Assembly (NCBI GenBank): GCA_016188005.1
Contig: JACPIQ010000109.1
Span: 1-49,441 of the forward strand
DNA: 49,441 nt
Source: Candidatus Rokuibacteriota bacterium
GTDB lineage: Bacteria; Methylomirabilota; Methylomirabilia; Rokubacteriales; CSP1-6
Direction: 5' to 3'
Position numbers and translations under genes: made by a program. A model generated the notes under the pieces. The model saw only the letters and a list, made by a program, of their open reading frames with translations. It was not told the DNA's origin and did no database searches. Below are positions 1 to 49,441 of the stretch, one piece after another (the first letter of the stretch is position 1; every line of letters starts with the position of its first letter).

Positions 1-928
1 CTACCAGGTCCTGCTCGCGAAGGAGGCGGCCTGACGCAGACCCAGTTTCATAGGAAACGTGCGCCCCGTCCTCGCGGACGGATTGGCCGGGCTGATCCGG
101 GTCCGCCAGCGCCGATGCATCGACATGGACCACCACCTGGTACCGCTCTCCCGGGGCGCCGGGATCGAGCCCCTGGTGGAGGGCCGTCTCCGCGAGCAGG
201 GCCAGCGCGTCTGCCTGCTGCTGGGCCGTGGTCGGGCGATCCTCGATCGGGTCAGCCAGGCGGGTGGCCGCCTCCACACCTCGAGTCCGCTGGTACAGCG
301 CCTCACGGGCCGCGTCCAGCGCCCGCAGGAACAGGGTCCCCACCTCGGGCGTGAGCCGCCCGCGCAGCACCACCATGCCGTCCTCGTCCTGGTGGACGTG
401 AAGCGCCCGGCTCGCGTGCTGCCGCGCGGTCTCCCGCGCCTCGGCCTGCCGATCCACCCGCCGCCAGCCCCACACGATCTGCTCGACATGCGCGGCCGGG
501 CCGGCCCGCCCCACCCCCAGCAGCCGCGCTTCGGTCTCCGGCGTGGCCACGCGGGCCAGGGCCCGGACCTTGGCGTACGACAGCTCCCCGCGGGCGAGGG
601 CCTGGGCCAGCAGCGGCAGCGTCCCCAGGGCGCGCGCCACCCGCACCCTCTCCCGGGCCGCCCCGAGATCGAGCCCGACGCGCCAGATCAGCCAGGCGGC
701 GCAGAGGCGGAACCCGCTGTTCCAGCCGCCCCGGGCGTCGAAGTCGCGGATCAGATCGAGCAGCCGGGCGGTGGCGGCCTCGAGATGCGCCGACAACTCG
801 GCGATCTCGTCGCCCAGCTGGTCCAGCTCCGCGACGGGCTCGAGCGTGGCAGGAATGTCGGGCGAGTGGATCTCCCTGGTGAGCCTCCCTTTTCTTGGGA
901 CGACTCTACACCCCGATTTCGGAGCCAC
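1..928 (-). CDS. DUF222/13E12-type HNH endonuclease family protein, partial (C-terminus outside window)
   Basis: An open minus-strand frame runs off the left edge without a stop. It encodes a helical segment (EPVAELDQLGDEIAEL, then GELSYAKVRALARVATPETEA) and an ALHVHQDEDGMVVLRGRL stretch, typical of the DUF222 domain. In this family that domain precedes a C-terminal HNH nuclease domain, which would lie beyond position 1. Family members are common in actinobacteria and some uncultivated phyla, often in many copies, and are usually read as HNH nuclease-like proteins of unknown role. The start is unresolved. The frame has a GTG at 928, but the purine-rich AAAAGGGAGG at about 884-893 would suit a start nearer 870, where no ATG or GTG exists in frame. 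The family call is strong; the start is not. Confidence 0.7.
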   Translation of the reverse strand, partial: MAPKSGCRVVPRKGRLTREIHSPDIPATLEPVAELDQLGDEIAELSAHLEAATARLLDLIRDFDARGGWNSGFRLCAAWLIWRVGLDLGAARERVRVARALGTLPLLAQALARGELSYAKVRALARVATPETEARLLGVGRAGPAAHVEQIVWGWRRVDRQAEARETARQHASRALHVHQDEDGMVVLRGRLTPEVGTLFLRALDAAREALYQRTRGVEAATRLADPIEDRPTTAQQQADALALLAETALHQGLDPGAPGERYQVVVHVDASALADPDQPGQSVREDGAHVSYETGSASGRLLREQDLV

Positions 929-1129
929 CCGGGAGCCTCCAGGGCGATTCCGGGACCAGCGACGATTTTCGGTACATTCGCTCCCGGCCGCCCATCACCG
1001 GGCCTTTGCGGCCCGCTGGGCCGGCATCCGCCGAGCGCAGCCGATCCGCGGCCATGCCTCGCGGGCGAGGCTGTCAAGCCAAAAGTGCAGACGGCGTCCC
1101 GCCCCACGCGCTCTGGTTGCTGATGCCGC

Positions 1130-1242
1130 GCCATCGGGGGCGACGGATAAGCGGCGGGAGGAACCGTGAGCGTGCTCGCGGGGCCGCCCGTCCGCTCCAG
1201 CCGCGCCCGCTTACGGCCGTCGGCTGCAGCCGGTTGTTCGCC
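1130..1242 (-). repeat. attC-like cassette recombination site C (composite)
   Basis: Read on the minus strand, this begins with GAACAACCGGCTGCAGCCGA, resembling the R''/L'' half of an integron attC. It continues into the same core as the other copies (GGCTGGAGCGGACGGG ... CCGCGAGC/GCTCACGG ... CCGCCGCTTATCCG) and ends near GATGGC, a degenerate GTTRRRY. It lies 7 bp past the stop of the 71-residue antitoxin, where an attC is expected. Two L''-like blocks are present, suggesting a fused or partly deleted double site. The flank at 929-1129 shows no gene. Confidence 0.5.
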
Positions 1243-1249
1243 GGGTCAC

Positions 1250-1465
1250 TCACCGCGGAACGGGCGTGAGGCTGAACACGCGCGCGTGGCGGGCTGCCGC
1301 TTGAATGTCTCCACTCCGCAGGGCCTCACGAACGGCATCGAGCTTGCGCGCGTCATCCAGCGAGAGATACGGCGACCAACCGTCGCCCGCTTCGATCAAC
1401 TCCACATCCACCTCTGCCGCGTACGGGCCCTCGCGGACCAACGTGGTATGGCGTCTCCTGTTCAT
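1250..1465 (-). CDS. Small antitoxin-like protein (71 aa)
   Basis: This 71-residue acidic protein (AEVDVELIEAGDGWSPYLSL near the N-terminus, LDAVREALRSGDI in the middle) has the look of antitoxins paired with DUF4258-type or RelE-like toxins. Its ATG overlaps the stop of the preceding gene in an ATGA junction, which implies translational coupling. A strong ribosome-binding site (GGAGGAGG) lies just upstream, inside the partner gene. The partner is frameshifted, so the module may now be an orphan antitoxin. The gene ends 7 bp before an attC-like repeat, consistent with being the last gene of a cassette. The function is assigned from size, acidity and pairing, not from a diagnostic motif. Confidence 0.55.
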   Translation of the reverse strand: MNRRRHTTLVREGPYAAEVDVELIEAGDGWSPYLSLDDARKLDAVREALRSGDIQAAARHARVFSLTPVPR

Positions 1466-1790
1466 CGCCTCCTCCGAAGGAAATCGTCGGCCCAGCGAGC
1501 CGGATCAGGCCGATAGGCAGTGACCACCACTGCCGCCGACGTCTGCCCTCTCGGGATCCCCGGACGACGTGGATCGGGCCGCCGCTGCGATCCCTGGAAC
1601 TTCGGAGCCCGGCGACGCCGAGCCTCACGCCGCCCTTCCCGGCGACGACGTCTTCGTAGCCGTCTTTGCACTCGACGTCCAGGAGGTCCACCCCGCGACG
1701 AATTGCCTCTGCAGCGAGGCGTTCAACGATGCTCTCGTGGCTGGGGCGCATCGCCCTATGTTCTCCAGGCGTCAGCCGTCGAGCCGCCAT
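1462..1790 (-). pseudogene. DUF4258-like toxin, frameshifted
   Basis: The N-terminal part (SHESIVERLAAEAIRRGVDL ... SGGPIHVV) and the C-terminal part (GIPRGQTSAAVVVTAYRPD, ARWADDFLRRRR) lie in different frames. The second matches the usual C-terminus of DUF4258 proteins (VVTAYxPDPxxW). Restoring one base in the C-run at 1558-1561 (a G-run on the coding strand) would join them into one product of about 110 residues. The proposed ATG at 1790 follows GAGGAA and overlaps the end of the upstream gene; an alternative ATG is at 1751. The single-base loss in a homopolymer may be a genuine mutation or an assembly error. The DUF4258 assignment rests mainly on the C-terminal motif. Confidence 0.5.
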
Positions 1791-2218
1791 GCCGCTTCCT
1801 CGAAGCGCCGCCGCCACTTCACGCTCAGCTTCTTGTCATCAGCCAGGGCGTTGAGGGCATCGCGCGCGAGGGGCGCGGGAAGCCCCACGAGCGCTCGTAG
1901 CACCTCGTTCAGGTACGTCCGAGTCGCTGGCGACGATCGGACGCGACAGAACTCGGCCTTCAGCGCACCAGCCGCTGCCTCCGATGGAAAGAACGAGACG
2001 GCGCGCACCAGGACGGTCATACGCGTCAAGTCGCCTCGATGAACCTGCATGAGCCCGAGGAGGAAGACGCCCGCCTCCTCTCGCTCCCTGGCCATCGTCC
2101 CGAGGAGGTTCCACGCGTCGCCGGCGCGGCCCACATCAAGGCTCATGGCCTGGCGTAGGATCGGTTCGATCGGCCACGTCCTGAGATCGAGCTCCGGCAC
2201 CGTTCGTGTTCGTCTCAT
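1772..2218 (-). CDS. Hypothetical protein (148 aa), first gene of a three-gene cassette
   Basis: A 148-residue helical protein (MSLDVGRAGDAWNLLGTMA; LVRAVSFFPSEAAAGALKAE; ARDALNALADDKKLSVKWRR) with no recognised domain. The spacing of hydrophobic and Leu/Ala residues suggests stacked helices of the HEAT type, but this is only an impression. The ATG at 2218 is preceded by GAGGCG. Its 3' end overlaps the start of the DUF4258-like gene, so the two are coupled. Position between two attC-like repeats and linkage to a toxin/antitoxin pair suggest it travels as part of an integron cassette. It might be an accessory antitoxin or an unrelated passenger. Confidence 0.5.
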   Translation of the reverse strand: MRRTRTVPELDLRTWPIEPILRQAMSLDVGRAGDAWNLLGTMAREREEAGVFLLGLMQVHRGDLTRMTVLVRAVSFFPSEAAAGALKAEFCRVRSSPATRTYLNEVLRALVGLPAPLARDALNALADDKKLSVKWRRRFEEAAWRLDG

Positions 2219-2251
2219 CGCCTCGTCGCTTCGTGTCCCCTGAGTCTGACG

Positions 2252-2295
2252 CGGCGGTTCAGCCGCCCCAGCGAGCGGAGCGAGCGGTGCTCGGC
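2252..2295 (-). repeat. Degenerate attC-like or inverted-repeat element D
   Basis: This contains GGCGGTTCAGCCGCC and GAGCGGAGCGAGCGGTGCTC next to GGCTGCAACCGG, giving overlapping inverted repeats. On the minus strand GGTTGCAGCCGA partly matches the L'' block of site C. It lies between the parE stop and the next cassette's first gene, where an attC is expected, but the terminal boxes are not recognisable. It may be a decayed attC or only a hairpin. Confidence 0.3.
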
Positions 2296-2307
2296 TGCAA
2301 CCGGAAG

Positions 2308-2619
2308 CTAGCGGTCAACACGTCGCTGCCAGATCCGCGGATCTCTCTTCGCGTGTATGCACGCCACGACGTGGGTACCCGTAGTGGTCGAGACGAAGTA
2401 TGCGACGTACGGGAAGCGCCGGATGCGCGCCCGCCGAGCGCTCTTGTAGATCTGCTGGAAGCTTTCGGGACTGCGCCGAATCTGCTCGAAACACACATCC
2501 ACCGCCCGAAGAAACTCCGCCCCCAGGCCGATGGCGCGTAGCTCATACCACAGCGCCGCCTGCTCGATGTCGGCTTCGGCTGCTGGCCGGACGATGAAGC
2601 GTGGCGCGTCACTCGCCAC
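2308..2619 (-). CDS. parE: RelE/ParE-family toxin
   Basis: A 103-residue protein with the ParE-family signature FIVRPAAEADIEQAALWYE at the N-terminus, a middle helix (FLRAVDVCFEQIRRSPESF) and the C-terminal strands RRFPYVAYFVS ... VVACIHAKRDPRIW. ParE toxins inhibit DNA gyrase; RelE relatives cleave ribosome-bound mRNA, and sequence alone does not separate them here. The start overlaps the last 11 bases of the upstream antitoxin gene, the usual order for this type of module. The length matches the family. The pair sits alone between attC-like repeats, a typical integron-cassette cargo that stabilises the array. Confidence 0.85.
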   Translation of the reverse strand: MASDAPRFIVRPAAEADIEQAALWYELRAIGLGAEFLRAVDVCFEQIRRSPESFQQIYKSARRARIRRFPYVAYFVSTTTGTHVVACIHAKRDPRIWQRRVDR

Positions 2620-2836
2620 GTTTCAGGCGCCCGTACAGACGGGCCCGGACCACCTCCCAGGGTTCTCCGGCATCGGGATGCTGCTCGAGATCTTCCAGCC
2701 GCCGATCCAGCTCCGCCTTCTGAGCATCGGTGAGGGAAATGTCGGCGGATTCGGGGATGCTCTCCCAGAGGTCCTCGGCCAGTTGGATGCGCTCGGCGAC
2801 CGACAGCTTGCTGAAGTCGAACTCTACGTCTCGCAT
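2609..2836 (-). CDS. Antitoxin of ParE module (addiction-module component, CHP02574/PF09720 type)
   Basis: This 75-residue protein contains the family pattern FDFSKLSVAERIQLAEDLWE followed by SIPESADISLTDAQKAELDR and a basic tail. PF09720 antitoxins bind and neutralise RelE/ParE-type toxins and usually repress their own operon. ATG 2836 was chosen over an upstream start at 2965 because the extra residues would read through the attC-like repeat and look like random translation. It overlaps the toxin start, so the pair is co-translated. About 50 bp separate it from the attC-like terminal box at 2888, a normal cassette leader length. Confidence 0.85.
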   Translation of the reverse strand: MRDVEFDFSKLSVAERIQLAEDLWESIPESADISLTDAQKAELDRRLEDLEQHPDAGEPWEVVRARLYGRLKRGE

Positions 2837-2887
2837 ACCGGCAGTGTCTCCCTCAGGGGTCTGTGTCCGCAAGCCCTTTCGATGTAC

Positions 2888-2972
2888 CGCTAACGGGGGC
2901 GGCGGATGACCAGCGGGGGGAACCGCGAGCTTGCTCGTGGGGCCGCCCGTCCGCTCCAGCCGCATGATGGGC
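2888..2972 (-). repeat. attC-like site B2 (85 bp)
   Basis: The minus strand reads from a degenerate R'' box (GCCCATC) through GGCTGGAGCGGACGGG, a central inverted repeat around CGAGCAAGCTCG and CCGCCGCCCCC to the R' box GTTAGCG, approximating GTTRRRY. It differs from the 85-bp copy at 3993-4077 at only about seven positions by eye. The imperfect stem with unpaired bases is the folded-strand structure recognised by IntI. Confidence 0.6.
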
Positions 2973-3042
2973 GGCGCGAAGCGACGCCCGCCAGGCGGAT
3001 GTCAATCCGCCGCCCCCGATGGCGCGGCGGGAAGCGTCCGCG

Positions 3043-3100
3043 CCATCGTTCAGGCTGAGCGGCCGGTGTCGAGCCGGTCCGCTCCAGCCTGTTGTTGGGC
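3043..3100 (-). repeat. attC-like site B1 (58 bp, intact R'' box)
   Basis: The minus strand begins with GCCCAAC, a perfect RYYYAAC box, then AACAGGCTGGAGCGGACCGG, a short loop and CCGGCCGCTCAGCC. The arms GGCTGGAGCGG and CCGCTCAGCC pair with the extrahelical-base asymmetry typical of attC. The 3' box is degenerate (GATGGCG). The last 17 codons of the DUF6602 gene are written in this site, as often happens for cassette genes. Confidence 0.65.
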
Positions 3101-3961
3101 GGCTACAAGTACGTTGGCGGGAGCACGCGAGTTCCACGCTGGCTCGGCAAAGTACTCGTCGACCGCCGGACTCCAGTCGCTCGGATATCGCGGAAACCGC
3201 GCCAACCCATGGAGCAGATCCGTCTTGAACACGGCCAACCCATGTTCCTGCACGTAGTGCACATGCCGCATGTCTTCTGGCTGTGCAGTGGTCGGATTCA
3301 CCGGCCGTGTCCTGAAATAGCCATGGCGGGCAACGAACACACCATGTAGATGAGTCGGCGGGCCAAGGCGGCGGGACACATCCGCCATCCTCTGCGCGAA
3401 CGCGTCGGCATCGCTGGCAACCGTACCCGCTGGCGCAAAAGCGACGACGAAACCGCGGATGGGGACCCATGTTCTCTGCTGCCGGACTGACCCGACCACG
3501 GTACCAGGGACTTGGGCGTGATACCGACGGTCGACCATGCGGCGAAGCTCCCGATTCTGCTCCAGGCAATGCTCGATCGAATCATCGGACGGAGCTTCGG
3601 CCGAGTCGGACGAACTGCGGAGACTCGCCTTGACCTCGACGTACCCGTGAACAGCCTCGAGAGGAAACACGTCGCAGGCGGTCAGGCGTGCCAAGGGGCC
3701 GCTCCGCACGGCATCATAGATGATGATGTCGAGCTGGGGCGACAGCTTGACAGTTCCATCAGCGTGATGGGCGATGAACCCAGTCGACAGGCCATACTCA
3801 GCCGGAAGGAACTCCCGCAACAACAGAATCACGGCCTGCGCCAGCGCGCGCCCTTTCTCGCCTCTGTGGCTAATGGTTGCCCGAACAGCCTCGAGTTTCG
3901 CACCGAGGGCGGCCTCTTCGAGCCGGGCCAACGTGCTGAAGTCCGGGGTCTCCATCCTCAT
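3050..3961 (-). CDS. DUF6602 domain protein, putative PD-(D/E)XK-like nuclease
   Basis: This protein of about 303 residues matches the DUF6602 pattern: an early KGRALAQAVILLLREFLPAEYG helix, a SPQLDIIIYD strand and a FPLEAVHGYVEVKAS strand. The spaced D (near residue 80 counted from the upstream GTG at 3967) and ExK (near 111-113) are the arrangement seen in PD-(D/E)XK nucleases. DUF6602 proteins occur in defence islands and integron cassettes; their activity is not established. ATG 3961 is preferred; GTG 3967 and ATG 3955 are alternatives. The gene is the only occupant of its cassette: attC-like site A lies about 30 bp upstream and site B1 overlaps its last codons. Base composition is visibly less G+C-rich than the neighbouring operons. 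Confidence 0.65.
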   Translation of the reverse strand: MRMETPDFSTLARLEEAALGAKLEAVRATISHRGEKGRALAQAVILLLREFLPAEYGLSTGFIAHHADGTVKLSPQLDIIIYDAVRSGPLARLTACDVFPLEAVHGYVEVKASLRSSSDSAEAPSDDSIEHCLEQNRELRRMVDRRYHAQVPGTVVGSVRQQRTWVPIRGFVVAFAPAGTVASDADAFAQRMADVSRRLGPPTHLHGVFVARHGYFRTRPVNPTTAQPEDMRHVHYVQEHGLAVFKTDLLHGLARFPRYPSDWSPAVDEYFAEPAWNSRAPANVLVAAQQQAGADRLDTGRSA

Positions 3962-3992
3962 AGTCACTCAGTCTCGATCGCCTCTACTGTCC

Positions 3993-4077
3993 GTCCAACG
4001 GGGGCGGCGGATGAGCGGCGGGAGGAACCGCGAGCTTGCTCGCGGGGCCGCCCGTCCGCTCCAGCCGCATGATGGGC
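3993..4077 (-). repeat. attC-like site A (85 bp, intact R' box)
   Basis: On the minus strand this starts at GCCCATC, continues through GGCTGGAGCGGACGGG and a perfect 8-bp inverted repeat (CCGCGAGC ... GCTCGCGG), and ends with GTTGGAC, a perfect GTTRRRY box where integrase would cut. The DUF6602 reading frame starts about 30 bp further on. Near-identity with site B2 is the pattern expected inside one sedentary cassette array. Confidence 0.65.
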
Positions 4078-4153
4078 GGCGCGAAGCGACGCCCGGCATG
4101 CGGATGTCAATCCGCCGCCCCCGATGGCGCGGCGCGAAGCGTCCGCGCCATCG
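4078..4153 (-). repeat. Palindromic flank shared with site B2
   Basis: This 76-bp block holds GCGGAT/ATCCGC (4-bp loop) and a perfect 10-bp inverted repeat GATGGCGCGG ... CCGCGCCATC with a 10-bp loop. It recurs almost unchanged at 2973-3049, next to the other 85-bp attC-like copy, so the repeated unit is about 160 bp rather than 85. It may be a remnant of a second, gene-less attC. Confidence 0.55.
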
Positions 4154-4539
4154 TGAGTTCGGTGGAACCAGCGAGAAACGGTGACGCAGCGCGCGCTGCA
4201 GTATAGAGGCCCGAGGGAGTTGCAGCCTGAGAGGAGGATCGGCGTGGAACGGCGGCACGTTGCGGCAGCCCGTCGCCCGGAGGGCGTCGTTGCTCTGCGG
4301 AACCGTCGAGTCGGGCCCGAAGGGGCGCAGCGCCGGCCGACAGTCAGGCAGGCCATGGGCCGAAAATCCGGTCGACCGTCCGGATGCTGTCTGCGATCAG
4401 GACGCTGGCCCGCTCCGCCACGATGTGGACACTATAAGTCCTCGTCGCGGCGGGTGCAAGGACGGGCCCGACTCGATACGGAGATGACGCTGCGCGCCGC
4501 TCGAATGTGACGCTTACGCGGTCGCCGATGGCGCGGGCG
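4154..4539. other. Non-coding stretch between cassette array and oxidoreductase operon
   Basis: About 385 bp without a convincing gene. A short minus-strand frame (VAERASVLIADSIRTVD, then a stop after PWPA) begins just after an AT-rich ACTTATAGTGTCC segment near 4430. It could be a remnant of a larger gene. No attC-like terminal box was found. Confidence 0.3.
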
Positions 4540-5454
4540 CTACGGATCGACTGCAGGGCCCCGCGCGGTCCCCTCCCCTGGCGTGCCGCGCGTCAGGGCC
4601 TCGAGCGCCCGCACCACCACCGACAGGTCCTCGGCGCCGTGGCCGCCGGCGCTGGCCGCCGCGTAGAGGCGCTCGGCCACGTCCGTCAGCGGCACCGGCG
4701 CGCCCACCGCGGCCGCCGCGTCCTGGATGAGGTGCAGGTCCTTCATGAACAGCTCGAGCTTCATCTGGGCCGGGAAGTCGCGCCGGATGATGAGCGGGCC
4801 ACGCACCTCGAGCATGCGGGAGGAGGCGGCGCCACCCGTCAGGATCTCGAACACCACGTCGGGGGCGAGGCCCGCGCGCTCCATCATGAGCAACGCCTCG
4901 GCAGCGGCCAGGGTGTTGACGGCCACCAGCAGGTTGGCGGCGAGCTTCACCACCATGGCCTGGCCGGCGGCGCCCACGTACACGCTGCGCAAGACCGTCT
5001 CGAGCACCGGCCGCCAGCGGTCGAATACCGCGCGCTCCCCGCCCAGGAGGCAGAGGCCCTCGCCGCGCTCCACCATGGCGCTGGTGCCGCTGATCGGCGC
5101 GTCGAGAAACGAGAGACCCCGGCCGGCCGTCTCGCGGGCCAGGCGCTCGGTGAGCGCGGGCGAGATCGTGCTCATCTGGATCACCGTCTGCCCGGAGGGC
5201 GCCGAGGAGAGGATCCCCGCCGGGCCGAGGATCGCCTCCTCCACGGTGCTGAGCGAGGGCAGCAGCGTGCACACTGCCTCCGAGGCCCGCGCGACCTCGG
5301 CGACCGAGCCCGCCCCCCGCCCGCCGAGCGCGGCGAGCGCCTCCACGCGCTCGGGGACGACGTCGTAGCCGACCACCGCGTGGCCCCCCGCCCGCAGGCG
5401 GGAGGCCACGGCGTGGCCGAGGAGACCGAGGCCGACCAGGCCGACGGTCGCCAT
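4540..5454 (-). CDS. NAD(P)-dependent oxidoreductase, 3-hydroxyisobutyrate dehydrogenase family
   Basis: A 304-residue beta-hydroxyacid dehydrogenase. It has an N-terminal Rossmann motif (GLGLLG, 8-13), the substrate-binding segment DAPISGT (118-124), and the catalytic lysine in GQAMVVKLAANLL (K170), all in the family order, followed by the helical C-terminal domain. The family oxidises or reduces 3-hydroxyisobutyrate, tartronate semialdehyde, glyoxylate or related beta-hydroxyacids; the substrate cannot be told from sequence. It is the last gene of the operon, 7 bp after the binding-protein gene. With the 2-hydroxyacid dehydrogenase at the other end it suggests the operon handles small hydroxy or keto acids, glyoxylate-like compounds being one option. 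Confidence 0.85.
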   Translation of the reverse strand: MATVGLVGLGLLGHAVASRLRAGGHAVVGYDVVPERVEALAALGGRGAGSVAEVARASEAVCTLLPSLSTVEEAILGPAGILSSAPSGQTVIQMSTISPALTERLARETAGRGLSFLDAPISGTSAMVERGEGLCLLGGERAVFDRWRPVLETVLRSVYVGAAGQAMVVKLAANLLVAVNTLAAAEALLMMERAGLAPDVVFEILTGGAASSRMLEVRGPLIIRRDFPAQMKLELFMKDLHLIQDAAAAVGAPVPLTDVAERLYAAASAGGHGAEDLSVVVRALEALTRGTPGEGTARGPAVDP

Positions 5455-5461
5455 CAGCCGA

Positions 5462-6700
5462 TCAGCAGGACTTGCACGGCGGGTAGTCGCGGGAGTAGAC
5501 GGGGTTCTTCAGGTACTCCTCCGCCTTGTAGGTCCAGAACTGCGACACCTTCGGGAAGGTGTGGATCACCGTGTTCTGGAGCCGCCCGCCGACCTTCTCG
5601 ACCTTGCGGACGTAGATGTTCTGGATGGGATTACCGTAGTCGTCGAAGCGCATGGGGCCGCGGGGCGCGTCCGAGAGGTCCACGCGCCGGAGCGCCGCCA
5701 GGAACTTGTCCACGCTCTCGATGTCGCCGCCCGTGGCCCCGAGCGCGGCCTTGAGCGCCACGCCGGCGACATAGGTGCCCTCGGAGTAATAGGACGGGAT
5801 CTGCTTGTACTTGGCCTCGTAGGCCTGGGCGAACTTCCGGTTGCCGGGCGTGGCCAGCGCGGCCGAGTAGTGGAGCGCGGTGACGATGCCGAGGGCCTCG
5901 TCGCCCATGCTGCGCAGCACATGCTCGTCGGTGAAGGTGCCGCCGCCGATCAGGGGCAGCCGCTGCTTGAGCCCCGCCTCGGCGTACTGCTTGGCGAAGC
6001 GGAGGGCGTCGGCGCCCGAGAACACCGCGTAGACCGCGTCCACGTCCCGCTTGAGCTGGGCCAGGTAGGGCCCGAAGTCGGCCGTGCCGAGCGGCGGCCA
6101 GAGCTTCTGCACCACCTGCCCGCCCGCCTCCTCGAAGCTCCTGTGGAAGCCCGCCGCCACCTCCCAGCCGAAGGCGAAGTCGTAGCCGATCATCGCGATC
6201 TTCTTGTACTTGAGGTTGTCGTACACCCACTTGCCGAAGGGATGGGAGGGCTGGGCGCTGGACCACCCCACCCGCACGATATAGGGACTGCGCTTGCGCT
6301 GGGTGATGTCCTCGCCGGACACGATGGGGTAGATCGCCGGCACTTTCTTCCCGTCGATGTAGGGCGCCACGGCGTAGCCCACCGCGGCGCTGAGCGGCCC
6401 GGTGACGAGATGCACGCCCTGCCCCTCGACGAGCGAGCGCGCCTTGGTCAGCCCGGTGGCGGGCTTCCCCTCGTCGTCCTCGATGATGAGCTTGATCTCG
6501 CGTCCTGCCAGCCGGTACTTCTGCTCCTCGAAGAAGAGCTCGAGGCCGTTGATCATGTCCTTGCCGTTGGCGGCGAGGGGCCCGGTCTGCGGGACGAGCA
6601 GCCCCACCTTGATGGGCCCCTTCTGGGCCCAGCTCGCCGCGGGCGCCAGCAGCAGCACACCGGCCACGAGCAGTGCGGCGATTCCCAGCATCCTTCGCAT
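5462..6700 (-). CDS. ABC transporter substrate-binding protein, LivK/Peripla_BP_6 type
   Basis: This 412-residue periplasmic binding protein has a signal peptide (MRRMLGIAALLVAGVLLLAP, cleavage after SWA). The type I binding fold follows, with IKVGLLVPQTGPLAANGKD, the hinge segment VTGPLSAAVGYAVAPY and a long C-terminal lobe ending in DYPPCKSC. In this family such proteins bind branched-chain amino acids, but many relatives bind aromatic acids, amides or short carboxylates. The gene lies downstream of livF with a 50-bp gap, which often carries its own ribosome-binding site and allows higher expression than the membrane genes. The flanking enzymes suggest a carboxylic-acid ligand rather than leucine; this is inference. 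Confidence 0.85.
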   Translation of the reverse strand: MRRMLGIAALLVAGVLLLAPAASWAQKGPIKVGLLVPQTGPLAANGKDMINGLELFFEEQKYRLAGREIKLIIEDDEGKPATGLTKARSLVEGQGVHLVTGPLSAAVGYAVAPYIDGKKVPAIYPIVSGEDITQRKRSPYIVRVGWSSAQPSHPFGKWVYDNLKYKKIAMIGYDFAFGWEVAAGFHRSFEEAGGQVVQKLWPPLGTADFGPYLAQLKRDVDAVYAVFSGADALRFAKQYAEAGLKQRLPLIGGGTFTDEHVLRSMGDEALGIVTALHYSAALATPGNRKFAQAYEAKYKQIPSYYSEGTYVAGVALKAALGATGGDIESVDKFLAALRRVDLSDAPRGPMRFDDYGNPIQNIYVRKVEKVGGRLQNTVIHTFPKVSQFWTYKAEEYLKNPVYSRDYPPCKSC

Positions 6701-6750
6701 GTCGGTCTCCTTTCGCGCCGCGTCCCGCCAGGACGCGCGGCGCCGGTGAA

Positions 6751-7446
6751 CTACAGCCCCAGGTAGCGGGACTTGACCTCCTCGTCGGCCCAGAGCGCCG
6801 CGGGCGTCCCCGAGTGGACGATGCGGCCCCGGCTCAGCACGTGGACGTGGTCGGCGATCTTGACGGCGAACGGGAGGCTCTGCTCGACCAGGAGGATGGA
6901 GAGCCCCTGCGCCTTGAGCTCGGTCAGGGCCCGGCCCACCTCGCGCACGAGGAGCGGCGCCAGCCCCTCGGTGGGCTCGTCCATCAGCAAGAGCGTCGGG
7001 TTGGTCATGAGGGCCCGGCCGATGGCGAGCATCTGCTGCTCGCCGCCGGAGAGCTTGTTCCCGCGGTGGGACAGCCGCTCGGCCAGCCGCGGGAAGAGAC
7101 CGAACACCCGCTCGACGGTCCAGCCCCCGCCCGCGCGGGCCCGGGCCGCCACGGTCAGATTCTCGAGCACGGTCAGCGACGGGAAGATCCGCCGGCCCTG
7201 GGGCACCAGCGCCATGCCCATGGCCACGATCCGGTCCGAGCCGAGCCGCGTGACCTCGGCGCCGGCGAACCTCACGCGCCCCGAGCGGGGCGGCGTGAAG
7301 CCGATGACGGAGCGGATCAGCGTGGTCTTGCCCATGCCATTGCGTCCGAGGAGGGCCACGACCTGGCCCCGGGCCACGCCGAGCGAGACACCCTGGAGGA
7401 TGTGGCTGTCCGCGTAATAGGTGTGGATGTCCTGGACCTCGAGCAT
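6751..7446 (-). CDS. livF: High-affinity branched-chain-type ABC transporter ATPase LivF
   Basis: A 231-residue ABC ATPase with Walker A GRNGMGKTT (normal LivF form), signature LSGGEQQMLAIGRAL and Walker B LLLMDEPTEGLAP, ending with the short YLGL tail seen in LivF. It pairs with LivG as the cytoplasmic motor of an HAAT-family importer. Its ATG overlaps the livG stop (TGATG), so translation is coupled. Length and motif order are standard. Confidence 0.93.
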   Translation of the reverse strand: MLEVQDIHTYYADSHILQGVSLGVARGQVVALLGRNGMGKTTLIRSVIGFTPPRSGRVRFAGAEVTRLGSDRIVAMGMALVPQGRRIFPSLTVLENLTVAARARAGGGWTVERVFGLFPRLAERLSHRGNKLSGGEQQMLAIGRALMTNPTLLLMDEPTEGLAPLLVREVGRALTELKAQGLSILLVEQSLPFAVKIADHVHVLSRGRIVHSGTPAALWADEEVKSRYLGL

Positions 7447-8195
7447 CAGTCGGTCCCCAGGTAGATCTGGGCCACCAGGGGATCGGCTCTCACGGCCTCG
7501 CGGGTCCCGTCGGCCACGACCCGCCCATTGTGCAGCACCATCACCCGGTCGGCCAGCCCGAAGGCCACGTCCATGTCGTGCTCGATGATGAGGATGGTCA
7601 TGGCGGGATCGAGGCCCCGGAGCAGCGCGCTCATCATCTGCGACTCGGCCGGCGACAGCCCCGCCGTGGGCTCGTCGAGGAGCAGGAGCCGCGGCCGGCC
7701 CGCCAGCGCGAGAGCCACCTCGAGCTGCCGCTGCTCGCCGTGGGAGAGATTCCTGACCGTCTCCGCCTCCTTGCCGGCCAGGCCCACGGAGTCGAGGACG
7801 GCGCGGGCACGCGCATGCAGGCGCCGGTAGGAGCGGAGCGGCCGGTGGAAGACGAGCTTCGTCGGCTCGAGGGCCTGGGCCGCCAGCAGCATGTTCTCCA
7901 GCACGCTCAGGCGCGGGAAGAGCGCCGTGATCTGGAAGGTGCGGGCCAGGCCCAGGGCCGCCCGCCGGAACGCCGGCAGGCGCGTGACGTCCCGGCCGAA
8001 GAGCGTGATGCGCCCGCCGGAGGGCGTCAGATCCCCGCTGATGAGGTTGAAGAGCGTGGTCTTCCCCGCGCCGTTGGGACCGATGATGGCGCGCCGCTCC
8101 CCCGGGCGAACCGAGAGGTCCACGCCGCCGACGGCCTCGAGCCCGCCGAAGACCTTCGTGAGGGCCGACAGGGCAAGGGCCTCTGCCTGGCTCAT
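7446..8195 (-). CDS. livG: Branched-chain-type ABC transporter ATPase LivG
   Basis: A 249-residue ABC ATPase. The motifs are Walker A GPNGAGKTT, the LivG-type segment RTFQITALFPRLSVLENML, signature LSHGEQRQLEVALAL and Walker B LLLLDEPTAGLSP. A longer in-frame reading upstream to 8567 is an artefact overlapping livM; ATG 8195 (MSQAEALAL) gives the family length and overlaps the livM stop (ATGA). The signature reads LSHGEQ rather than LSGGEQ, a common LivG variant. Confidence 0.93.
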   Translation of the reverse strand: MSQAEALALSALTKVFGGLEAVGGVDLSVRPGERRAIIGPNGAGKTTLFNLISGDLTPSGGRITLFGRDVTRLPAFRRAALGLARTFQITALFPRLSVLENMLLAAQALEPTKLVFHRPLRSYRRLHARARAVLDSVGLAGKEAETVRNLSHGEQRQLEVALALAGRPRLLLLDEPTAGLSPAESQMMSALLRGLDPAMTILIIEHDMDVAFGLADRVMVLHNGRVVADGTREAVRADPLVAQIYLGTD

Positions 8196-9187
8196 GTCGC
8201 GCGCGCGCCCGGCGGCCGCCAGCGCCGCAGCGCCGCCCAGCCGCGGAGCGCCCCCCACCCGCGGAGCGCGCCGATGATGCCGCCGGGGGCGAAGAGGATC
8301 ACGCAGATATAGACGCCGCCCAGGATGAGCAGCCACCGCTTGGTGTAGAGGCTGACGAAGTTCTTGAGGAAGACGATGAGCCCGGCGCCGAGCGCCGGCC
8401 CCACCAGCGTCCCCGACCCGCCGAGGGCGACCATCAGGAGCGCCTCGACGGAGGTGACGAGCTGCACCTCCACGGGACTCACGAAGCCGTTGTAGTAGGC
8501 CCAGAGGACGCCGGCCAGCCCTCCGAAGGCCGCTGCCAGGACGAAGGCCAGGTACTTGTGGAGCCACACGTTGTAGCCGAGGCTCCGCATCCGCGCCTCG
8601 CTCTCGCGGATCCCCATGAGGCTCATGCCGAAGGGCGAGCGGACGACGAGGACGAGGCAGGCCGCCGCTCCGGCGAAGAAGGCGAGGGTCAGGTAGTAGA
8701 AGGCCGCGTCGCCGGCGAAGGACCAGGGGCCCAGCGTGGGCCGCTCGAGCCCCGAGATGCCGTTGTCTCCCTTGGTCACCGACACCCAGCGGAAGGCCAG
8801 CCCCCAGACCACCATGCCGAGGGCCAGCGTGATCATGAGGAAATAGGTGCCGGTGGCGCGAATGGCCAGCGGCGCGAAGAGAGCGCCGGCGACCGCGGCC
8901 GCCGCCAGCGCCGCCACGAGGCAGGTCCAGAACCCCGCCCGGTACTCCGTGGCCAGGAGGGCCACCGTGTAGGCGGCCGTCCCGAAGTACGCGGCGTGCC
9001 CCAGCGACGGCAAGCCCGTGTAGCCGAGCAGGATGTCGAGGCTCATGGCGAAGATGGCGTAGATGAGCGCCTGGGTGAGCAGCGTCAGCGCATAGGCGGA
9101 GAGGAATGGAGGCGCCGCGGCCAGGAGCACCGCGGCCGCCGCGAGCCCCACCGCCCCCCGGCCGCCCCGCCGCGACGGGCCCGCCAT
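8192..9187 (-). CDS. livM: Branched-chain-type ABC transporter permease LivM
   Basis: A 331-residue polytopic membrane protein with the LivM hallmarks ALIYAIFAMSLDILLGYTGL (early helices) and the coupling segment GIRESEARMRSLGYNVW. Roughly eight to ten hydrophobic helices are visible. ATG 9187 shares its A with the livH stop (TGATG); a GTG three bases earlier is possible. The C-terminus carries a tandem tail (ALRGWG, ALRGWA, ALRRWR) made from a near-repeated GC-rich unit, absent from typical LivM and probably a recent slippage expansion. The partner permease is LivH. Confidence 0.92.
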   Translation of the reverse strand: MAGPSRRGGRGAVGLAAAAVLLAAAPPFLSAYALTLLTQALIYAIFAMSLDILLGYTGLPSLGHAAYFGTAAYTVALLATEYRAGFWTCLVAALAAAAVAGALFAPLAIRATGTYFLMITLALGMVVWGLAFRWVSVTKGDNGISGLERPTLGPWSFAGDAAFYYLTLAFFAGAAACLVLVVRSPFGMSLMGIRESEARMRSLGYNVWLHKYLAFVLAAAFGGLAGVLWAYYNGFVSPVEVQLVTSVEALLMVALGGSGTLVGPALGAGLIVFLKNFVSLYTKRWLLILGGVYICVILFAPGGIIGALRGWGALRGWAALRRWRPPGARAT

Positions 9188-10041
9188 CACGCGCGGCCGA
9201 AGAGGCCCGTGGGCTTGAGGGCGAGGATCACGGCCATGGGGGCGAAGAGCGTGAAGTACGACAGCTCGGGGAAGAGGGCCTTGCCGAAGTTGTCGAGGAG
9301 CCCCACGAGGAGGCTGCCGACGATTGCGCCCTGGAGGCTGCCGAGCCCGCCCACGATCACCACGACGAAGGCATAGGGCAGGATCTCGAAGTCCGAGCCG
9401 GGGTAGACGCCGATGAACGCGCCGCCCACCACCCCGCCGAGGGCGGCGAGGAAGGCACCCAGGCCGAACACCCCCATGGAGACCCCGGCCACGTTGATGC
9501 CGACGCCGCGGGCCATCTCCTCGTCGTCCACGGCGGCGCGGATGATGGCACCGGCGCGCGTCCGCTCGAGGAAGAGCCAGAGCGCCACCGCGATGGCCAC
9601 GGCCACGGCGATCACGAAGAGGCGGTAGATGGGAAAGACCAGCGCGCCGGCGCGCAGCGAGCCCACGAGCCAGGCCGGCGCGGGGAGGGAGTACGGGTCA
9701 CCTCCCCAGATGAGGAGTGCCAGGTCCTGGAAGATGAGGGCGAACCCCATGGTCATGAGCACCTGGCCCAGCACCTGCCCGTGCAGCCGCTGCAGGAAGA
9801 GCCGCTCCATGGCCACGCCCACCAGCGCGATGGCCAGCCCACCGGCGAGCAGCGCCAGGGGAAAGCTGCCGGTGCGCCACACGGTGCTGAGCCCCACGTA
9901 GCCGCCGAGGAGGAAGTAGGAACCATGGGCCAGGTTGACGATCCGCATGACGCCGAAGATCAGCGACAGCCCGCTGGCCAGGAGGAAGAGCAGCGCGCCG
10001 TAGGAGAGGCCATTGAACGACTGGATGACCCAGAACTCCAT
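9187..10041 (-). CDS. livH: Branched-chain-type ABC transporter permease LivH
   Basis: A 284-residue membrane protein with the LivH N-terminus (FNGLSYGALLFLLASGLSLI, then GVMRIVNLAHGSYFLLGGYV) and the cytoplasmic loop RAGAIIRAAVDDEEMARGVG that contacts the ATPases. Length and helix count are normal. It starts with ATG 8 bp after the stop of the 2-hydroxyacid dehydrogenase, making the enzyme and transporter one transcription unit. LivH and LivM form the channel of the importer. Confidence 0.92.
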   Translation of the reverse strand: MEFWVIQSFNGLSYGALLFLLASGLSLIFGVMRIVNLAHGSYFLLGGYVGLSTVWRTGSFPLALLAGGLAIALVGVAMERLFLQRLHGQVLGQVLMTMGFALIFQDLALLIWGGDPYSLPAPAWLVGSLRAGALVFPIYRLFVIAVAVAIAVALWLFLERTRAGAIIRAAVDDEEMARGVGINVAGVSMGVFGLGAFLAALGGVVGGAFIGVYPGSDFEILPYAFVVVIVGGLGSLQGAIVGSLLVGLLDNFGKALFPELSYFTLFAPMAVILALKPTGLFGRA

Positions 10042-10048
10042 CAGGGGC

Positions 10049-11035
10049 TCAGCCGTAGATCTCCGGGTTGTGGAGGTTCGGGGGCCGGCGGCCCTCGATG
10101 ACCGCCGCCACGTTGTCGGCGACGATGCCGGCGATGCACTCGCGGGTGTCGCGGGCCGCGCTGCCGAGGTGCGGCGTGAGCACGACGTTGGGCAGCGCCA
10201 CGAGCCCCGGCTCCACGCGCGGCTCGTGCTCGAAGACGTCGAGCGCCGCGCCCGCGATCTGCTTCCGCTCGAGGGCGGCCACCAGCGCCGCCTCGTCCAC
10301 GATGGGGCCGCGGGCGGTGTTCACGAGGTAGGCCGAGGGGCGCATCCGCGCGAGCTCGGGGGCGCCGATCAGGTGGACGGTCTCGGGCGCCAGCGCGACG
10401 TGAATGGACACGAAGTCCGACTCCGCGAGCAGCGCGTCCAGGGAGCGGAACTCCGCGCCCAGGGCGGCTTCCCGCTGCGGCGCGAGCCGCTGCCGCTTGG
10501 TGTAGAGGACGCGCATGCCGAAGCCGTGCGCGCGGCGCACCACGGCCTCGCCGATGCGCCCCAGCCCGACGATGCCGAGCGTCTTGCCGTGCACCTCGCC
10601 GCCCACGTAGTAGAGCGACTGCGACCCGGGGAAGAGCCCCGCGCGCAGGCCCTGGTCCGCTTCCACCACACGCCGGGCCACGGCCAGCAGCAGCGCCCAG
10701 TGCAGGTCGGCGGTGGCCTCGGTGACGAGCGGCGGGATCGTCGTGACCGGGATGCGCCGGGCTGTGGCGGCGGCCACGTCGACGCCGGCCGGCGTGATGG
10801 CCATGGAGGCGATGGCCCTCAGCCGCGCGCTCTGGCCGATGATCTCGGCGTCGACGCGGTCGTGGAGGAGGCAGACCAGGTACTGGTTGCGCTGGAGCGC
10901 CGCCGAGAGCTCCGGCTTCGTGACCATGTGGAGGGGATCGGGGTTGATCTCCACCCGGCCCAGCGCGCGCAGGCGTGCGAGCGCGCCGTCGGGGATCGGC
11001 TGGGTCACGAATATGCCAGGGGTCAGGTCTTGCAT
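10049..11035 (-). CDS. D-2-hydroxyacid dehydrogenase (glyoxylate/hydroxypyruvate reductase-like)
   Basis: A 328-residue NAD(P)-dependent dehydrogenase of the D-isomer-specific family. It has the nucleotide-binding motif GLGRIG (157-162) and the catalytic triad Arg in NTARGP (R242), Glu in HEPR (E271) and His in LTPHLGS (H289). Related enzymes interconvert glyoxylate/glycolate, hydroxypyruvate/glycerate or other 2-oxo/2-hydroxy acids. The first six codons (MQDLTP) lie inside the terminal inverted repeat of a small mobile element; family-like sequence begins directly after it at GIFVTQPIPDG. The element therefore appears to have supplied the present start codon or displaced the original one. 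No strong ribosome-binding site precedes it. Confidence 0.88.
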   Translation of the reverse strand: MQDLTPGIFVTQPIPDGALARLRALGRVEINPDPLHMVTKPELSAALQRNQYLVCLLHDRVDAEIIGQSARLRAIASMAITPAGVDVAAATARRIPVTTIPPLVTEATADLHWALLLAVARRVVEADQGLRAGLFPGSQSLYYVGGEVHGKTLGIVGLGRIGEAVVRRAHGFGMRVLYTKRQRLAPQREAALGAEFRSLDALLAESDFVSIHVALAPETVHLIGAPELARMRPSAYLVNTARGPIVDEAALVAALERKQIAGAALDVFEHEPRVEPGLVALPNVVLTPHLGSAARDTRECIAGIVADNVAAVIEGRRPPNLHNPEIYG

Positions 11036-11164
11036 TCCGACATCCGCCGGCAGGGATGCGGCCCTTCATTCGGACAATGGTCGCGGCCGTGGTGATCGTG
11101 TGCCGCTGGGAGCGCACCGGCGGTGGGCTCGGGGGCTGCGTGTTGGAATGCAAGACCTGACCCC
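11019..11164. mobile_element. 146-bp MITE/REP-like element with 20-bp perfect terminal inverted repeats
   Basis: GGGGTCAGGTCTTGCATTCC at 11019-11038 is matched exactly by its reverse complement at 11145-11164. The 106-bp interior has no gene. From memory, GGGGTCAGGTCTTG-type ends recur next to REP-associated Y1 (IS200-like) transposases, which mobilise palindromic units, so a non-autonomous derivative is likely. No target-site duplication is apparent, as expected for Y1 enzymes. It sits exactly between the amidohydrolase stop (11166) and the dehydrogenase gene and overlaps the dehydrogenase 5' end. Confidence 0.65.
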
Positions 11165-11165
11165 A

Positions 11166-12158
11166 TCAGAGGCCGAGGAGGGCGAGGGCGTTGCCGCCGA
11201 GGATGCGCTCGCGGTCGCTCCGGCTCAGCGGCCGGACCGTCTCCAGGGCGGCCACGGGATCCTCGTAGCCCATGTCGAAGCAGTAGTCGCTGCCGAGCAT
11301 CACGCGATCGGCGCCGGCAACGCTGATGAGGTAGCGTAACGCCTCCGGGGCATGCGAGATGGTATCGAAGAAGAAGTGCGGGAGGTACGCCGAGGGCGCC
11401 CGCGGCAGATGTCGACACTCGGGGCGGACCGCATATCCGCGGTCAAGGCGGCCCAGGAGGCACGGGAAGGCGCCGCCGGCATGGGGCAAGCAGACGCGCA
11501 GCGCCGGGAACCGGTCGAGGACCCCGCCGTAGACCAGCCGCGCCGCAGCCACGGCGGTGTCGAAGGGGTTGCCGAGGAGGTTGTGGAGATAGTACGGGCC
11601 GAGCCGCTCGCCGCCGATCACGTTGATGGGGTGCAGGAAGATCGGGACACCCAGCGCCGCGATCGCCTCGAAGACGGGGAGAAAGGCCGGATCGTCCAGG
11701 TCCCGACCGCGCACATTGGTGCCGAGGTAGACGCCGCGGCAACCCAGTTCCCGCACCGCGCGCTCGGCCTCGGCCGCGGCGGCCGCGGGCGCCTGCATCG
11801 GCAGCGTGGCCAGGCCGACCAGCCGGCCGGGATGGGCGCGCGCGGCCTGCGCCATCGCATCGTTCACGAGCCGCGCGAGCCGCGTACCGAGCGCCTCGTC
11901 CGCCCAGTACACCATTGGCGGCATGAGCGACAGCGCGTGCACCGTCACCCCCTGTCTGTCCATCGCCTCGAGGCGCAGCGCGAGGTCATGGTAGCGGCGC
12001 GAGATCGGGCCGAAGGGGACCTGGCCTACCATGATGGTGGGGCCGTCGGGGCCGGGGCGGAGGCGCACTCCGTGAGGCTCGCCGTCCGTCTCGATGAGTC
12101 TCAGATACCCCTCGGGGACGAAATGCGCGTGGATGTCCACGGTGGCAGTGCGTGTCAC
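11166..12158 (-). CDS. Metal-dependent amidohydrolase/decarboxylase, ACMSD-like (amidohydrolase 2 family)
   Basis: A 330-residue TIM-barrel hydrolase. It carries the N-terminal metal motif DIHAHF (HxH at residues 10-12), the barrel segment IFLHPINVIGG with a conserved His, the PHAGGAFP motif, and LGSDYCFD near the C-terminus supplying the metal-bound Asp. This is the pattern of ACMSD/gamma-resorcylate-decarboxylase-like enzymes, which act on carboxylated or ring-derived substrates. The GTG start at 12158 follows GGGGGAG; a longer frame to 12503 is out of context with the remnant upstream. It probably begins the catabolic and transport operon, interrupted by the small mobile element. The substrate is unknown. 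Confidence 0.85.
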   Translation of the reverse strand: MTRTATVDIHAHFVPEGYLRLIETDGEPHGVRLRPGPDGPTIMVGQVPFGPISRRYHDLALRLEAMDRQGVTVHALSLMPPMVYWADEALGTRLARLVNDAMAQAARAHPGRLVGLATLPMQAPAAAAAEAERAVRELGCRGVYLGTNVRGRDLDDPAFLPVFEAIAALGVPIFLHPINVIGGERLGPYYLHNLLGNPFDTAVAAARLVYGGVLDRFPALRVCLPHAGGAFPCLLGRLDRGYAVRPECRHLPRAPSAYLPHFFFDTISHAPEALRYLISVAGADRVMLGSDYCFDMGYEDPVAALETVRPLSRSDRERILGGNALALLGL

Positions 12159-12489
12159 GCTCGGCTCCCCCTGAAGCCCAGGGCCATGCTGGCGCCCCGG
12201 GCTGCCCCTCTCACGAGCGGCACCAGCGAGCCCAGCCGCTCCTCGGAGAGCCGCACCGCCGGGCACGCCACACCCGTGGAGGCCACCGCCGCGCCGGTGT
12301 GATCCCGGAGCGGGGCGGCGATGCACCGGAGCCCTGTCTCGAGTTCCTCGTTGTCCACCGCGTACCCCGCCGCCCTGATGATATCTGCAGGGCCTGGTAG
12401 CTCTCGAAGACCTTGAGCCCCAGGCAGTACTTCTCGGTCCGGAGCGTCTTCCGGACGTACCCGCCAGGAACGCTTTCCCGCGCGAGCAC
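12155..12489 (-). pseudogene. IclR-family transcriptional regulator remnant
   Basis: Two IclR pieces lie in different frames. Upstream is the end of the winged-helix region (GGYVRKTLRTEKYCLGLKVFE); downstream is the effector-domain C-terminus (DNEELETGLRCIAAPLRDHT, then ALGFRG). They meet near 12371-12390. Most of the DNA-binding helix and about 90 effector-domain residues are missing, compared with the usual 250-residue protein. IclR proteins normally control adjacent catabolic operons, so the neighbouring amidohydrolase operon has probably lost its local regulator. Confidence 0.6.
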
Positions 12490-12516
12490 CGCCTTCCTAT
12501 CACCGGCGACGAGAGC

Positions 12517-12553
12517 GTGTCAATCGGAAAGGGTCTGCCGGCGCGATTGACAC
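12517..12553. repeat. Perfect 9-bp inverted repeat (GTGTCAATC/GATTGACAC)
   Basis: GTGTCAATC at 12517-12525 is matched by GATTGACAC at 12545-12553 with a 19-bp spacer. It lies between the end of the alpha/beta hydrolase gene and the IclR remnant. It could serve as a hairpin terminator lacking a T-tract, be an old operator, or mark the scar of an insertion linked to the IclR damage. Confidence 0.4.
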
Positions 12554-12569
12554 GGGCACGGGGCTGCGG

Positions 12570-13451
12570 CTACCGTGGCGGCGGGCGGCGGAGATGCGCG
12601 TCGAAGAAGGCGGCGACGCGGGGGAGGAAGTCGGCGGGCAGCTCGCCGTGGCGCCCGCGCCCGGGGAAGTAGAACTCGGCGCGCGCGTTCGTGCCGAGCG
12701 CCGCGCGGAGGCGCTCGGCGTGGGCGAAGGGGATCTGCTCGTCCCCCCGGCTGTGGATCAGGAAGACGGGAGTCCCGAGCCGGCGCGCCGCGTCCAGCGG
12801 CGACGGCCGCGTGAGGTCGCCGCCGAGGAAGAGCCGGCCCCAGAGCATCATGAGCCTCACGAGCGGGTACCTGAGGGGCCCGAGCCAGAAGTAGAGCTCC
12901 CGGCCCAGCGTCTCGAGGTCGGCGAAGGACGCGTAGGCGACAACGGCGCCGATCCGGTCGTCGTCGGCGGCCGTCATGAGCGCCACGGCGCCGCCCAGCG
13001 AGAAGCCGAAGACACCGACCCGGGCGAACCCGCGCGCAGCCAGGACGTCGAGCACGCGGGCGAGGTCCCGGCGCTCGCGCAGGCCCAGCGTGGTCACGGC
13101 GCCGCCGCTCTGGCCGAAGTGACGGAGGTCCATCAGCAGCACGGTGAAGCGCGGGGCCAGCGCGGCGGCCAGCGGCAGCATGTCGCGCTTGTCGGCGGGA
13201 TACCCGTGCAGGAAGATCACGGCCGGCGCGCCGGCGCGGGGGAGGAGCCAGCCTGCCAGCCGCACGCCATCGTCGGCCTCGATGCTGACGGTCTCGGGGT
13301 CCAGCCGGTAGTCCTCGGGCCCGAGCGGGATGGCGATCCGGGGGGGGCGCACCGCCACCCAGAAGGCGAGCAGGCTCAGGACGACGAAGCCGCCGACGGC
13401 GCAGGCGCCGACCACCGCCGCGTAGGCCCAGGCCCTCACAGGCGCCATCAT
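12570..13451 (-). CDS. Membrane-anchored alpha/beta hydrolase
   Basis: This protein of about 293 residues has an N-terminal hydrophobic anchor (AYAAVVGACAVGGFVVLSLL). The alpha/beta-hydrolase elements follow: the oxyanion strand AVIFLHGYPADKRD, the nucleophile elbow GVFGFSLGGAV (Ser in GFSLGG), an Asp-bearing loop in LIHSRGDEQIPF and the C-terminal His in GRGRHGEL. It resembles the abhydrolase/BEM46-like family of serine hydrolases, which act on esters or peptides and sit at the membrane. The ATG pair at 13451/13448 was preferred over 13499 because the longer N-terminus adds no hydrophobic or conserved sequence. The divergent fragment on the other strand begins within two bases of this start. 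The substrate is unknown. Confidence 0.8.
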   Translation of the reverse strand: MMAPVRAWAYAAVVGACAVGGFVVLSLLAFWVAVRPPRIAIPLGPEDYRLDPETVSIEADDGVRLAGWLLPRAGAPAVIFLHGYPADKRDMLPLAAALAPRFTVLLMDLRHFGQSGGAVTTLGLRERRDLARVLDVLAARGFARVGVFGFSLGGAVALMTAADDDRIGAVVAYASFADLETLGRELYFWLGPLRYPLVRLMMLWGRLFLGGDLTRPSPLDAARRLGTPVFLIHSRGDEQIPFAHAERLRAALGTNARAEFYFPGRGRHGELPADFLPRVAAFFDAHLRRPPPR

Positions 13452-13698
13452 GACACACGGAGGTCCACGCTTCGCCTTCCACCCCGTGCACGCCATCATG
13501 GCGGTCTACCCGCTCCGGCGCCTCCGCCACGTCGGGCGCGTGATCGTCGCGGCGCCGGAGGACCCGGCCGTGCCGCGGCATCTGGGGTTCGACGTCGCGG
13601 CGAGCGTGGAGGAGGCGGTGGCGCTGGCCGAGCACGTCCATGGCCCGGACTGCGCCATCGGCTACGTCGAGCAGCCCGTGTACGAGCGGCTGGCCTGA
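13450..13698 (+). pseudogene. Small plus-strand ORF, possible LarA/DUF2088 C-terminal fragment
   Basis: One of very few plausible coding stretches on the plus strand. Its 82 residues (VIVAAPEDPAVPRHLGFDV, then AASVEEAVALAEHVHGPD) look like the last alpha/beta unit of nickel-dependent lactate-racemase-like (DUF2088) proteins, where a Rossmann-like strand precedes ASVEEAL and a HGPDA turn. The rest of a protein of about 420 residues is absent upstream, where the divergent hydrolase begins. It is therefore probably a truncated remnant rather than a working gene. The start codons of the two genes face each other within a couple of bases. The homology call is tentative. Confidence 0.4.
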
Positions 13699-13713
13699 GC
13701 GCGAGCCGCCGCG

Positions 13714-15285
13714 TCAGGCCGGGCCGGCGGCGAGGACCTCCCAGACTTTCTGCGCCAGGGCGAGAGGCGTGAAGGGCTTGGAGAGGAAGGCGGCACCAGG
13801 GTCGAGGATGCCGTGGCGCTCGACGGCGTCCGGCGCATACCCCGACACGTAGAGCACCCGGAGGCCGGGGCGCGTCCGCCCGACCGCCGCGGCCAGCTCC
13901 CGGCCGCTCATCCGTGGCATCACGACGTCCGCGACGAGGAGATGGAGGAGGCCGGGCGCCGCCGCCAGGGCCAGGGCCTCCTCGGGGCCGCGGGCGTCGA
14001 GGACGGTGTAGCCGTGGGCCTCGAGGGCCTCGCGGGTGAGGGCGCGGACGTCCTCGTCGTCCTCGACCAGCAGGATGGTCTCGGAGCCGCGCGGGCGCTC
14101 GGGGGGATGCTCGACGGACGCCGGCACGGCCACGGCGTCCTCGGCGCGCGGGAGATAAACCTTGAAGGTGGTGCCCCGGCCCGGCTCGCTGTAGACCCAG
14201 ATGGTGCCGCCGCTCTGGCTGACCACGCCATGCACGGTGGCCAGCCCGAGACCTGTCCCCCGTTCCTTCGTCGTGAAGAAGGGCTCGAAGATCCTGGCCC
14301 GCGTGGCCTCGTCCATCCCCGACCCGGTGTCGCTCACGGCCAGCATCACGTGCTGCCCCGGGCGGGCACCCGCGTGCCGGTGCGCATACCTCTCGTCCAG
14401 CTCCGCGTTGGCGGTCTCGATGGTGAGCCGCCCGACCCCCGGCATCGCGTCGCGCGCGTTGATCACGAGGTTGAGGAGCACCTGCTCGATCTGGCTGGGG
14501 TCGGCCAGGACGCGCCCGAGCCCGGGGTCCAGCGTGATCGACAGCTCCAGGTCCTCACCGATCACGCGCCTGAGCATCGGCCCGAGCCCGCTCACCACCG
14601 TGTTGAGGTCCAGCACCTGGGGCCGGAGGACCTGGCGGCGGCTCACCGCCAGCAGCTGCTGCGTCAGCGCCGCCGCCCGCCGGCCGGTGGCCTGGATGAG
14701 CTCGACGTCCCGCCGCGCCGGCCCCTCGGTCACGAGCCGGCGCAGCAAGAGCTCGGTCCGCCCGAGGATCACCGTCAGCAGGTTGTTGAAGTCGTGGGCA
14801 ATCCCTCCGGCCAGGCGGCCCACCGCCTCCATCTTCTGGGACTGGAGGAACTGCTGCTCGAGCTGCTTGCGCTCGGTCAGGTCGAACAGCGTCACGAGCG
14901 TCGCGGGCCGGTCGTCCCAGGTGGTCAGCGAGATCACCCCCTCGATCCACGCGCGGGCCCCGTCCCGCCGCAGGCCCTGGAACTCGTAGTGGGAGGGCAC
15001 CGGCTCCCCGCGGAGCCGCGCGAGGTTATAGGCCTCGAGGCGAGCCTGCTCCTCCGGAGCCACGAGCGTGAGCACGTTGCGCCCGATCAGCTCCGCCGGG
15101 CTGTCGTGGCCGAAGATTCGGGCCAGGGCCGGGTTGGCGAAGCGGATGACGAAGTCCTGGTGGATCGCGATCCCCTGGATAGAGCCGTCGACCAGGCCGC
15201 GGTACCGCGCCTCGCTCTCACGGAGCGCCCGGAGCGCTTGCTCGAGTGTCCCGGAGGCCGGCGCGGCGCTCTCGATGCTACCCAC
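13714..15285 (-). CDS. PAS-domain hybrid histidine kinase with C-terminal receiver
   Basis: A 523-residue soluble sensor kinase. An N-terminal PAS domain (about 20-140; SEARYRGLVDGSIQGIAIHQ) precedes a DHp domain with the phospho-accepting His in [14 protein letters not shown]. An HATPase domain follows (N box NLVINARDAM, G1 SDTGSGMDE, TTKERGTGLGLA). A receiver domain at the C-terminus carries VVEDDED-type acidic residues, DVVMPRMSG and the KPF lysine. No membrane segment is present, so it acts in the cytoplasm, probably receiving or relaying phosphate inside the locus. The GTG at 15285 overlaps the preceding gene by 8 bp; the longer ATG reading to 15387 duplicates the upstream receiver in the wrong frame. 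It is the last gene of the signalling operon. Confidence 0.88.
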   Translation of the reverse strand: MGSIESAAPASGTLEQALRALRESEARYRGLVDGSIQGIAIHQDFVIRFANPALARIFGHDSPAELIGRNVLTLVAPEEQARLEAYNLARLRGEPVPSHYEFQGLRRDGARAWIEGVISLTTWDDRPATLVTLFDLTERKQLEQQFLQSQKMEAVGRLAGGIAHDFNNLLTVILGRTELLLRRLVTEGPARRDVELIQATGRRAAALTQQLLAVSRRQVLRPQVLDLNTVVSGLGPMLRRVIGEDLELSITLDPGLGRVLADPSQIEQVLLNLVINARDAMPGVGRLTIETANAELDERYAHRHAGARPGQHVMLAVSDTGSGMDEATRARIFEPFFTTKERGTGLGLATVHGVVSQSGGTIWVYSEPGRGTTFKVYLPRAEDAVAVPASVEHPPERPRGSETILLVEDDEDVRALTREALEAHGYTVLDARGPEEALALAAAPGLLHLLVADVVMPRMSGRELAAAVGRTRPGLRVLYVSGYAPDAVERHGILDPGAAFLSKPFTPLALAQKVWEVLAAGPA

Positions 15286-15862
15286 GGGCCGCCCTCGGGG
15301 AGAGCGCCGCCAGCACGGCCAGGAGGCGGTCCAGGTCGATGGGCTTGGTGAGGAAGGCATCCACCGCAGGCGCTCCGGGGTCCGCATCCTCCGGCCCCAT
15401 GGCGCCGGACATGACGACGACGCGGCAGCGGGGATTCCGGTGCCGCGCGGCGCGCGCGATCACCCACCCGTGCTCCTCCGGGAGAACCAGGTCGGTGAGG
15501 ACCACCTGGAAGGTCTGCTGGGTCAGCGCCTCGAACGCCGAGGCGGTGTCGCCGACCACACGCACGTTCCAGCCCTCGGCGCCGAGCAATTCCTCCAGCA
15601 GCGCGCCGAACACCCGGTCGTCCTCGACCACCAGCACCGCGGGGGGCGCCGCCTCTGCGGCCGGGGATAGCGTCAGCAGTCCCTCGACGTGCACGATGGC
15701 CTCGCGGGCGACCTCCCGGAGCGACAGCAGGCCCTCGCGGAGGTTGGCGGTGTCGAGCGTCCCTCCGTCCAGCCGGGCGAGCATGGCGTCCGCCTGCCCG
15801 AGGAGCGCCGCCAGGACGTTCCGGAAGTCGCGGGCGATGCCAGCCGCCGCCGCCTCAGGCAT
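15278..15862 (-). CDS. Degenerate DHp fused to a receiver domain (194 aa)
   Basis: The C-terminal 120 residues form a receiver domain: VLVVEDDRVFG (acidic pocket), LTDLVLPEEHG (phospho-Asp), VVVMSGAMG and FLTKPIDL (Lys). The N-terminal 75 residues read GIARDFRNVLAALLGQADAM, aligning with the [15 protein letters not shown] DHp motif of the neighbouring kinase but with Arg replacing the phosphorylated His. No ATPase domain is present. It is thus a dimerising pseudo-kinase helix pair attached to a receiver, perhaps a phosphate sink or adaptor between the two flanking kinases. Its ATG overlaps the upstream kinase stop by 8 bp and its end overlaps the next gene, so the three proteins are made together. 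Confidence 0.75.
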   Translation of the reverse strand: MPEAAAAGIARDFRNVLAALLGQADAMLARLDGGTLDTANLREGLLSLREVAREAIVHVEGLLTLSPAAEAAPPAVLVVEDDRVFGALLEELLGAEGWNVRVVGDTASAFEALTQQTFQVVLTDLVLPEEHGWVIARAARHRNPRCRVVVMSGAMGPEDADPGAPAVDAFLTKPIDLDRLLAVLAALSPRAARG

Positions 15863-17780
15863 CCCCGGGCTCCGTGGCGCGCTCGCTCAGGAGCGGGAGC
15901 AGGATCCGGAAGGTCGTGCCCCGGCCGGGGGTGCTCCTGAAGCTGATGGCGCCGCCATGGTCCTCGACGACCTTGTGGGTGAGGACGAGCCCCAAGCCCG
16001 TGCCGCTGGCCTTCGTCGTGAAGAAGGGATCGAACACCTTGTCGGCGTCGAGCGTCGAGATGCCGCAGCCGGTGTCCTCGATTTCGATCCGGAGCCGACG
16101 CGCCATCCGGCCGCGCGGGACGGCGCCGAAGGGGTCCGGCCCGTGATGCCACCCCGTGCGGACCGTTAGCCGGCCCCCCGACTCCATGGCCTCGAGCGCA
16201 TTGGCCACCAGGTTCACGAAGGCCCGGTAGAGCAGGTCGGGGTCAGCCGGGACAGCCGGGACGTCCCGCGCGTACTCCCGCGCCACCGCGACGTGCCGGC
16301 TCTCGAGCTCGTGGCTGTAGAGATCGAGCACGCGGTCGAGGAGGACCGGGACGACCACGGCCTGCAGGTGCAGCCGCGAGGGGCGGGCCAGGTCGAGGAG
16401 CTGCTCGACGATCTCGTTGATCCGCTCGAGCTCCCGCGACACCACCTCCTCGAAGGAGCGCCGGAAGCCCGCGTCGTCGAACTTCCGCGAGAGGTGGCGC
16501 GTGAAGGTCCGCAGCGAGGTGAGCGGGTTCTTGATCTCGTGGGCGAGGCCCGCGGCGAGCGTGCCGAGCGCGGCGAGGCGGTCCGAGCGGCGGAGCTGCG
16601 CCTCCAGCTCGCGGACGACCGTGACGTCGCCGAAGACGCCGACGACGCCGAGGTCCTTGCCCTCCACGCCACGCAGCGGCGCCGTGCTCATCTCCACGGG
16701 AAGCGTGCCCCCGTTCGGGCGCCGGAGCGTCAGCGAGAGGTTGGTCGTCCCGTAGCGGCTTCCCAGCGTCTCGAGCAGAGTCTCGCCGATCTCGGGCGTG
16801 TGGACGAACACCTCGGTGGCGTAGCGGCCGATGACCTCCCCGGCGAAGAGCCCCGTGAGCATCTCGGCCGCAGGGTTCAGCGTCGCCACGCGCCCGTCGA
16901 GGTCGAGGGTGACGATGCCGCTCGTGAGCGAGGCGAAGATGCTGTCCGTGTAGCTCTTGAGGTCGGCCAGCTCCGCGAAGCGGCGGCTGAGCTCGGTGTG
17001 GGTCGTCTCGAGGTCCCTCCGCTGGTGGAGGAGCTGGGCCGCCATGTCGTTGAACGCGACGGCGAGCTGGCCGATCTCGTCGAAGCCGGGCGGCGCGATG
17101 CGCTGGTCGAGGTCGCCCCGCGAGATGGCCTCCGCGCCGGCTGCGAGCTGGCGGACGGGCCGGGCGATGCGCCGGGCCACGAGGGCGGCCACGAGCCCGC
17201 CGAGGAGGAGCGTCAGCACGCTCAGCCCCGCCAGCTCCCATCGGGTGCGGCTGATCTGAGCCTCCATCCGGCGCTTGGACAGCCCGACGCGGATGGTGCC
17301 CCATTTCTGCGCCGAGACCAGCACCGGGACGGCGAAGTCGTAGACCGCCGCGCGGCCCTTGCCGCGCGGGATCTCCTGGATGAAGAGGTTCTCCGCCCCG
17401 GCGGCGCGCCGGTCCGCCGCTCCGGCGAGGGGGGCGCCCACGAGCCCCGCGTTCCGGCTGTGGGCGGCCACGGCCCCCTCGGCGTCGAGCACCATCGCGT
17501 ACACCACGTCGTGACTGGCGCTCACGCGGGCCACGTTCTGCTCCAGTGCCGTGAAGTTGTAGAGGAGGAGCGGGCCGGAGGAGATCGCCGCCAGGTCGCG
17601 CGCGATGACCTCGCCCCGCCGGAGCACCTCGTCCACGATGGCGGCGTGCTGGCGATGCTCCACCACGACGAACACCCCCGCCATGACCACGAGCAGGACC
17701 AGGACGGTGCCCACCAGGAACCGGGCCTGGAGCGAGCGCGGCCGCAGCCCCCGGCGCCGCGCCCGAAGATCGTCCCTCAC
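15855..17780 (-). CDS. Membrane histidine kinase (sensor-HAMP-PAS-HisKA-HATPase)
   Basis: A 641-residue kinase of the NtrB/AtoS type. TM1 is near 18-42 (FLVGTVLVLLVVMAGVFVVV). A periplasmic domain of about 145 residues follows, then TM2 near 190-210, HAMP (ARRIARPVRQLAAGAEAISR), PAS (about 285-400), DHp with His in GLAHEIKNPLTSLRTF, and HATPase with N box NLVANALEAM, DTGCGIS and TTKASGTGLGL. It starts with a GTG that overlaps the stop of the binding-protein gene (GTGA), strong evidence that sensor and binding protein form one functional unit. NtrB-type kinases usually pair with NtrC-type activators, and such an activator gene lies 2.1 kb upstream in the same orientation. Confidence 0.88.
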   Translation of the reverse strand: MRDDLRARRRGLRPRSLQARFLVGTVLVLLVVMAGVFVVVEHRQHAAIVDEVLRRGEVIARDLAAISSGPLLLYNFTALEQNVARVSASHDVVYAMVLDAEGAVAAHSRNAGLVGAPLAGAADRRAAGAENLFIQEIPRGKGRAAVYDFAVPVLVSAQKWGTIRVGLSKRRMEAQISRTRWELAGLSVLTLLLGGLVAALVARRIARPVRQLAAGAEAISRGDLDQRIAPPGFDEIGQLAVAFNDMAAQLLHQRRDLETTHTELSRRFAELADLKSYTDSIFASLTSGIVTLDLDGRVATLNPAAEMLTGLFAGEVIGRYATEVFVHTPEIGETLLETLGSRYGTTNLSLTLRRPNGGTLPVEMSTAPLRGVEGKDLGVVGVFGDVTVVRELEAQLRRSDRLAALGTLAAGLAHEIKNPLTSLRTFTRHLSRKFDDAGFRRSFEEVVSRELERINEIVEQLLDLARPSRLHLQAVVVPVLLDRVLDLYSHELESRHVAVAREYARDVPAVPADPDLLYRAFVNLVANALEAMESGGRLTVRTGWHHGPDPFGAVPRGRMARRLRIEIEDTGCGISTLDADKVFDPFFTTKASGTGLGLVLTHKVVEDHGGAISFRSTPGRGTTFRILLPLLSERATEPGDA

Positions 17781-19429
17781 CGCCGCCCCTCCAGCCAGAT
17801 CTTCCTGAGCGGGATGTAGGGATCCCCGAGCCCATTCACCTCCACGCTCTTCACGTAGGGCTGGAAGAGCCGCTCGTAGGTGTAATGCCAGACCGGAATG
17901 ACGGGGGCGTCGTCGAGGATGCGCTGCTCGGCCCGCCGGTAGAGGTCGATGCGCCGAGAGAGGTCCGGCTCGTGCCGGGCCTCGCGCAGCAGATCGTCCA
18001 CCACCGGGTTGGCGTAGCCCGTGAGGCTGCGGGGGGTCCGCGAGTGGAAGAGCTTGAACAGGAAGTTGTCCGGGTCGGGCACATCGGCGTACCAGGCATA
18101 GAGGAACATGGGGAAGCGCCCCTCGGCCAGCCCGCGGGAGAAGGAGGGCCACCCGGTGTCGTAGTGGATCTCCAGCGGGATTCCCACCGTGGCGAGCTGC
18201 CGCTTCACGACCTCCAGCTCCCGCTCGATGCGCTCCCCCTTGACGCTCGACCAGATGGCGATGGGGCCGAGCCCGCGCCCTTCCGGATACCCGGCCTCCC
18301 GCAGGAGCGCCCGGGCCCGCGCGGGCGAATGAGGGATCGCGCGGAGCTGCGGGTTGTGCCCGGGCATGCCCGGCGGAAGGATGCCGCGCGCCGGCTGGTA
18401 CCGCCCGAGGAAGATCTCCTGGAGGATACGCTCCCGGTCGACCGCATAGGCAATGGCCTGGCGCACGCGTGGGTCCGCCAGAGGGCGGAGGCGCGTGTTG
18501 AAGCCATAGAAGCGCACGCTGAAGGTCGACCGGCGGACGTACTGGTAGCGGGGGTCTCCCGCCTTGCTGCGGCAGGGCGGAGGCACCGGGCTCTCCTCGA
18601 GCCCGCCCTGCTCGAACTCGCGACAGATGAGATCGCTCGACTCGCCCGGAAAGATCCGGTACACGATGCGCGACAGCCGCGGCGGACCATCCCAGTACTC
18701 CGCGTTGGCCCCCAGGACGATCTCCTTCCCGCGCTCCCAGCGGAGGAACCTGAAGGGGCCCGTACCCACGGGGTGGACGCCGAAGCCCTCGCCCTGCTCC
18801 CCCACGAGCTCCCGCGGGACGATCTTGGCGTGGCCCAGGGCCAGCACGGACACGAAGGGCGCCTGCGTCTCGCTGAGCGTGACCCGCACCGTGTGCCGAT
18901 CCACGGCGACCAGGCCGGAGACTTGCCGGGCGCGGCCCTCCCGGAAGGCCTGCGCCCCCTCGATCCCCGCGAAGCTGTCGGCCGCGCCAGACCGGGTTCT
19001 CGGATCCAGGATGCGCGTGAGCGAGTAGACCACGTCCTCCGCCGTCACCTCGCGGCCGTGGTGGAACTTGACCCCCTGGCGCAGCGTGAAGGTCCACGTG
19101 AGGCCGTCGCGTGAGGCCTTCCAGTAGCGGGCGAGCGCCGGAGTGATGGTGAGGGTCTGGTCGAACCGGACGAGGCCGTCAAAGATCTGCTCGGCCACGG
19201 AGCGGCCATAGATGTCGCTGATGCGCACCGGATCGAGCGTCGGGGGATCGTTGCCGAGGGGACGCCGATAGAGGGCTCCCCCCGGCGCCGGCGCAGGGGG
19301 CTCCGGCCTCTCCTGGGCCACGACGGCGACTGAGAGGGCGCCGGAGAGGGTCAGCACGGCGACGAGGAGCAAAGGGGGGCCGAAGCCCCCCTTTCTCGTG
19401 ACCGGGCAGCGGATCCCATCCCAGTCCAT
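17777..19429 (-). CDS. Family 5 extracellular solute-binding protein (DppA/OppA type)
   Basis: A 550-residue oligopeptide- or dipeptide-type binding protein. A charged N-region (VTRKGG) and hydrophobic core (LLLVAVLTLSGALSVAVVAQ) act as signal peptide. The mature part shows the SBP_bac_5 segments DPPTLDPVRISDIYG, WKASRDGLTWTFTLRQGVKF, VGTGPFRFLRWERGKEI, FGYN-like RFYGFNTRLRPLADPRVRQA and IPVWHYTYER. No peptide permease or ATPase is nearby; the next gene, overlapping by 4 bp, is a membrane histidine kinase. This suggests a sensing role, with the binding protein presenting a ligand to the kinase rather than feeding an importer. A stable UUCG-type hairpin lies within the signal-peptide codons. 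ATG 19429 has a weak ribosome-binding site. Confidence 0.85.
   Translation of the reverse strand: MDWDGIRCPVTRKGGFGPPLLLVAVLTLSGALSVAVVAQERPEPPAPAPGGALYRRPLGNDPPTLDPVRISDIYGRSVAEQIFDGLVRFDQTLTITPALARYWKASRDGLTWTFTLRQGVKFHHGREVTAEDVVYSLTRILDPRTRSGAADSFAGIEGAQAFREGRARQVSGLVAVDRHTVRVTLSETQAPFVSVLALGHAKIVPRELVGEQGEGFGVHPVGTGPFRFLRWERGKEIVLGANAEYWDGPPRLSRIVYRIFPGESSDLICREFEQGGLEESPVPPPCRSKAGDPRYQYVRRSTFSVRFYGFNTRLRPLADPRVRQAIAYAVDRERILQEIFLGRYQPARGILPPGMPGHNPQLRAIPHSPARARALLREAGYPEGRGLGPIAIWSSVKGERIERELEVVKRQLATVGIPLEIHYDTGWPSFSRGLAEGRFPMFLYAWYADVPDPDNFLFKLFHSRTPRSLTGYANPVVDDLLREARHEPDLSRRIDLYRRAEQRILDDAPVIPVWHYTYERLFQPYVKSVEVNGLGDPYIPLRKIWLEGRR
19371..19394 (-). other. 10-bp stem with UUCG tetraloop in leader of binding-protein gene
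   Basis: On the minus strand AAAGGGGGGC-TTCG-GCCCCCCTTT is a perfect 10-bp stem closed by C(UUCG)G, an exceptionally stable RNA hairpin. It lies 57 bp after the stop of the 45-residue peptide ORF and within codons 12-20 of the binding-protein gene. It could terminate or attenuate transcription after the peptide ORF, protect the short mRNA's 3' end, or set the expression ratio. The following T-run is only three bases, so intrinsic termination would be partial. Confidence 0.6.
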
Positions 19430-19450
19430 CCGCGAGCGATTTCGACTCAG

Positions 19451-19588
19451 CTAGTCACCGCCTCCACCACCGTCGGCGTTGCCGATGGCAACGAACACCT
19501 GAGTCGACTCTGAGGTCCCCGACTCGATCACGGGGGCCGCCAGCAGGAACGACGCGAGCACGAGCAGCACCGCCCAGATCCTGGTCAT
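19451..19588 (-). CDS. Exported 45-residue Gly-rich peptide (novel)
   Basis: This short ORF encodes MTRIWAVLLVLASFLLAA followed by PVIESGTSESTQ and VFVAIGNADGGGGGD. The first 18 residues are a textbook signal peptide (Arg3, hydrophobic core, Ala-x-Ala-like end); the mature part would be about 27 acidic, Gly-terminated residues. The ribosome-binding site AGGGGAGG lies 8 bp before the ATG, the strongest in this locus. A sigma-54 promoter-like element lies 71-85 bp upstream, and the next gene, 21 bp downstream, is a peptide-type binding protein. I recognise no family. It may be a secreted signal, a pheromone-like peptide or a regulatory leader peptide. Its reality rests on the ribosome-binding site, signal peptide and context. 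Confidence 0.6.
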   Translation of the reverse strand: MTRIWAVLLVLASFLLAAPVIESGTSESTQVFVAIGNADGGGGGD

Positions 19589-19658
19589 CGCTCTTCCTCC
19601 CCTGATGTAGGAATCGCCTTGTGGGCTTCACCATGAGGCCCATGGCGGAGGAGAGGGA

Positions 19659-19673
19659 GCAAGAACGCGGCCA
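19659..19673 (-). promoter_or_regulatory. Sigma-54 promoter-like -24/-12 element
   Basis: The minus strand reads TGGCCGCGTTCTTGC, fitting TGGCNNNNNNNTTGC with the essential GG and GC exactly 10 bp apart and followed by T. Transcription would start near 19647 and give a 5' leader of about 60 bases before the 45-residue ORF. An NtrC-family activator gene with the GAFTGA loop lies immediately upstream. Confidence 0.55.
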
Positions 19674-19840
19674 GCGAGCGACGCGATCCCGGCTGCGCTA
19701 ACTCATTGATTCTCCCGACGACCGTCCGAGGGCCCCGACGACTCGCCGGGAGCCCCATTGACCGCAAGGCTGTGCAGTCCCCTGGACCGGCGCCCCGCGC
19801 ATCGCCACAATCGATAAGCGCGACAGGGGCTTGGCGCACG

Positions 19841-19879
19841 TGCACAGGATCCTGGGCAGGCTGCACAGATCCCTGTGCA
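19841..19879. promoter_or_regulatory. Paired palindromic activator sites (UAS)
   Basis: TGCACAGATCCCTGTGCA (19862-19879) is a perfect 7-bp inverted repeat with a 4-bp spacer. TGCACAGGATCCTGGGCA (19841-19858) is the same palindrome with one mismatch. Their centres are 21 bp apart, two helical turns, so two activator dimers could bind one face. They lie about 190-230 bp upstream of the predicted sigma-54 start, the usual distance for enhancer-binding proteins, and 3 bp after the activator gene stop. They resemble NtrC-type TGCAC(N)GTGCA sites. Confidence 0.6.
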
Positions 19880-19881
19880 CC

Positions 19882-21330
19882 CTAGGCCTCACTCCCCGGC
19901 CGCCTGAGGCTCCACTTGGCGACCTTCAGCTGGAGGGTGTTGCGGTGGATGCCCAGGAGACGGGCCGCCTCGGTGTGGTTCCAGCCGGCGCGCTCGAGGA
20001 CCCGCAGCACGATCTGCCGCTCGAAGCGCTCGCACGCCTCCGGCAGCGGCAGGCTCTCGGTCTCGCGGGAGCGGGCGCCATGATCGGGGAGCATGAGATC
20101 CAGCGGGAGGTCCCTCAGCTGGATCACGGGCCCCTCCGCGAGGGCCACCGAGCGCTCGATGACGTTCTGCAGCTCGCGCACGTTGCCCGGCCAGCCGTAC
20201 CCCTCGAGGGCCGTCTGGGCCTCGGGGGAAAGGGCGGTGACCGGCTTGTTGAACTCCCGGCTGTAGCGGCGGATGAAGTGGGTCACCAGGAGCGGGACGT
20301 CGCCGGGCCGCCCCCGGAGCGGCGGGGCCACGAGCGGCACCACGTTGAGCCGGTAGTAGAGGTCCTCCCTGAAGGCGCCCGCGGCGATGGCCTTGCGGAG
20401 ATCGGCATTGGTGGCCGCGATGATGCGGACGTCCACCTTGATGCTGCGCGTGCCGCCGACGCGCTCGATCTCCCGCTCCTGCAGCGCCCGGAGGAGCTTG
20501 GCCTGGGCCTCCGCCCGGAGCGTGGCGATCTCGTCGAGGAACAGCGTGCCCCCCTGGGCCAGCTCGAACTTCCCGAGCTTCCGCTGATAGGCGCCCGTGA
20601 AGGCCCCGCGCTCGTGACCGAACAGCTCCGACTCCAGCAGGCTCTCGGCGATGGCGGCGGGGTTCACGGCCACGAAGGGCCGGTCCCGGCGCGGGCTCCG
20701 GCGGTGGATCGCGCGGGCGATCAGCTCCTTGCCGGTGCCGCTCTCCCCGGTGATCAGGACGGTGGCGGTGGTGCGCGCGACCTGGTCAACGACCTGGAAG
20801 AGCTTCCGCATCTCGGGCGACTGGCCCACGAGCGCCTCCGGGCCCTCCCGCCGGGCCAGCTCGGATCGCAGCGCCACCACCTCGCGCTCGAGCGTCCGCT
20901 TCTCGACGGCCCGCCGGATCAGAGGGAGGACCTCCTCCTGGTCGAACGGCTTGGTGAGGTAGTCCAGGGCGCCGAGCTTCATGGCGTCCACGGCGGTCTT
21001 GACGGTCTTCACGGCGGTGACCAGGATCACGTCGAGCCGCTCGTCGAGCGACCGGATCCGCTCGAGCACCTGGAGCCCGTCCATCCCCGGCAGCCGGACG
21101 TCCAGGAGGACGAGGTCCACCGGATCGGCGCGGAGAGTCTCGAGCGCCTGCACACCGTCCCGGGCCTCGAGGACGTCGTACTCCTCCTCGAGGATCAGGC
21201 GGAAGGACGCCCGCACTCCCGGGTCGTCGTCCACCACGAGGACGACGGAGCGGGGGCCGCGGACGGCCTCGGACGGCTCGCCGGCGAGGGGCTGGAGCAG
21301 GCCGTCGCGGGAATCGCCCGGCGCGTCCAC
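19882..21330 (-). CDS. NtrC-family sigma-54-dependent response regulator
   Basis: A 482-residue enhancer-binding protein. The receiver domain (about 29-145) has VLVVDDDPG, phospho-Asp in LLDVRLPG (D77) and Lys in TKPFD. The AAA+ domain has Walker A GESGTGKE (195-202), the sigma-54-contacting GAFTGA loop (242-247), LFLDEIATL and the GYGWPGNVRELQN region. A C-terminal Fis-type helix-turn-helix contains EAARLLGIHRNTLQLK. It activates sigma-54 RNA polymerase after phosphorylation. The GTG start lies 7 bp after the upstream M15-like gene. The paired palindromes just beyond its stop and the promoter-like element are its likely targets; the NtrB-like kinase encoded downstream is its likely partner. 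Confidence 0.93.
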   Translation of the reverse strand: MDAPGDSRDGLLQPLAGEPSEAVRGPRSVVLVVDDDPGVRASFRLILEEEYDVLEARDGVQALETLRADPVDLVLLDVRLPGMDGLQVLERIRSLDERLDVILVTAVKTVKTAVDAMKLGALDYLTKPFDQEEVLPLIRRAVEKRTLEREVVALRSELARREGPEALVGQSPEMRKLFQVVDQVARTTATVLITGESGTGKELIARAIHRRSPRRDRPFVAVNPAAIAESLLESELFGHERGAFTGAYQRKLGKFELAQGGTLFLDEIATLRAEAQAKLLRALQEREIERVGGTRSIKVDVRIIAATNADLRKAIAAGAFREDLYYRLNVVPLVAPPLRGRPGDVPLLVTHFIRRYSREFNKPVTALSPEAQTALEGYGWPGNVRELQNVIERSVALAEGPVIQLRDLPLDLMLPDHGARSRETESLPLPEACERFERQIVLRVLERAGWNHTEAARLLGIHRNTLQLKVAKWSLRRPGSEA

Positions 21331-21337
21331 GGGGCCG

Positions 21338-22129
21338 CTAGCGGCGCGCGGTGATCCGGCGTGAGGGCTGGCCGATGTGAACGTGGGCGCCCGTGGCCTC
21401 GCCGGCCACCGCCCGCCGGAAGGCGAGGAAGGGGATGCCCGCGCTGCGGAGGTAGTCCATCAGCCCCTGGCCCTCCGCGCTGTCGGGGTGCACCGCGACG
21501 TCAATGGCATCGCGGTGGTCGAAGCCGATGCGGTTGTGCGCCGCCGTCTGGCCGAACGCGCTGATGGGCAGCGGCTGGCCGAACCGGGCCACGAAGAAGC
21601 GCTGGATCTTCGCGGTATCCGCGAGCCCCCAGCGTGCGGAGCCGTTGAAGCGGATGAGGGTCGGGGTGGCGAAGTAGCCGCCGCTGGCCAGCGGGGGCAG
21701 CTTGGCGACCTGCTCGCTCACCTCCGCCTCGAGCAGGATCCGGTCGGCCTCGACGATCCAGCGCCGCGTCTCGGCCGCCTTCGCCTCGGCCTCGGCCAGC
21801 AGCCCTTCGCTCACCTCGAGCTCGCGCTGGGAGATGACGTCCCGACCGCGCAGCTCGCGCCGCAGCTCCACCAGCTCCGACAGGGTTGCCACGTCGCGCT
21901 GGTAGATCTCCAGCAGCCTCTCCAGGCTCGCGCGGTACTCGCGCGTCGTCCGGACCACGTCGGCGCTGAGCTTCTCGAGGTCGGCGGCGCGCTCTCCGCC
22001 CTGGCCGCGGGGAACCTGGATGGCGGGCCGGCCGTCCGGCGCGACCCGGCTCTGCGCAGGGGCGGGTGACGCGGCACAGGCCAGCGCGAGCGCCAGCATG
22101 ATGGGTGAGACCCGGAGATACGCGCTCAT
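21338..22129 (-). CDS. Exported coiled-coil protein with M15-peptidase-like C-terminal domain
   Basis: A 263-residue exported protein. The signal peptide is about 1-25 (VSPIMLALALACAASPAPAQ). A helical, probably coiled-coil region (45-140) follows, then a C-terminal domain with NRIGFDHRDAIDVAV and TGAHVHIG. The H205-x4-D210 and H249-x-H251 pattern is that of zinc D-Ala-D-Ala carboxypeptidases/endolysins of family M15, where these residues hold the metal. It may trim peptidoglycan peptides, or possibly process an exported peptide. The ATG at 22129 was chosen over 22270 because the upstream residues precede a clear signal peptide and are low in content. It is directly followed by the sigma-54 activator, suggesting co-expression. 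Confidence 0.65.
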   Translation of the reverse strand: MSAYLRVSPIMLALALACAASPAPAQSRVAPDGRPAIQVPRGQGGERAADLEKLSADVVRTTREYRASLERLLEIYQRDVATLSELVELRRELRGRDVISQRELEVSEGLLAEAEAKAAETRRWIVEADRILLEAEVSEQVAKLPPLASGGYFATPTLIRFNGSARWGLADTAKIQRFFVARFGQPLPISAFGQTAAHNRIGFDHRDAIDVAVHPDSAEGQGLMDYLRSAGIPFLAFRRAVAGEATGAHVHIGQPSRRITARR

Positions 22130-22221
22130 GGGTCGCGCCCCGATTGTAGCCCGGAAGGCGCCCCGGTGTCCCGATTCCCGTCGCCCCACCCCGGGCCCCA
22201 CCCTCCTCCCCGCGGTCGGGA

Positions 22222-22620
22222 TCAGACGCGGATGTCGACGACGATCTCGCGCTCCCGCGGGCCGTCGCACTCGACCAGCGCGATGCCCTGCCAGGTGCCG
22301 AGGAGGAGCCGCCCGCCCCGGATCGGCACGGTCTCCGAGGGGCCGAGGAGCGCGGCCTTCAGGTGGGCGGCGCCGTTGTCGTCGACCTTGTCGTGCTCCC
22401 AGATCCCCTGGGGGAAGAGGCGGTCGAGCGCCGTCAGCACATCGGCGCGGAAGCCGGGGTCGGCATTCTCATTGATGATGATCGCGGCCGTGGCGTGACG
22501 GACGAAGACGGTGCAGATCCCCTCCTCCCCCCCCGCCCGCGCCACCACCTCGGCCACGCGGCGCGTGATGTCCATCACCTCGTGGCACTCGCGCGTGCTG
22601 ATCCTGAAGGAGTCCTGCAT
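22222..22620 (-). CDS. yjbQ: UPF0047 family protein YjbQ
   Basis: A 132-residue protein with the YjbQ/UPF0047 pattern: GICTVFVRHATAAIIINENAD, a central WEHDKVDDNGAAHLKAALLG and a GTWQGIALVECDGPRER strand, in normal order and length. E. coli YjbQ has weak thiamine-phosphate-synthase-like activity in vivo; the true role is not settled. ATG 22620 follows a GGGAGGAGGGGGAGAG ribosome-binding region and is preferred to the upstream in-frame codon at 22638. It is an independent housekeeping-type gene between two signalling genes. Confidence 0.92.
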   Translation of the reverse strand: MQDSFRISTRECHEVMDITRRVAEVVARAGGEEGICTVFVRHATAAIIINENADPGFRADVLTALDRLFPQGIWEHDKVDDNGAAHLKAALLGPSETVPIRGGRLLLGTWQGIALVECDGPREREIVVDIRV

Positions 22621-22670
22621 CTCTCCCCCTCCTCCCACGCTCTATCGGGCCGGGAGCGTGGATCTCCAGT

Positions 22671-26999
<4,329 letters not shown>

Positions 27000-27104
27000 G
27001 GTCTGGTAATGGCCTCCGGCCCACTCACGCAATGGGAGTGCCAGAGGACAACTACCTGGAAATCCTGGACGCCCCGGCCGAGTGCCGGCCATGCCGTGAC
27101 AGGA

Positions 27105-27138
27105 CTGCCGGCGGGCCGTGCCAGGCTGGCACCGGCAG
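27105..27138. terminator. Nested inverted repeat after the acyl-CoA dehydrogenase gene
   Basis: GTGCCA-GGC-TGGCAC (27118-27132) is nested inside CTGCCGG ... CCGGCAG (27105-27111 and 27132-27138). It lies 48 bp past the end of the acyl-CoA degradation operon and before the large kinase gene. The stem is strong but there is no T-tract, so it may act as a rho-assisted terminator or mRNA 3'-end hairpin. Confidence 0.4.
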
Positions 27139-27185
27139 GCTCAGTGGGGCCGGTAGCCCACGAGCCCTCCTCTCGCGCGGGGGCG

Positions 27186-28331
27186 TCACCGGAGCAGTCC
27201 CTGGGCGATCAGGTTCTTGAGCACGTGCGTCGTCCCGCCACCGATGCCGAAGACCCGGGCATCCCGCATGAAACGCTCGACCGGGTGCTCGCGCATGTAC
27301 CCGTGGCCCCCGTGGAGCTGCACGACGTCGGTCGTCACCCGCATGACCGCCTCGTTCGCCGCCAGCTTCGCCATGGCCACCTTCCCGAGGTCCGGCGTGC
27401 CGTGGTCCGCGAGCCAGGCCGCCTGGTAGACGAGCAGGCGCGCCGCCTCGACCTGGGTCGCCAGCTCGGCGAGCTGCCACCGGATCCCCTGGAACTCGAC
27501 GACGCGTCGCCCGAACGCCTGGCGCTCGGCGACGTAGCGGATGCCGTGCTCGAGCGCGCCCTGGGCGAGGCCGATCGAGGTCGCGGCGTTCGCGAGGCGG
27601 TCCAGGCCGAGGGACCGGGTCAGCGTCCGGTAGGCCTGTCCCGCCTGGCCGAGGAGCGCCTCGCCGCCCACCCGGCACCCCTCGAGGCGGATCTCCTGCG
27701 TGAGGCTCGCACGGACGCCGAGCTTGCGGTGGCGGGGGCCGATGACGAGCCCCGGCGTCCCGGCCTCCACCACGAAGGCGCTGATCCCCTCGCCGCGCCG
27801 TCCACCCGGGGCCGTGCGCGCGATGACGACATAGGTCGAGGCCACGCCCGCGTTGGTGATGAAGCACTTGCCGCCGTCGAGCGCCCAGCCGCCGTCCGCC
27901 GGCCGCGCCACCGTGCGAATCGCGGCCGCATCGGAGCCGGCCTCGGGCTCGGTGAGCGCCATCGCCCCCAGCCCCGTGCCCCGCGCGAGCGGCACGAGGT
28001 GGCGTTCCTGCTGGGCGCGGCTCGCCGCGGTCAGCAGGTAGCGCACGACGTGGTAATGGCCCTGGAGCGTGAAGGCCGTCGCCGCGTCCACGCGCCCGAC
28101 CTGCTCGAGCATGAGCACCAGCCCCATGTTGCCGGCACCGGCGCCCCCGAGCTCCTCCGGGACGATGACGCCGGTGAGCCCCGCCGCGCCGAGCTTCGGC
28201 ACGAGCCCTGCCGGGAACTCCTCGAGCTCGTCGTGACGGGCGGCGAGCGGGGCGAGCTCCTTCTCCGCGAATTGGCGGACCGTGTGGCTGAGGAGCCGCT
28301 GGTCCTCGGCGAGCGTGAATCCCAGCGTCAC
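27186..28331 (-). CDS. Acyl-CoA dehydrogenase family protein, catalytic Glu replaced
   Basis: A 381-residue FAD-dependent acyl-CoA dehydrogenase with the standard segments ALTEPEAGSDAAAIRTVA (flavin loop), GGKCFITNAG, RQAFGRRVVEFQGI and LHGGHGYMREHPVERFMRDA. Where the medium- and short-chain enzymes have YEGTxxIQ with the catalytic base Glu, this protein has GIGGGTTHV, so the base at that position is Gly. As in isovaleryl-CoA dehydrogenase, the base may be provided from another helix, or the protein may be catalytically altered. The GTG start overlaps the upstream TRAP binding-protein stop (GTGA). It is the last gene of the nine-gene operon. Confidence 0.88.
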   Translation of the reverse strand: MTLGFTLAEDQRLLSHTVRQFAEKELAPLAARHDELEEFPAGLVPKLGAAGLTGVIVPEELGGAGAGNMGLVLMLEQVGRVDAATAFTLQGHYHVVRYLLTAASRAQQERHLVPLARGTGLGAMALTEPEAGSDAAAIRTVARPADGGWALDGGKCFITNAGVASTYVVIARTAPGGRRGEGISAFVVEAGTPGLVIGPRHRKLGVRASLTQEIRLEGCRVGGEALLGQAGQAYRTLTRSLGLDRLANAATSIGLAQGALEHGIRYVAERQAFGRRVVEFQGIRWQLAELATQVEAARLLVYQAAWLADHGTPDLGKVAMAKLAANEAVMRVTTDVVQLHGGHGYMREHPVERFMRDARVFGIGGGTTHVLKNLIAQGLLR

Positions 28332-29287
28332 TTCAGGAGCCCCTTCTCCCGGTAGAAGCGCTCGGCGCCCGGATGGACGGGGAGGATGAGGTTCCGGGCG
28401 GAGATCTCGGGCGTCGTGACCGCCCAGTGGCGGTCCGACTTGCCCAGCTCAGGCTGGCCGGCGAAGATGCCCGCCACGATGTTGTAGGCGATGTCGGCCG
28501 GGAACTTCGAGCGGACCACCACGAGGTTCGGCGTGGCGGCGGTCACGACCTGGTAGTCGAAGCCCTGGAACCAGCCGGTGGGCACCACGAAGCGCCTGTA
28601 GTCGGGGAACTTCGCGGTCACCTTCTGGACGTCCTCCTCGCTGAGACCGAGGAGCTTGACCCCGCGCGAGCCTGTCGACATGTCGACGACGGCGGGCTGG
28701 GGATCGGGGCCCACCTTGAAGGCCCCGTCGACCTTGCCGTCCTTGAAGGCGTCCACCATCTCCCGGATGGGCAGGTACTGGGCCCGGAAGTCACGGTCCA
28801 TGTCGAGACCGATCGCCTCGAACACGTGCTTCACCATCGCGTGGTCACCGCTGCCCTTGACGCCGAACGCGACCTTCTTGCCCTTGAGCTCGTAGACGGT
28901 CTTCACCGTCGAGTCCTTCGGCACCTGGAAGTGAAAGCCGATGGGGTGGCCGAAGGCGAGCAGGATCCGGAGGTCGTCCTTCTTGTCGGTGCCCCGCCCG
29001 GAGTAGGACGCGTAGGCGACGGAGCCGACGACCGTGGCGACCTGCGCCTGGTCGGAGGAGAGGAGCCGGATGTTCTCCGGGGAGCCGGCGGTCGGCACGG
29101 CCGTGAGGAAGATGTCGGGATGGGCCTTGTTGACTGCACGGGCCGCACCGGCGCCGAAGATGTAGTAGTAGCCGGACTCGCTGGCGGTCGCCAGCACGAA
29201 GCGCTGCGGGCCGGCGGCCCAGGCAAGGCCGCCGAGGGCGGCGATCACGGCCAGCACCAGGGAGACGAGGCGTCCGATTCTCGGCAT
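28328..29287 (-). CDS. TAXI-family TRAP transporter solute-binding protein
   Basis: A 319-residue periplasmic protein with a signal peptide (LVSLVLAVIAALGGLAWA) and the TAXI/NMT1-like mature start FVLATASESGYYYIFGAGAA. Further features are ATVVGSVAYASYSGRG and the C-terminal LPVHPGAERFYREKGLL typical of TAXI proteins. TAXI-TRAP systems use an ion gradient to import organic acids (glutamate, 2-oxoglutarate and others are known). The gene lies 20 bp after the fused permease gene with GGAGG before its ATG, and its stop overlaps the next acyl-CoA dehydrogenase. Its ligand is probably the acid degraded by the surrounding enzymes. Confidence 0.9.
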   Translation of the reverse strand: MPRIGRLVSLVLAVIAALGGLAWAAGPQRFVLATASESGYYYIFGAGAARAVNKAHPDIFLTAVPTAGSPENIRLLSSDQAQVATVVGSVAYASYSGRGTDKKDDLRILLAFGHPIGFHFQVPKDSTVKTVYELKGKKVAFGVKGSGDHAMVKHVFEAIGLDMDRDFRAQYLPIREMVDAFKDGKVDGAFKVGPDPQPAVVDMSTGSRGVKLLGLSEEDVQKVTAKFPDYRRFVVPTGWFQGFDYQVVTAATPNLVVVRSKFPADIAYNIVAGIFAGQPELGKSDRHWAVTTPEISARNLILPVHPGAERFYREKGLLK

Positions 29288-29307
29288 GGGAACCTCCGTG
29301 TTGAGGG

Positions 29308-31233
29308 TCAGGTCGCGGGCTCGATGCCCGCCTCCGGGGCGGTGCGTCTTCGCCACAGGTCCAGGAACTGCACGAGGGCCAGGAGGGCGAGCGCGGCCCA
29401 GCCGACGGCCACGACCGCGGAGGCGCCCAGTGGGCCCCGCCCGCTCATCCCGGCCACCAGGAGTCCGACGGCCGCGATGCCGGCAAGCGCCCGGCGGCGG
29501 CCGTTGAGAGGCGTCAGGAGGAATCCCTCGAAGGCGGCGGCCAGGGCGAGCACGAAGAGCAACCCCACGGCGGCCGCCGCGAGGAGCTCCGCTGCGGAGC
29601 CGCGCAGGAGGAAGGCCGGCGAGTAGACGAACAGGAACGGGAAGGCGAAGCCGACCAGCGACACGCGCATCGCCGTCCAGCAGGTAGGGATGAACCGCGA
29701 GCCCGAGATGCCGGAGGCGATGGCGACGGTCATGGCGGTCGGTGGCGTGATGTCCGCCAGCACGCCGAAGTAGAAGACGAACAGGTGGGCCGCGAGCGGG
29801 GTGATGCCGAGCTGCACGAGCGACGGCGCCACCAGGATCGCCACGATCAGGTAGGTCGGCACGGTCGGGAGCGCCGTGCCCAGCACGAGCGAGGCGATCA
29901 TCGTGAGGAACAGGAGCGGCAGGAGGTGGCCGCCGACGGCGTCGATCAGGAGCCACGAGAGGTTGATCGCGAGCCCCGTGATGTTCACCATGCCGACCAG
30001 GATCCCAACGGCGGCGAGGATCGTCACGACCATGAGGCTGCCCTGCACGCCGCGGTGGAGCGCGCCCAGCAGCCGCCCGAGGTTCAGCGTGCGCTCGAGC
30101 CAGAGGCTCCGGCCCAGCTCGATCGCCACCAGCGTGACGAGCGCCCAGAACGCCGCGGAGCCCGGTGAGCTCTCCTGGACGGCCAGGAGGTAGACGAGCA
30201 CGGCCGGCGGCGCGAGCATGTACCAGGCGGACCGGAGCGTCGCGCCCAGGCGCGGGAGGGTCGCGGGGTCGATCCCCCGAATGCCGCTGCGGCCGGCGGC
30301 GAAGTCGATGCTGACGAAGAGCGAGAGGTAGTAGAAGACGGCCGGCAGCGCCGCGGCCAGCGCGATCTTGATGTAGGAGATGCCCAGGATGTCCGCCATG
30401 ATGAAGACCGCGGCCCCCATGATCGGCGGCATGATCTGGCCGCCGACCGACGCCGAGGCCTCGACGGCCGCGGCGTACTGCGCCGAGTAGCCCGACTTCC
30501 TGATGAGCGGGATCGTGAGCGGCCCGACGGCGCCGACGTTGGCGACCGCGCTCCCCGAGATCATCCCGAAGAGGCTCGAGCCGACCACGGCGATCTTCGC
30601 CCCGCCGCCCCGGAAGCGCCCGAGGATCGCCTCGCTCACCTCGATGAAGAGCCGGGCGGCGCCGAACTCGTTCAGCACGGCGCCGAAGATCAGGAGGACC
30701 ACGAGGAAGCGCGCGGCGATGCCGGTGAGGCTCCCGAACATCCCCTCGTTGTACATGTAGGTGAGCGACATCAGGCGGCTCAGCGAGACCGACGGGTGGC
30801 CCCACACGCCGGGCAGCACATCGCCGTAGAGCGCGTAGAGGCCACCCGCCAGGACGAGGGCGGGGATGGCCCAGCCGCTCGTCCGCCGGCACCCCTCGAC
30901 GACCAGCAGCACGGCGATGCCGCCCATCACGTAGTCGAGCCGGGTCGGGTCGGTCGTCCGGTCCAGGAAGTCCTCGGCGTTGAGGGCGGCGTAGAGGAAG
31001 ACGGCGGCGCTCAGCGCCGCCAGGAGGCCGTCGACGAGGCGGGACCACGGCCGTCCCGACCAGCGGCGGGCGGCGGGGAAGGTCAGGAAGACGAGGGGGA
31101 AGAGGAGCGCCAGCAGGACCGGCCGCTCCACCATCGGCGTGAGGGTGCCGAACCCGGCGGCGTGCAGCGTGTAGCCGACGGCGCCGAGGCTGAGCGCGCC
31201 GACGACGACGTCCTTCGGCCCCGGGCGCTTCAC
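29308..31233 (-). CDS. TRAP transporter fused permease (DctQM-type, 4TM-12TM)
   Basis: A 641-residue membrane protein with many hydrophobic helices. It carries the TAXI-TRAP fused-permease hallmarks MFGSLTGIAARFLVVLLIFG, SSLFGMISGSAVANVGAVGP, SASVGGQIMPPIMGAAVFIM and VLADITPPTAMTVAIASGIS. The small and large subunits of classical TRAP systems are joined in one chain, as usual for TAXI systems. The GTG at 31233 overlaps the upstream acyl-CoA dehydrogenase stop (GTGA); a much longer in-frame reading to 32037 is an antisense-like extension through that gene. It works with the binding protein encoded 20 bp downstream. Confidence 0.92.
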   Translation of the reverse strand: MKRPGPKDVVVGALSLGAVGYTLHAAGFGTLTPMVERPVLLALLFPLVFLTFPAARRWSGRPWSRLVDGLLAALSAAVFLYAALNAEDFLDRTTDPTRLDYVMGGIAVLLVVEGCRRTSGWAIPALVLAGGLYALYGDVLPGVWGHPSVSLSRLMSLTYMYNEGMFGSLTGIAARFLVVLLIFGAVLNEFGAARLFIEVSEAILGRFRGGGAKIAVVGSSLFGMISGSAVANVGAVGPLTIPLIRKSGYSAQYAAAVEASASVGGQIMPPIMGAAVFIMADILGISYIKIALAAALPAVFYYLSLFVSIDFAAGRSGIRGIDPATLPRLGATLRSAWYMLAPPAVLVYLLAVQESSPGSAAFWALVTLVAIELGRSLWLERTLNLGRLLGALHRGVQGSLMVVTILAAVGILVGMVNITGLAINLSWLLIDAVGGHLLPLLFLTMIASLVLGTALPTVPTYLIVAILVAPSLVQLGITPLAAHLFVFYFGVLADITPPTAMTVAIASGISGSRFIPTCWTAMRVSLVGFAFPFLFVYSPAFLLRGSAAELLAAAAVGLLFVLALAAAFEGFLLTPLNGRRRALAGIAAVGLLVAGMSGRGPLGASAVVAVGWAALALLALVQFLDLWRRRTAPEAGIEPAT

Positions 31234-32390
31234 CGGCGGTTCGCGGGCTTCCAGCCGAGGGCGTCCTCGGCGACGATCACCTTCTGGATGTTGTTGGTCC
31301 CCTCGCCGACGAGGCCGACGATCGAGTCGGCCAGGTACCGGCTCACCGGATACTCGTCGGTGTAGCTGTACGCGCCCAGGATCCGCACCGCCGACTCGGC
31401 CGCGCGGAAGGCGACCTCGCCGGCATGGTACTTCGCCATCGAGGCCTCCAGCGAGGCCGGGCGCCCCTGGTCCAGGCGCCAGGCGGCCTCCCAGGTGAGC
31501 AGCCGGGCCGTCCTGACCGCCACCGCCGTCGTGGCGATCGGGTCCTGGACCATCTGGAACTCGCCGATCCGCCGCCCGAACTGCTCGCGCTCGTTCGCGT
31601 AGCGGACCATCTCGTCGAGCGCCGCCTGGGCGATCCCGACCGACCGCGCCGCCACGCAGACGCGGCCGTACTGGATGCCGCGGGCCATCACCTTGAAGCC
31701 GCCCCCCTCGGCGCCCAGTAGGTTCGCGGCGGGGACCCGGCACTCCTCGAAGACCAGCTCGCCCGTCGGCGAGGCGCGGTAGCCGAACTTGTGCCGGGTC
31801 TCGCGCGTCGCGAGACCGGCGGAGCGCCGCTCGACGATGAAGGCCGAGGTGCCGGTGTGGCGCTGACTCGGGTCGGTCTTCGCGAAGACGACCCCGGCGT
31901 CGAAGACGGGCGCCTGGGTGATCCAGCACTTCGTCCCGTTCAGCACGTAGTCCGTCCCGTCGCGCCGGGCGGTCGTCTGCATGGCGGCGGTGTCGGTGCC
32001 GGCGTTGGGCTCGGTCAGGCCGTAGCAGCCAAGCCACTCGCCGGCGATGAGGCGCGGGATGTAGCGCTCTTTCTGCGCCTCGGTGCCGGCGAGCAGGATC
32101 GTGTGCGGCACGGTCATCCCCTGCATGTTGAAGAGGGTGCCGAGCGCGGCGTGGGCGGCGGAGACCTCCTCGGCGATCAGCATGTGGGCCAGGTAGCCGA
32201 GCCCCGTGCCCCCGTAGGCGGGCGGGAAGGCCGCGCCGAACATCCCGAGCTCGCCCATCTCGCGCACGAGCTCTCGCGGGAAGGCCTCGGCCCGCTCGAG
32301 CTCGCGCGCCGCGGGGGCGATGCGCTTCCGGGCGAACTCCCGCGCCATCGCCCGGACCCCGCGGTGCTCCTCGCTCAGGTCGAAGTCCAT
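31230..32390 (-). CDS. Acyl-CoA dehydrogenase
   Basis: A 386-residue acyl-CoA dehydrogenase. It starts MDFDLSEEHRGVRAMAREFA and contains YGLTEPNAGTDTAAM, GTKCWITQAP, REQFGRRIGEFQMVQD and the catalytic-base motif LVGEGTNNIQKV with Glu present. It oxidises an acyl-CoA to the 2-enoyl-CoA and passes electrons to ETF. ATG 32390 has GGGAG upstream and begins at the conserved N-terminus; residues encoded up to 32459 do not resemble the family. It lies 34 bp after the acyl-CoA synthetase gene and overlaps the TRAP permease gene. Together with the other two paralogues it suggests a branched or multi-step acyl substrate. Confidence 0.92.
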   Translation of the reverse strand: MDFDLSEEHRGVRAMAREFARKRIAPAARELERAEAFPRELVREMGELGMFGAAFPPAYGGTGLGYLAHMLIAEEVSAAHAALGTLFNMQGMTVPHTILLAGTEAQKERYIPRLIAGEWLGCYGLTEPNAGTDTAAMQTTARRDGTDYVLNGTKCWITQAPVFDAGVVFAKTDPSQRHTGTSAFIVERRSAGLATRETRHKFGYRASPTGELVFEECRVPAANLLGAEGGGFKVMARGIQYGRVCVAARSVGIAQAALDEMVRYANEREQFGRRIGEFQMVQDPIATTAVAVRTARLLTWEAAWRLDQGRPASLEASMAKYHAGEVAFRAAESAVRILGAYSYTDEYPVSRYLADSIVGLVGEGTNNIQKVIVAEDALGWKPANRR

Positions 32391-32424
32391 CGCTCCCTCC
32401 CCCGGTCGGCCGGCGGCGCCCCGC

Positions 32425-34527
32425 TCACGCTGAGGGGCCGTGGCCGACGACGCGGACATCCACCGCCGTCACGCCGCGCCCCTCCGGCAGGAGGAGGAGC
32501 GGGTTGGCATCGAGCTCGGCCACGAGGCCGCCGGCCTCCTGCAGGAGCGCTGACAGGCCGAGCAGCGCGCCGACGAGGGCGGCGCGATCGCGGGGCGGCT
32601 GACCGCGGAGGCCGTCGAGGATGCGCGCGCCGGCGATCTCCCGCGTCATCGCCTCGGCCTCGGCGGCCCCGAGCGGTGGCAGGCGGTGCACCACGTCGCG
32701 CAGGACTTCGACGAAGACGCCGCCCAGCCCGAAGGTCACGACGGGCCCGAACTGGGGGTCGAGGGCGGCCCCCACGAGGGCCTCGACCCCGCCCTCGACC
32801 ATCTCCTGGACCAGCAGCCCCTCCACGCTCCCCGGCGGCAGGCCGGCACCGAGGGCAAGGAGCTCGCGCGCGGCCTTCTCCACGGCGGCCCCCGGCGCCA
32901 GGCCGAGGCGGACCGCCCCGGCGTCGGTCTTGTGGGTGAGGGCGGCGGAGAGGAGCTTCAGGGCGACGGGGCCGCCGAGGTCGAGGGCGGCCCGGCGCGC
33001 GGCGCGGGCCGTCTTGACGATCGCCTCCCGCGGGCCCGGGATGCCGAAGCACGCGAGGAGCTCCCGCGCCCGGGCGTAGGGCAGGAGGCCGCCCCTGGCG
33101 AGCGCGGCGCGGAGCGGCGGCGGCAGCGGCGGGCGCTGGGCGGCGGGCCCGGTCGGGACGGCCGCCGGCCGGCCCGCCTCCACCATGACGCGGAGCCCCG
33201 AGGCGAGGGCCGGCAGCGAGGCGTAGAGCGGGACGCCCGCCTCCCGCAGCACGGTACGGCCGTTCTCGACCAGCGAGCCGGCCAGCCAGCACACGGCCAG
33301 CGGCTTCTTGCCCTCGCGAGTGAAGCGCACGACGTCCTCGGCCAGCCGGCGGGCCGTCTCGGCGGGCGCCATGGTCAGGACGAGGGCGAGGCCGTCCACG
33401 ACCTCCTCGTCGGTGAGGATGGCGTAGGCGGCCTCGAGCAGCTGGGGCTCGGCGAAGATCTGCGCGGTGACGTCGACCGGGTTGTTGCAGGCGGCGAAGG
33501 GCGGCAGCGCCGCCGTGAGCGCCTCCCGCGTGGCGGCCGAGAACGAGGGGACGTCGAGGCCGGCCTGGCCGAGGTGGTCGGCGGCGAGGACGCCCGCGCC
33601 GCCAGAGCCGGTGAGGACGCCGATCCGCCGGCCCGGGAAGGTGCGGCCGCGGCTCAGGAGCCGGCAGGCATCGACCAGCTCCTCGATGTCGTGGACGGCG
33701 ATGACCCCGGCCTGGCGCAGCGCCGCCTCGTAGACGCGGTGCGACCCCGTGACCGAGGCCGTGTGCGAGAGCGCGGCGCGCGTCCCCGACTCCGTCCGGC
33801 CGGCCTTGAGCAGGACGATCGGCTTGCCGAGCCGGTGGGCGAGGTCGGCGACGCCGAAGAGCTTCCGGCCGTCGCGGAAGCCCTCGATGTAGCCGCCGAT
33901 CACCCGGGTCCGCTCGTCGGGGAGGAGCGCCTCCATGTAGTCGAGCGACTCGACGACCGCCTCGTTGCCGCTGGAAACGAAGTAGCTGAAGCCCAGCCCC
34001 TCGTCCTGCATCCGGTTGAAGATCGTCGTCCCCATGGCGCCGCTCTGGCTCACGAAGGCGATGGGCCCCGGCACCAGGTCCTGCTCGAGGGCGGCCGAGA
34101 AGGACGCGGCGAGCCGCTCCCAGACGTTGACGATGCCGACCGAGTTCGGCCCGCACACCGCGATGCCGTGCGCGCGGGCGATCAGCGCCACCTCGTCCTG
34201 GATCCGGGCGCCGTCCGCGCCGGTCTCGGCGAAGCCCGCGGTGAGGATCACCGCGGCGGGCACGCCGCGCGCGCCACAGGCCGTCATGGCGTCGGGGACC
34301 TTGGCCGCCGGCACGCAGACGACGGCCAGCTCGACGGGCCCGGGGATGGCCGCGAGCGACGGGTAGGCCGGAAGGCCCTGGACCTCGGTCGCGGTGGGAT
34401 TCACCGGGTAGATGGCGCCCCGGTAGGCGTGGCGGAGGAGGTACTTCTGCGGCCGACCGCTCACCTTGCGCGGGTCGCCGGAGGCCCCGAGGATGGCGAC
34501 CGAGCGGGCGCGGAGGAGCGCCTCCAT
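32425..34527 (-). CDS. NDP-forming acyl-CoA synthetase (ACD alpha-beta fusion)
   Basis: A 700-residue fused acetate/acyl-CoA ligase (ADP-forming). It starts with the CoA-binding domain (RSVAILGASGDPRKVSGRP). Succinyl-CoA-ligase-like domains follow (AVCGPNSVGIVN, AFVSQSGAMG), with the phosphohistidine segment AALSHTASVTGS near 255 and a second ligase domain (GSGGAGVLAADHLG). The ATP-grasp beta part is at the C-terminus (GPVALKLLSAALTHKTDAGAV, EMVEGGVEALVGAALDPQFG). It activates an imported carboxylic acid to its CoA ester, or runs backward to conserve energy as ATP. Placement between thiolase and dehydrogenase genes supports the activation role. The ATG at 34527 begins exactly at the conserved domain. 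Confidence 0.9.
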   Translation of the reverse strand: MEALLRARSVAILGASGDPRKVSGRPQKYLLRHAYRGAIYPVNPTATEVQGLPAYPSLAAIPGPVELAVVCVPAAKVPDAMTACGARGVPAAVILTAGFAETGADGARIQDEVALIARAHGIAVCGPNSVGIVNVWERLAASFSAALEQDLVPGPIAFVSQSGAMGTTIFNRMQDEGLGFSYFVSSGNEAVVESLDYMEALLPDERTRVIGGYIEGFRDGRKLFGVADLAHRLGKPIVLLKAGRTESGTRAALSHTASVTGSHRVYEAALRQAGVIAVHDIEELVDACRLLSRGRTFPGRRIGVLTGSGGAGVLAADHLGQAGLDVPSFSAATREALTAALPPFAACNNPVDVTAQIFAEPQLLEAAYAILTDEEVVDGLALVLTMAPAETARRLAEDVVRFTREGKKPLAVCWLAGSLVENGRTVLREAGVPLYASLPALASGLRVMVEAGRPAAVPTGPAAQRPPLPPPLRAALARGGLLPYARARELLACFGIPGPREAIVKTARAARRAALDLGGPVALKLLSAALTHKTDAGAVRLGLAPGAAVEKAARELLALGAGLPPGSVEGLLVQEMVEGGVEALVGAALDPQFGPVVTFGLGGVFVEVLRDVVHRLPPLGAAEAEAMTREIAGARILDGLRGQPPRDRAALVGALLGLSALLQEAGGLVAELDANPLLLLPEGRGVTAVDVRVVGHGPSA

Positions 34528-34564
34528 GCCGCGGGCCCGGACCGCGCCGCCACCGGCCCCCGTC

Positions 34565-35662
34565 TCAGCCAAGGCGCTCGATGACCATGCTGGCGCCGTG
34601 GCCGCCGTTGCCGCAGAGTGTGGCCAGGCCGTAGCGGCCGCCCGTGGCCTCCAGCGCGTGGACCAGGTAGAGAACGATCCGCGCGCCCGACATCCCGATG
34701 GGGTGGCCGAGGGCGATCGCGCCCCCCCAGACGTTGACCCGCTCCCGGTCGAGGCCGAGGTCGAGGAGCCTGCCCGTGGAGGCCACCGGCGCGATCGGGA
34801 AGTCGGCGGGCGCCATCGCCGCGGTCGCCGCGCCGAGGATCCGCGCGCGCGGCCGGAGGCCGAGCTCGCGGGCCCGCCCGGCGGTGGCGAGGACGAGCGC
34901 GCAGGCGCCGTCGGTGATCCCCGAGGCATTGCCGGCGCTGATGACCCCGTCCTTGCCGAAGGCGGGCGGCAGCCTGGCGAGCTTGTCCAGCGTCGTGTCG
35001 GCCCGCGCGTGCTCGTCCTCGGTGAGGGGAGCCGCATTCGCCCCCTTGCCCGGCACCGGGACCAGCATCCCGTCGATGTGGCCGTTCTTCCGGGCCAGCG
35101 CCGCCCGCGCCTGGCTCAGGCACGCCCACTCGTCCTGCTCGGTCCGGGTGAGGCCGTAGCGCTTGCCCACGGCGTCGCACAGCTCGCCCATGTGCTTGCC
35201 GGTGATCGGGTCGATGAACCCGTCCTTGAACATGGCGTCGACCAGGCTGCCGTGACCCATCCGTGCTCCCCACCGCGTCTCGAAGGAGAGGTACGGGATG
35301 CTGCTCATGTTCTCGCTGCCGCCGGCGACCGCCACCCCCCCGTCGCCCTCGCGCAGGGCGTAGCGGGCGTGCGTGACGGCCAGGAGCCCCGAGATGCATG
35401 CCTGCTGCATCGTGCTGACCGGCACCGACTCCGGCAGGCCGCCGGCGAGAGCCATGAGCCGCCCGGGGTTCGGGCCGTTGCCCGCCTGCCGGGCATGCCC
35501 CATCACGCACAGGTCGACCGCGTCCGCCGGCACGCCGGTGCGCGTGACGGCCTCGCGGATCGCCAGACCGCCCAGCTCCACCGCGCCGTGCGCGCGCAGG
35601 CCGCCGCCGAACTTGCCGATGGGTGTCCGGGCACCGCCCAGGATGACCACGTCGTCTGCCAT
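34565..35662 (-). CDS. Acetyl-CoA C-acyltransferase (thiolase)
   Basis: A 365-residue thiolase with the acylated Cys in STMQQACISGLLAV (C89), the NVWGGAIALGHPIGMSGAR motif containing the catalytic His, and LCGNGGHGASMV with the second Cys. It cleaves 3-oxoacyl-CoA with CoA, releasing acetyl-CoA, or runs in reverse. The length is slightly short of the usual 390 residues but all catalytic motifs are in place. The start ATG 35662 lies 10 bp after the enoyl-CoA hydratase stop. It completes the beta-oxidation set in this operon. Confidence 0.92.
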   Translation of the reverse strand: MADDVVILGGARTPIGKFGGGLRAHGAVELGGLAIREAVTRTGVPADAVDLCVMGHARQAGNGPNPGRLMALAGGLPESVPVSTMQQACISGLLAVTHARYALREGDGGVAVAGGSENMSSIPYLSFETRWGARMGHGSLVDAMFKDGFIDPITGKHMGELCDAVGKRYGLTRTEQDEWACLSQARAALARKNGHIDGMLVPVPGKGANAAPLTEDEHARADTTLDKLARLPPAFGKDGVISAGNASGITDGACALVLATAGRARELGLRPRARILGAATAAMAPADFPIAPVASTGRLLDLGLDRERVNVWGGAIALGHPIGMSGARIVLYLVHALEATGGRYGLATLCGNGGHGASMVIERLG

Positions 35663-35672
35663 CGTCTCCCTC

Positions 35673-36461
35673 CTACTCGCCCGTGAACCGGGCGGCTCGC
35701 TTCTCGAGGAACGCGCGGACGCCCTCCGCCTTGTCGGCCGTCCCGCAGCACATCGCGAACAGCATGCGCTCGAGGTCGCCCCCGGCCTCGACGCCGAGCT
35801 CCCGGCTCGCCAGCACCGCCTCCTTGGCCGCACGGAGGGCGAGCGGCGGGCGCTGCGCGAGCGTGTCGGCGAGCGCCTGCGCCTCCGCCCGGAGCCGCTC
35901 GTGGCCGGCCACGCGGTTGACGAGGCCCCACGCGAGCGCCGTCGGGGCGTCGATCGGCTCGCCGGTCAGCACCATCTCCATCGCCCGGCCCCACCCCACG
36001 AATCGGGCGAGGCGTTGCGTGCCGCCGTTGCCGGGGATGATCCCGAGCTTGATCTCGGGCAGGCCGAGGCGGGCACGCTCCGAGGCGACCCTGAGCGTGC
36101 ACGCCATGGCGAGCTCGAGCCCGCCGCCCAGGGCGACGCCGTTGATGGCGGCGACCGTCGGCTTGTCCAGGCCCTCGAGCCGCGCCGCGAGCGCGCGGCG
36201 GCCGCCGCCGTCGGGCCGTGACTCCGTCGCGAGCGTCCGCACCTGGAGCTCCTGGATGTCGGCCCCGGCGATGAAGGCGCGGTCGCCGGCGCCCGTGAGG
36301 ACGACGGCGCGCACGGCCGCGTCCCCGGCCGCCCGCTCGACGGCCTCCGCCAGCCCACGGACCGTCGCCCGGTCGAGCGCGTTGAGCGCCGCCGCCCGGT
36401 CGACGGTGATCCAGGCCGTCGACCCGCTCAGCTCGTAGCGGACCGGCGGCTCACTGCTCAT
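35673..36461 (-). CDS. Enoyl-CoA hydratase/isomerase family protein
   Basis: A 262-residue crotonase-fold enzyme. The oxyanion-hole segment FIAGADIQEL, the catalytic Glu in NGVALGGGLELAMAC (E116) and the second Glu in LGLPEIKLGIIPG (E136), followed by NGGTQRLAR, match classical enoyl-CoA hydratase, so both acid-base residues are present. It adds water to 2-enoyl-CoA. Its start overlaps the end of the 3-hydroxyacyl-CoA dehydrogenase gene by 11 bp, and it is followed by the thiolase, giving the steps of beta-oxidation in consecutive genes. Confidence 0.93.
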   Translation of the reverse strand: MSSEPPVRYELSGSTAWITVDRAAALNALDRATVRGLAEAVERAAGDAAVRAVVLTGAGDRAFIAGADIQELQVRTLATESRPDGGGRRALAARLEGLDKPTVAAINGVALGGGLELAMACTLRVASERARLGLPEIKLGIIPGNGGTQRLARFVGWGRAMEMVLTGEPIDAPTALAWGLVNRVAGHERLRAEAQALADTLAQRPPLALRAAKEAVLASRELGVEAGGDLERMLFAMCCGTADKAEGVRAFLEKRAARFTGE

Positions 36462-37320
36462 AGCGGTAGAAGCCCCGGCCGGACTTCCGGCCCAGCAGGC
36501 CCGCCCGGACCATCTTGCGGAGCAGCGGGTGCGGCCGATACTTCGGGTTCCCGGTCTCGCGCACCATGCTGTCGGAGTTCGTCACGTGCAGGTCGACGCC
36601 CACCAGGTCGATGAGGGCGAGCGGCCCGATGGGGAAGCCCGCGCCGAGCCGCATGGCGGTGTCGATCTCCTCGGCGGTCGCGACGCCGTCGGCCAGGATG
36701 TCGACGGCCTCGTTGCGCATCGCCATCATGATGCGCGACACGATGCCCCCCGGCGCCTCGCGCGCGACCACCGCGGTCTTGCCGATCCGGCCGGCCATCG
36801 CCCGGGTCGCCTCGACCGTCGCCTCCGAGGTGAGGAGGCCCGGCACGAGCTCGACGAGCCTCATGATCGGCGCGGGGTTCATGAAGTGCATCCCGATGCA
36901 GCGGTCCGGCCGCTTCGTCGCCGCGGCGATCTCGGTCGGCGAGAGGATCGAGGTGTTGCTGGCGAGGACCGTTCCCGGCGCGCAGGCCCGGTCGAGCTCG
37001 GCGAAGACCCGCTTCTTCGTCTCGAGATCCTCGAGGACCGCCTCGACGACGAACGTCGCGTCCCCGGCCGCGTCCTCGAGCACGGTCGTCTGGCGGATCC
37101 GGCCGAGGGTCCGCTCGACCTCCTCCGCCGCGAGCTTGCCCTTGGCCGCGAGCCCCTCGAGGTTCCGCCGCATCGCCGTCGTCGCCCGGGTGAGCACCGC
37201 CTCGCTCACGTCGGTCTGCGCGACGGCGAAGCCGAACTGCGCGAAGACCTGGGCGATGCCCGTCCCCATCACGCCCGCTCCGAGGACCGCGATCCTGTCG
37301 CTCGACGCCGCTGCCGCCAT
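36451..37320 (-). CDS. 3-hydroxyacyl-CoA dehydrogenase
   Basis: A 289-residue enzyme with an N-terminal NAD motif (VLGAGVMGTGIAQ, GxGxxG at 14-19), the Ser/Asn in LASNTSIL (121-122), the catalytic His in IGMHFMNPAPIM (H145) and the C-terminal GFPIGPLALIDLVGVD domain ending in GRGFYRYEQ. It oxidises 3-hydroxyacyl-CoA (3-hydroxybutyryl-CoA type) to the 3-oxo compound. ATG 37320 was chosen from a longer open frame because it begins right at the Rossmann fold, 14 bp after the acyl-CoA dehydrogenase stop. Confidence 0.93.
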   Translation of the reverse strand: MAAAASSDRIAVLGAGVMGTGIAQVFAQFGFAVAQTDVSEAVLTRATTAMRRNLEGLAAKGKLAAEEVERTLGRIRQTTVLEDAAGDATFVVEAVLEDLETKKRVFAELDRACAPGTVLASNTSILSPTEIAAATKRPDRCIGMHFMNPAPIMRLVELVPGLLTSEATVEATRAMAGRIGKTAVVAREAPGGIVSRIMMAMRNEAVDILADGVATAEEIDTAMRLGAGFPIGPLALIDLVGVDLHVTNSDSMVRETGNPKYRPHPLLRKMVRAGLLGRKSGRGFYRYEQ

Positions 37321-37334
37321 GCCGTCCTCCCGCG

Positions 37335-38489
37335 TCACACGAAGGCCCGGAGGCCGAGCTCGTGCGAGCCGATGATCAGCTTCTGCATCTCCGAGGTCCC
37401 CTCGACGATCAGGTTCAGCCGGGCGTCCCGGAAGTGGCGCTCCACCGGGTACTCGTCCGAGTAGCCGTAGCTGCCGTGGACCTGGAGCGCCCGGGAGGCG
37501 ACGCGCAGGGCCATCTCGCTGGCGTAGTACTTCGCGATGGACACCTCGCGCGAGTTCCGCCGGCCCTGCTGCTTGAGGAACCCGGCCCGGTAGACGAGGT
37601 ACCGGGCGGCCTCCATCTCCGTCACCATGTCGGCGATCGCCTCCTGCACGAGCTGGAAGGAGGCGATCGGCCGGCCGAACTGGGTGCGCTCGAGCGCGTA
37701 CCGCTTGGCGGCGTCGATGCAGGCGCGGGCGATGCCCACGCAGCCCGCGGCGGTGGTGTAGCGGCCGTGGTCGAGCGCGGCGAGGGCGACACGCATGCCG
37801 TGGCCGACCTCGCCCAGCACCGCATCGTCGCCGACCTCGACGTCGGTCAGGTAGACCTCGGCCGTCGAGGCCGCCCACATGCCGAGCTTGCCGTGGATCT
37901 CCCGCCGCTCGAGCCCGGGCGCCGGCAGGTCGACGAGGAAGGCCGTGACCCGGCTCTCGCCGCCCGCCGCCGGCGTACGCGCGAAGACGATCGCGAGATC
38001 CGCGACGGTGCCGTTGGTGATCCACATCTTGGTGCCGCGCAGCACCCACCGGTCGCCCTTTCGCACCGCCTGCGTCTGCAGGCTCGCCGAGTCCGAGCCG
38101 CTGTTGGGCTCGGTGAGGCAGAAGCAGCCGATCTTCCGGAGGGCCGCGAGCTCCGGGAGGTAGCGCCGCTTCTGCGCCTCGGTCCCGAAGCCGAGGACCG
38201 CGAGGGTCGCCAGCGAGGTGTGGACGTTGTAGAAGCTCCGGACGACGTTGCAGACGCGCGAGAGCTCCTCGGCCACGAGCCCGTGGCTCAGGTAGTCCAT
38301 CTCCGAGCCACCGTACTCCTCGGGCAGGATCCCGGCGAAGAGGCCCTGCTTCGCCAGCTCGTCCAGCACGTCGCGCGGGAAGCGCCCCGCCCGGCTGTAC
38401 TCGCGCACGCGCGGGGCGATGATCCGCTCGGCCCACGCCGCGACGCTGTCGCGGACGAGGACCTGGGTCGGCGTGAGGTCGAAATCCAT
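37335..38489 (-). CDS. Acyl-CoA dehydrogenase
   Basis: A 384-residue acyl-CoA dehydrogenase, the first gene of the operon. It has the family N-terminus MDFDLTPTQVLVRDSVAAWA, the flavin-loop motif CLTEPNSGSDSASL, GTKMWITNG, RTQFGRPIASFQLVQE, YGYSDEYPVERHFRDA and the catalytic Glu in LIVEGTSEMQKL. It is the most canonical of the three paralogues. It oxidises the CoA ester made by the NDP-forming synthetase. The ATG at 38489 is followed at once by conserved sequence. The 133 bp upstream, before the chimeric gene, show no clear promoter. Confidence 0.93.
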   Translation of the reverse strand: MDFDLTPTQVLVRDSVAAWAERIIAPRVREYSRAGRFPRDVLDELAKQGLFAGILPEEYGGSEMDYLSHGLVAEELSRVCNVVRSFYNVHTSLATLAVLGFGTEAQKRRYLPELAALRKIGCFCLTEPNSGSDSASLQTQAVRKGDRWVLRGTKMWITNGTVADLAIVFARTPAAGGESRVTAFLVDLPAPGLERREIHGKLGMWAASTAEVYLTDVEVGDDAVLGEVGHGMRVALAALDHGRYTTAAGCVGIARACIDAAKRYALERTQFGRPIASFQLVQEAIADMVTEMEAARYLVYRAGFLKQQGRRNSREVSIAKYYASEMALRVASRALQVHGSYGYSDEYPVERHFRDARLNLIVEGTSEMQKLIIGSHELGLRAFV

Positions 38490-38622
38490 GGGTCAACGCC
38501 TCCGTGGGGCACGGGCGGCCGGCGCCCGGTGGGCCGACCCGACGCGCCCGCCGCTGTCCGCGGCGAGCGCCAGGCCGAGGTGCTCCGAATCGTGTCCCGT
38601 CCATCGACTCGCGTCGCGGGTA

Positions 38623-39170
38623 CCTGTCAAGGACATCAGGCCGGCCGGGCGCGCGCGGTCACCCGGACCTCCGGCGTGTCGAGCCGCACCGAGGCGAACC
38701 GCCGCTCCGTGACCAGGGCGCGGACCAGGTCGACGAGCGGCGTGGCGACCGAGGGCGGGCGTCCGGCGAGGGGAGGCGCGGCCAGCATCGCCTCGACGTG
38801 CTCCTCGGGAAACATGATCGGCAGGAGAACGTCCTCGTCGGAGATTCCCCCGCCGAACCTTGCACGCACTCGTTCGATGACTGACTTTTCGGGCTCCCGA
38901 CTGGTATACAGCCGTGCGGCTGGCGTCTGGTGGATCCGGTCGAGGACGTCCGGCGCAAGGGGCGCGAGCGGTTTCCCATAATGCCCCAGCGCGTACCGGA
39001 TCACCTCGTCGGGCACCGTCCGGTACCGTTCTCCCTGCACGACGTTGATCACCGCCTGGGTCCCCACCAGCTGTGAGGTCGGCGTGACCATGTTGACGTA
39101 GCCGAGTTCTTCTCGGACCCGCGCTGCCTCCTCGAGGATCTCGTCGAGCTTGTGCTCGAGGCCGATCCGG
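38623..39170. repeat. Direct repeat copy 1: 3' part of oxaloacetate-decarboxylase-like gene (mosaic)
   Basis: This matches 48650-49197 in the same orientation, offset 10,027 bp. From 38623 to about 38820 I count roughly nine differences (about 95% identical), including the non-coding CCTGTCAAGGACATCAGG tail. From about 38830 onward similarity falls to roughly 70-75%. The sharp change marks a recombination or conversion breakpoint. Confidence 0.75.
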
Positions 39171-39388
39171 CTGATCAGGGAGAAGGTCGAGCTTGGGCCA
39201 AGCACCGAGCTGGGCCCCGGCCCGACGATCCTGCGCCCACGAAACGCCTCGATCTCGTCTCGTCCGATCCCGGCGTCCTGGATGCACTCGGTGAAGGCTT
39301 CGATGATAAGGTCTTCGGCGGGCTTGTCCCAGTGCTCGCCGAACCTGAAGCACCCAGTGCTCCGTCTTCGGTCCTCTGAGCGTCTCAC
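38636..39388 (-). pseudogene. Thiolase N-terminus fused to C-terminal half of oxaloacetate decarboxylase alpha / pyruvate carboxylase B
   Basis: An open 250-residue chimera. Residues of about 15-50 (CFRFGEHWDKPAEDLIIEAF, TECIQDAGIGRDEIEAF) resemble the start of SCP-type thiolases (acetyl-CoA acetyltransferase family). From about residue 75 on (LDEILEEAARVREELGYVNM) it is the PYC_OADA conserved C-terminal domain, ending VRVTARARPA. Neither the thiolase catalytic Cys nor the carboxyltransferase TIM barrel is present, so it should have neither activity. Its GTG overlaps the CoA-transferase stop (GTGA), the place where a functional thiolase would complete ketone degradation. It probably arose by deletion or recombination joining two genes. 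Confidence 0.7.
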
Positions 39389-40047
39389 ACGTCCATCTCG
39401 CGGATGGATCCCGCGGCGCGAATCCTTGCTTGGGTTCGCTCCTGGATCTCCTCGACAGTGAAGCCGGGCGCGATCTCCCTGAGGACGAACTCGCCATGGG
39501 CGATTTCGATGACCGCCAGCTCAGTGATGACCAGGGAGACGCAGCGGCCGGCCGTCAGCGGATAGGTGCAGCGCTCGACCAGTTTCGCCTCGCCACTCTT
39601 GCTCGTATGCTTCATGACGACCACCACCCGCTTGGCCCCAGCGGCAAGGTCCATTGCGCCTCCCACACCCCCCAGGACACGGTCCGGCACCTTCCAGTTG
39701 GCCAGGTCGCCGCTGGACGAGACCTGTAACCCGCCGAGGATCGCCAGGTCGAGATGGCCTCCCCGAATCATCGCGAACGACTCGACGCTGGGGAAGATCG
39801 AGGCGCCCGGCAGCAAGGTGACTGGCCGCTTCCCGGCGTCGATGATGTCACGATCTTCCTGTCCGGCCGGGGGCGGCGGCCCCATCCCGAGGATCCCGTT
39901 CTCCGACTGGAAGAACACGGTTCGACCGGGGGGGATGTGCTCGAGGATCAGCGTCGGCAGCCCGATGCCCAGGTTGACGAAGCCGCCATCCGGGAGCTCG
40001 CGAGCCGCGCGGCGGACGATCGCATCGCGGGTCAATGGACGTCCCAT
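39385..40047 (-). CDS. 3-oxoacid CoA-transferase subunit B
   Basis: A 220-residue family I CoA-transferase beta subunit. The catalytic Glu lies in FFQSENGILGMG (E49), and GGHLDLAILGGLQVSSSGDLANW and VVVMKHTSKSGEAKLV match succinyl-CoA:3-oxoacid transferases (ScoB/AtoA/PcaJ). With subunit A it moves CoA from succinyl-CoA or acetyl-CoA to a 3-oxoacid such as acetoacetate. It overlaps subunit A by 16 bp. Directly downstream of the carboxylase genes, it is placed to activate the 3-oxoacid formed by ketone carboxylation. Confidence 0.9.
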   Translation of the reverse strand: MGRPLTRDAIVRRAARELPDGGFVNLGIGLPTLILEHIPPGRTVFFQSENGILGMGPPPPAGQEDRDIIDAGKRPVTLLPGASIFPSVESFAMIRGGHLDLAILGGLQVSSSGDLANWKVPDRVLGGVGGAMDLAAGAKRVVVVMKHTSKSGEAKLVERCTYPLTAGRCVSLVITELAVIEIAHGEFVLREIAPGFTVEEIQERTQARIRAAGSIREMDV

Positions 40048-40712
40048 GAATACCCCACGACGACCAGCCGGTCCACGTAGATGCCGGGAGTCCGCACCTG
40101 ATCGGGGGGGATCTCCCCGGGTTCCACGAGTTCCGCCACTTCGGCGATGGTGACGTCGGCAGCGGCCGCCATCGTCGGGTTGAAGTTGCAGGCGGCGTAA
40201 CGGTACGCCAAATTGCCGAATCGATCCGCGCGATGAGCCCGCACCAGGGCGAAGTCGGCGTGAAGCGGCAGCTCGAGAACATACTCGCGGCCATCGATGA
40301 TCCGTCTCTCCTTGCCTTCAGCGAGCGGGGTGCCAACGGCGACGGTAGTGTAGAAGCCTCCGATCCCTGCCCCGCCCGCCCGGATCCGCTCGATGAAGGT
40401 GCCCTGCGGAAGGGTCTCGATGTCGACCTCCCCTCGGAGGAACTGCTCCTCGACGGCTCCTTGCTTGCGCTGTCCCGGAAAGGTGCAGATTACCTTTTGT
40501 ACCTGCCGGTTCCGGACCAGCGTCTCGATGCCGCCTCCCTCCATCAGACCGGCGTTATTGTTGATGAAGGTGAGCCTCTTTGCTCCCGTCTCGGCCAGCG
40601 CCGCGAGCAGCGCCTCGGGCACGCCCGATCCGCCGAACCCACCCACCATGATCGACGCCCCGTCCGGGATGCCGGCCACCGCGCCACCCGGTGACGGATA
40701 GACCTTCACCAT
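40032..40712 (-). CDS. 3-oxoacid CoA-transferase subunit A
   Basis: A 226-residue CoA-transferase alpha subunit with IPDGASIMVGGFGGSGVPEA, the NNNAG segment and GTFIERIRAGGAGIGGFYTT, followed by ADFALVRAHRADRFGNLAYR, all family hallmarks (ScoA/AtoD/PcaI). It binds the CoA moiety while subunit B supplies the Glu. ATG 40712 was chosen because it begins the conserved domain 13 bp after the carboxylase subunit stop, preceded by AGGGA. The residues encoded up to 40754 are not conserved. Confidence 0.9.
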   Translation of the reverse strand: MVKVYPSPGGAVAGIPDGASIMVGGFGGSGVPEALLAALAETGAKRLTFINNNAGLMEGGGIETLVRNRQVQKVICTFPGQRKQGAVEEQFLRGEVDIETLPQGTFIERIRAGGAGIGGFYTTVAVGTPLAEGKERRIIDGREYVLELPLHADFALVRAHRADRFGNLAYRYAACNFNPTMAAAADVTIAEVAELVEPGEIPPDQVRTPGIYVDRLVVVGYSWDVH

Positions 40713-40725
40713 TGGTCCCTGGCCA

Positions 40726-42870
40726 TCATGCCGATGTCGGCTCGACGCCGGCAAAGGTCTCGGGAAGACCCCAGAACTCCACGAACTCCCGCCTGAAGCG
40801 CTCCGACGCGGCCAGACACTGGTTCAGCGCGGCTCGGGCCGGCTCGGGCAGTTCACCAGCGAGAATTCGAAGGCGTTGCTGCTCGACGTACTGACCGGCG
40901 GGCATCCCGCGTGACCGTCGCCTGGCGCGGATCTCAGCTCGCCGGCGTCCCGTCGCGTTCTCATCGACGCTTCCATCGTTGACGACGACGCCGTAGACGT
41001 GCTCCGCGGTCCCCGGAGTGACGAGGCCGAGGCCCAGATCCGCGGCCACCGCCACGGGATTGCGTTCGAGCGGATCGCCGTAACCGCCGGTCGCGCCGTT
41101 TATCTGCTGCCAGAGCTGGTTGCGCCGGACCTCGCGCGCGATCACGACGGCATCGGTGCACTCGGTCACGCCGTCGCCGAGTCTGGTCCAGTCCGGCGTC
41201 AAGGAGTCGGCACCTTCGGAATGAGGTATGTCGAGGCGGGCAGCCACGAGCCGGCTCAGGTCGAAGCCCGAGACGATCCGGCGGTAGTTCGCGCTCGCGG
41301 GATAGCCGCCCATCAGGCCAGGGCTCGCGAAGACGCGGCTGCCGCCCATGCTCGACGCCATCTCGACCTGGTCCACGAGCGCGACGAGGTACAGCGATTC
41401 CAGCCCGCTTCCGCCCCGGTACTTGCCGAACCCGGGGTCGGGGTAGATCCGACGCCCGAGGTAGATCTGCGGAAACATCTTCTCCCAGAGCTCCACGTCG
41501 CCGCAGTCTCCCTGCGGGTTCCAGACGGCGTAACAGACGTCGACGCCATCCCTCACCGCGGTGGCGGGAACCCCCGAGCACGACAGCTCGAAGTTGTTGA
41601 TGCTGAAGCGCCGGCCGTACTGGTCCACGCCGCCCGTTCGCATGGCGCTGGTGAGCCCGTGCCCGGCCGTCACCTCTTCGCGGAAACCGCGAGCGTAGTA
41701 GGCGAATGACAGGCACGTCGTGATGCCGCTGCAAGATACGATGGCCGTCGCCCAGTTGCCGACGGCATAGGACGGATCAGGAGGATTCAGGCAGGAATGC
41801 GGTAGGTGCCAGCGATCACCCTCGATCAGGTGCTGGATCCCATAGTTGTACTTGATATCGTAGAAGACGTTCTGGATCAGCATGCTGATCATGTTCCCGA
41901 CGGTGGTCGGCTGGGATGCGTTGAACGAGTGGAGGCCCGCCGGAGACGTCCCATCGAAATCGAGGCGGATCTCCCCGTCGGGACTCACCTGGAGCTCGAT
42001 TGGCATGATCAGCTCATGGTCACGGGCGTAACGGACTGGCTTGTCCTTCCACGGCACGGCGTGGAACGAGACGGCGCGGTACCGCCCCGGGAACAGCACC
42101 TGCGTGACGCGGGTGAGGCACGCGCGGCGGGTGTCCTCGATGTACTCGTACAGCGCGGGCAGGAAGTACTGTCGGCCGTACTCGGTGACGAGCGCCTTCA
42201 CGCCGTCACGGATCAGCCGGCAGCCGGCGATGCGGGCGCGCTGGTCGAGGAGCCAGTACACGGGCGTCCGCGTCCCCCGCTCGATCATCACCTCGAGGTC
42301 GTGGCGGATGCGGTCATCCTCGGCCACCTTCACACACGGCAGGTAGATCCCTTCCTCGTAGCGAGTGAGGGCCGACACGGGGTTACCACCGGGTTCCGAT
42401 GCACCGGTTTCGGGGACATGGGTCAGGCCGCCCGCCCAGCCGATCAGCTCATCGCCGGAGTAAATGGGAGTGACAATGGTCTGGTCCGGCGAGTGCGCGC
42501 CGCCCAGAAAAGGATCGTTGTTGAAGAAGTAGTCGCCCTCGCGGATGCCGACCAACTCCTCGTAGTCGTTCTCGAGGAGAAACCGGATCGTGCCGCTCAT
42601 GCTCGACACGTGGAGCAGGAGGCCGGTGGAGAAGCACACCGACTCGCCCTCGGGAGTGAAAAAGGCGAAGATGCACTCGCCGATCTCCCTCACGACCGGA
42701 GAAGCCGAGACGCGCCGCGCGGTCTCACGCGCGTTCTGGACGAGCCCGGCGAGCCGCGTGTAAAGGATCTCCCACTTGACCGGATCGGCCTCCTTGAGGC
42801 TCAGCCCGGGGTATCGGCCCGCACCGACCTCGCGCTCTCGCGCCGTGAGTCGCTCTCGCAACATCCCCAT
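40726..42870 (-). CDS. HyuB-like (N-methylhydantoinase B) subunit, acetone/acetophenone carboxylase alpha-type
   Basis: A 714-residue hydantoinase-B family protein. The motif GDYFFNNDPFLGGAHSPDQT and the central INGATGGYGDPLERNP loop are family features, as are FNASQPTTVGNMISMLIQN and GGSGLESLYLVALVDQVEMA. In acetone carboxylase this subunit holds the metal site and carboxylates the enol phosphate of the ketone; in hydantoinases it hydrolyses the ring. The adjacent gamma-type subunit and CoA-transferase favour ketone carboxylation. It is somewhat shorter than Xanthobacter acetone carboxylase alpha (about 776 residues, from memory), so another ketone, possibly aromatic, is plausible. It lies 26 bp downstream of the HyuA-like gene. 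Confidence 0.82.
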   Translation of the reverse strand: MGMLRERLTAREREVGAGRYPGLSLKEADPVKWEILYTRLAGLVQNARETARRVSASPVVREIGECIFAFFTPEGESVCFSTGLLLHVSSMSGTIRFLLENDYEELVGIREGDYFFNNDPFLGGAHSPDQTIVTPIYSGDELIGWAGGLTHVPETGASEPGGNPVSALTRYEEGIYLPCVKVAEDDRIRHDLEVMIERGTRTPVYWLLDQRARIAGCRLIRDGVKALVTEYGRQYFLPALYEYIEDTRRACLTRVTQVLFPGRYRAVSFHAVPWKDKPVRYARDHELIMPIELQVSPDGEIRLDFDGTSPAGLHSFNASQPTTVGNMISMLIQNVFYDIKYNYGIQHLIEGDRWHLPHSCLNPPDPSYAVGNWATAIVSCSGITTCLSFAYYARGFREEVTAGHGLTSAMRTGGVDQYGRRFSINNFELSCSGVPATAVRDGVDVCYAVWNPQGDCGDVELWEKMFPQIYLGRRIYPDPGFGKYRGGSGLESLYLVALVDQVEMASSMGGSRVFASPGLMGGYPASANYRRIVSGFDLSRLVAARLDIPHSEGADSLTPDWTRLGDGVTECTDAVVIAREVRRNQLWQQINGATGGYGDPLERNPVAVAADLGLGLVTPGTAEHVYGVVVNDGSVDENATGRRRAEIRARRRSRGMPAGQYVEQQRLRILAGELPEPARAALNQCLAASERFRREFVEFWGLPETFAGVEPTSA

Positions 42871-42896
42871 GCGCGTCTCTCCTCGCGTCGTCGCCG

Positions 42897-45032
42897 CTAC
42901 CTGAGCCAGGCGTTGAGGTGTTCGTCAATCTCCACCCGCCGATCGGGAGGCACGACCAGTGTCGTCGACGAGTTCTCGATGATCGCCGGGCCGTTCACGA
43001 CGGCGCCCGGTGACTGCTCGCCCCACTCGTACACCTGCGTGTCGACGCGGGTGGCGTCAAACCAGCAATGCCGGCGCCCCTTCGGTGAGGCGGATGAGTT
43101 CGAACGCCGCGCATACCGCCGCAGCTTCGGCTTGGTCTTCTCGACCGCCGCCACGAGGCCGACCTCGAAGATGTCGTATCCGGCGCGCGTATACTTTGCC
43201 GCGCTCGCGTAGATACGCTCGTAGTCCGTCTCGAAGGCCGTGATCAGCGCGTCCCACTCCTGCACGGTCGAGATCCTCGAGACAGGTGATGTGATGATCA
43301 GGTCGTCGAGCTGCCGGCTGTAGCGGACCATCGCGAGCCGGCGGAATCGGATCTGCCCGGCGACGAAGCCCTCGCGCCGCAATTGCTGGCTGGCTTGCGC
43401 CTCCAACTCCTCCCAGACTTGGTTGATCCGCGTGCCGAGATCGAGCTTTACGTGCGCGACCGCTGTCGGCGGCACCACGACGTTCACCGCGCGGATGTAG
43501 TGATGCTCGTAGTCGGCGGCGGCGGCGCCGAACGCCGAGAAGGCGGCGGAGAACGGCAGCGCGAGCACGCCCCCGAGCGGGACGCCCGACGTGTAGCCGG
43601 CAGCGTGGGTAGGGCCGGCGCCGCCAAAGGCAAGGAGGTGATAGCGACTCACCTCACCGCCATGGGCCATCACCATCCCGAGGAGGGCGTCGCGCATCTT
43701 GACGTCGACGAGGCGCTTGATCCCCGTCGCCGCCTCGGGCACCGAGATCCCGAGCGGCCGCCCTACTCGCTCCTCGATCGCGCGCCAGGCGCGCTCGGCG
43801 CTGAGCTTGATGCGTCCTCCCAGGAAGTAGTCGGGATCGAGATAGCCGAGGGCGACGTCCGCGTCGCTGACGGTGGGATTCTCGCCGCCCCGGTCGTAGC
43901 AGGCTGGGCCCGGTTTCGCGCCGGCGCTGTCCGGTCCCACTTGCAGCCGTCGGGTGAGCGGGTCGACCCAGGCGATCGTTCCTCCTCCTGCGCCGATGGA
44001 GCTCACCTGCGCCACCGGCACGCCGAGAACCATCCCTGAGCAGACCGGTTCTCGGTCCACCGTGATCCGGCCCCCGTTGACGAGTCCGACGTCGAAGCTG
44101 GTGCCGCCGACGTCCGTCGTGATGACGTTGTCGAAGCCGTAGAGGTGGCCGATGTACTGGCCGCCGATGAGACCGCCCACCGGGCCGGACTGCACGGTCT
44201 CGACGGCCTTGATGTCACGACCAGCGGCGAGCCCTCCGGACGACTGCATGACCTGCAGCGCGCCGCGAAATCCCCCGGTCGCGAGTCGCTCCTCGATGCG
44301 GCCGAGCGCCGCGCGGAAGCACGGCGAGGTGTAGGCCTCGATCACCGTGGCATTCAGCCGGGAGAGCTCCCGGAGGACGGGGCTGACGTCGACGCTCGAA
44401 TAGACCGGAATCTGCACGCCGCGCTCCGCGGCGAGGCCACGAATCAGCTCGGCGGCCCGACGCTCGTGGGAGGGGTTCTGCCACGAGAACAAGAAGCAGA
44501 TCACGATAGCCTCGACGCCCGCGGCGATCAGCTCGTCCCCCGCCCGGCGGACCTCATGCTCGTAGAGCGGGACTCTCTCGCTGCCGAGGCAGTCGACGCG
44601 CTCGGTCACGCCCTTCATCCGATCGAGTGGGATGAGGGGCGTCGTGTGCCGGTGGACACGATAGTGGATGCGGTCCTCCAGGTCGTGCTCCTCCCAGGTC
44701 TGCCGGCCGCGCTCGATCATGAGCACCTGCTCGAAGCCTTTCGTGACGATGCCGCCGAGCCGCACGCCGCCGCGGGTCAGAAGGGTGTTCAGCACGATCG
44801 TCGTCCCGTACCCGATCACCGTGAGCTCGCCGCAGAGATCGTCGAGCGAGATGCCGAGCTCTCTCGCCGCATCCTCGAGCGAGTCGAAGTAGCCGCTCGC
44901 GACGTCGTCCGGCGTGGTGGACGCCTTGGCGACGAGGAAGTCGCCGTCCTCGTCGACGACGAACGTATCGGTGAAGGTGCCGCCGGTGTCGGTGTAGCAG
45001 AGCTTCTGGCGACGCCGTCCGGAGCTGCTCAT
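42897..45032 (-). CDS. HyuA-like (N-methylhydantoinase A) ATP-dependent subunit, carboxylase beta-type
   Basis: A 711-residue hydantoinase/oxoprolinase family protein. It has the N-terminal phosphate-binding motif CYTDTGGTFTDTFVVDEDGD, the segment YGTTIVLNTLLTRGG, the VITTDVGGTSFDVGL phosphate-2 motif and a C-terminal ENSSTTLVVPPDRRVEID. Family members use ATP to activate substrates; in acetone carboxylase the beta subunit phosphorylates ketone and bicarbonate. Its ATG overlaps the stop of the gamma-type subunit (ATGA), giving the gene order gamma, HyuA, HyuB. The length matches acetone carboxylase beta (about 717 residues, from memory). Confidence 0.85.
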   Translation of the reverse strand: MSSSGRRRQKLCYTDTGGTFTDTFVVDEDGDFLVAKASTTPDDVASGYFDSLEDAARELGISLDDLCGELTVIGYGTTIVLNTLLTRGGVRLGGIVTKGFEQVLMIERGRQTWEEHDLEDRIHYRVHRHTTPLIPLDRMKGVTERVDCLGSERVPLYEHEVRRAGDELIAAGVEAIVICFLFSWQNPSHERRAAELIRGLAAERGVQIPVYSSVDVSPVLRELSRLNATVIEAYTSPCFRAALGRIEERLATGGFRGALQVMQSSGGLAAGRDIKAVETVQSGPVGGLIGGQYIGHLYGFDNVITTDVGGTSFDVGLVNGGRITVDREPVCSGMVLGVPVAQVSSIGAGGGTIAWVDPLTRRLQVGPDSAGAKPGPACYDRGGENPTVSDADVALGYLDPDYFLGGRIKLSAERAWRAIEERVGRPLGISVPEAATGIKRLVDVKMRDALLGMVMAHGGEVSRYHLLAFGGAGPTHAAGYTSGVPLGGVLALPFSAAFSAFGAAAADYEHHYIRAVNVVVPPTAVAHVKLDLGTRINQVWEELEAQASQQLRREGFVAGQIRFRRLAMVRYSRQLDDLIITSPVSRISTVQEWDALITAFETDYERIYASAAKYTRAGYDIFEVGLVAAVEKTKPKLRRYARRSNSSASPKGRRHCWFDATRVDTQVYEWGEQSPGAVVNGPAIIENSSTTLVVPPDRRVEIDEHLNAWLR

Positions 45033-45574
45033 CCGCCAGCTTCTCGGCGTGACGGAACCGGCACGTCGCCGAAGACCCGCTCGCGCAGTGCCGCATGCTC
45101 GGAGTAGAAGCCCGCGATATCGGGCAGCGCCGCGAACGTGAAGGGATAGCCGGGCGGCACCGCCTCCGTGTCGAGCAGACTGTCGCAGCCGGGGCAGTAG
45201 AACTCACGGAGGATCATCCAGTCAGGATCTGCGGCGCGTGGCCCCTGGTAGATCTCACCATCCCGGCAGTCGCGCTCGTAAACCGAGGCGCCGAGCTTCC
45301 AGTTGCGCCGATAGTCACCGAACTCGTGACCGCACGCGCATTTGACGATCAGGTCGCCACGCCTCAGGACGACATACAGGTGTTCCTGGAGAGGCACGAC
45401 GATGCGCTCGTGCCACGGCACGCGTCCCTGCTCGATCTCGAGGATCTTCTCGAACCGGTTCTCCTCCTTCGGGCGGCTCTGGATCTCCTGCAGAGTCGCG
45501 TCGGGGACTTCGCCGTCCAACAGTTGCTGCAGGATGGCTTTCGGCCAGTCTACCGGCTCGCGTCTCCATGCCAT
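45029..45574 (-). CDS. Acetone carboxylase gamma-type subunit (PF08882)
   Basis: A 181-residue small subunit with two zinc-type half sites, IVKCACGHEFGDYRRNWK (C79, C81) and FYCPGCDSLLDTE (C127, C130), matching the acetone carboxylase gamma/ApcB family. This subunit is confined to ketone carboxylases, so it is the key evidence that the two hydantoinase-like genes encode a carboxylase rather than a hydantoinase. ATG 45574 follows AGGGAGA and gives the family N-terminus; the long frame to 46279 runs antisense through the transporter gene. It overlaps the HyuA-like gene by 4 bp. Confidence 0.85.
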   Translation of the reverse strand: MAWRREPVDWPKAILQQLLDGEVPDATLQEIQSRPKEENRFEKILEIEQGRVPWHERIVVPLQEHLYVVLRRGDLIVKCACGHEFGDYRRNWKLGASVYERDCRDGEIYQGPRAADPDWMILREFYCPGCDSLLDTEAVPPGYPFTFAALPDIAGFYSEHAALRERVFGDVPVPSRREAGG

Positions 45575-45609
45575 CGCGATTCTCCCTGTGACGCGTGGAG
45601 CGCTGAGGA

Positions 45610-46416
45610 CTAGTCGGCGTACAACATCGCCTTGCGAGCGTCGGGCTCGATGAGCGACCAGATCGAGCGGCAGATCTCCCCGAACGCCGCGGTCGCCTGG
45701 ACGTCGTCGGTGCGAGGGCGCGGAATGTCGTTGTCGACGGTCTTGATGACCCGTCCGGGCCGCGTCGACATGACGAAAATCCGATCCGACAGGAGCACCG
45801 CTTCCTCGATGCTGTGCGTGATGTAGATCATCGTCTTTCGCTGCTCGCGCGGCCGGTCGTCCCCCCAGATCTTCAAGAGCTCGCTCTGGAGGATTCGCCG
45901 CGTCTGCGCGTCCACCGAAATCAGCGGCTCGTCGAGCAGGACCAGCTCGGGATCGTTCACGAGCGTTCGGGCAAGCGCGGCGCGCTGCTTCATGCCCCCG
46001 GACAGCTCGTGCGGATAGGCGTCGGCGAAGCCCGCGAGGCCGACCAACTCGATGAAGTCCTGCACGCGTCTGGCACGCTCCGGCTTCCGGAAGCCGCGGT
46101 ACCGCAGCCCCAGCTCGACGTTGTGAAAGACGGTCTTCCAGGGAAGCAGGGCGTAATGCTGGAAAATCATGCCCCGCTTCCAGCTCGGGCCCTGCACCCG
46201 CTCGCCCCTGAAGTACACGTCTCCATCGCTGGCGCCCTCGATTCCGGCAATGATCCGCGCCAGCGTGGACTTCCCGCAACCGCTCGGACCGACGAGTGCG
46301 ATGAACTCGCCCTCGTCGATCGTGAAGGAGGCGTCGGACAACGCGAGGACGTTGCCGCGCCCACGCCGGGCGGCAAACATCTTGGAGATCTTCTCCGCCG
46401 AGAGGATGTGCGGCAT
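45610..46416 (-). CDS. ABC transporter ATPase, nitrate/sulfonate/taurine type (SsuB-like)
   Basis: A 268-residue ATPase with Walker A GPSGCGKST, Q-loop FQHYALLPWKTVFHNV, signature LSGGMKQRAALARTL and Walker B LVLLDEPLISVDAQTR, ending in the longer SsuB/TauB-like tail. It energises the importer formed with the permease encoded 10 bp upstream. ATG 46416 begins the conserved domain. The gene is followed after 35 bp by the carboxylase gamma gene, so uptake and carboxylation are probably co-transcribed. Confidence 0.9.
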   Translation of the reverse strand: MPHILSAEKISKMFAARRGRGNVLALSDASFTIDEGEFIALVGPSGCGKSTLARIIAGIEGASDGDVYFRGERVQGPSWKRGMIFQHYALLPWKTVFHNVELGLRYRGFRKPERARRVQDFIELVGLAGFADAYPHELSGGMKQRAALARTLVNDPELVLLDEPLISVDAQTRRILQSELLKIWGDDRPREQRKTMIYITHSIEEAVLLSDRIFVMSTRPGRVIKTVDNDIPRPRTDDVQATAAFGEICRSIWSLIEPDARKAMLYAD

Positions 46417-46426
46417 GGCGTCGGCC

Positions 46427-47233
46427 TCAGTGGACGTCCCAGGGCGTGAGCCGCTGCTGCACGTATCGCATGATCCTGTCGGAAAGGAACCCCAGCGCGC
46501 CAACGATGACCATGCCGATGATCACGACCGGCGTGTTCACGTACTCCCGGGCCATGGTCATCATGTAGCCCAGGCCGCTCTGGGCGCCGGTAAGCTCGGC
46601 GGCGACGAGGACCATCCAGGCGATGCCGATCGAGATCCGAACGCCGGTGAGGGCCACGGGGAGCATCCCGGGAAGCACCACGTCCTTGATGACATCGCGC
46701 GGTTTGCCGCCGAGCGTCAGCACGCCGTACACCGCCTCGCGATCGATGCCCCGCACGCCGGCGATCGTGTTCAGCAGGATCGGAAAGAACGTCCCGAGGA
46801 AGATGATGTAGACCTTCTGCAGTTCGCCGACGCCGAACCACAGGACGCTCAGCGGGATCCAGGCGATGGGCGGCACGGGACGCAGCAGCTCCACGAAGGG
46901 ATCGACGACACGATTGACGCTTCGCCACCACCCCATGGCGACACCCAGCGGGATGGCCACCAGGATGGCGAGGAAAAACCCCGACAGCGCCCGGGTCGCG
47001 CTGGCGAGGATGTGGCCGTACGTGTCGACGTCGGCGAGAGCCTGGATGAGCTTGACGAAGATGACCTGGACCGGTGGCAGGAGCGCCGCGAAGCGAGGAT
47101 CGATCGCGTAGAGCGAGATGATCTGCCAGGCCACCAGCGCGACGCCGATGAGCGCGACGCGGCTCAGCCCGTCGAGGACGAAGTGCGGTGTGGCGAATCG
47201 CCGCCGCCTGGCAGTCGCGCTCGAGTTCCGCAC
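46427..47233 (-). CDS. ABC transporter permease, SsuC/TauC-like
   Basis: A 268-residue permease with about six membrane helices and the BPD_transp_1 coupling segment LTLGGKPRDVIKDVVLPGML. Family motifs include PVPPIAWIPLSVLWFG and ISIGIAWMVLVAAELTG. The GTG at 47233 starts 3 bp after the binding-protein stop, indicating tight coupling. It forms the channel for a nitrate/sulfonate/taurine-type importer; the substrate here is more likely the compound carboxylated by the downstream enzymes or a related organic molecule. Confidence 0.9.
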   Translation of the reverse strand: MRNSSATARRRRFATPHFVLDGLSRVALIGVALVAWQIISLYAIDPRFAALLPPVQVIFVKLIQALADVDTYGHILASATRALSGFFLAILVAIPLGVAMGWWRSVNRVVDPFVELLRPVPPIAWIPLSVLWFGVGELQKVYIIFLGTFFPILLNTIAGVRGIDREAVYGVLTLGGKPRDVIKDVVLPGMLPVALTGVRISIGIAWMVLVAAELTGAQSGLGYMMTMAREYVNTPVVIIGMVIVGALGFLSDRIMRYVQQRLTPWDVH

Positions 47234-47236
47234 CGG

Positions 47237-48526
47237 TCACTTCCCGGGCTGGTACCACACTCCGAAGTAGTACCAGGGCTTTGACACATCAGCGGGCTGC
47301 GGCCAGGGGATCGGCACGTTCATCTCCGACACGAGGTACATCTTGTCCGGGAAGTAGAGACTTCCCTTGTTCACGTCGGCGATGGCGTCCTTCGCCGTGA
47401 AGCCGGGCCGCATCCACGAAGAGTCGTTCCTGACCCAGCCGAGCTTCTTGAACGTCCGGTCGACGAAACTCGTGTCGTAGCTCGCCTTGACCTCCGCGGC
47501 GCTGAGCTTCTTCGGTAGCTGCTTCCATTCCACGAGGAGGCCGCTCAGGAACTCCGCCTCCGCGGCGATGAGGTCGACCGCCGGGTAGTTCGCGCTCGGC
47601 GGCAGCTTCGCGTAGAGGTTGTTGACGTCCCTCCACTGCGGGGCTAGCTTCGTCTGCTTTAGCGCGGGGACCATGTCGCGGTACAGCCTCATCGCCTCGG
47701 CGGGGTTCTTGTAGGCCCACGCGAAGGCCTCCATCGTCATGTCGACGACGGCCTGCGCGACATCCGGAGCGTTCCGGATAATGTCCTCGTGCATGTACAT
47801 CGTGTAGAAGTTGTAGTGGGCATACAGCGGCCAGCGCTCCTTCAGGAACCCCTCGAGTTCGCCGTTGTAGATGCCGAAGGAGAGCGCGACCGCCGCGTCG
47901 AGACCCTTCGGCATGGTCGCGGCCTCGGCCCAGCCCATCGGCACAACCTTCACCTTGTTTAGGTCGACGCCGTGATGCCTTCCGAAGGCGGCGAACATGT
48001 ACTGCGCAGACGAGCCGACCGCCATGCCGACCCGCTTACCCTCGAGGTCCTTCGGTGTCTTCAGGTCGCTGTTCGGAGGGACGACGAGCGAGACCGGGTA
48101 GGAAATCATCGAGACGAGGAGGCCTTTCGCCGGCAGCCTCTTGCTCATGATGGACACGTACGGGCCTTCACCGACCCAGGCGATCTGGATCTGTCCTCCG
48201 GCGAAGGCCTCGTTCTGAGGAGGCCCACCGGCGAAGGGCGCGAACTGGACCTCGAGACCACGCTTGCGCGCGAGGTCCATGTGTTTGATGACCCCTGTAT
48301 AGGCGTCGTAGAAGGCGATCGTCGCATGGCCCCACTTGAGCGGCCAGTAGCCGCGGCTCTTCAGCCACTGGACCGACTTCTCCGACACCTTCTCGTAGGG
48401 CAAGGGCCAGCCACCCTCAGTGAACTGTTCGGCAGCGAGGCCGGGAGTCGGGTACGCGATCATCGTGAGCGGCAGGGCGAAGAAGAGGAGAACGGACACG
48501 AGCGCGGGAGCAATTGCTCGCTTCAT
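47237..48526 (-). CDS. ABC transporter substrate-binding protein, NMT1/SsuA-like
   Basis: A 429-residue periplasmic protein with a signal peptide (about 1-32, ending GLAA). The mature type II binding fold includes FAPFAGGPPQNEAFAGGQIQ, AWVGEGPY and LKTPKDLEGKRVGMAVGSSA. It is longer than typical SsuA (about 320 residues), with an extended, Trp/Pro-rich C-terminus (WPQPADVSKPWYYFGVWYQ) that may shape a larger pocket. It is the first gene of the island operon: transporter, carboxylase, then CoA-transferase. The ligand is unknown; an aromatic or other non-volatile ketone or its precursor would make sense, since acetone diffuses freely. Confidence 0.85.
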   Translation of the reverse strand: MKRAIAPALVSVLLFFALPLTMIAYPTPGLAAEQFTEGGWPLPYEKVSEKSVQWLKSRGYWPLKWGHATIAFYDAYTGVIKHMDLARKRGLEVQFAPFAGGPPQNEAFAGGQIQIAWVGEGPYVSIMSKRLPAKGLLVSMISYPVSLVVPPNSDLKTPKDLEGKRVGMAVGSSAQYMFAAFGRHHGVDLNKVKVVPMGWAEAATMPKGLDAAVALSFGIYNGELEGFLKERWPLYAHYNFYTMYMHEDIIRNAPDVAQAVVDMTMEAFAWAYKNPAEAMRLYRDMVPALKQTKLAPQWRDVNNLYAKLPPSANYPAVDLIAAEAEFLSGLLVEWKQLPKKLSAAEVKASYDTSFVDRTFKKLGWVRNDSSWMRPGFTAKDAIADVNKGSLYFPDKMYLVSEMNVPIPWPQPADVSKPWYYFGVWYQPGK

Positions 48527-48597
48527 GGATTCCCTCCGGCGTTGCGATCCATGGGGCCTGGTCGGTACAGCGCACCGCTGCCATCTGGTCCGGATGT

Positions 48598-48612
48598 CGG
48601 AACAACTTTCCG
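48598..48612. promoter_or_regulatory. Short inverted repeat upstream of island operon
   Basis: CGGAA-CAACT-TTCCG is a 5-bp inverted repeat 72 bp before the binding-protein start, next to an AT-richer TATATCG. It could be an operator for a regulator encoded elsewhere. No convincing -35/-10 pair was identified. Confidence 0.25.
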
Positions 48613-48649
48613 TATATCGTGGCCTGTACCTCTACTCGCCTCGGGATTG

Positions 48650-49197
48650 CCTGTCAAGGACATCAGGCCGGCCGGGCGCGCGCGGTCACCCGGACCTGCG
48701 CCGTGTCGAGCCGCACCGAGGCGAACCGTCGCTCCGTCAGCAGGGCGCGGACCAGGTCGACGAGCGGCGTGGCGACCGAGGGCGGGCGGCCGGCGAGGGG
48801 CGGCGCGGCCAGCATCGCCTCGACGTGCTCCTCCGGAAACATGATCCGGAGCAGCAGCTCCTCGTCGGTGATGCGGCCGCCGAACCTCGCCCGGACGCGC
48901 TCCACCATCGGCGCAGGGGGTTCCACCCGCGCGTGCTCACGCGCGGCCGGTGTCGCGAGGATCCGGTCCATGACGGCGGGGTCGATGGGGGCCAGCGGCC
49001 TGCCGTAGTGACCGAGCGCGTACTTCACGACCTCCACCGGGATCGTGCGATAGCGCTCCCCCTGGACCACGTTGATGACCGCCTGCGTGCCGACGAGCTG
49101 GGAGGTCGGCGTGACCATGTTGAGGTACCCGAGCTCCTCGCGTACCCGGGCGATCTCCTCCAGGACCTCGTCGAGCCGGTCCGCCAGGCCGGCCTCC
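48650..49197. repeat. Direct repeat copy 2: 3' part of oxaloacetate-decarboxylase-like gene
   Basis: The counterpart of 38623-39170. This copy is continuous with the rest of its gene and shares the G+C-rich codon use of the operons to the left, so it looks like the native copy. The first 198 bp are about 95% identical to copy 1; the remainder is clearly diverged. Confidence 0.75.
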
Positions 49198-49441
49198 GCC
49201 AGCTGGGCAGTGAGATTCGTCATCATGCCGCCCGGCACCTGGTGACGGTAGTGGAACGGGTCGTACTCGACGGGGCGGCCGAGCGGCTTGCCCGCGGCCT
49301 CCGCCTCCGCGCGGAAGTGGACCGCCATCGCCTCCAGGCCCTCGCCCTCCAGCGCGGCCGGACGCCCGAGCCGGCGGGCGTAGTCGACCATGCGCTCGGT
49401 CGGCGGCAGCGACGTGGCGTGGGCGAGCGGCGAGATGGCCG
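48663..49441 (-). CDS. Oxaloacetate decarboxylase alpha / pyruvate carboxylase subunit B, partial (N-terminus outside window)
   Basis: The frame is open to the right edge. It begins inside the carboxyltransferase barrel (AISPLAHATSLPPTE, matching the DTAISPMANGTSQPPTE region of the family) and continues through EYDPFHYRHQVPGGMMTNL and the PYC_OADA domain (EELGYLNMVTPTSQLVGTQA, RYRTIPVEVVKYALGHYG). It ends ...ARARPA without a biotinyl domain, so biotin would be carried by a separate protein. The enzyme transfers a carboxyl group between biotin and pyruvate/oxaloacetate. Its 3' end duplicates the chimera at 38636-39388. The Met at 49391 is internal, not the start. Confidence 0.85.
   Translation of the reverse strand, partial: AISPLAHATSLPPTERMVDYARRLGRPAALEGEGLEAMAVHFRAEAEAAGKPLGRPVEYDPFHYRHQVPGGMMTNLTAQLAEAGLADRLDEVLEEIARVREELGYLNMVTPTSQLVGTQAVINVVQGERYRTIPVEVVKYALGHYGRPLAPIDPAVMDRILATPAAREHARVEPPAPMVERVRARFGGRITDEELLLRIMFPEEHVEAMLAAPPLAGRPPSVATPLVDLVRALLTERRFASVRLDTAQVRVTARARPA

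Follow-up and report, generated by a model that had tools for sequence, protein, structure and literature searches.

In the PrgZ/cCF10 and Opp/Phr systems of Gram-positive bacteria, a small exported peptide precursor is matched by a receptor of the SBP_bac_5 family, and this solute-binding protein (SBP) feeds import to a cytoplasmic regulator. Binding-protein-assisted kinases, such as LuxP-LuxQ, ChvE-VirA and TorT-TorS, are a second class of parallels; their ligands are sugars or other small molecules. To our knowledge, no case of peptide signalling by way of a binding protein and a kinase has been established for Gram-negative bacteria; how the Rokubacteria, which are widespread uncultured bacteria of soil and groundwater, sense or communicate with each other is likewise poorly known. 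For peptide-receptor pairs of the agr and ComRS kind, coevolution of ComS and ComR is documented (PMC8605241). In Vibrio cholerae, the small periplasmic protein DbfQ, which has a cleaved signal peptide, directly binds the kinase DbfS (PMC12714742).

The rokubacterial locus described here resembles each of these systems and departs from each. Like PrgZ/cCF10 and Opp/Phr, it encodes a small, putatively exported peptide precursor and an SBP_bac_5 receptor, PrgZ (4faj) being among the sequence matches of its SBP; unlike there, a kinase follows the SBP, no BPD_transp_1 permease lies among the scanned neighbours, SBP and peptide form a putative pair, and the lineage is regarded as Gram-negative. As in agr and ComRS, the peptide adjoins the sensor, the receptor diverges between conserved flanks, and the peptide's tail is associated with the receptor among congeners; the two-component logic is that of agr. 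By way of difference, no AgrB-like protease was noticed nearby, the tail core is near-constant, the sensor is a separate binding protein and control appears to be by sigma-54. With DbfQRS, to which it is likened by description and not by sequence, the locus shares a small and presumably exported product encoded beside kinase and regulator, but it has an SBP and a sigma-54 activator in addition. SBP and kinase are encoded together, with the SBP as presumed sensor, as in LuxP-LuxQ, ChvE-VirA and TorT-TorS; here, however, the SBP belongs to the peptide family, and the first product that the operon encodes is a peptide. Literature searches, with partial coverage of the literature, returned no report of a micropeptide-SBP-kinase system.

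The window, that is, the whole stretch of DNA analysed (49,441 nt), is an entire contig (C109) from a 5.4-Mb genome. Its genes of interest all lie on the minus strand:

19882..21330, minus strand: NtrC-type response regulator with receiver, sigma-54 activator and Fis-type HTH domains (Pfam), immediately 5' of the micropeptide gene in nearly all homologous loci
19594..19600, minus strand: Shine-Dalgarno sequence GGGGAGG, about 6 nt 5' of the micropeptide ATG and visible in homologues too
19451..19588, minus strand (read 19588→19451): micropeptide gene, 45 codons plus stop, ATG start and TAG stop; product MTRIWAVLLVLASFLLAAPVIESGTSESTQVFVAIGNADGGGGGD, with a hydrophobic anchor or signal (residues 4-21) and a predicted extracytoplasmic tail (residues 22-45; example tail peptide STQVFVAIGNADGGGGGD)
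17777..19429, minus strand: SBP of the SBP_bac_5 family, DppA-like and peptide-type (Pfam E 6e-89), beginning 21 nt past the micropeptide gene; start coordinate tentative
15855..17780, minus strand: histidine kinase, sCache_3_2-HAMP-PAS-HisKA-HATPase (Pfam), start deduced from the frame
15278..15862, minus strand: receiver-domain protein (Pfam), overlapping the kinase stop

The sequence-only reading had proposed an unrecognised gene for a short exported peptide, preceded by a clear ribosome-binding site and placed directly before a peptide-type binding protein, and had named intact frames, synonymous excess and conserved synteny in relatives as the way to check it; comparison bears it out on all of these points. 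It gave no strand (on the plus strand, the frame across 19451-19588 is interrupted by a stop), nor did it mention the promoter for sigma-54, the enhancer-like palindromes, either of the two RNA hairpins or the setting beside kinase and regulator. A profile search found homologues of the micropeptide in 47 of 95 Methylomirabilota genomes, in a single copy each except for G036 with two. The 48 collected copies are 40-48 residues long. They open with M-x-K and a hydrophobic segment, continue with P-x-x-E and an S/T-rich link, and have F-x-x-[IV]-G-x-A-[DE] ahead of a G-rich end. The frames are intact across the 47 genomes, the homologues hold the same place in the same operon, and of the 1128 pairwise comparisons, which are not independent, 1119 show more synonymous than non-synonymous difference (pS > pN; medians 0.54 versus 0.22); between the congeneric micropeptides of G000 and G002, the values are 0.22 and 0.08. 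Homologues in 47/95 genomes, their constant operon position and the excess of pS over pN together put the ORF far beyond chance, and on these comparative grounds it is a real gene, previously unnamed, from Rokubacteria and kin. Purifying selection acts more strongly on the tail half, where pN is 0.17, than on the anchor half, where it is 0.32. The Gly-rich, acidic C-terminus that had first drawn attention is present, yet no other part of the tail is conserved so poorly; conservation centres on a core, F-x-x-[IV]-G-x-A-[DE].

The same data bear on the idea that what is conserved is an RNA, structured and sigma-54-dependent, to which the ORF is incidental. Strong covariation of a hairpin in the 5'UTR and the presence of another past the stop codon would suit such an RNA, but the synonymous-biased change, the intact frames and the conservation of Shine-Dalgarno sequence and residues largely refute it, and we regard it as highly improbable.

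None of the 28 members scanned against Pfam and NCBIfam gave a match above the curated cut-off; weak matches were scattered, with one or two members each. In a pattern scan of named genomes, only records of Ca. Rokubacteria/Rokuibacteriota matched, and the degenerate pattern used would miss divergent relatives. It is also open to doubt that the gene would escape normal gene calling for its shortness, since its 138 nt exceed Prodigal's usual minimum of 90 nt.

In essentially all loci the gene order is NtrC-type regulator, micropeptide, SBP and kinase. The GTG start of the kinase at 17780 overlaps the SBP stop, and the receiver-domain protein at 15278..15862 is a probable further member of the operon. 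Since none of the neighbouring ORFs scanned, which include a branched-chain amino acid transporter, encodes a peptide-type BPD_transp_1 permease, the SBP looks like a dedicated sensor. With an orthologue defined by an E-value under 1e-120, genomes that have the SBP also carry the micropeptide, with three exceptions: in G001 and G027 the contig starts at the SBP, and in G064 an apparent transposase precedes it. Conversely, micropeptides lacking an SBP match were seen in loci that run off the contig end; G032 has neither, its regulator orthologue lying at a contig end, and several genera as well as a Methylomirabilis-like family lack both. Assembly breaks aside, micropeptide and SBP orthologue thus co-occur in the genomes compared.

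Some features of the surroundings are recorded here for completeness. In L037 and L051 an insertion of 2.7-3 kb separates regulator and micropeptide, and L051 lacks the usual sigma-54 site. The second copy of the system in G036 (L043) has extra SBP fragments between SBP and kinase, which suggests a duplicated SBP. Adjoining the regulator in the window is a conserved 310-aa ORF (21338-22270) lacking a Pfam match and 86% identical in G002; 22671-27092 encodes a hybrid histidine kinase with CHASE-GAF(x4) domains, 1473 aa long. Most Rokubacteria genomes contain a paralogous NtrC-type regulator (about 60% identical), adjoined by no SBP or kinase of this type in the genomes examined; the G000 copy (G000:C14:49049-50473, L174) was reported by the search with an in-frame TAG. 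A fusion of micropeptide and SBP by readthrough or frameshifting was considered and rejected because the frame of the SBP relative to the micropeptide varies among loci.

The elements that probably govern expression of the operon lie between regulator and SBP:

19862..19879, minus strand: enhancer-like palindrome 1, TGCACAGGGATCTGTGCA, the best match in the 5.4-Mb genome
19841..19858, minus strand: enhancer-like palindrome 2, TGCCCAGGATCCTGTGCA
19658..19673, minus strand: putative sigma-54 (-24/-12) promoter, TGGCCGCGTTCTTGCT, the window's only exact consensus match
19621..19643, minus strand: 5'UTR hairpin with pentaloop AUGGU, beginning a few nt past the inferred transcription start (about 19647)
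19371..19394, minus strand: GC-rich hairpin, AAAGGGGGGCTTCGGCCCCCCTTT, past the micropeptide stop and inside the 5' end of the SBP frame

About 0.4 exact sigma-54 consensus matches are expected by chance in the window, and sigma-54-like sites are situated 75-132 nt 5' of the ATG in 47 of the 48 micropeptide copies. The palindrome of the window reads TGCACAG-N4-CTGTGCA; many loci have upstream palindromes, with other motifs in other lineages. A search of 57 genomes for the promoter followed by the hairpin sequence returned 24 matches, of which 22 fall at this locus; with the pattern reversed, as a control, there were 2. Judged by the -24/-12 promoter, the upstream palindromes and the adjacent activator, the micropeptide gene appears to be sigma-54-dependent and of the NtrC-activated type. 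Near the genome's other palindrome clusters (on C4, C112 and C115) no sigma-54 site is convincing, and a clear regulon did not emerge from them.

Across relatives the 5' hairpin has nine base pairs in its stem and, nearly without variation, the loop AUGG(G/U). In 34 distinct sequences all nine pairs covary, with changes on both sides, and no slid version of the stem comes close; 92.5% of the pair cells are canonical versus 75.6% in shuffles, a share which is inflated by the preselection of the sequences for pairing of at least 6/9. Rokubacteriales have this form of the hairpin, and the outer orders that were examined lack it. In the window, mismatches interrupt the stem, which folds no better than shuffles, and Rfam returned no match for positions 15000-23000 of the window at E up to 1. 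Two other interpretations were discarded: a CsrA-type hairpin, the loop being AUGGU in several members and lacking GGA, and pairing of a promoter-proximal pyrimidine run with the Shine-Dalgarno sequence, as that run lies mostly upstream of the inferred transcription start.

At 36 of 46 loci the GC-rich hairpin outperforms 57 or more of 60 mononucleotide shuffles, and at the outer-genome locus L114 it ends with a T run like an intrinsic terminator; it is a candidate attenuator or 3'-stabiliser. The hairpin sits in the signal-peptide codons of the SBP, and no ATG or GTG was seen before it in L121 and L127, which makes the assigned SBP start tentative. From the two hairpins that bound the micropeptide gene we infer that its transcript is short and structured and that transcription runs on into SBP and kinase at a reduced level.

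Such an arrangement, with the micropeptide as first gene past a sigma-54 promoter and bounding hairpins that suggest high and separate expression, would also be expected if the micropeptide were a mere output, secreted or held in the membrane, which is made once SBP, kinase and regulator have sensed a peptide and has no sensing role itself; SBP_bac_5 proteins, moreover, usually bind outside ligands. This is nevertheless rather unlikely, as the gene is always beside the SBP in one copy per genome (two in G036), was not found under other promoters or away from the SBP-kinase-regulator system, and no other clear target of the regulator was found, the remaining palindrome clusters being those without a convincing sigma-54 site.

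The binding pocket of the SBP offers some indication of its ligand. D449 aligns with D408 of DppA, the residue by which the amino group of the peptide is held there, and Asp is kept at this position in 37/37 filled rows; S395 aligns with R355, which clamps the dipeptide carboxylate in DppA, and is S, G, A or T in all aligned orthologues, Arg being absent (the DppA numbering was checked via the 53-residue spacing). The SBP_bac_5 domain and the Asp suggest a peptide-binding protein of the DppA/OppA family, and the missing Arg355 clamp argues against a dipeptide-specific DppA; retention of the one residue and absence of the other would fit a protein that binds peptides of more than two residues.

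Of the proteins compared, the SBP is the one that diverges. Kinase and regulator identities correlate across pairs (rho 0.90), and the SBP follows more loosely (0.62-0.66); among congeners, mean identity reaches 88% in the regulator and 83% in the kinase but 73% in the SBP, which falls below the kinase in 38 of 40 pairs. In G000/G002, G078/G081, G017/G034 and G010/G084, the synonymous difference of the SBP is 0.46-0.53 versus 0.17-0.33 in flanking genes; so high a value between conserved flanks suggests allele replacement over fast protein change. Relative to G002, the window is about 93% identical in the regulator and 96% in the first half of the micropeptide; identity drops to 74% over the tail and is for the most part lower still across the SBP. 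Divergence thus starts inside the micropeptide, and resemblance to G001 returns near 17900, at the SBP end. The trees place the window with G002 for the regulator (100/100), with G001 for the kinase (100) and with G025 for the SBP (98/95), and the tail of G025 is nearly identical (IFVAIGNAEGGGGGD versus VFVAIGNADGGGGGD). AU tests do not reject vertical descent of the SBP (p=0.083 for G000/G002, p=0.056 for G078/G081), which leaves repeated replacement of the SBP among congeners, between conserved regulator and kinase, likely but unproven, with fast local divergence as the alternative.

The two halves of the micropeptide relate differently to these neighbours. Among 50 congeneric pairs, tail identity follows the SBP after accounting for the regulator, and not the regulator (partial 0.48, within-genus permutation p=0.003), whereas the anchor half follows the regulator and not the SBP (partial 0.53, p=0.003). 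Over all 790 pairs the tie to the SBP after the regulator is 0.38 for the tail and 0.40 for the anchor half, so that the tail-specific difference vanishes, and in G017/G034 the SBP diverges with no tail-specific change. The tail is also nearer the SBP than the anchor half is, and physical linkage alone could yield the association. On account of this linkage and of the result over all pairs, the tracking of the SBP by the tail is graded as suggestive.

How the tail is displayed bears on its role. That the product begins with a hydrophobic segment agrees with the signal peptide seen by the sequence-only reading; that it is cleaved does not follow. The uncharged segment measures 18 residues in 35 and 22 residues in 11 of the 48 homologues, AxA motifs are rare (3/48), and the Ala that looks likeliest as a cleavage site is followed by Pro in nearly every homologue, on which grounds a non-cleaved N-in/C-out anchor appears as likely as a cleaved signal peptide. 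No peptidase site is consistent across the 48 homologues, and hence no released peptide is defined; an AlphaFold model has a confident anchor helix and a low-confidence tail. The tail may be either tethered or released.

These properties would also suit a small bitopic inner-membrane protein acting on the membrane or sCache domain of the kinase, as feedback inhibitor or activator, with the SBP sensing external peptides independently. Segment length, scarce AxA motifs, the Pro after Ala, the high-confidence anchor helix and the single copy within a kinase operon are in its favour, and DbfQ acting on DbfS is a precedent (PMC12714742). We nonetheless hold it to be unlikely: the tail is the more conserved half, and congeneric tails track the SBP rather than the regulator, while the regulator tracks the kinase.

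The explanation we prefer, although we put it somewhat below an even chance, is that the exported tail is a dedicated partner of the SBP, a tethered or released ligand, in a self-inducing two-component system, of which the micropeptide would be the first gene in a sigma-54-controlled sensory operon. The NtrC-type regulator would bind the palindromes 5' of the -24/-12 promoter and switch on the short structured micropeptide transcript; the hairpin past the micropeptide stop would pass only part of transcription, or a less stable RNA, into SBP and kinase, and such partial continuation is proposed to leave the peptide in excess over its receptor. The hydrophobic half would place the tail of about 22 residues in the periplasm, the DppA-like SBP would bind the tail or a processed piece and present it to the sCache kinase, and the kinase would phosphorylate the regulator and so close a positive feedback, the tail being either a peptide autoinducer or a tethered reference ligand. 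Against this explanation stands the near-constancy of the tail core beside an SBP that differs by a third, since a pheromone pair is expected to diversify together.

A bolder version would make the micropeptide a peptide autoinducer of a Gram-negative candidate phylum, sigma-54-driven and relayed through its dedicated SBP and the kinase, with tail and receptor swapped as a specificity cassette by recombination whose breakpoint falls inside the micropeptide gene. We consider it doubtful.

The micropeptide family, its control and its genomic context are well supported. In its 5'UTR the locus has a hairpin that covaries strongly, keeps its loop almost unchanged and matched nothing in Rfam when the window was searched. 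It also supplies a defined peptide, receptor, kinase, regulator and promoter, which could be rebuilt in E. coli. For Rokubacteria, it may be that the micropeptide is a signal that the cell itself senses.
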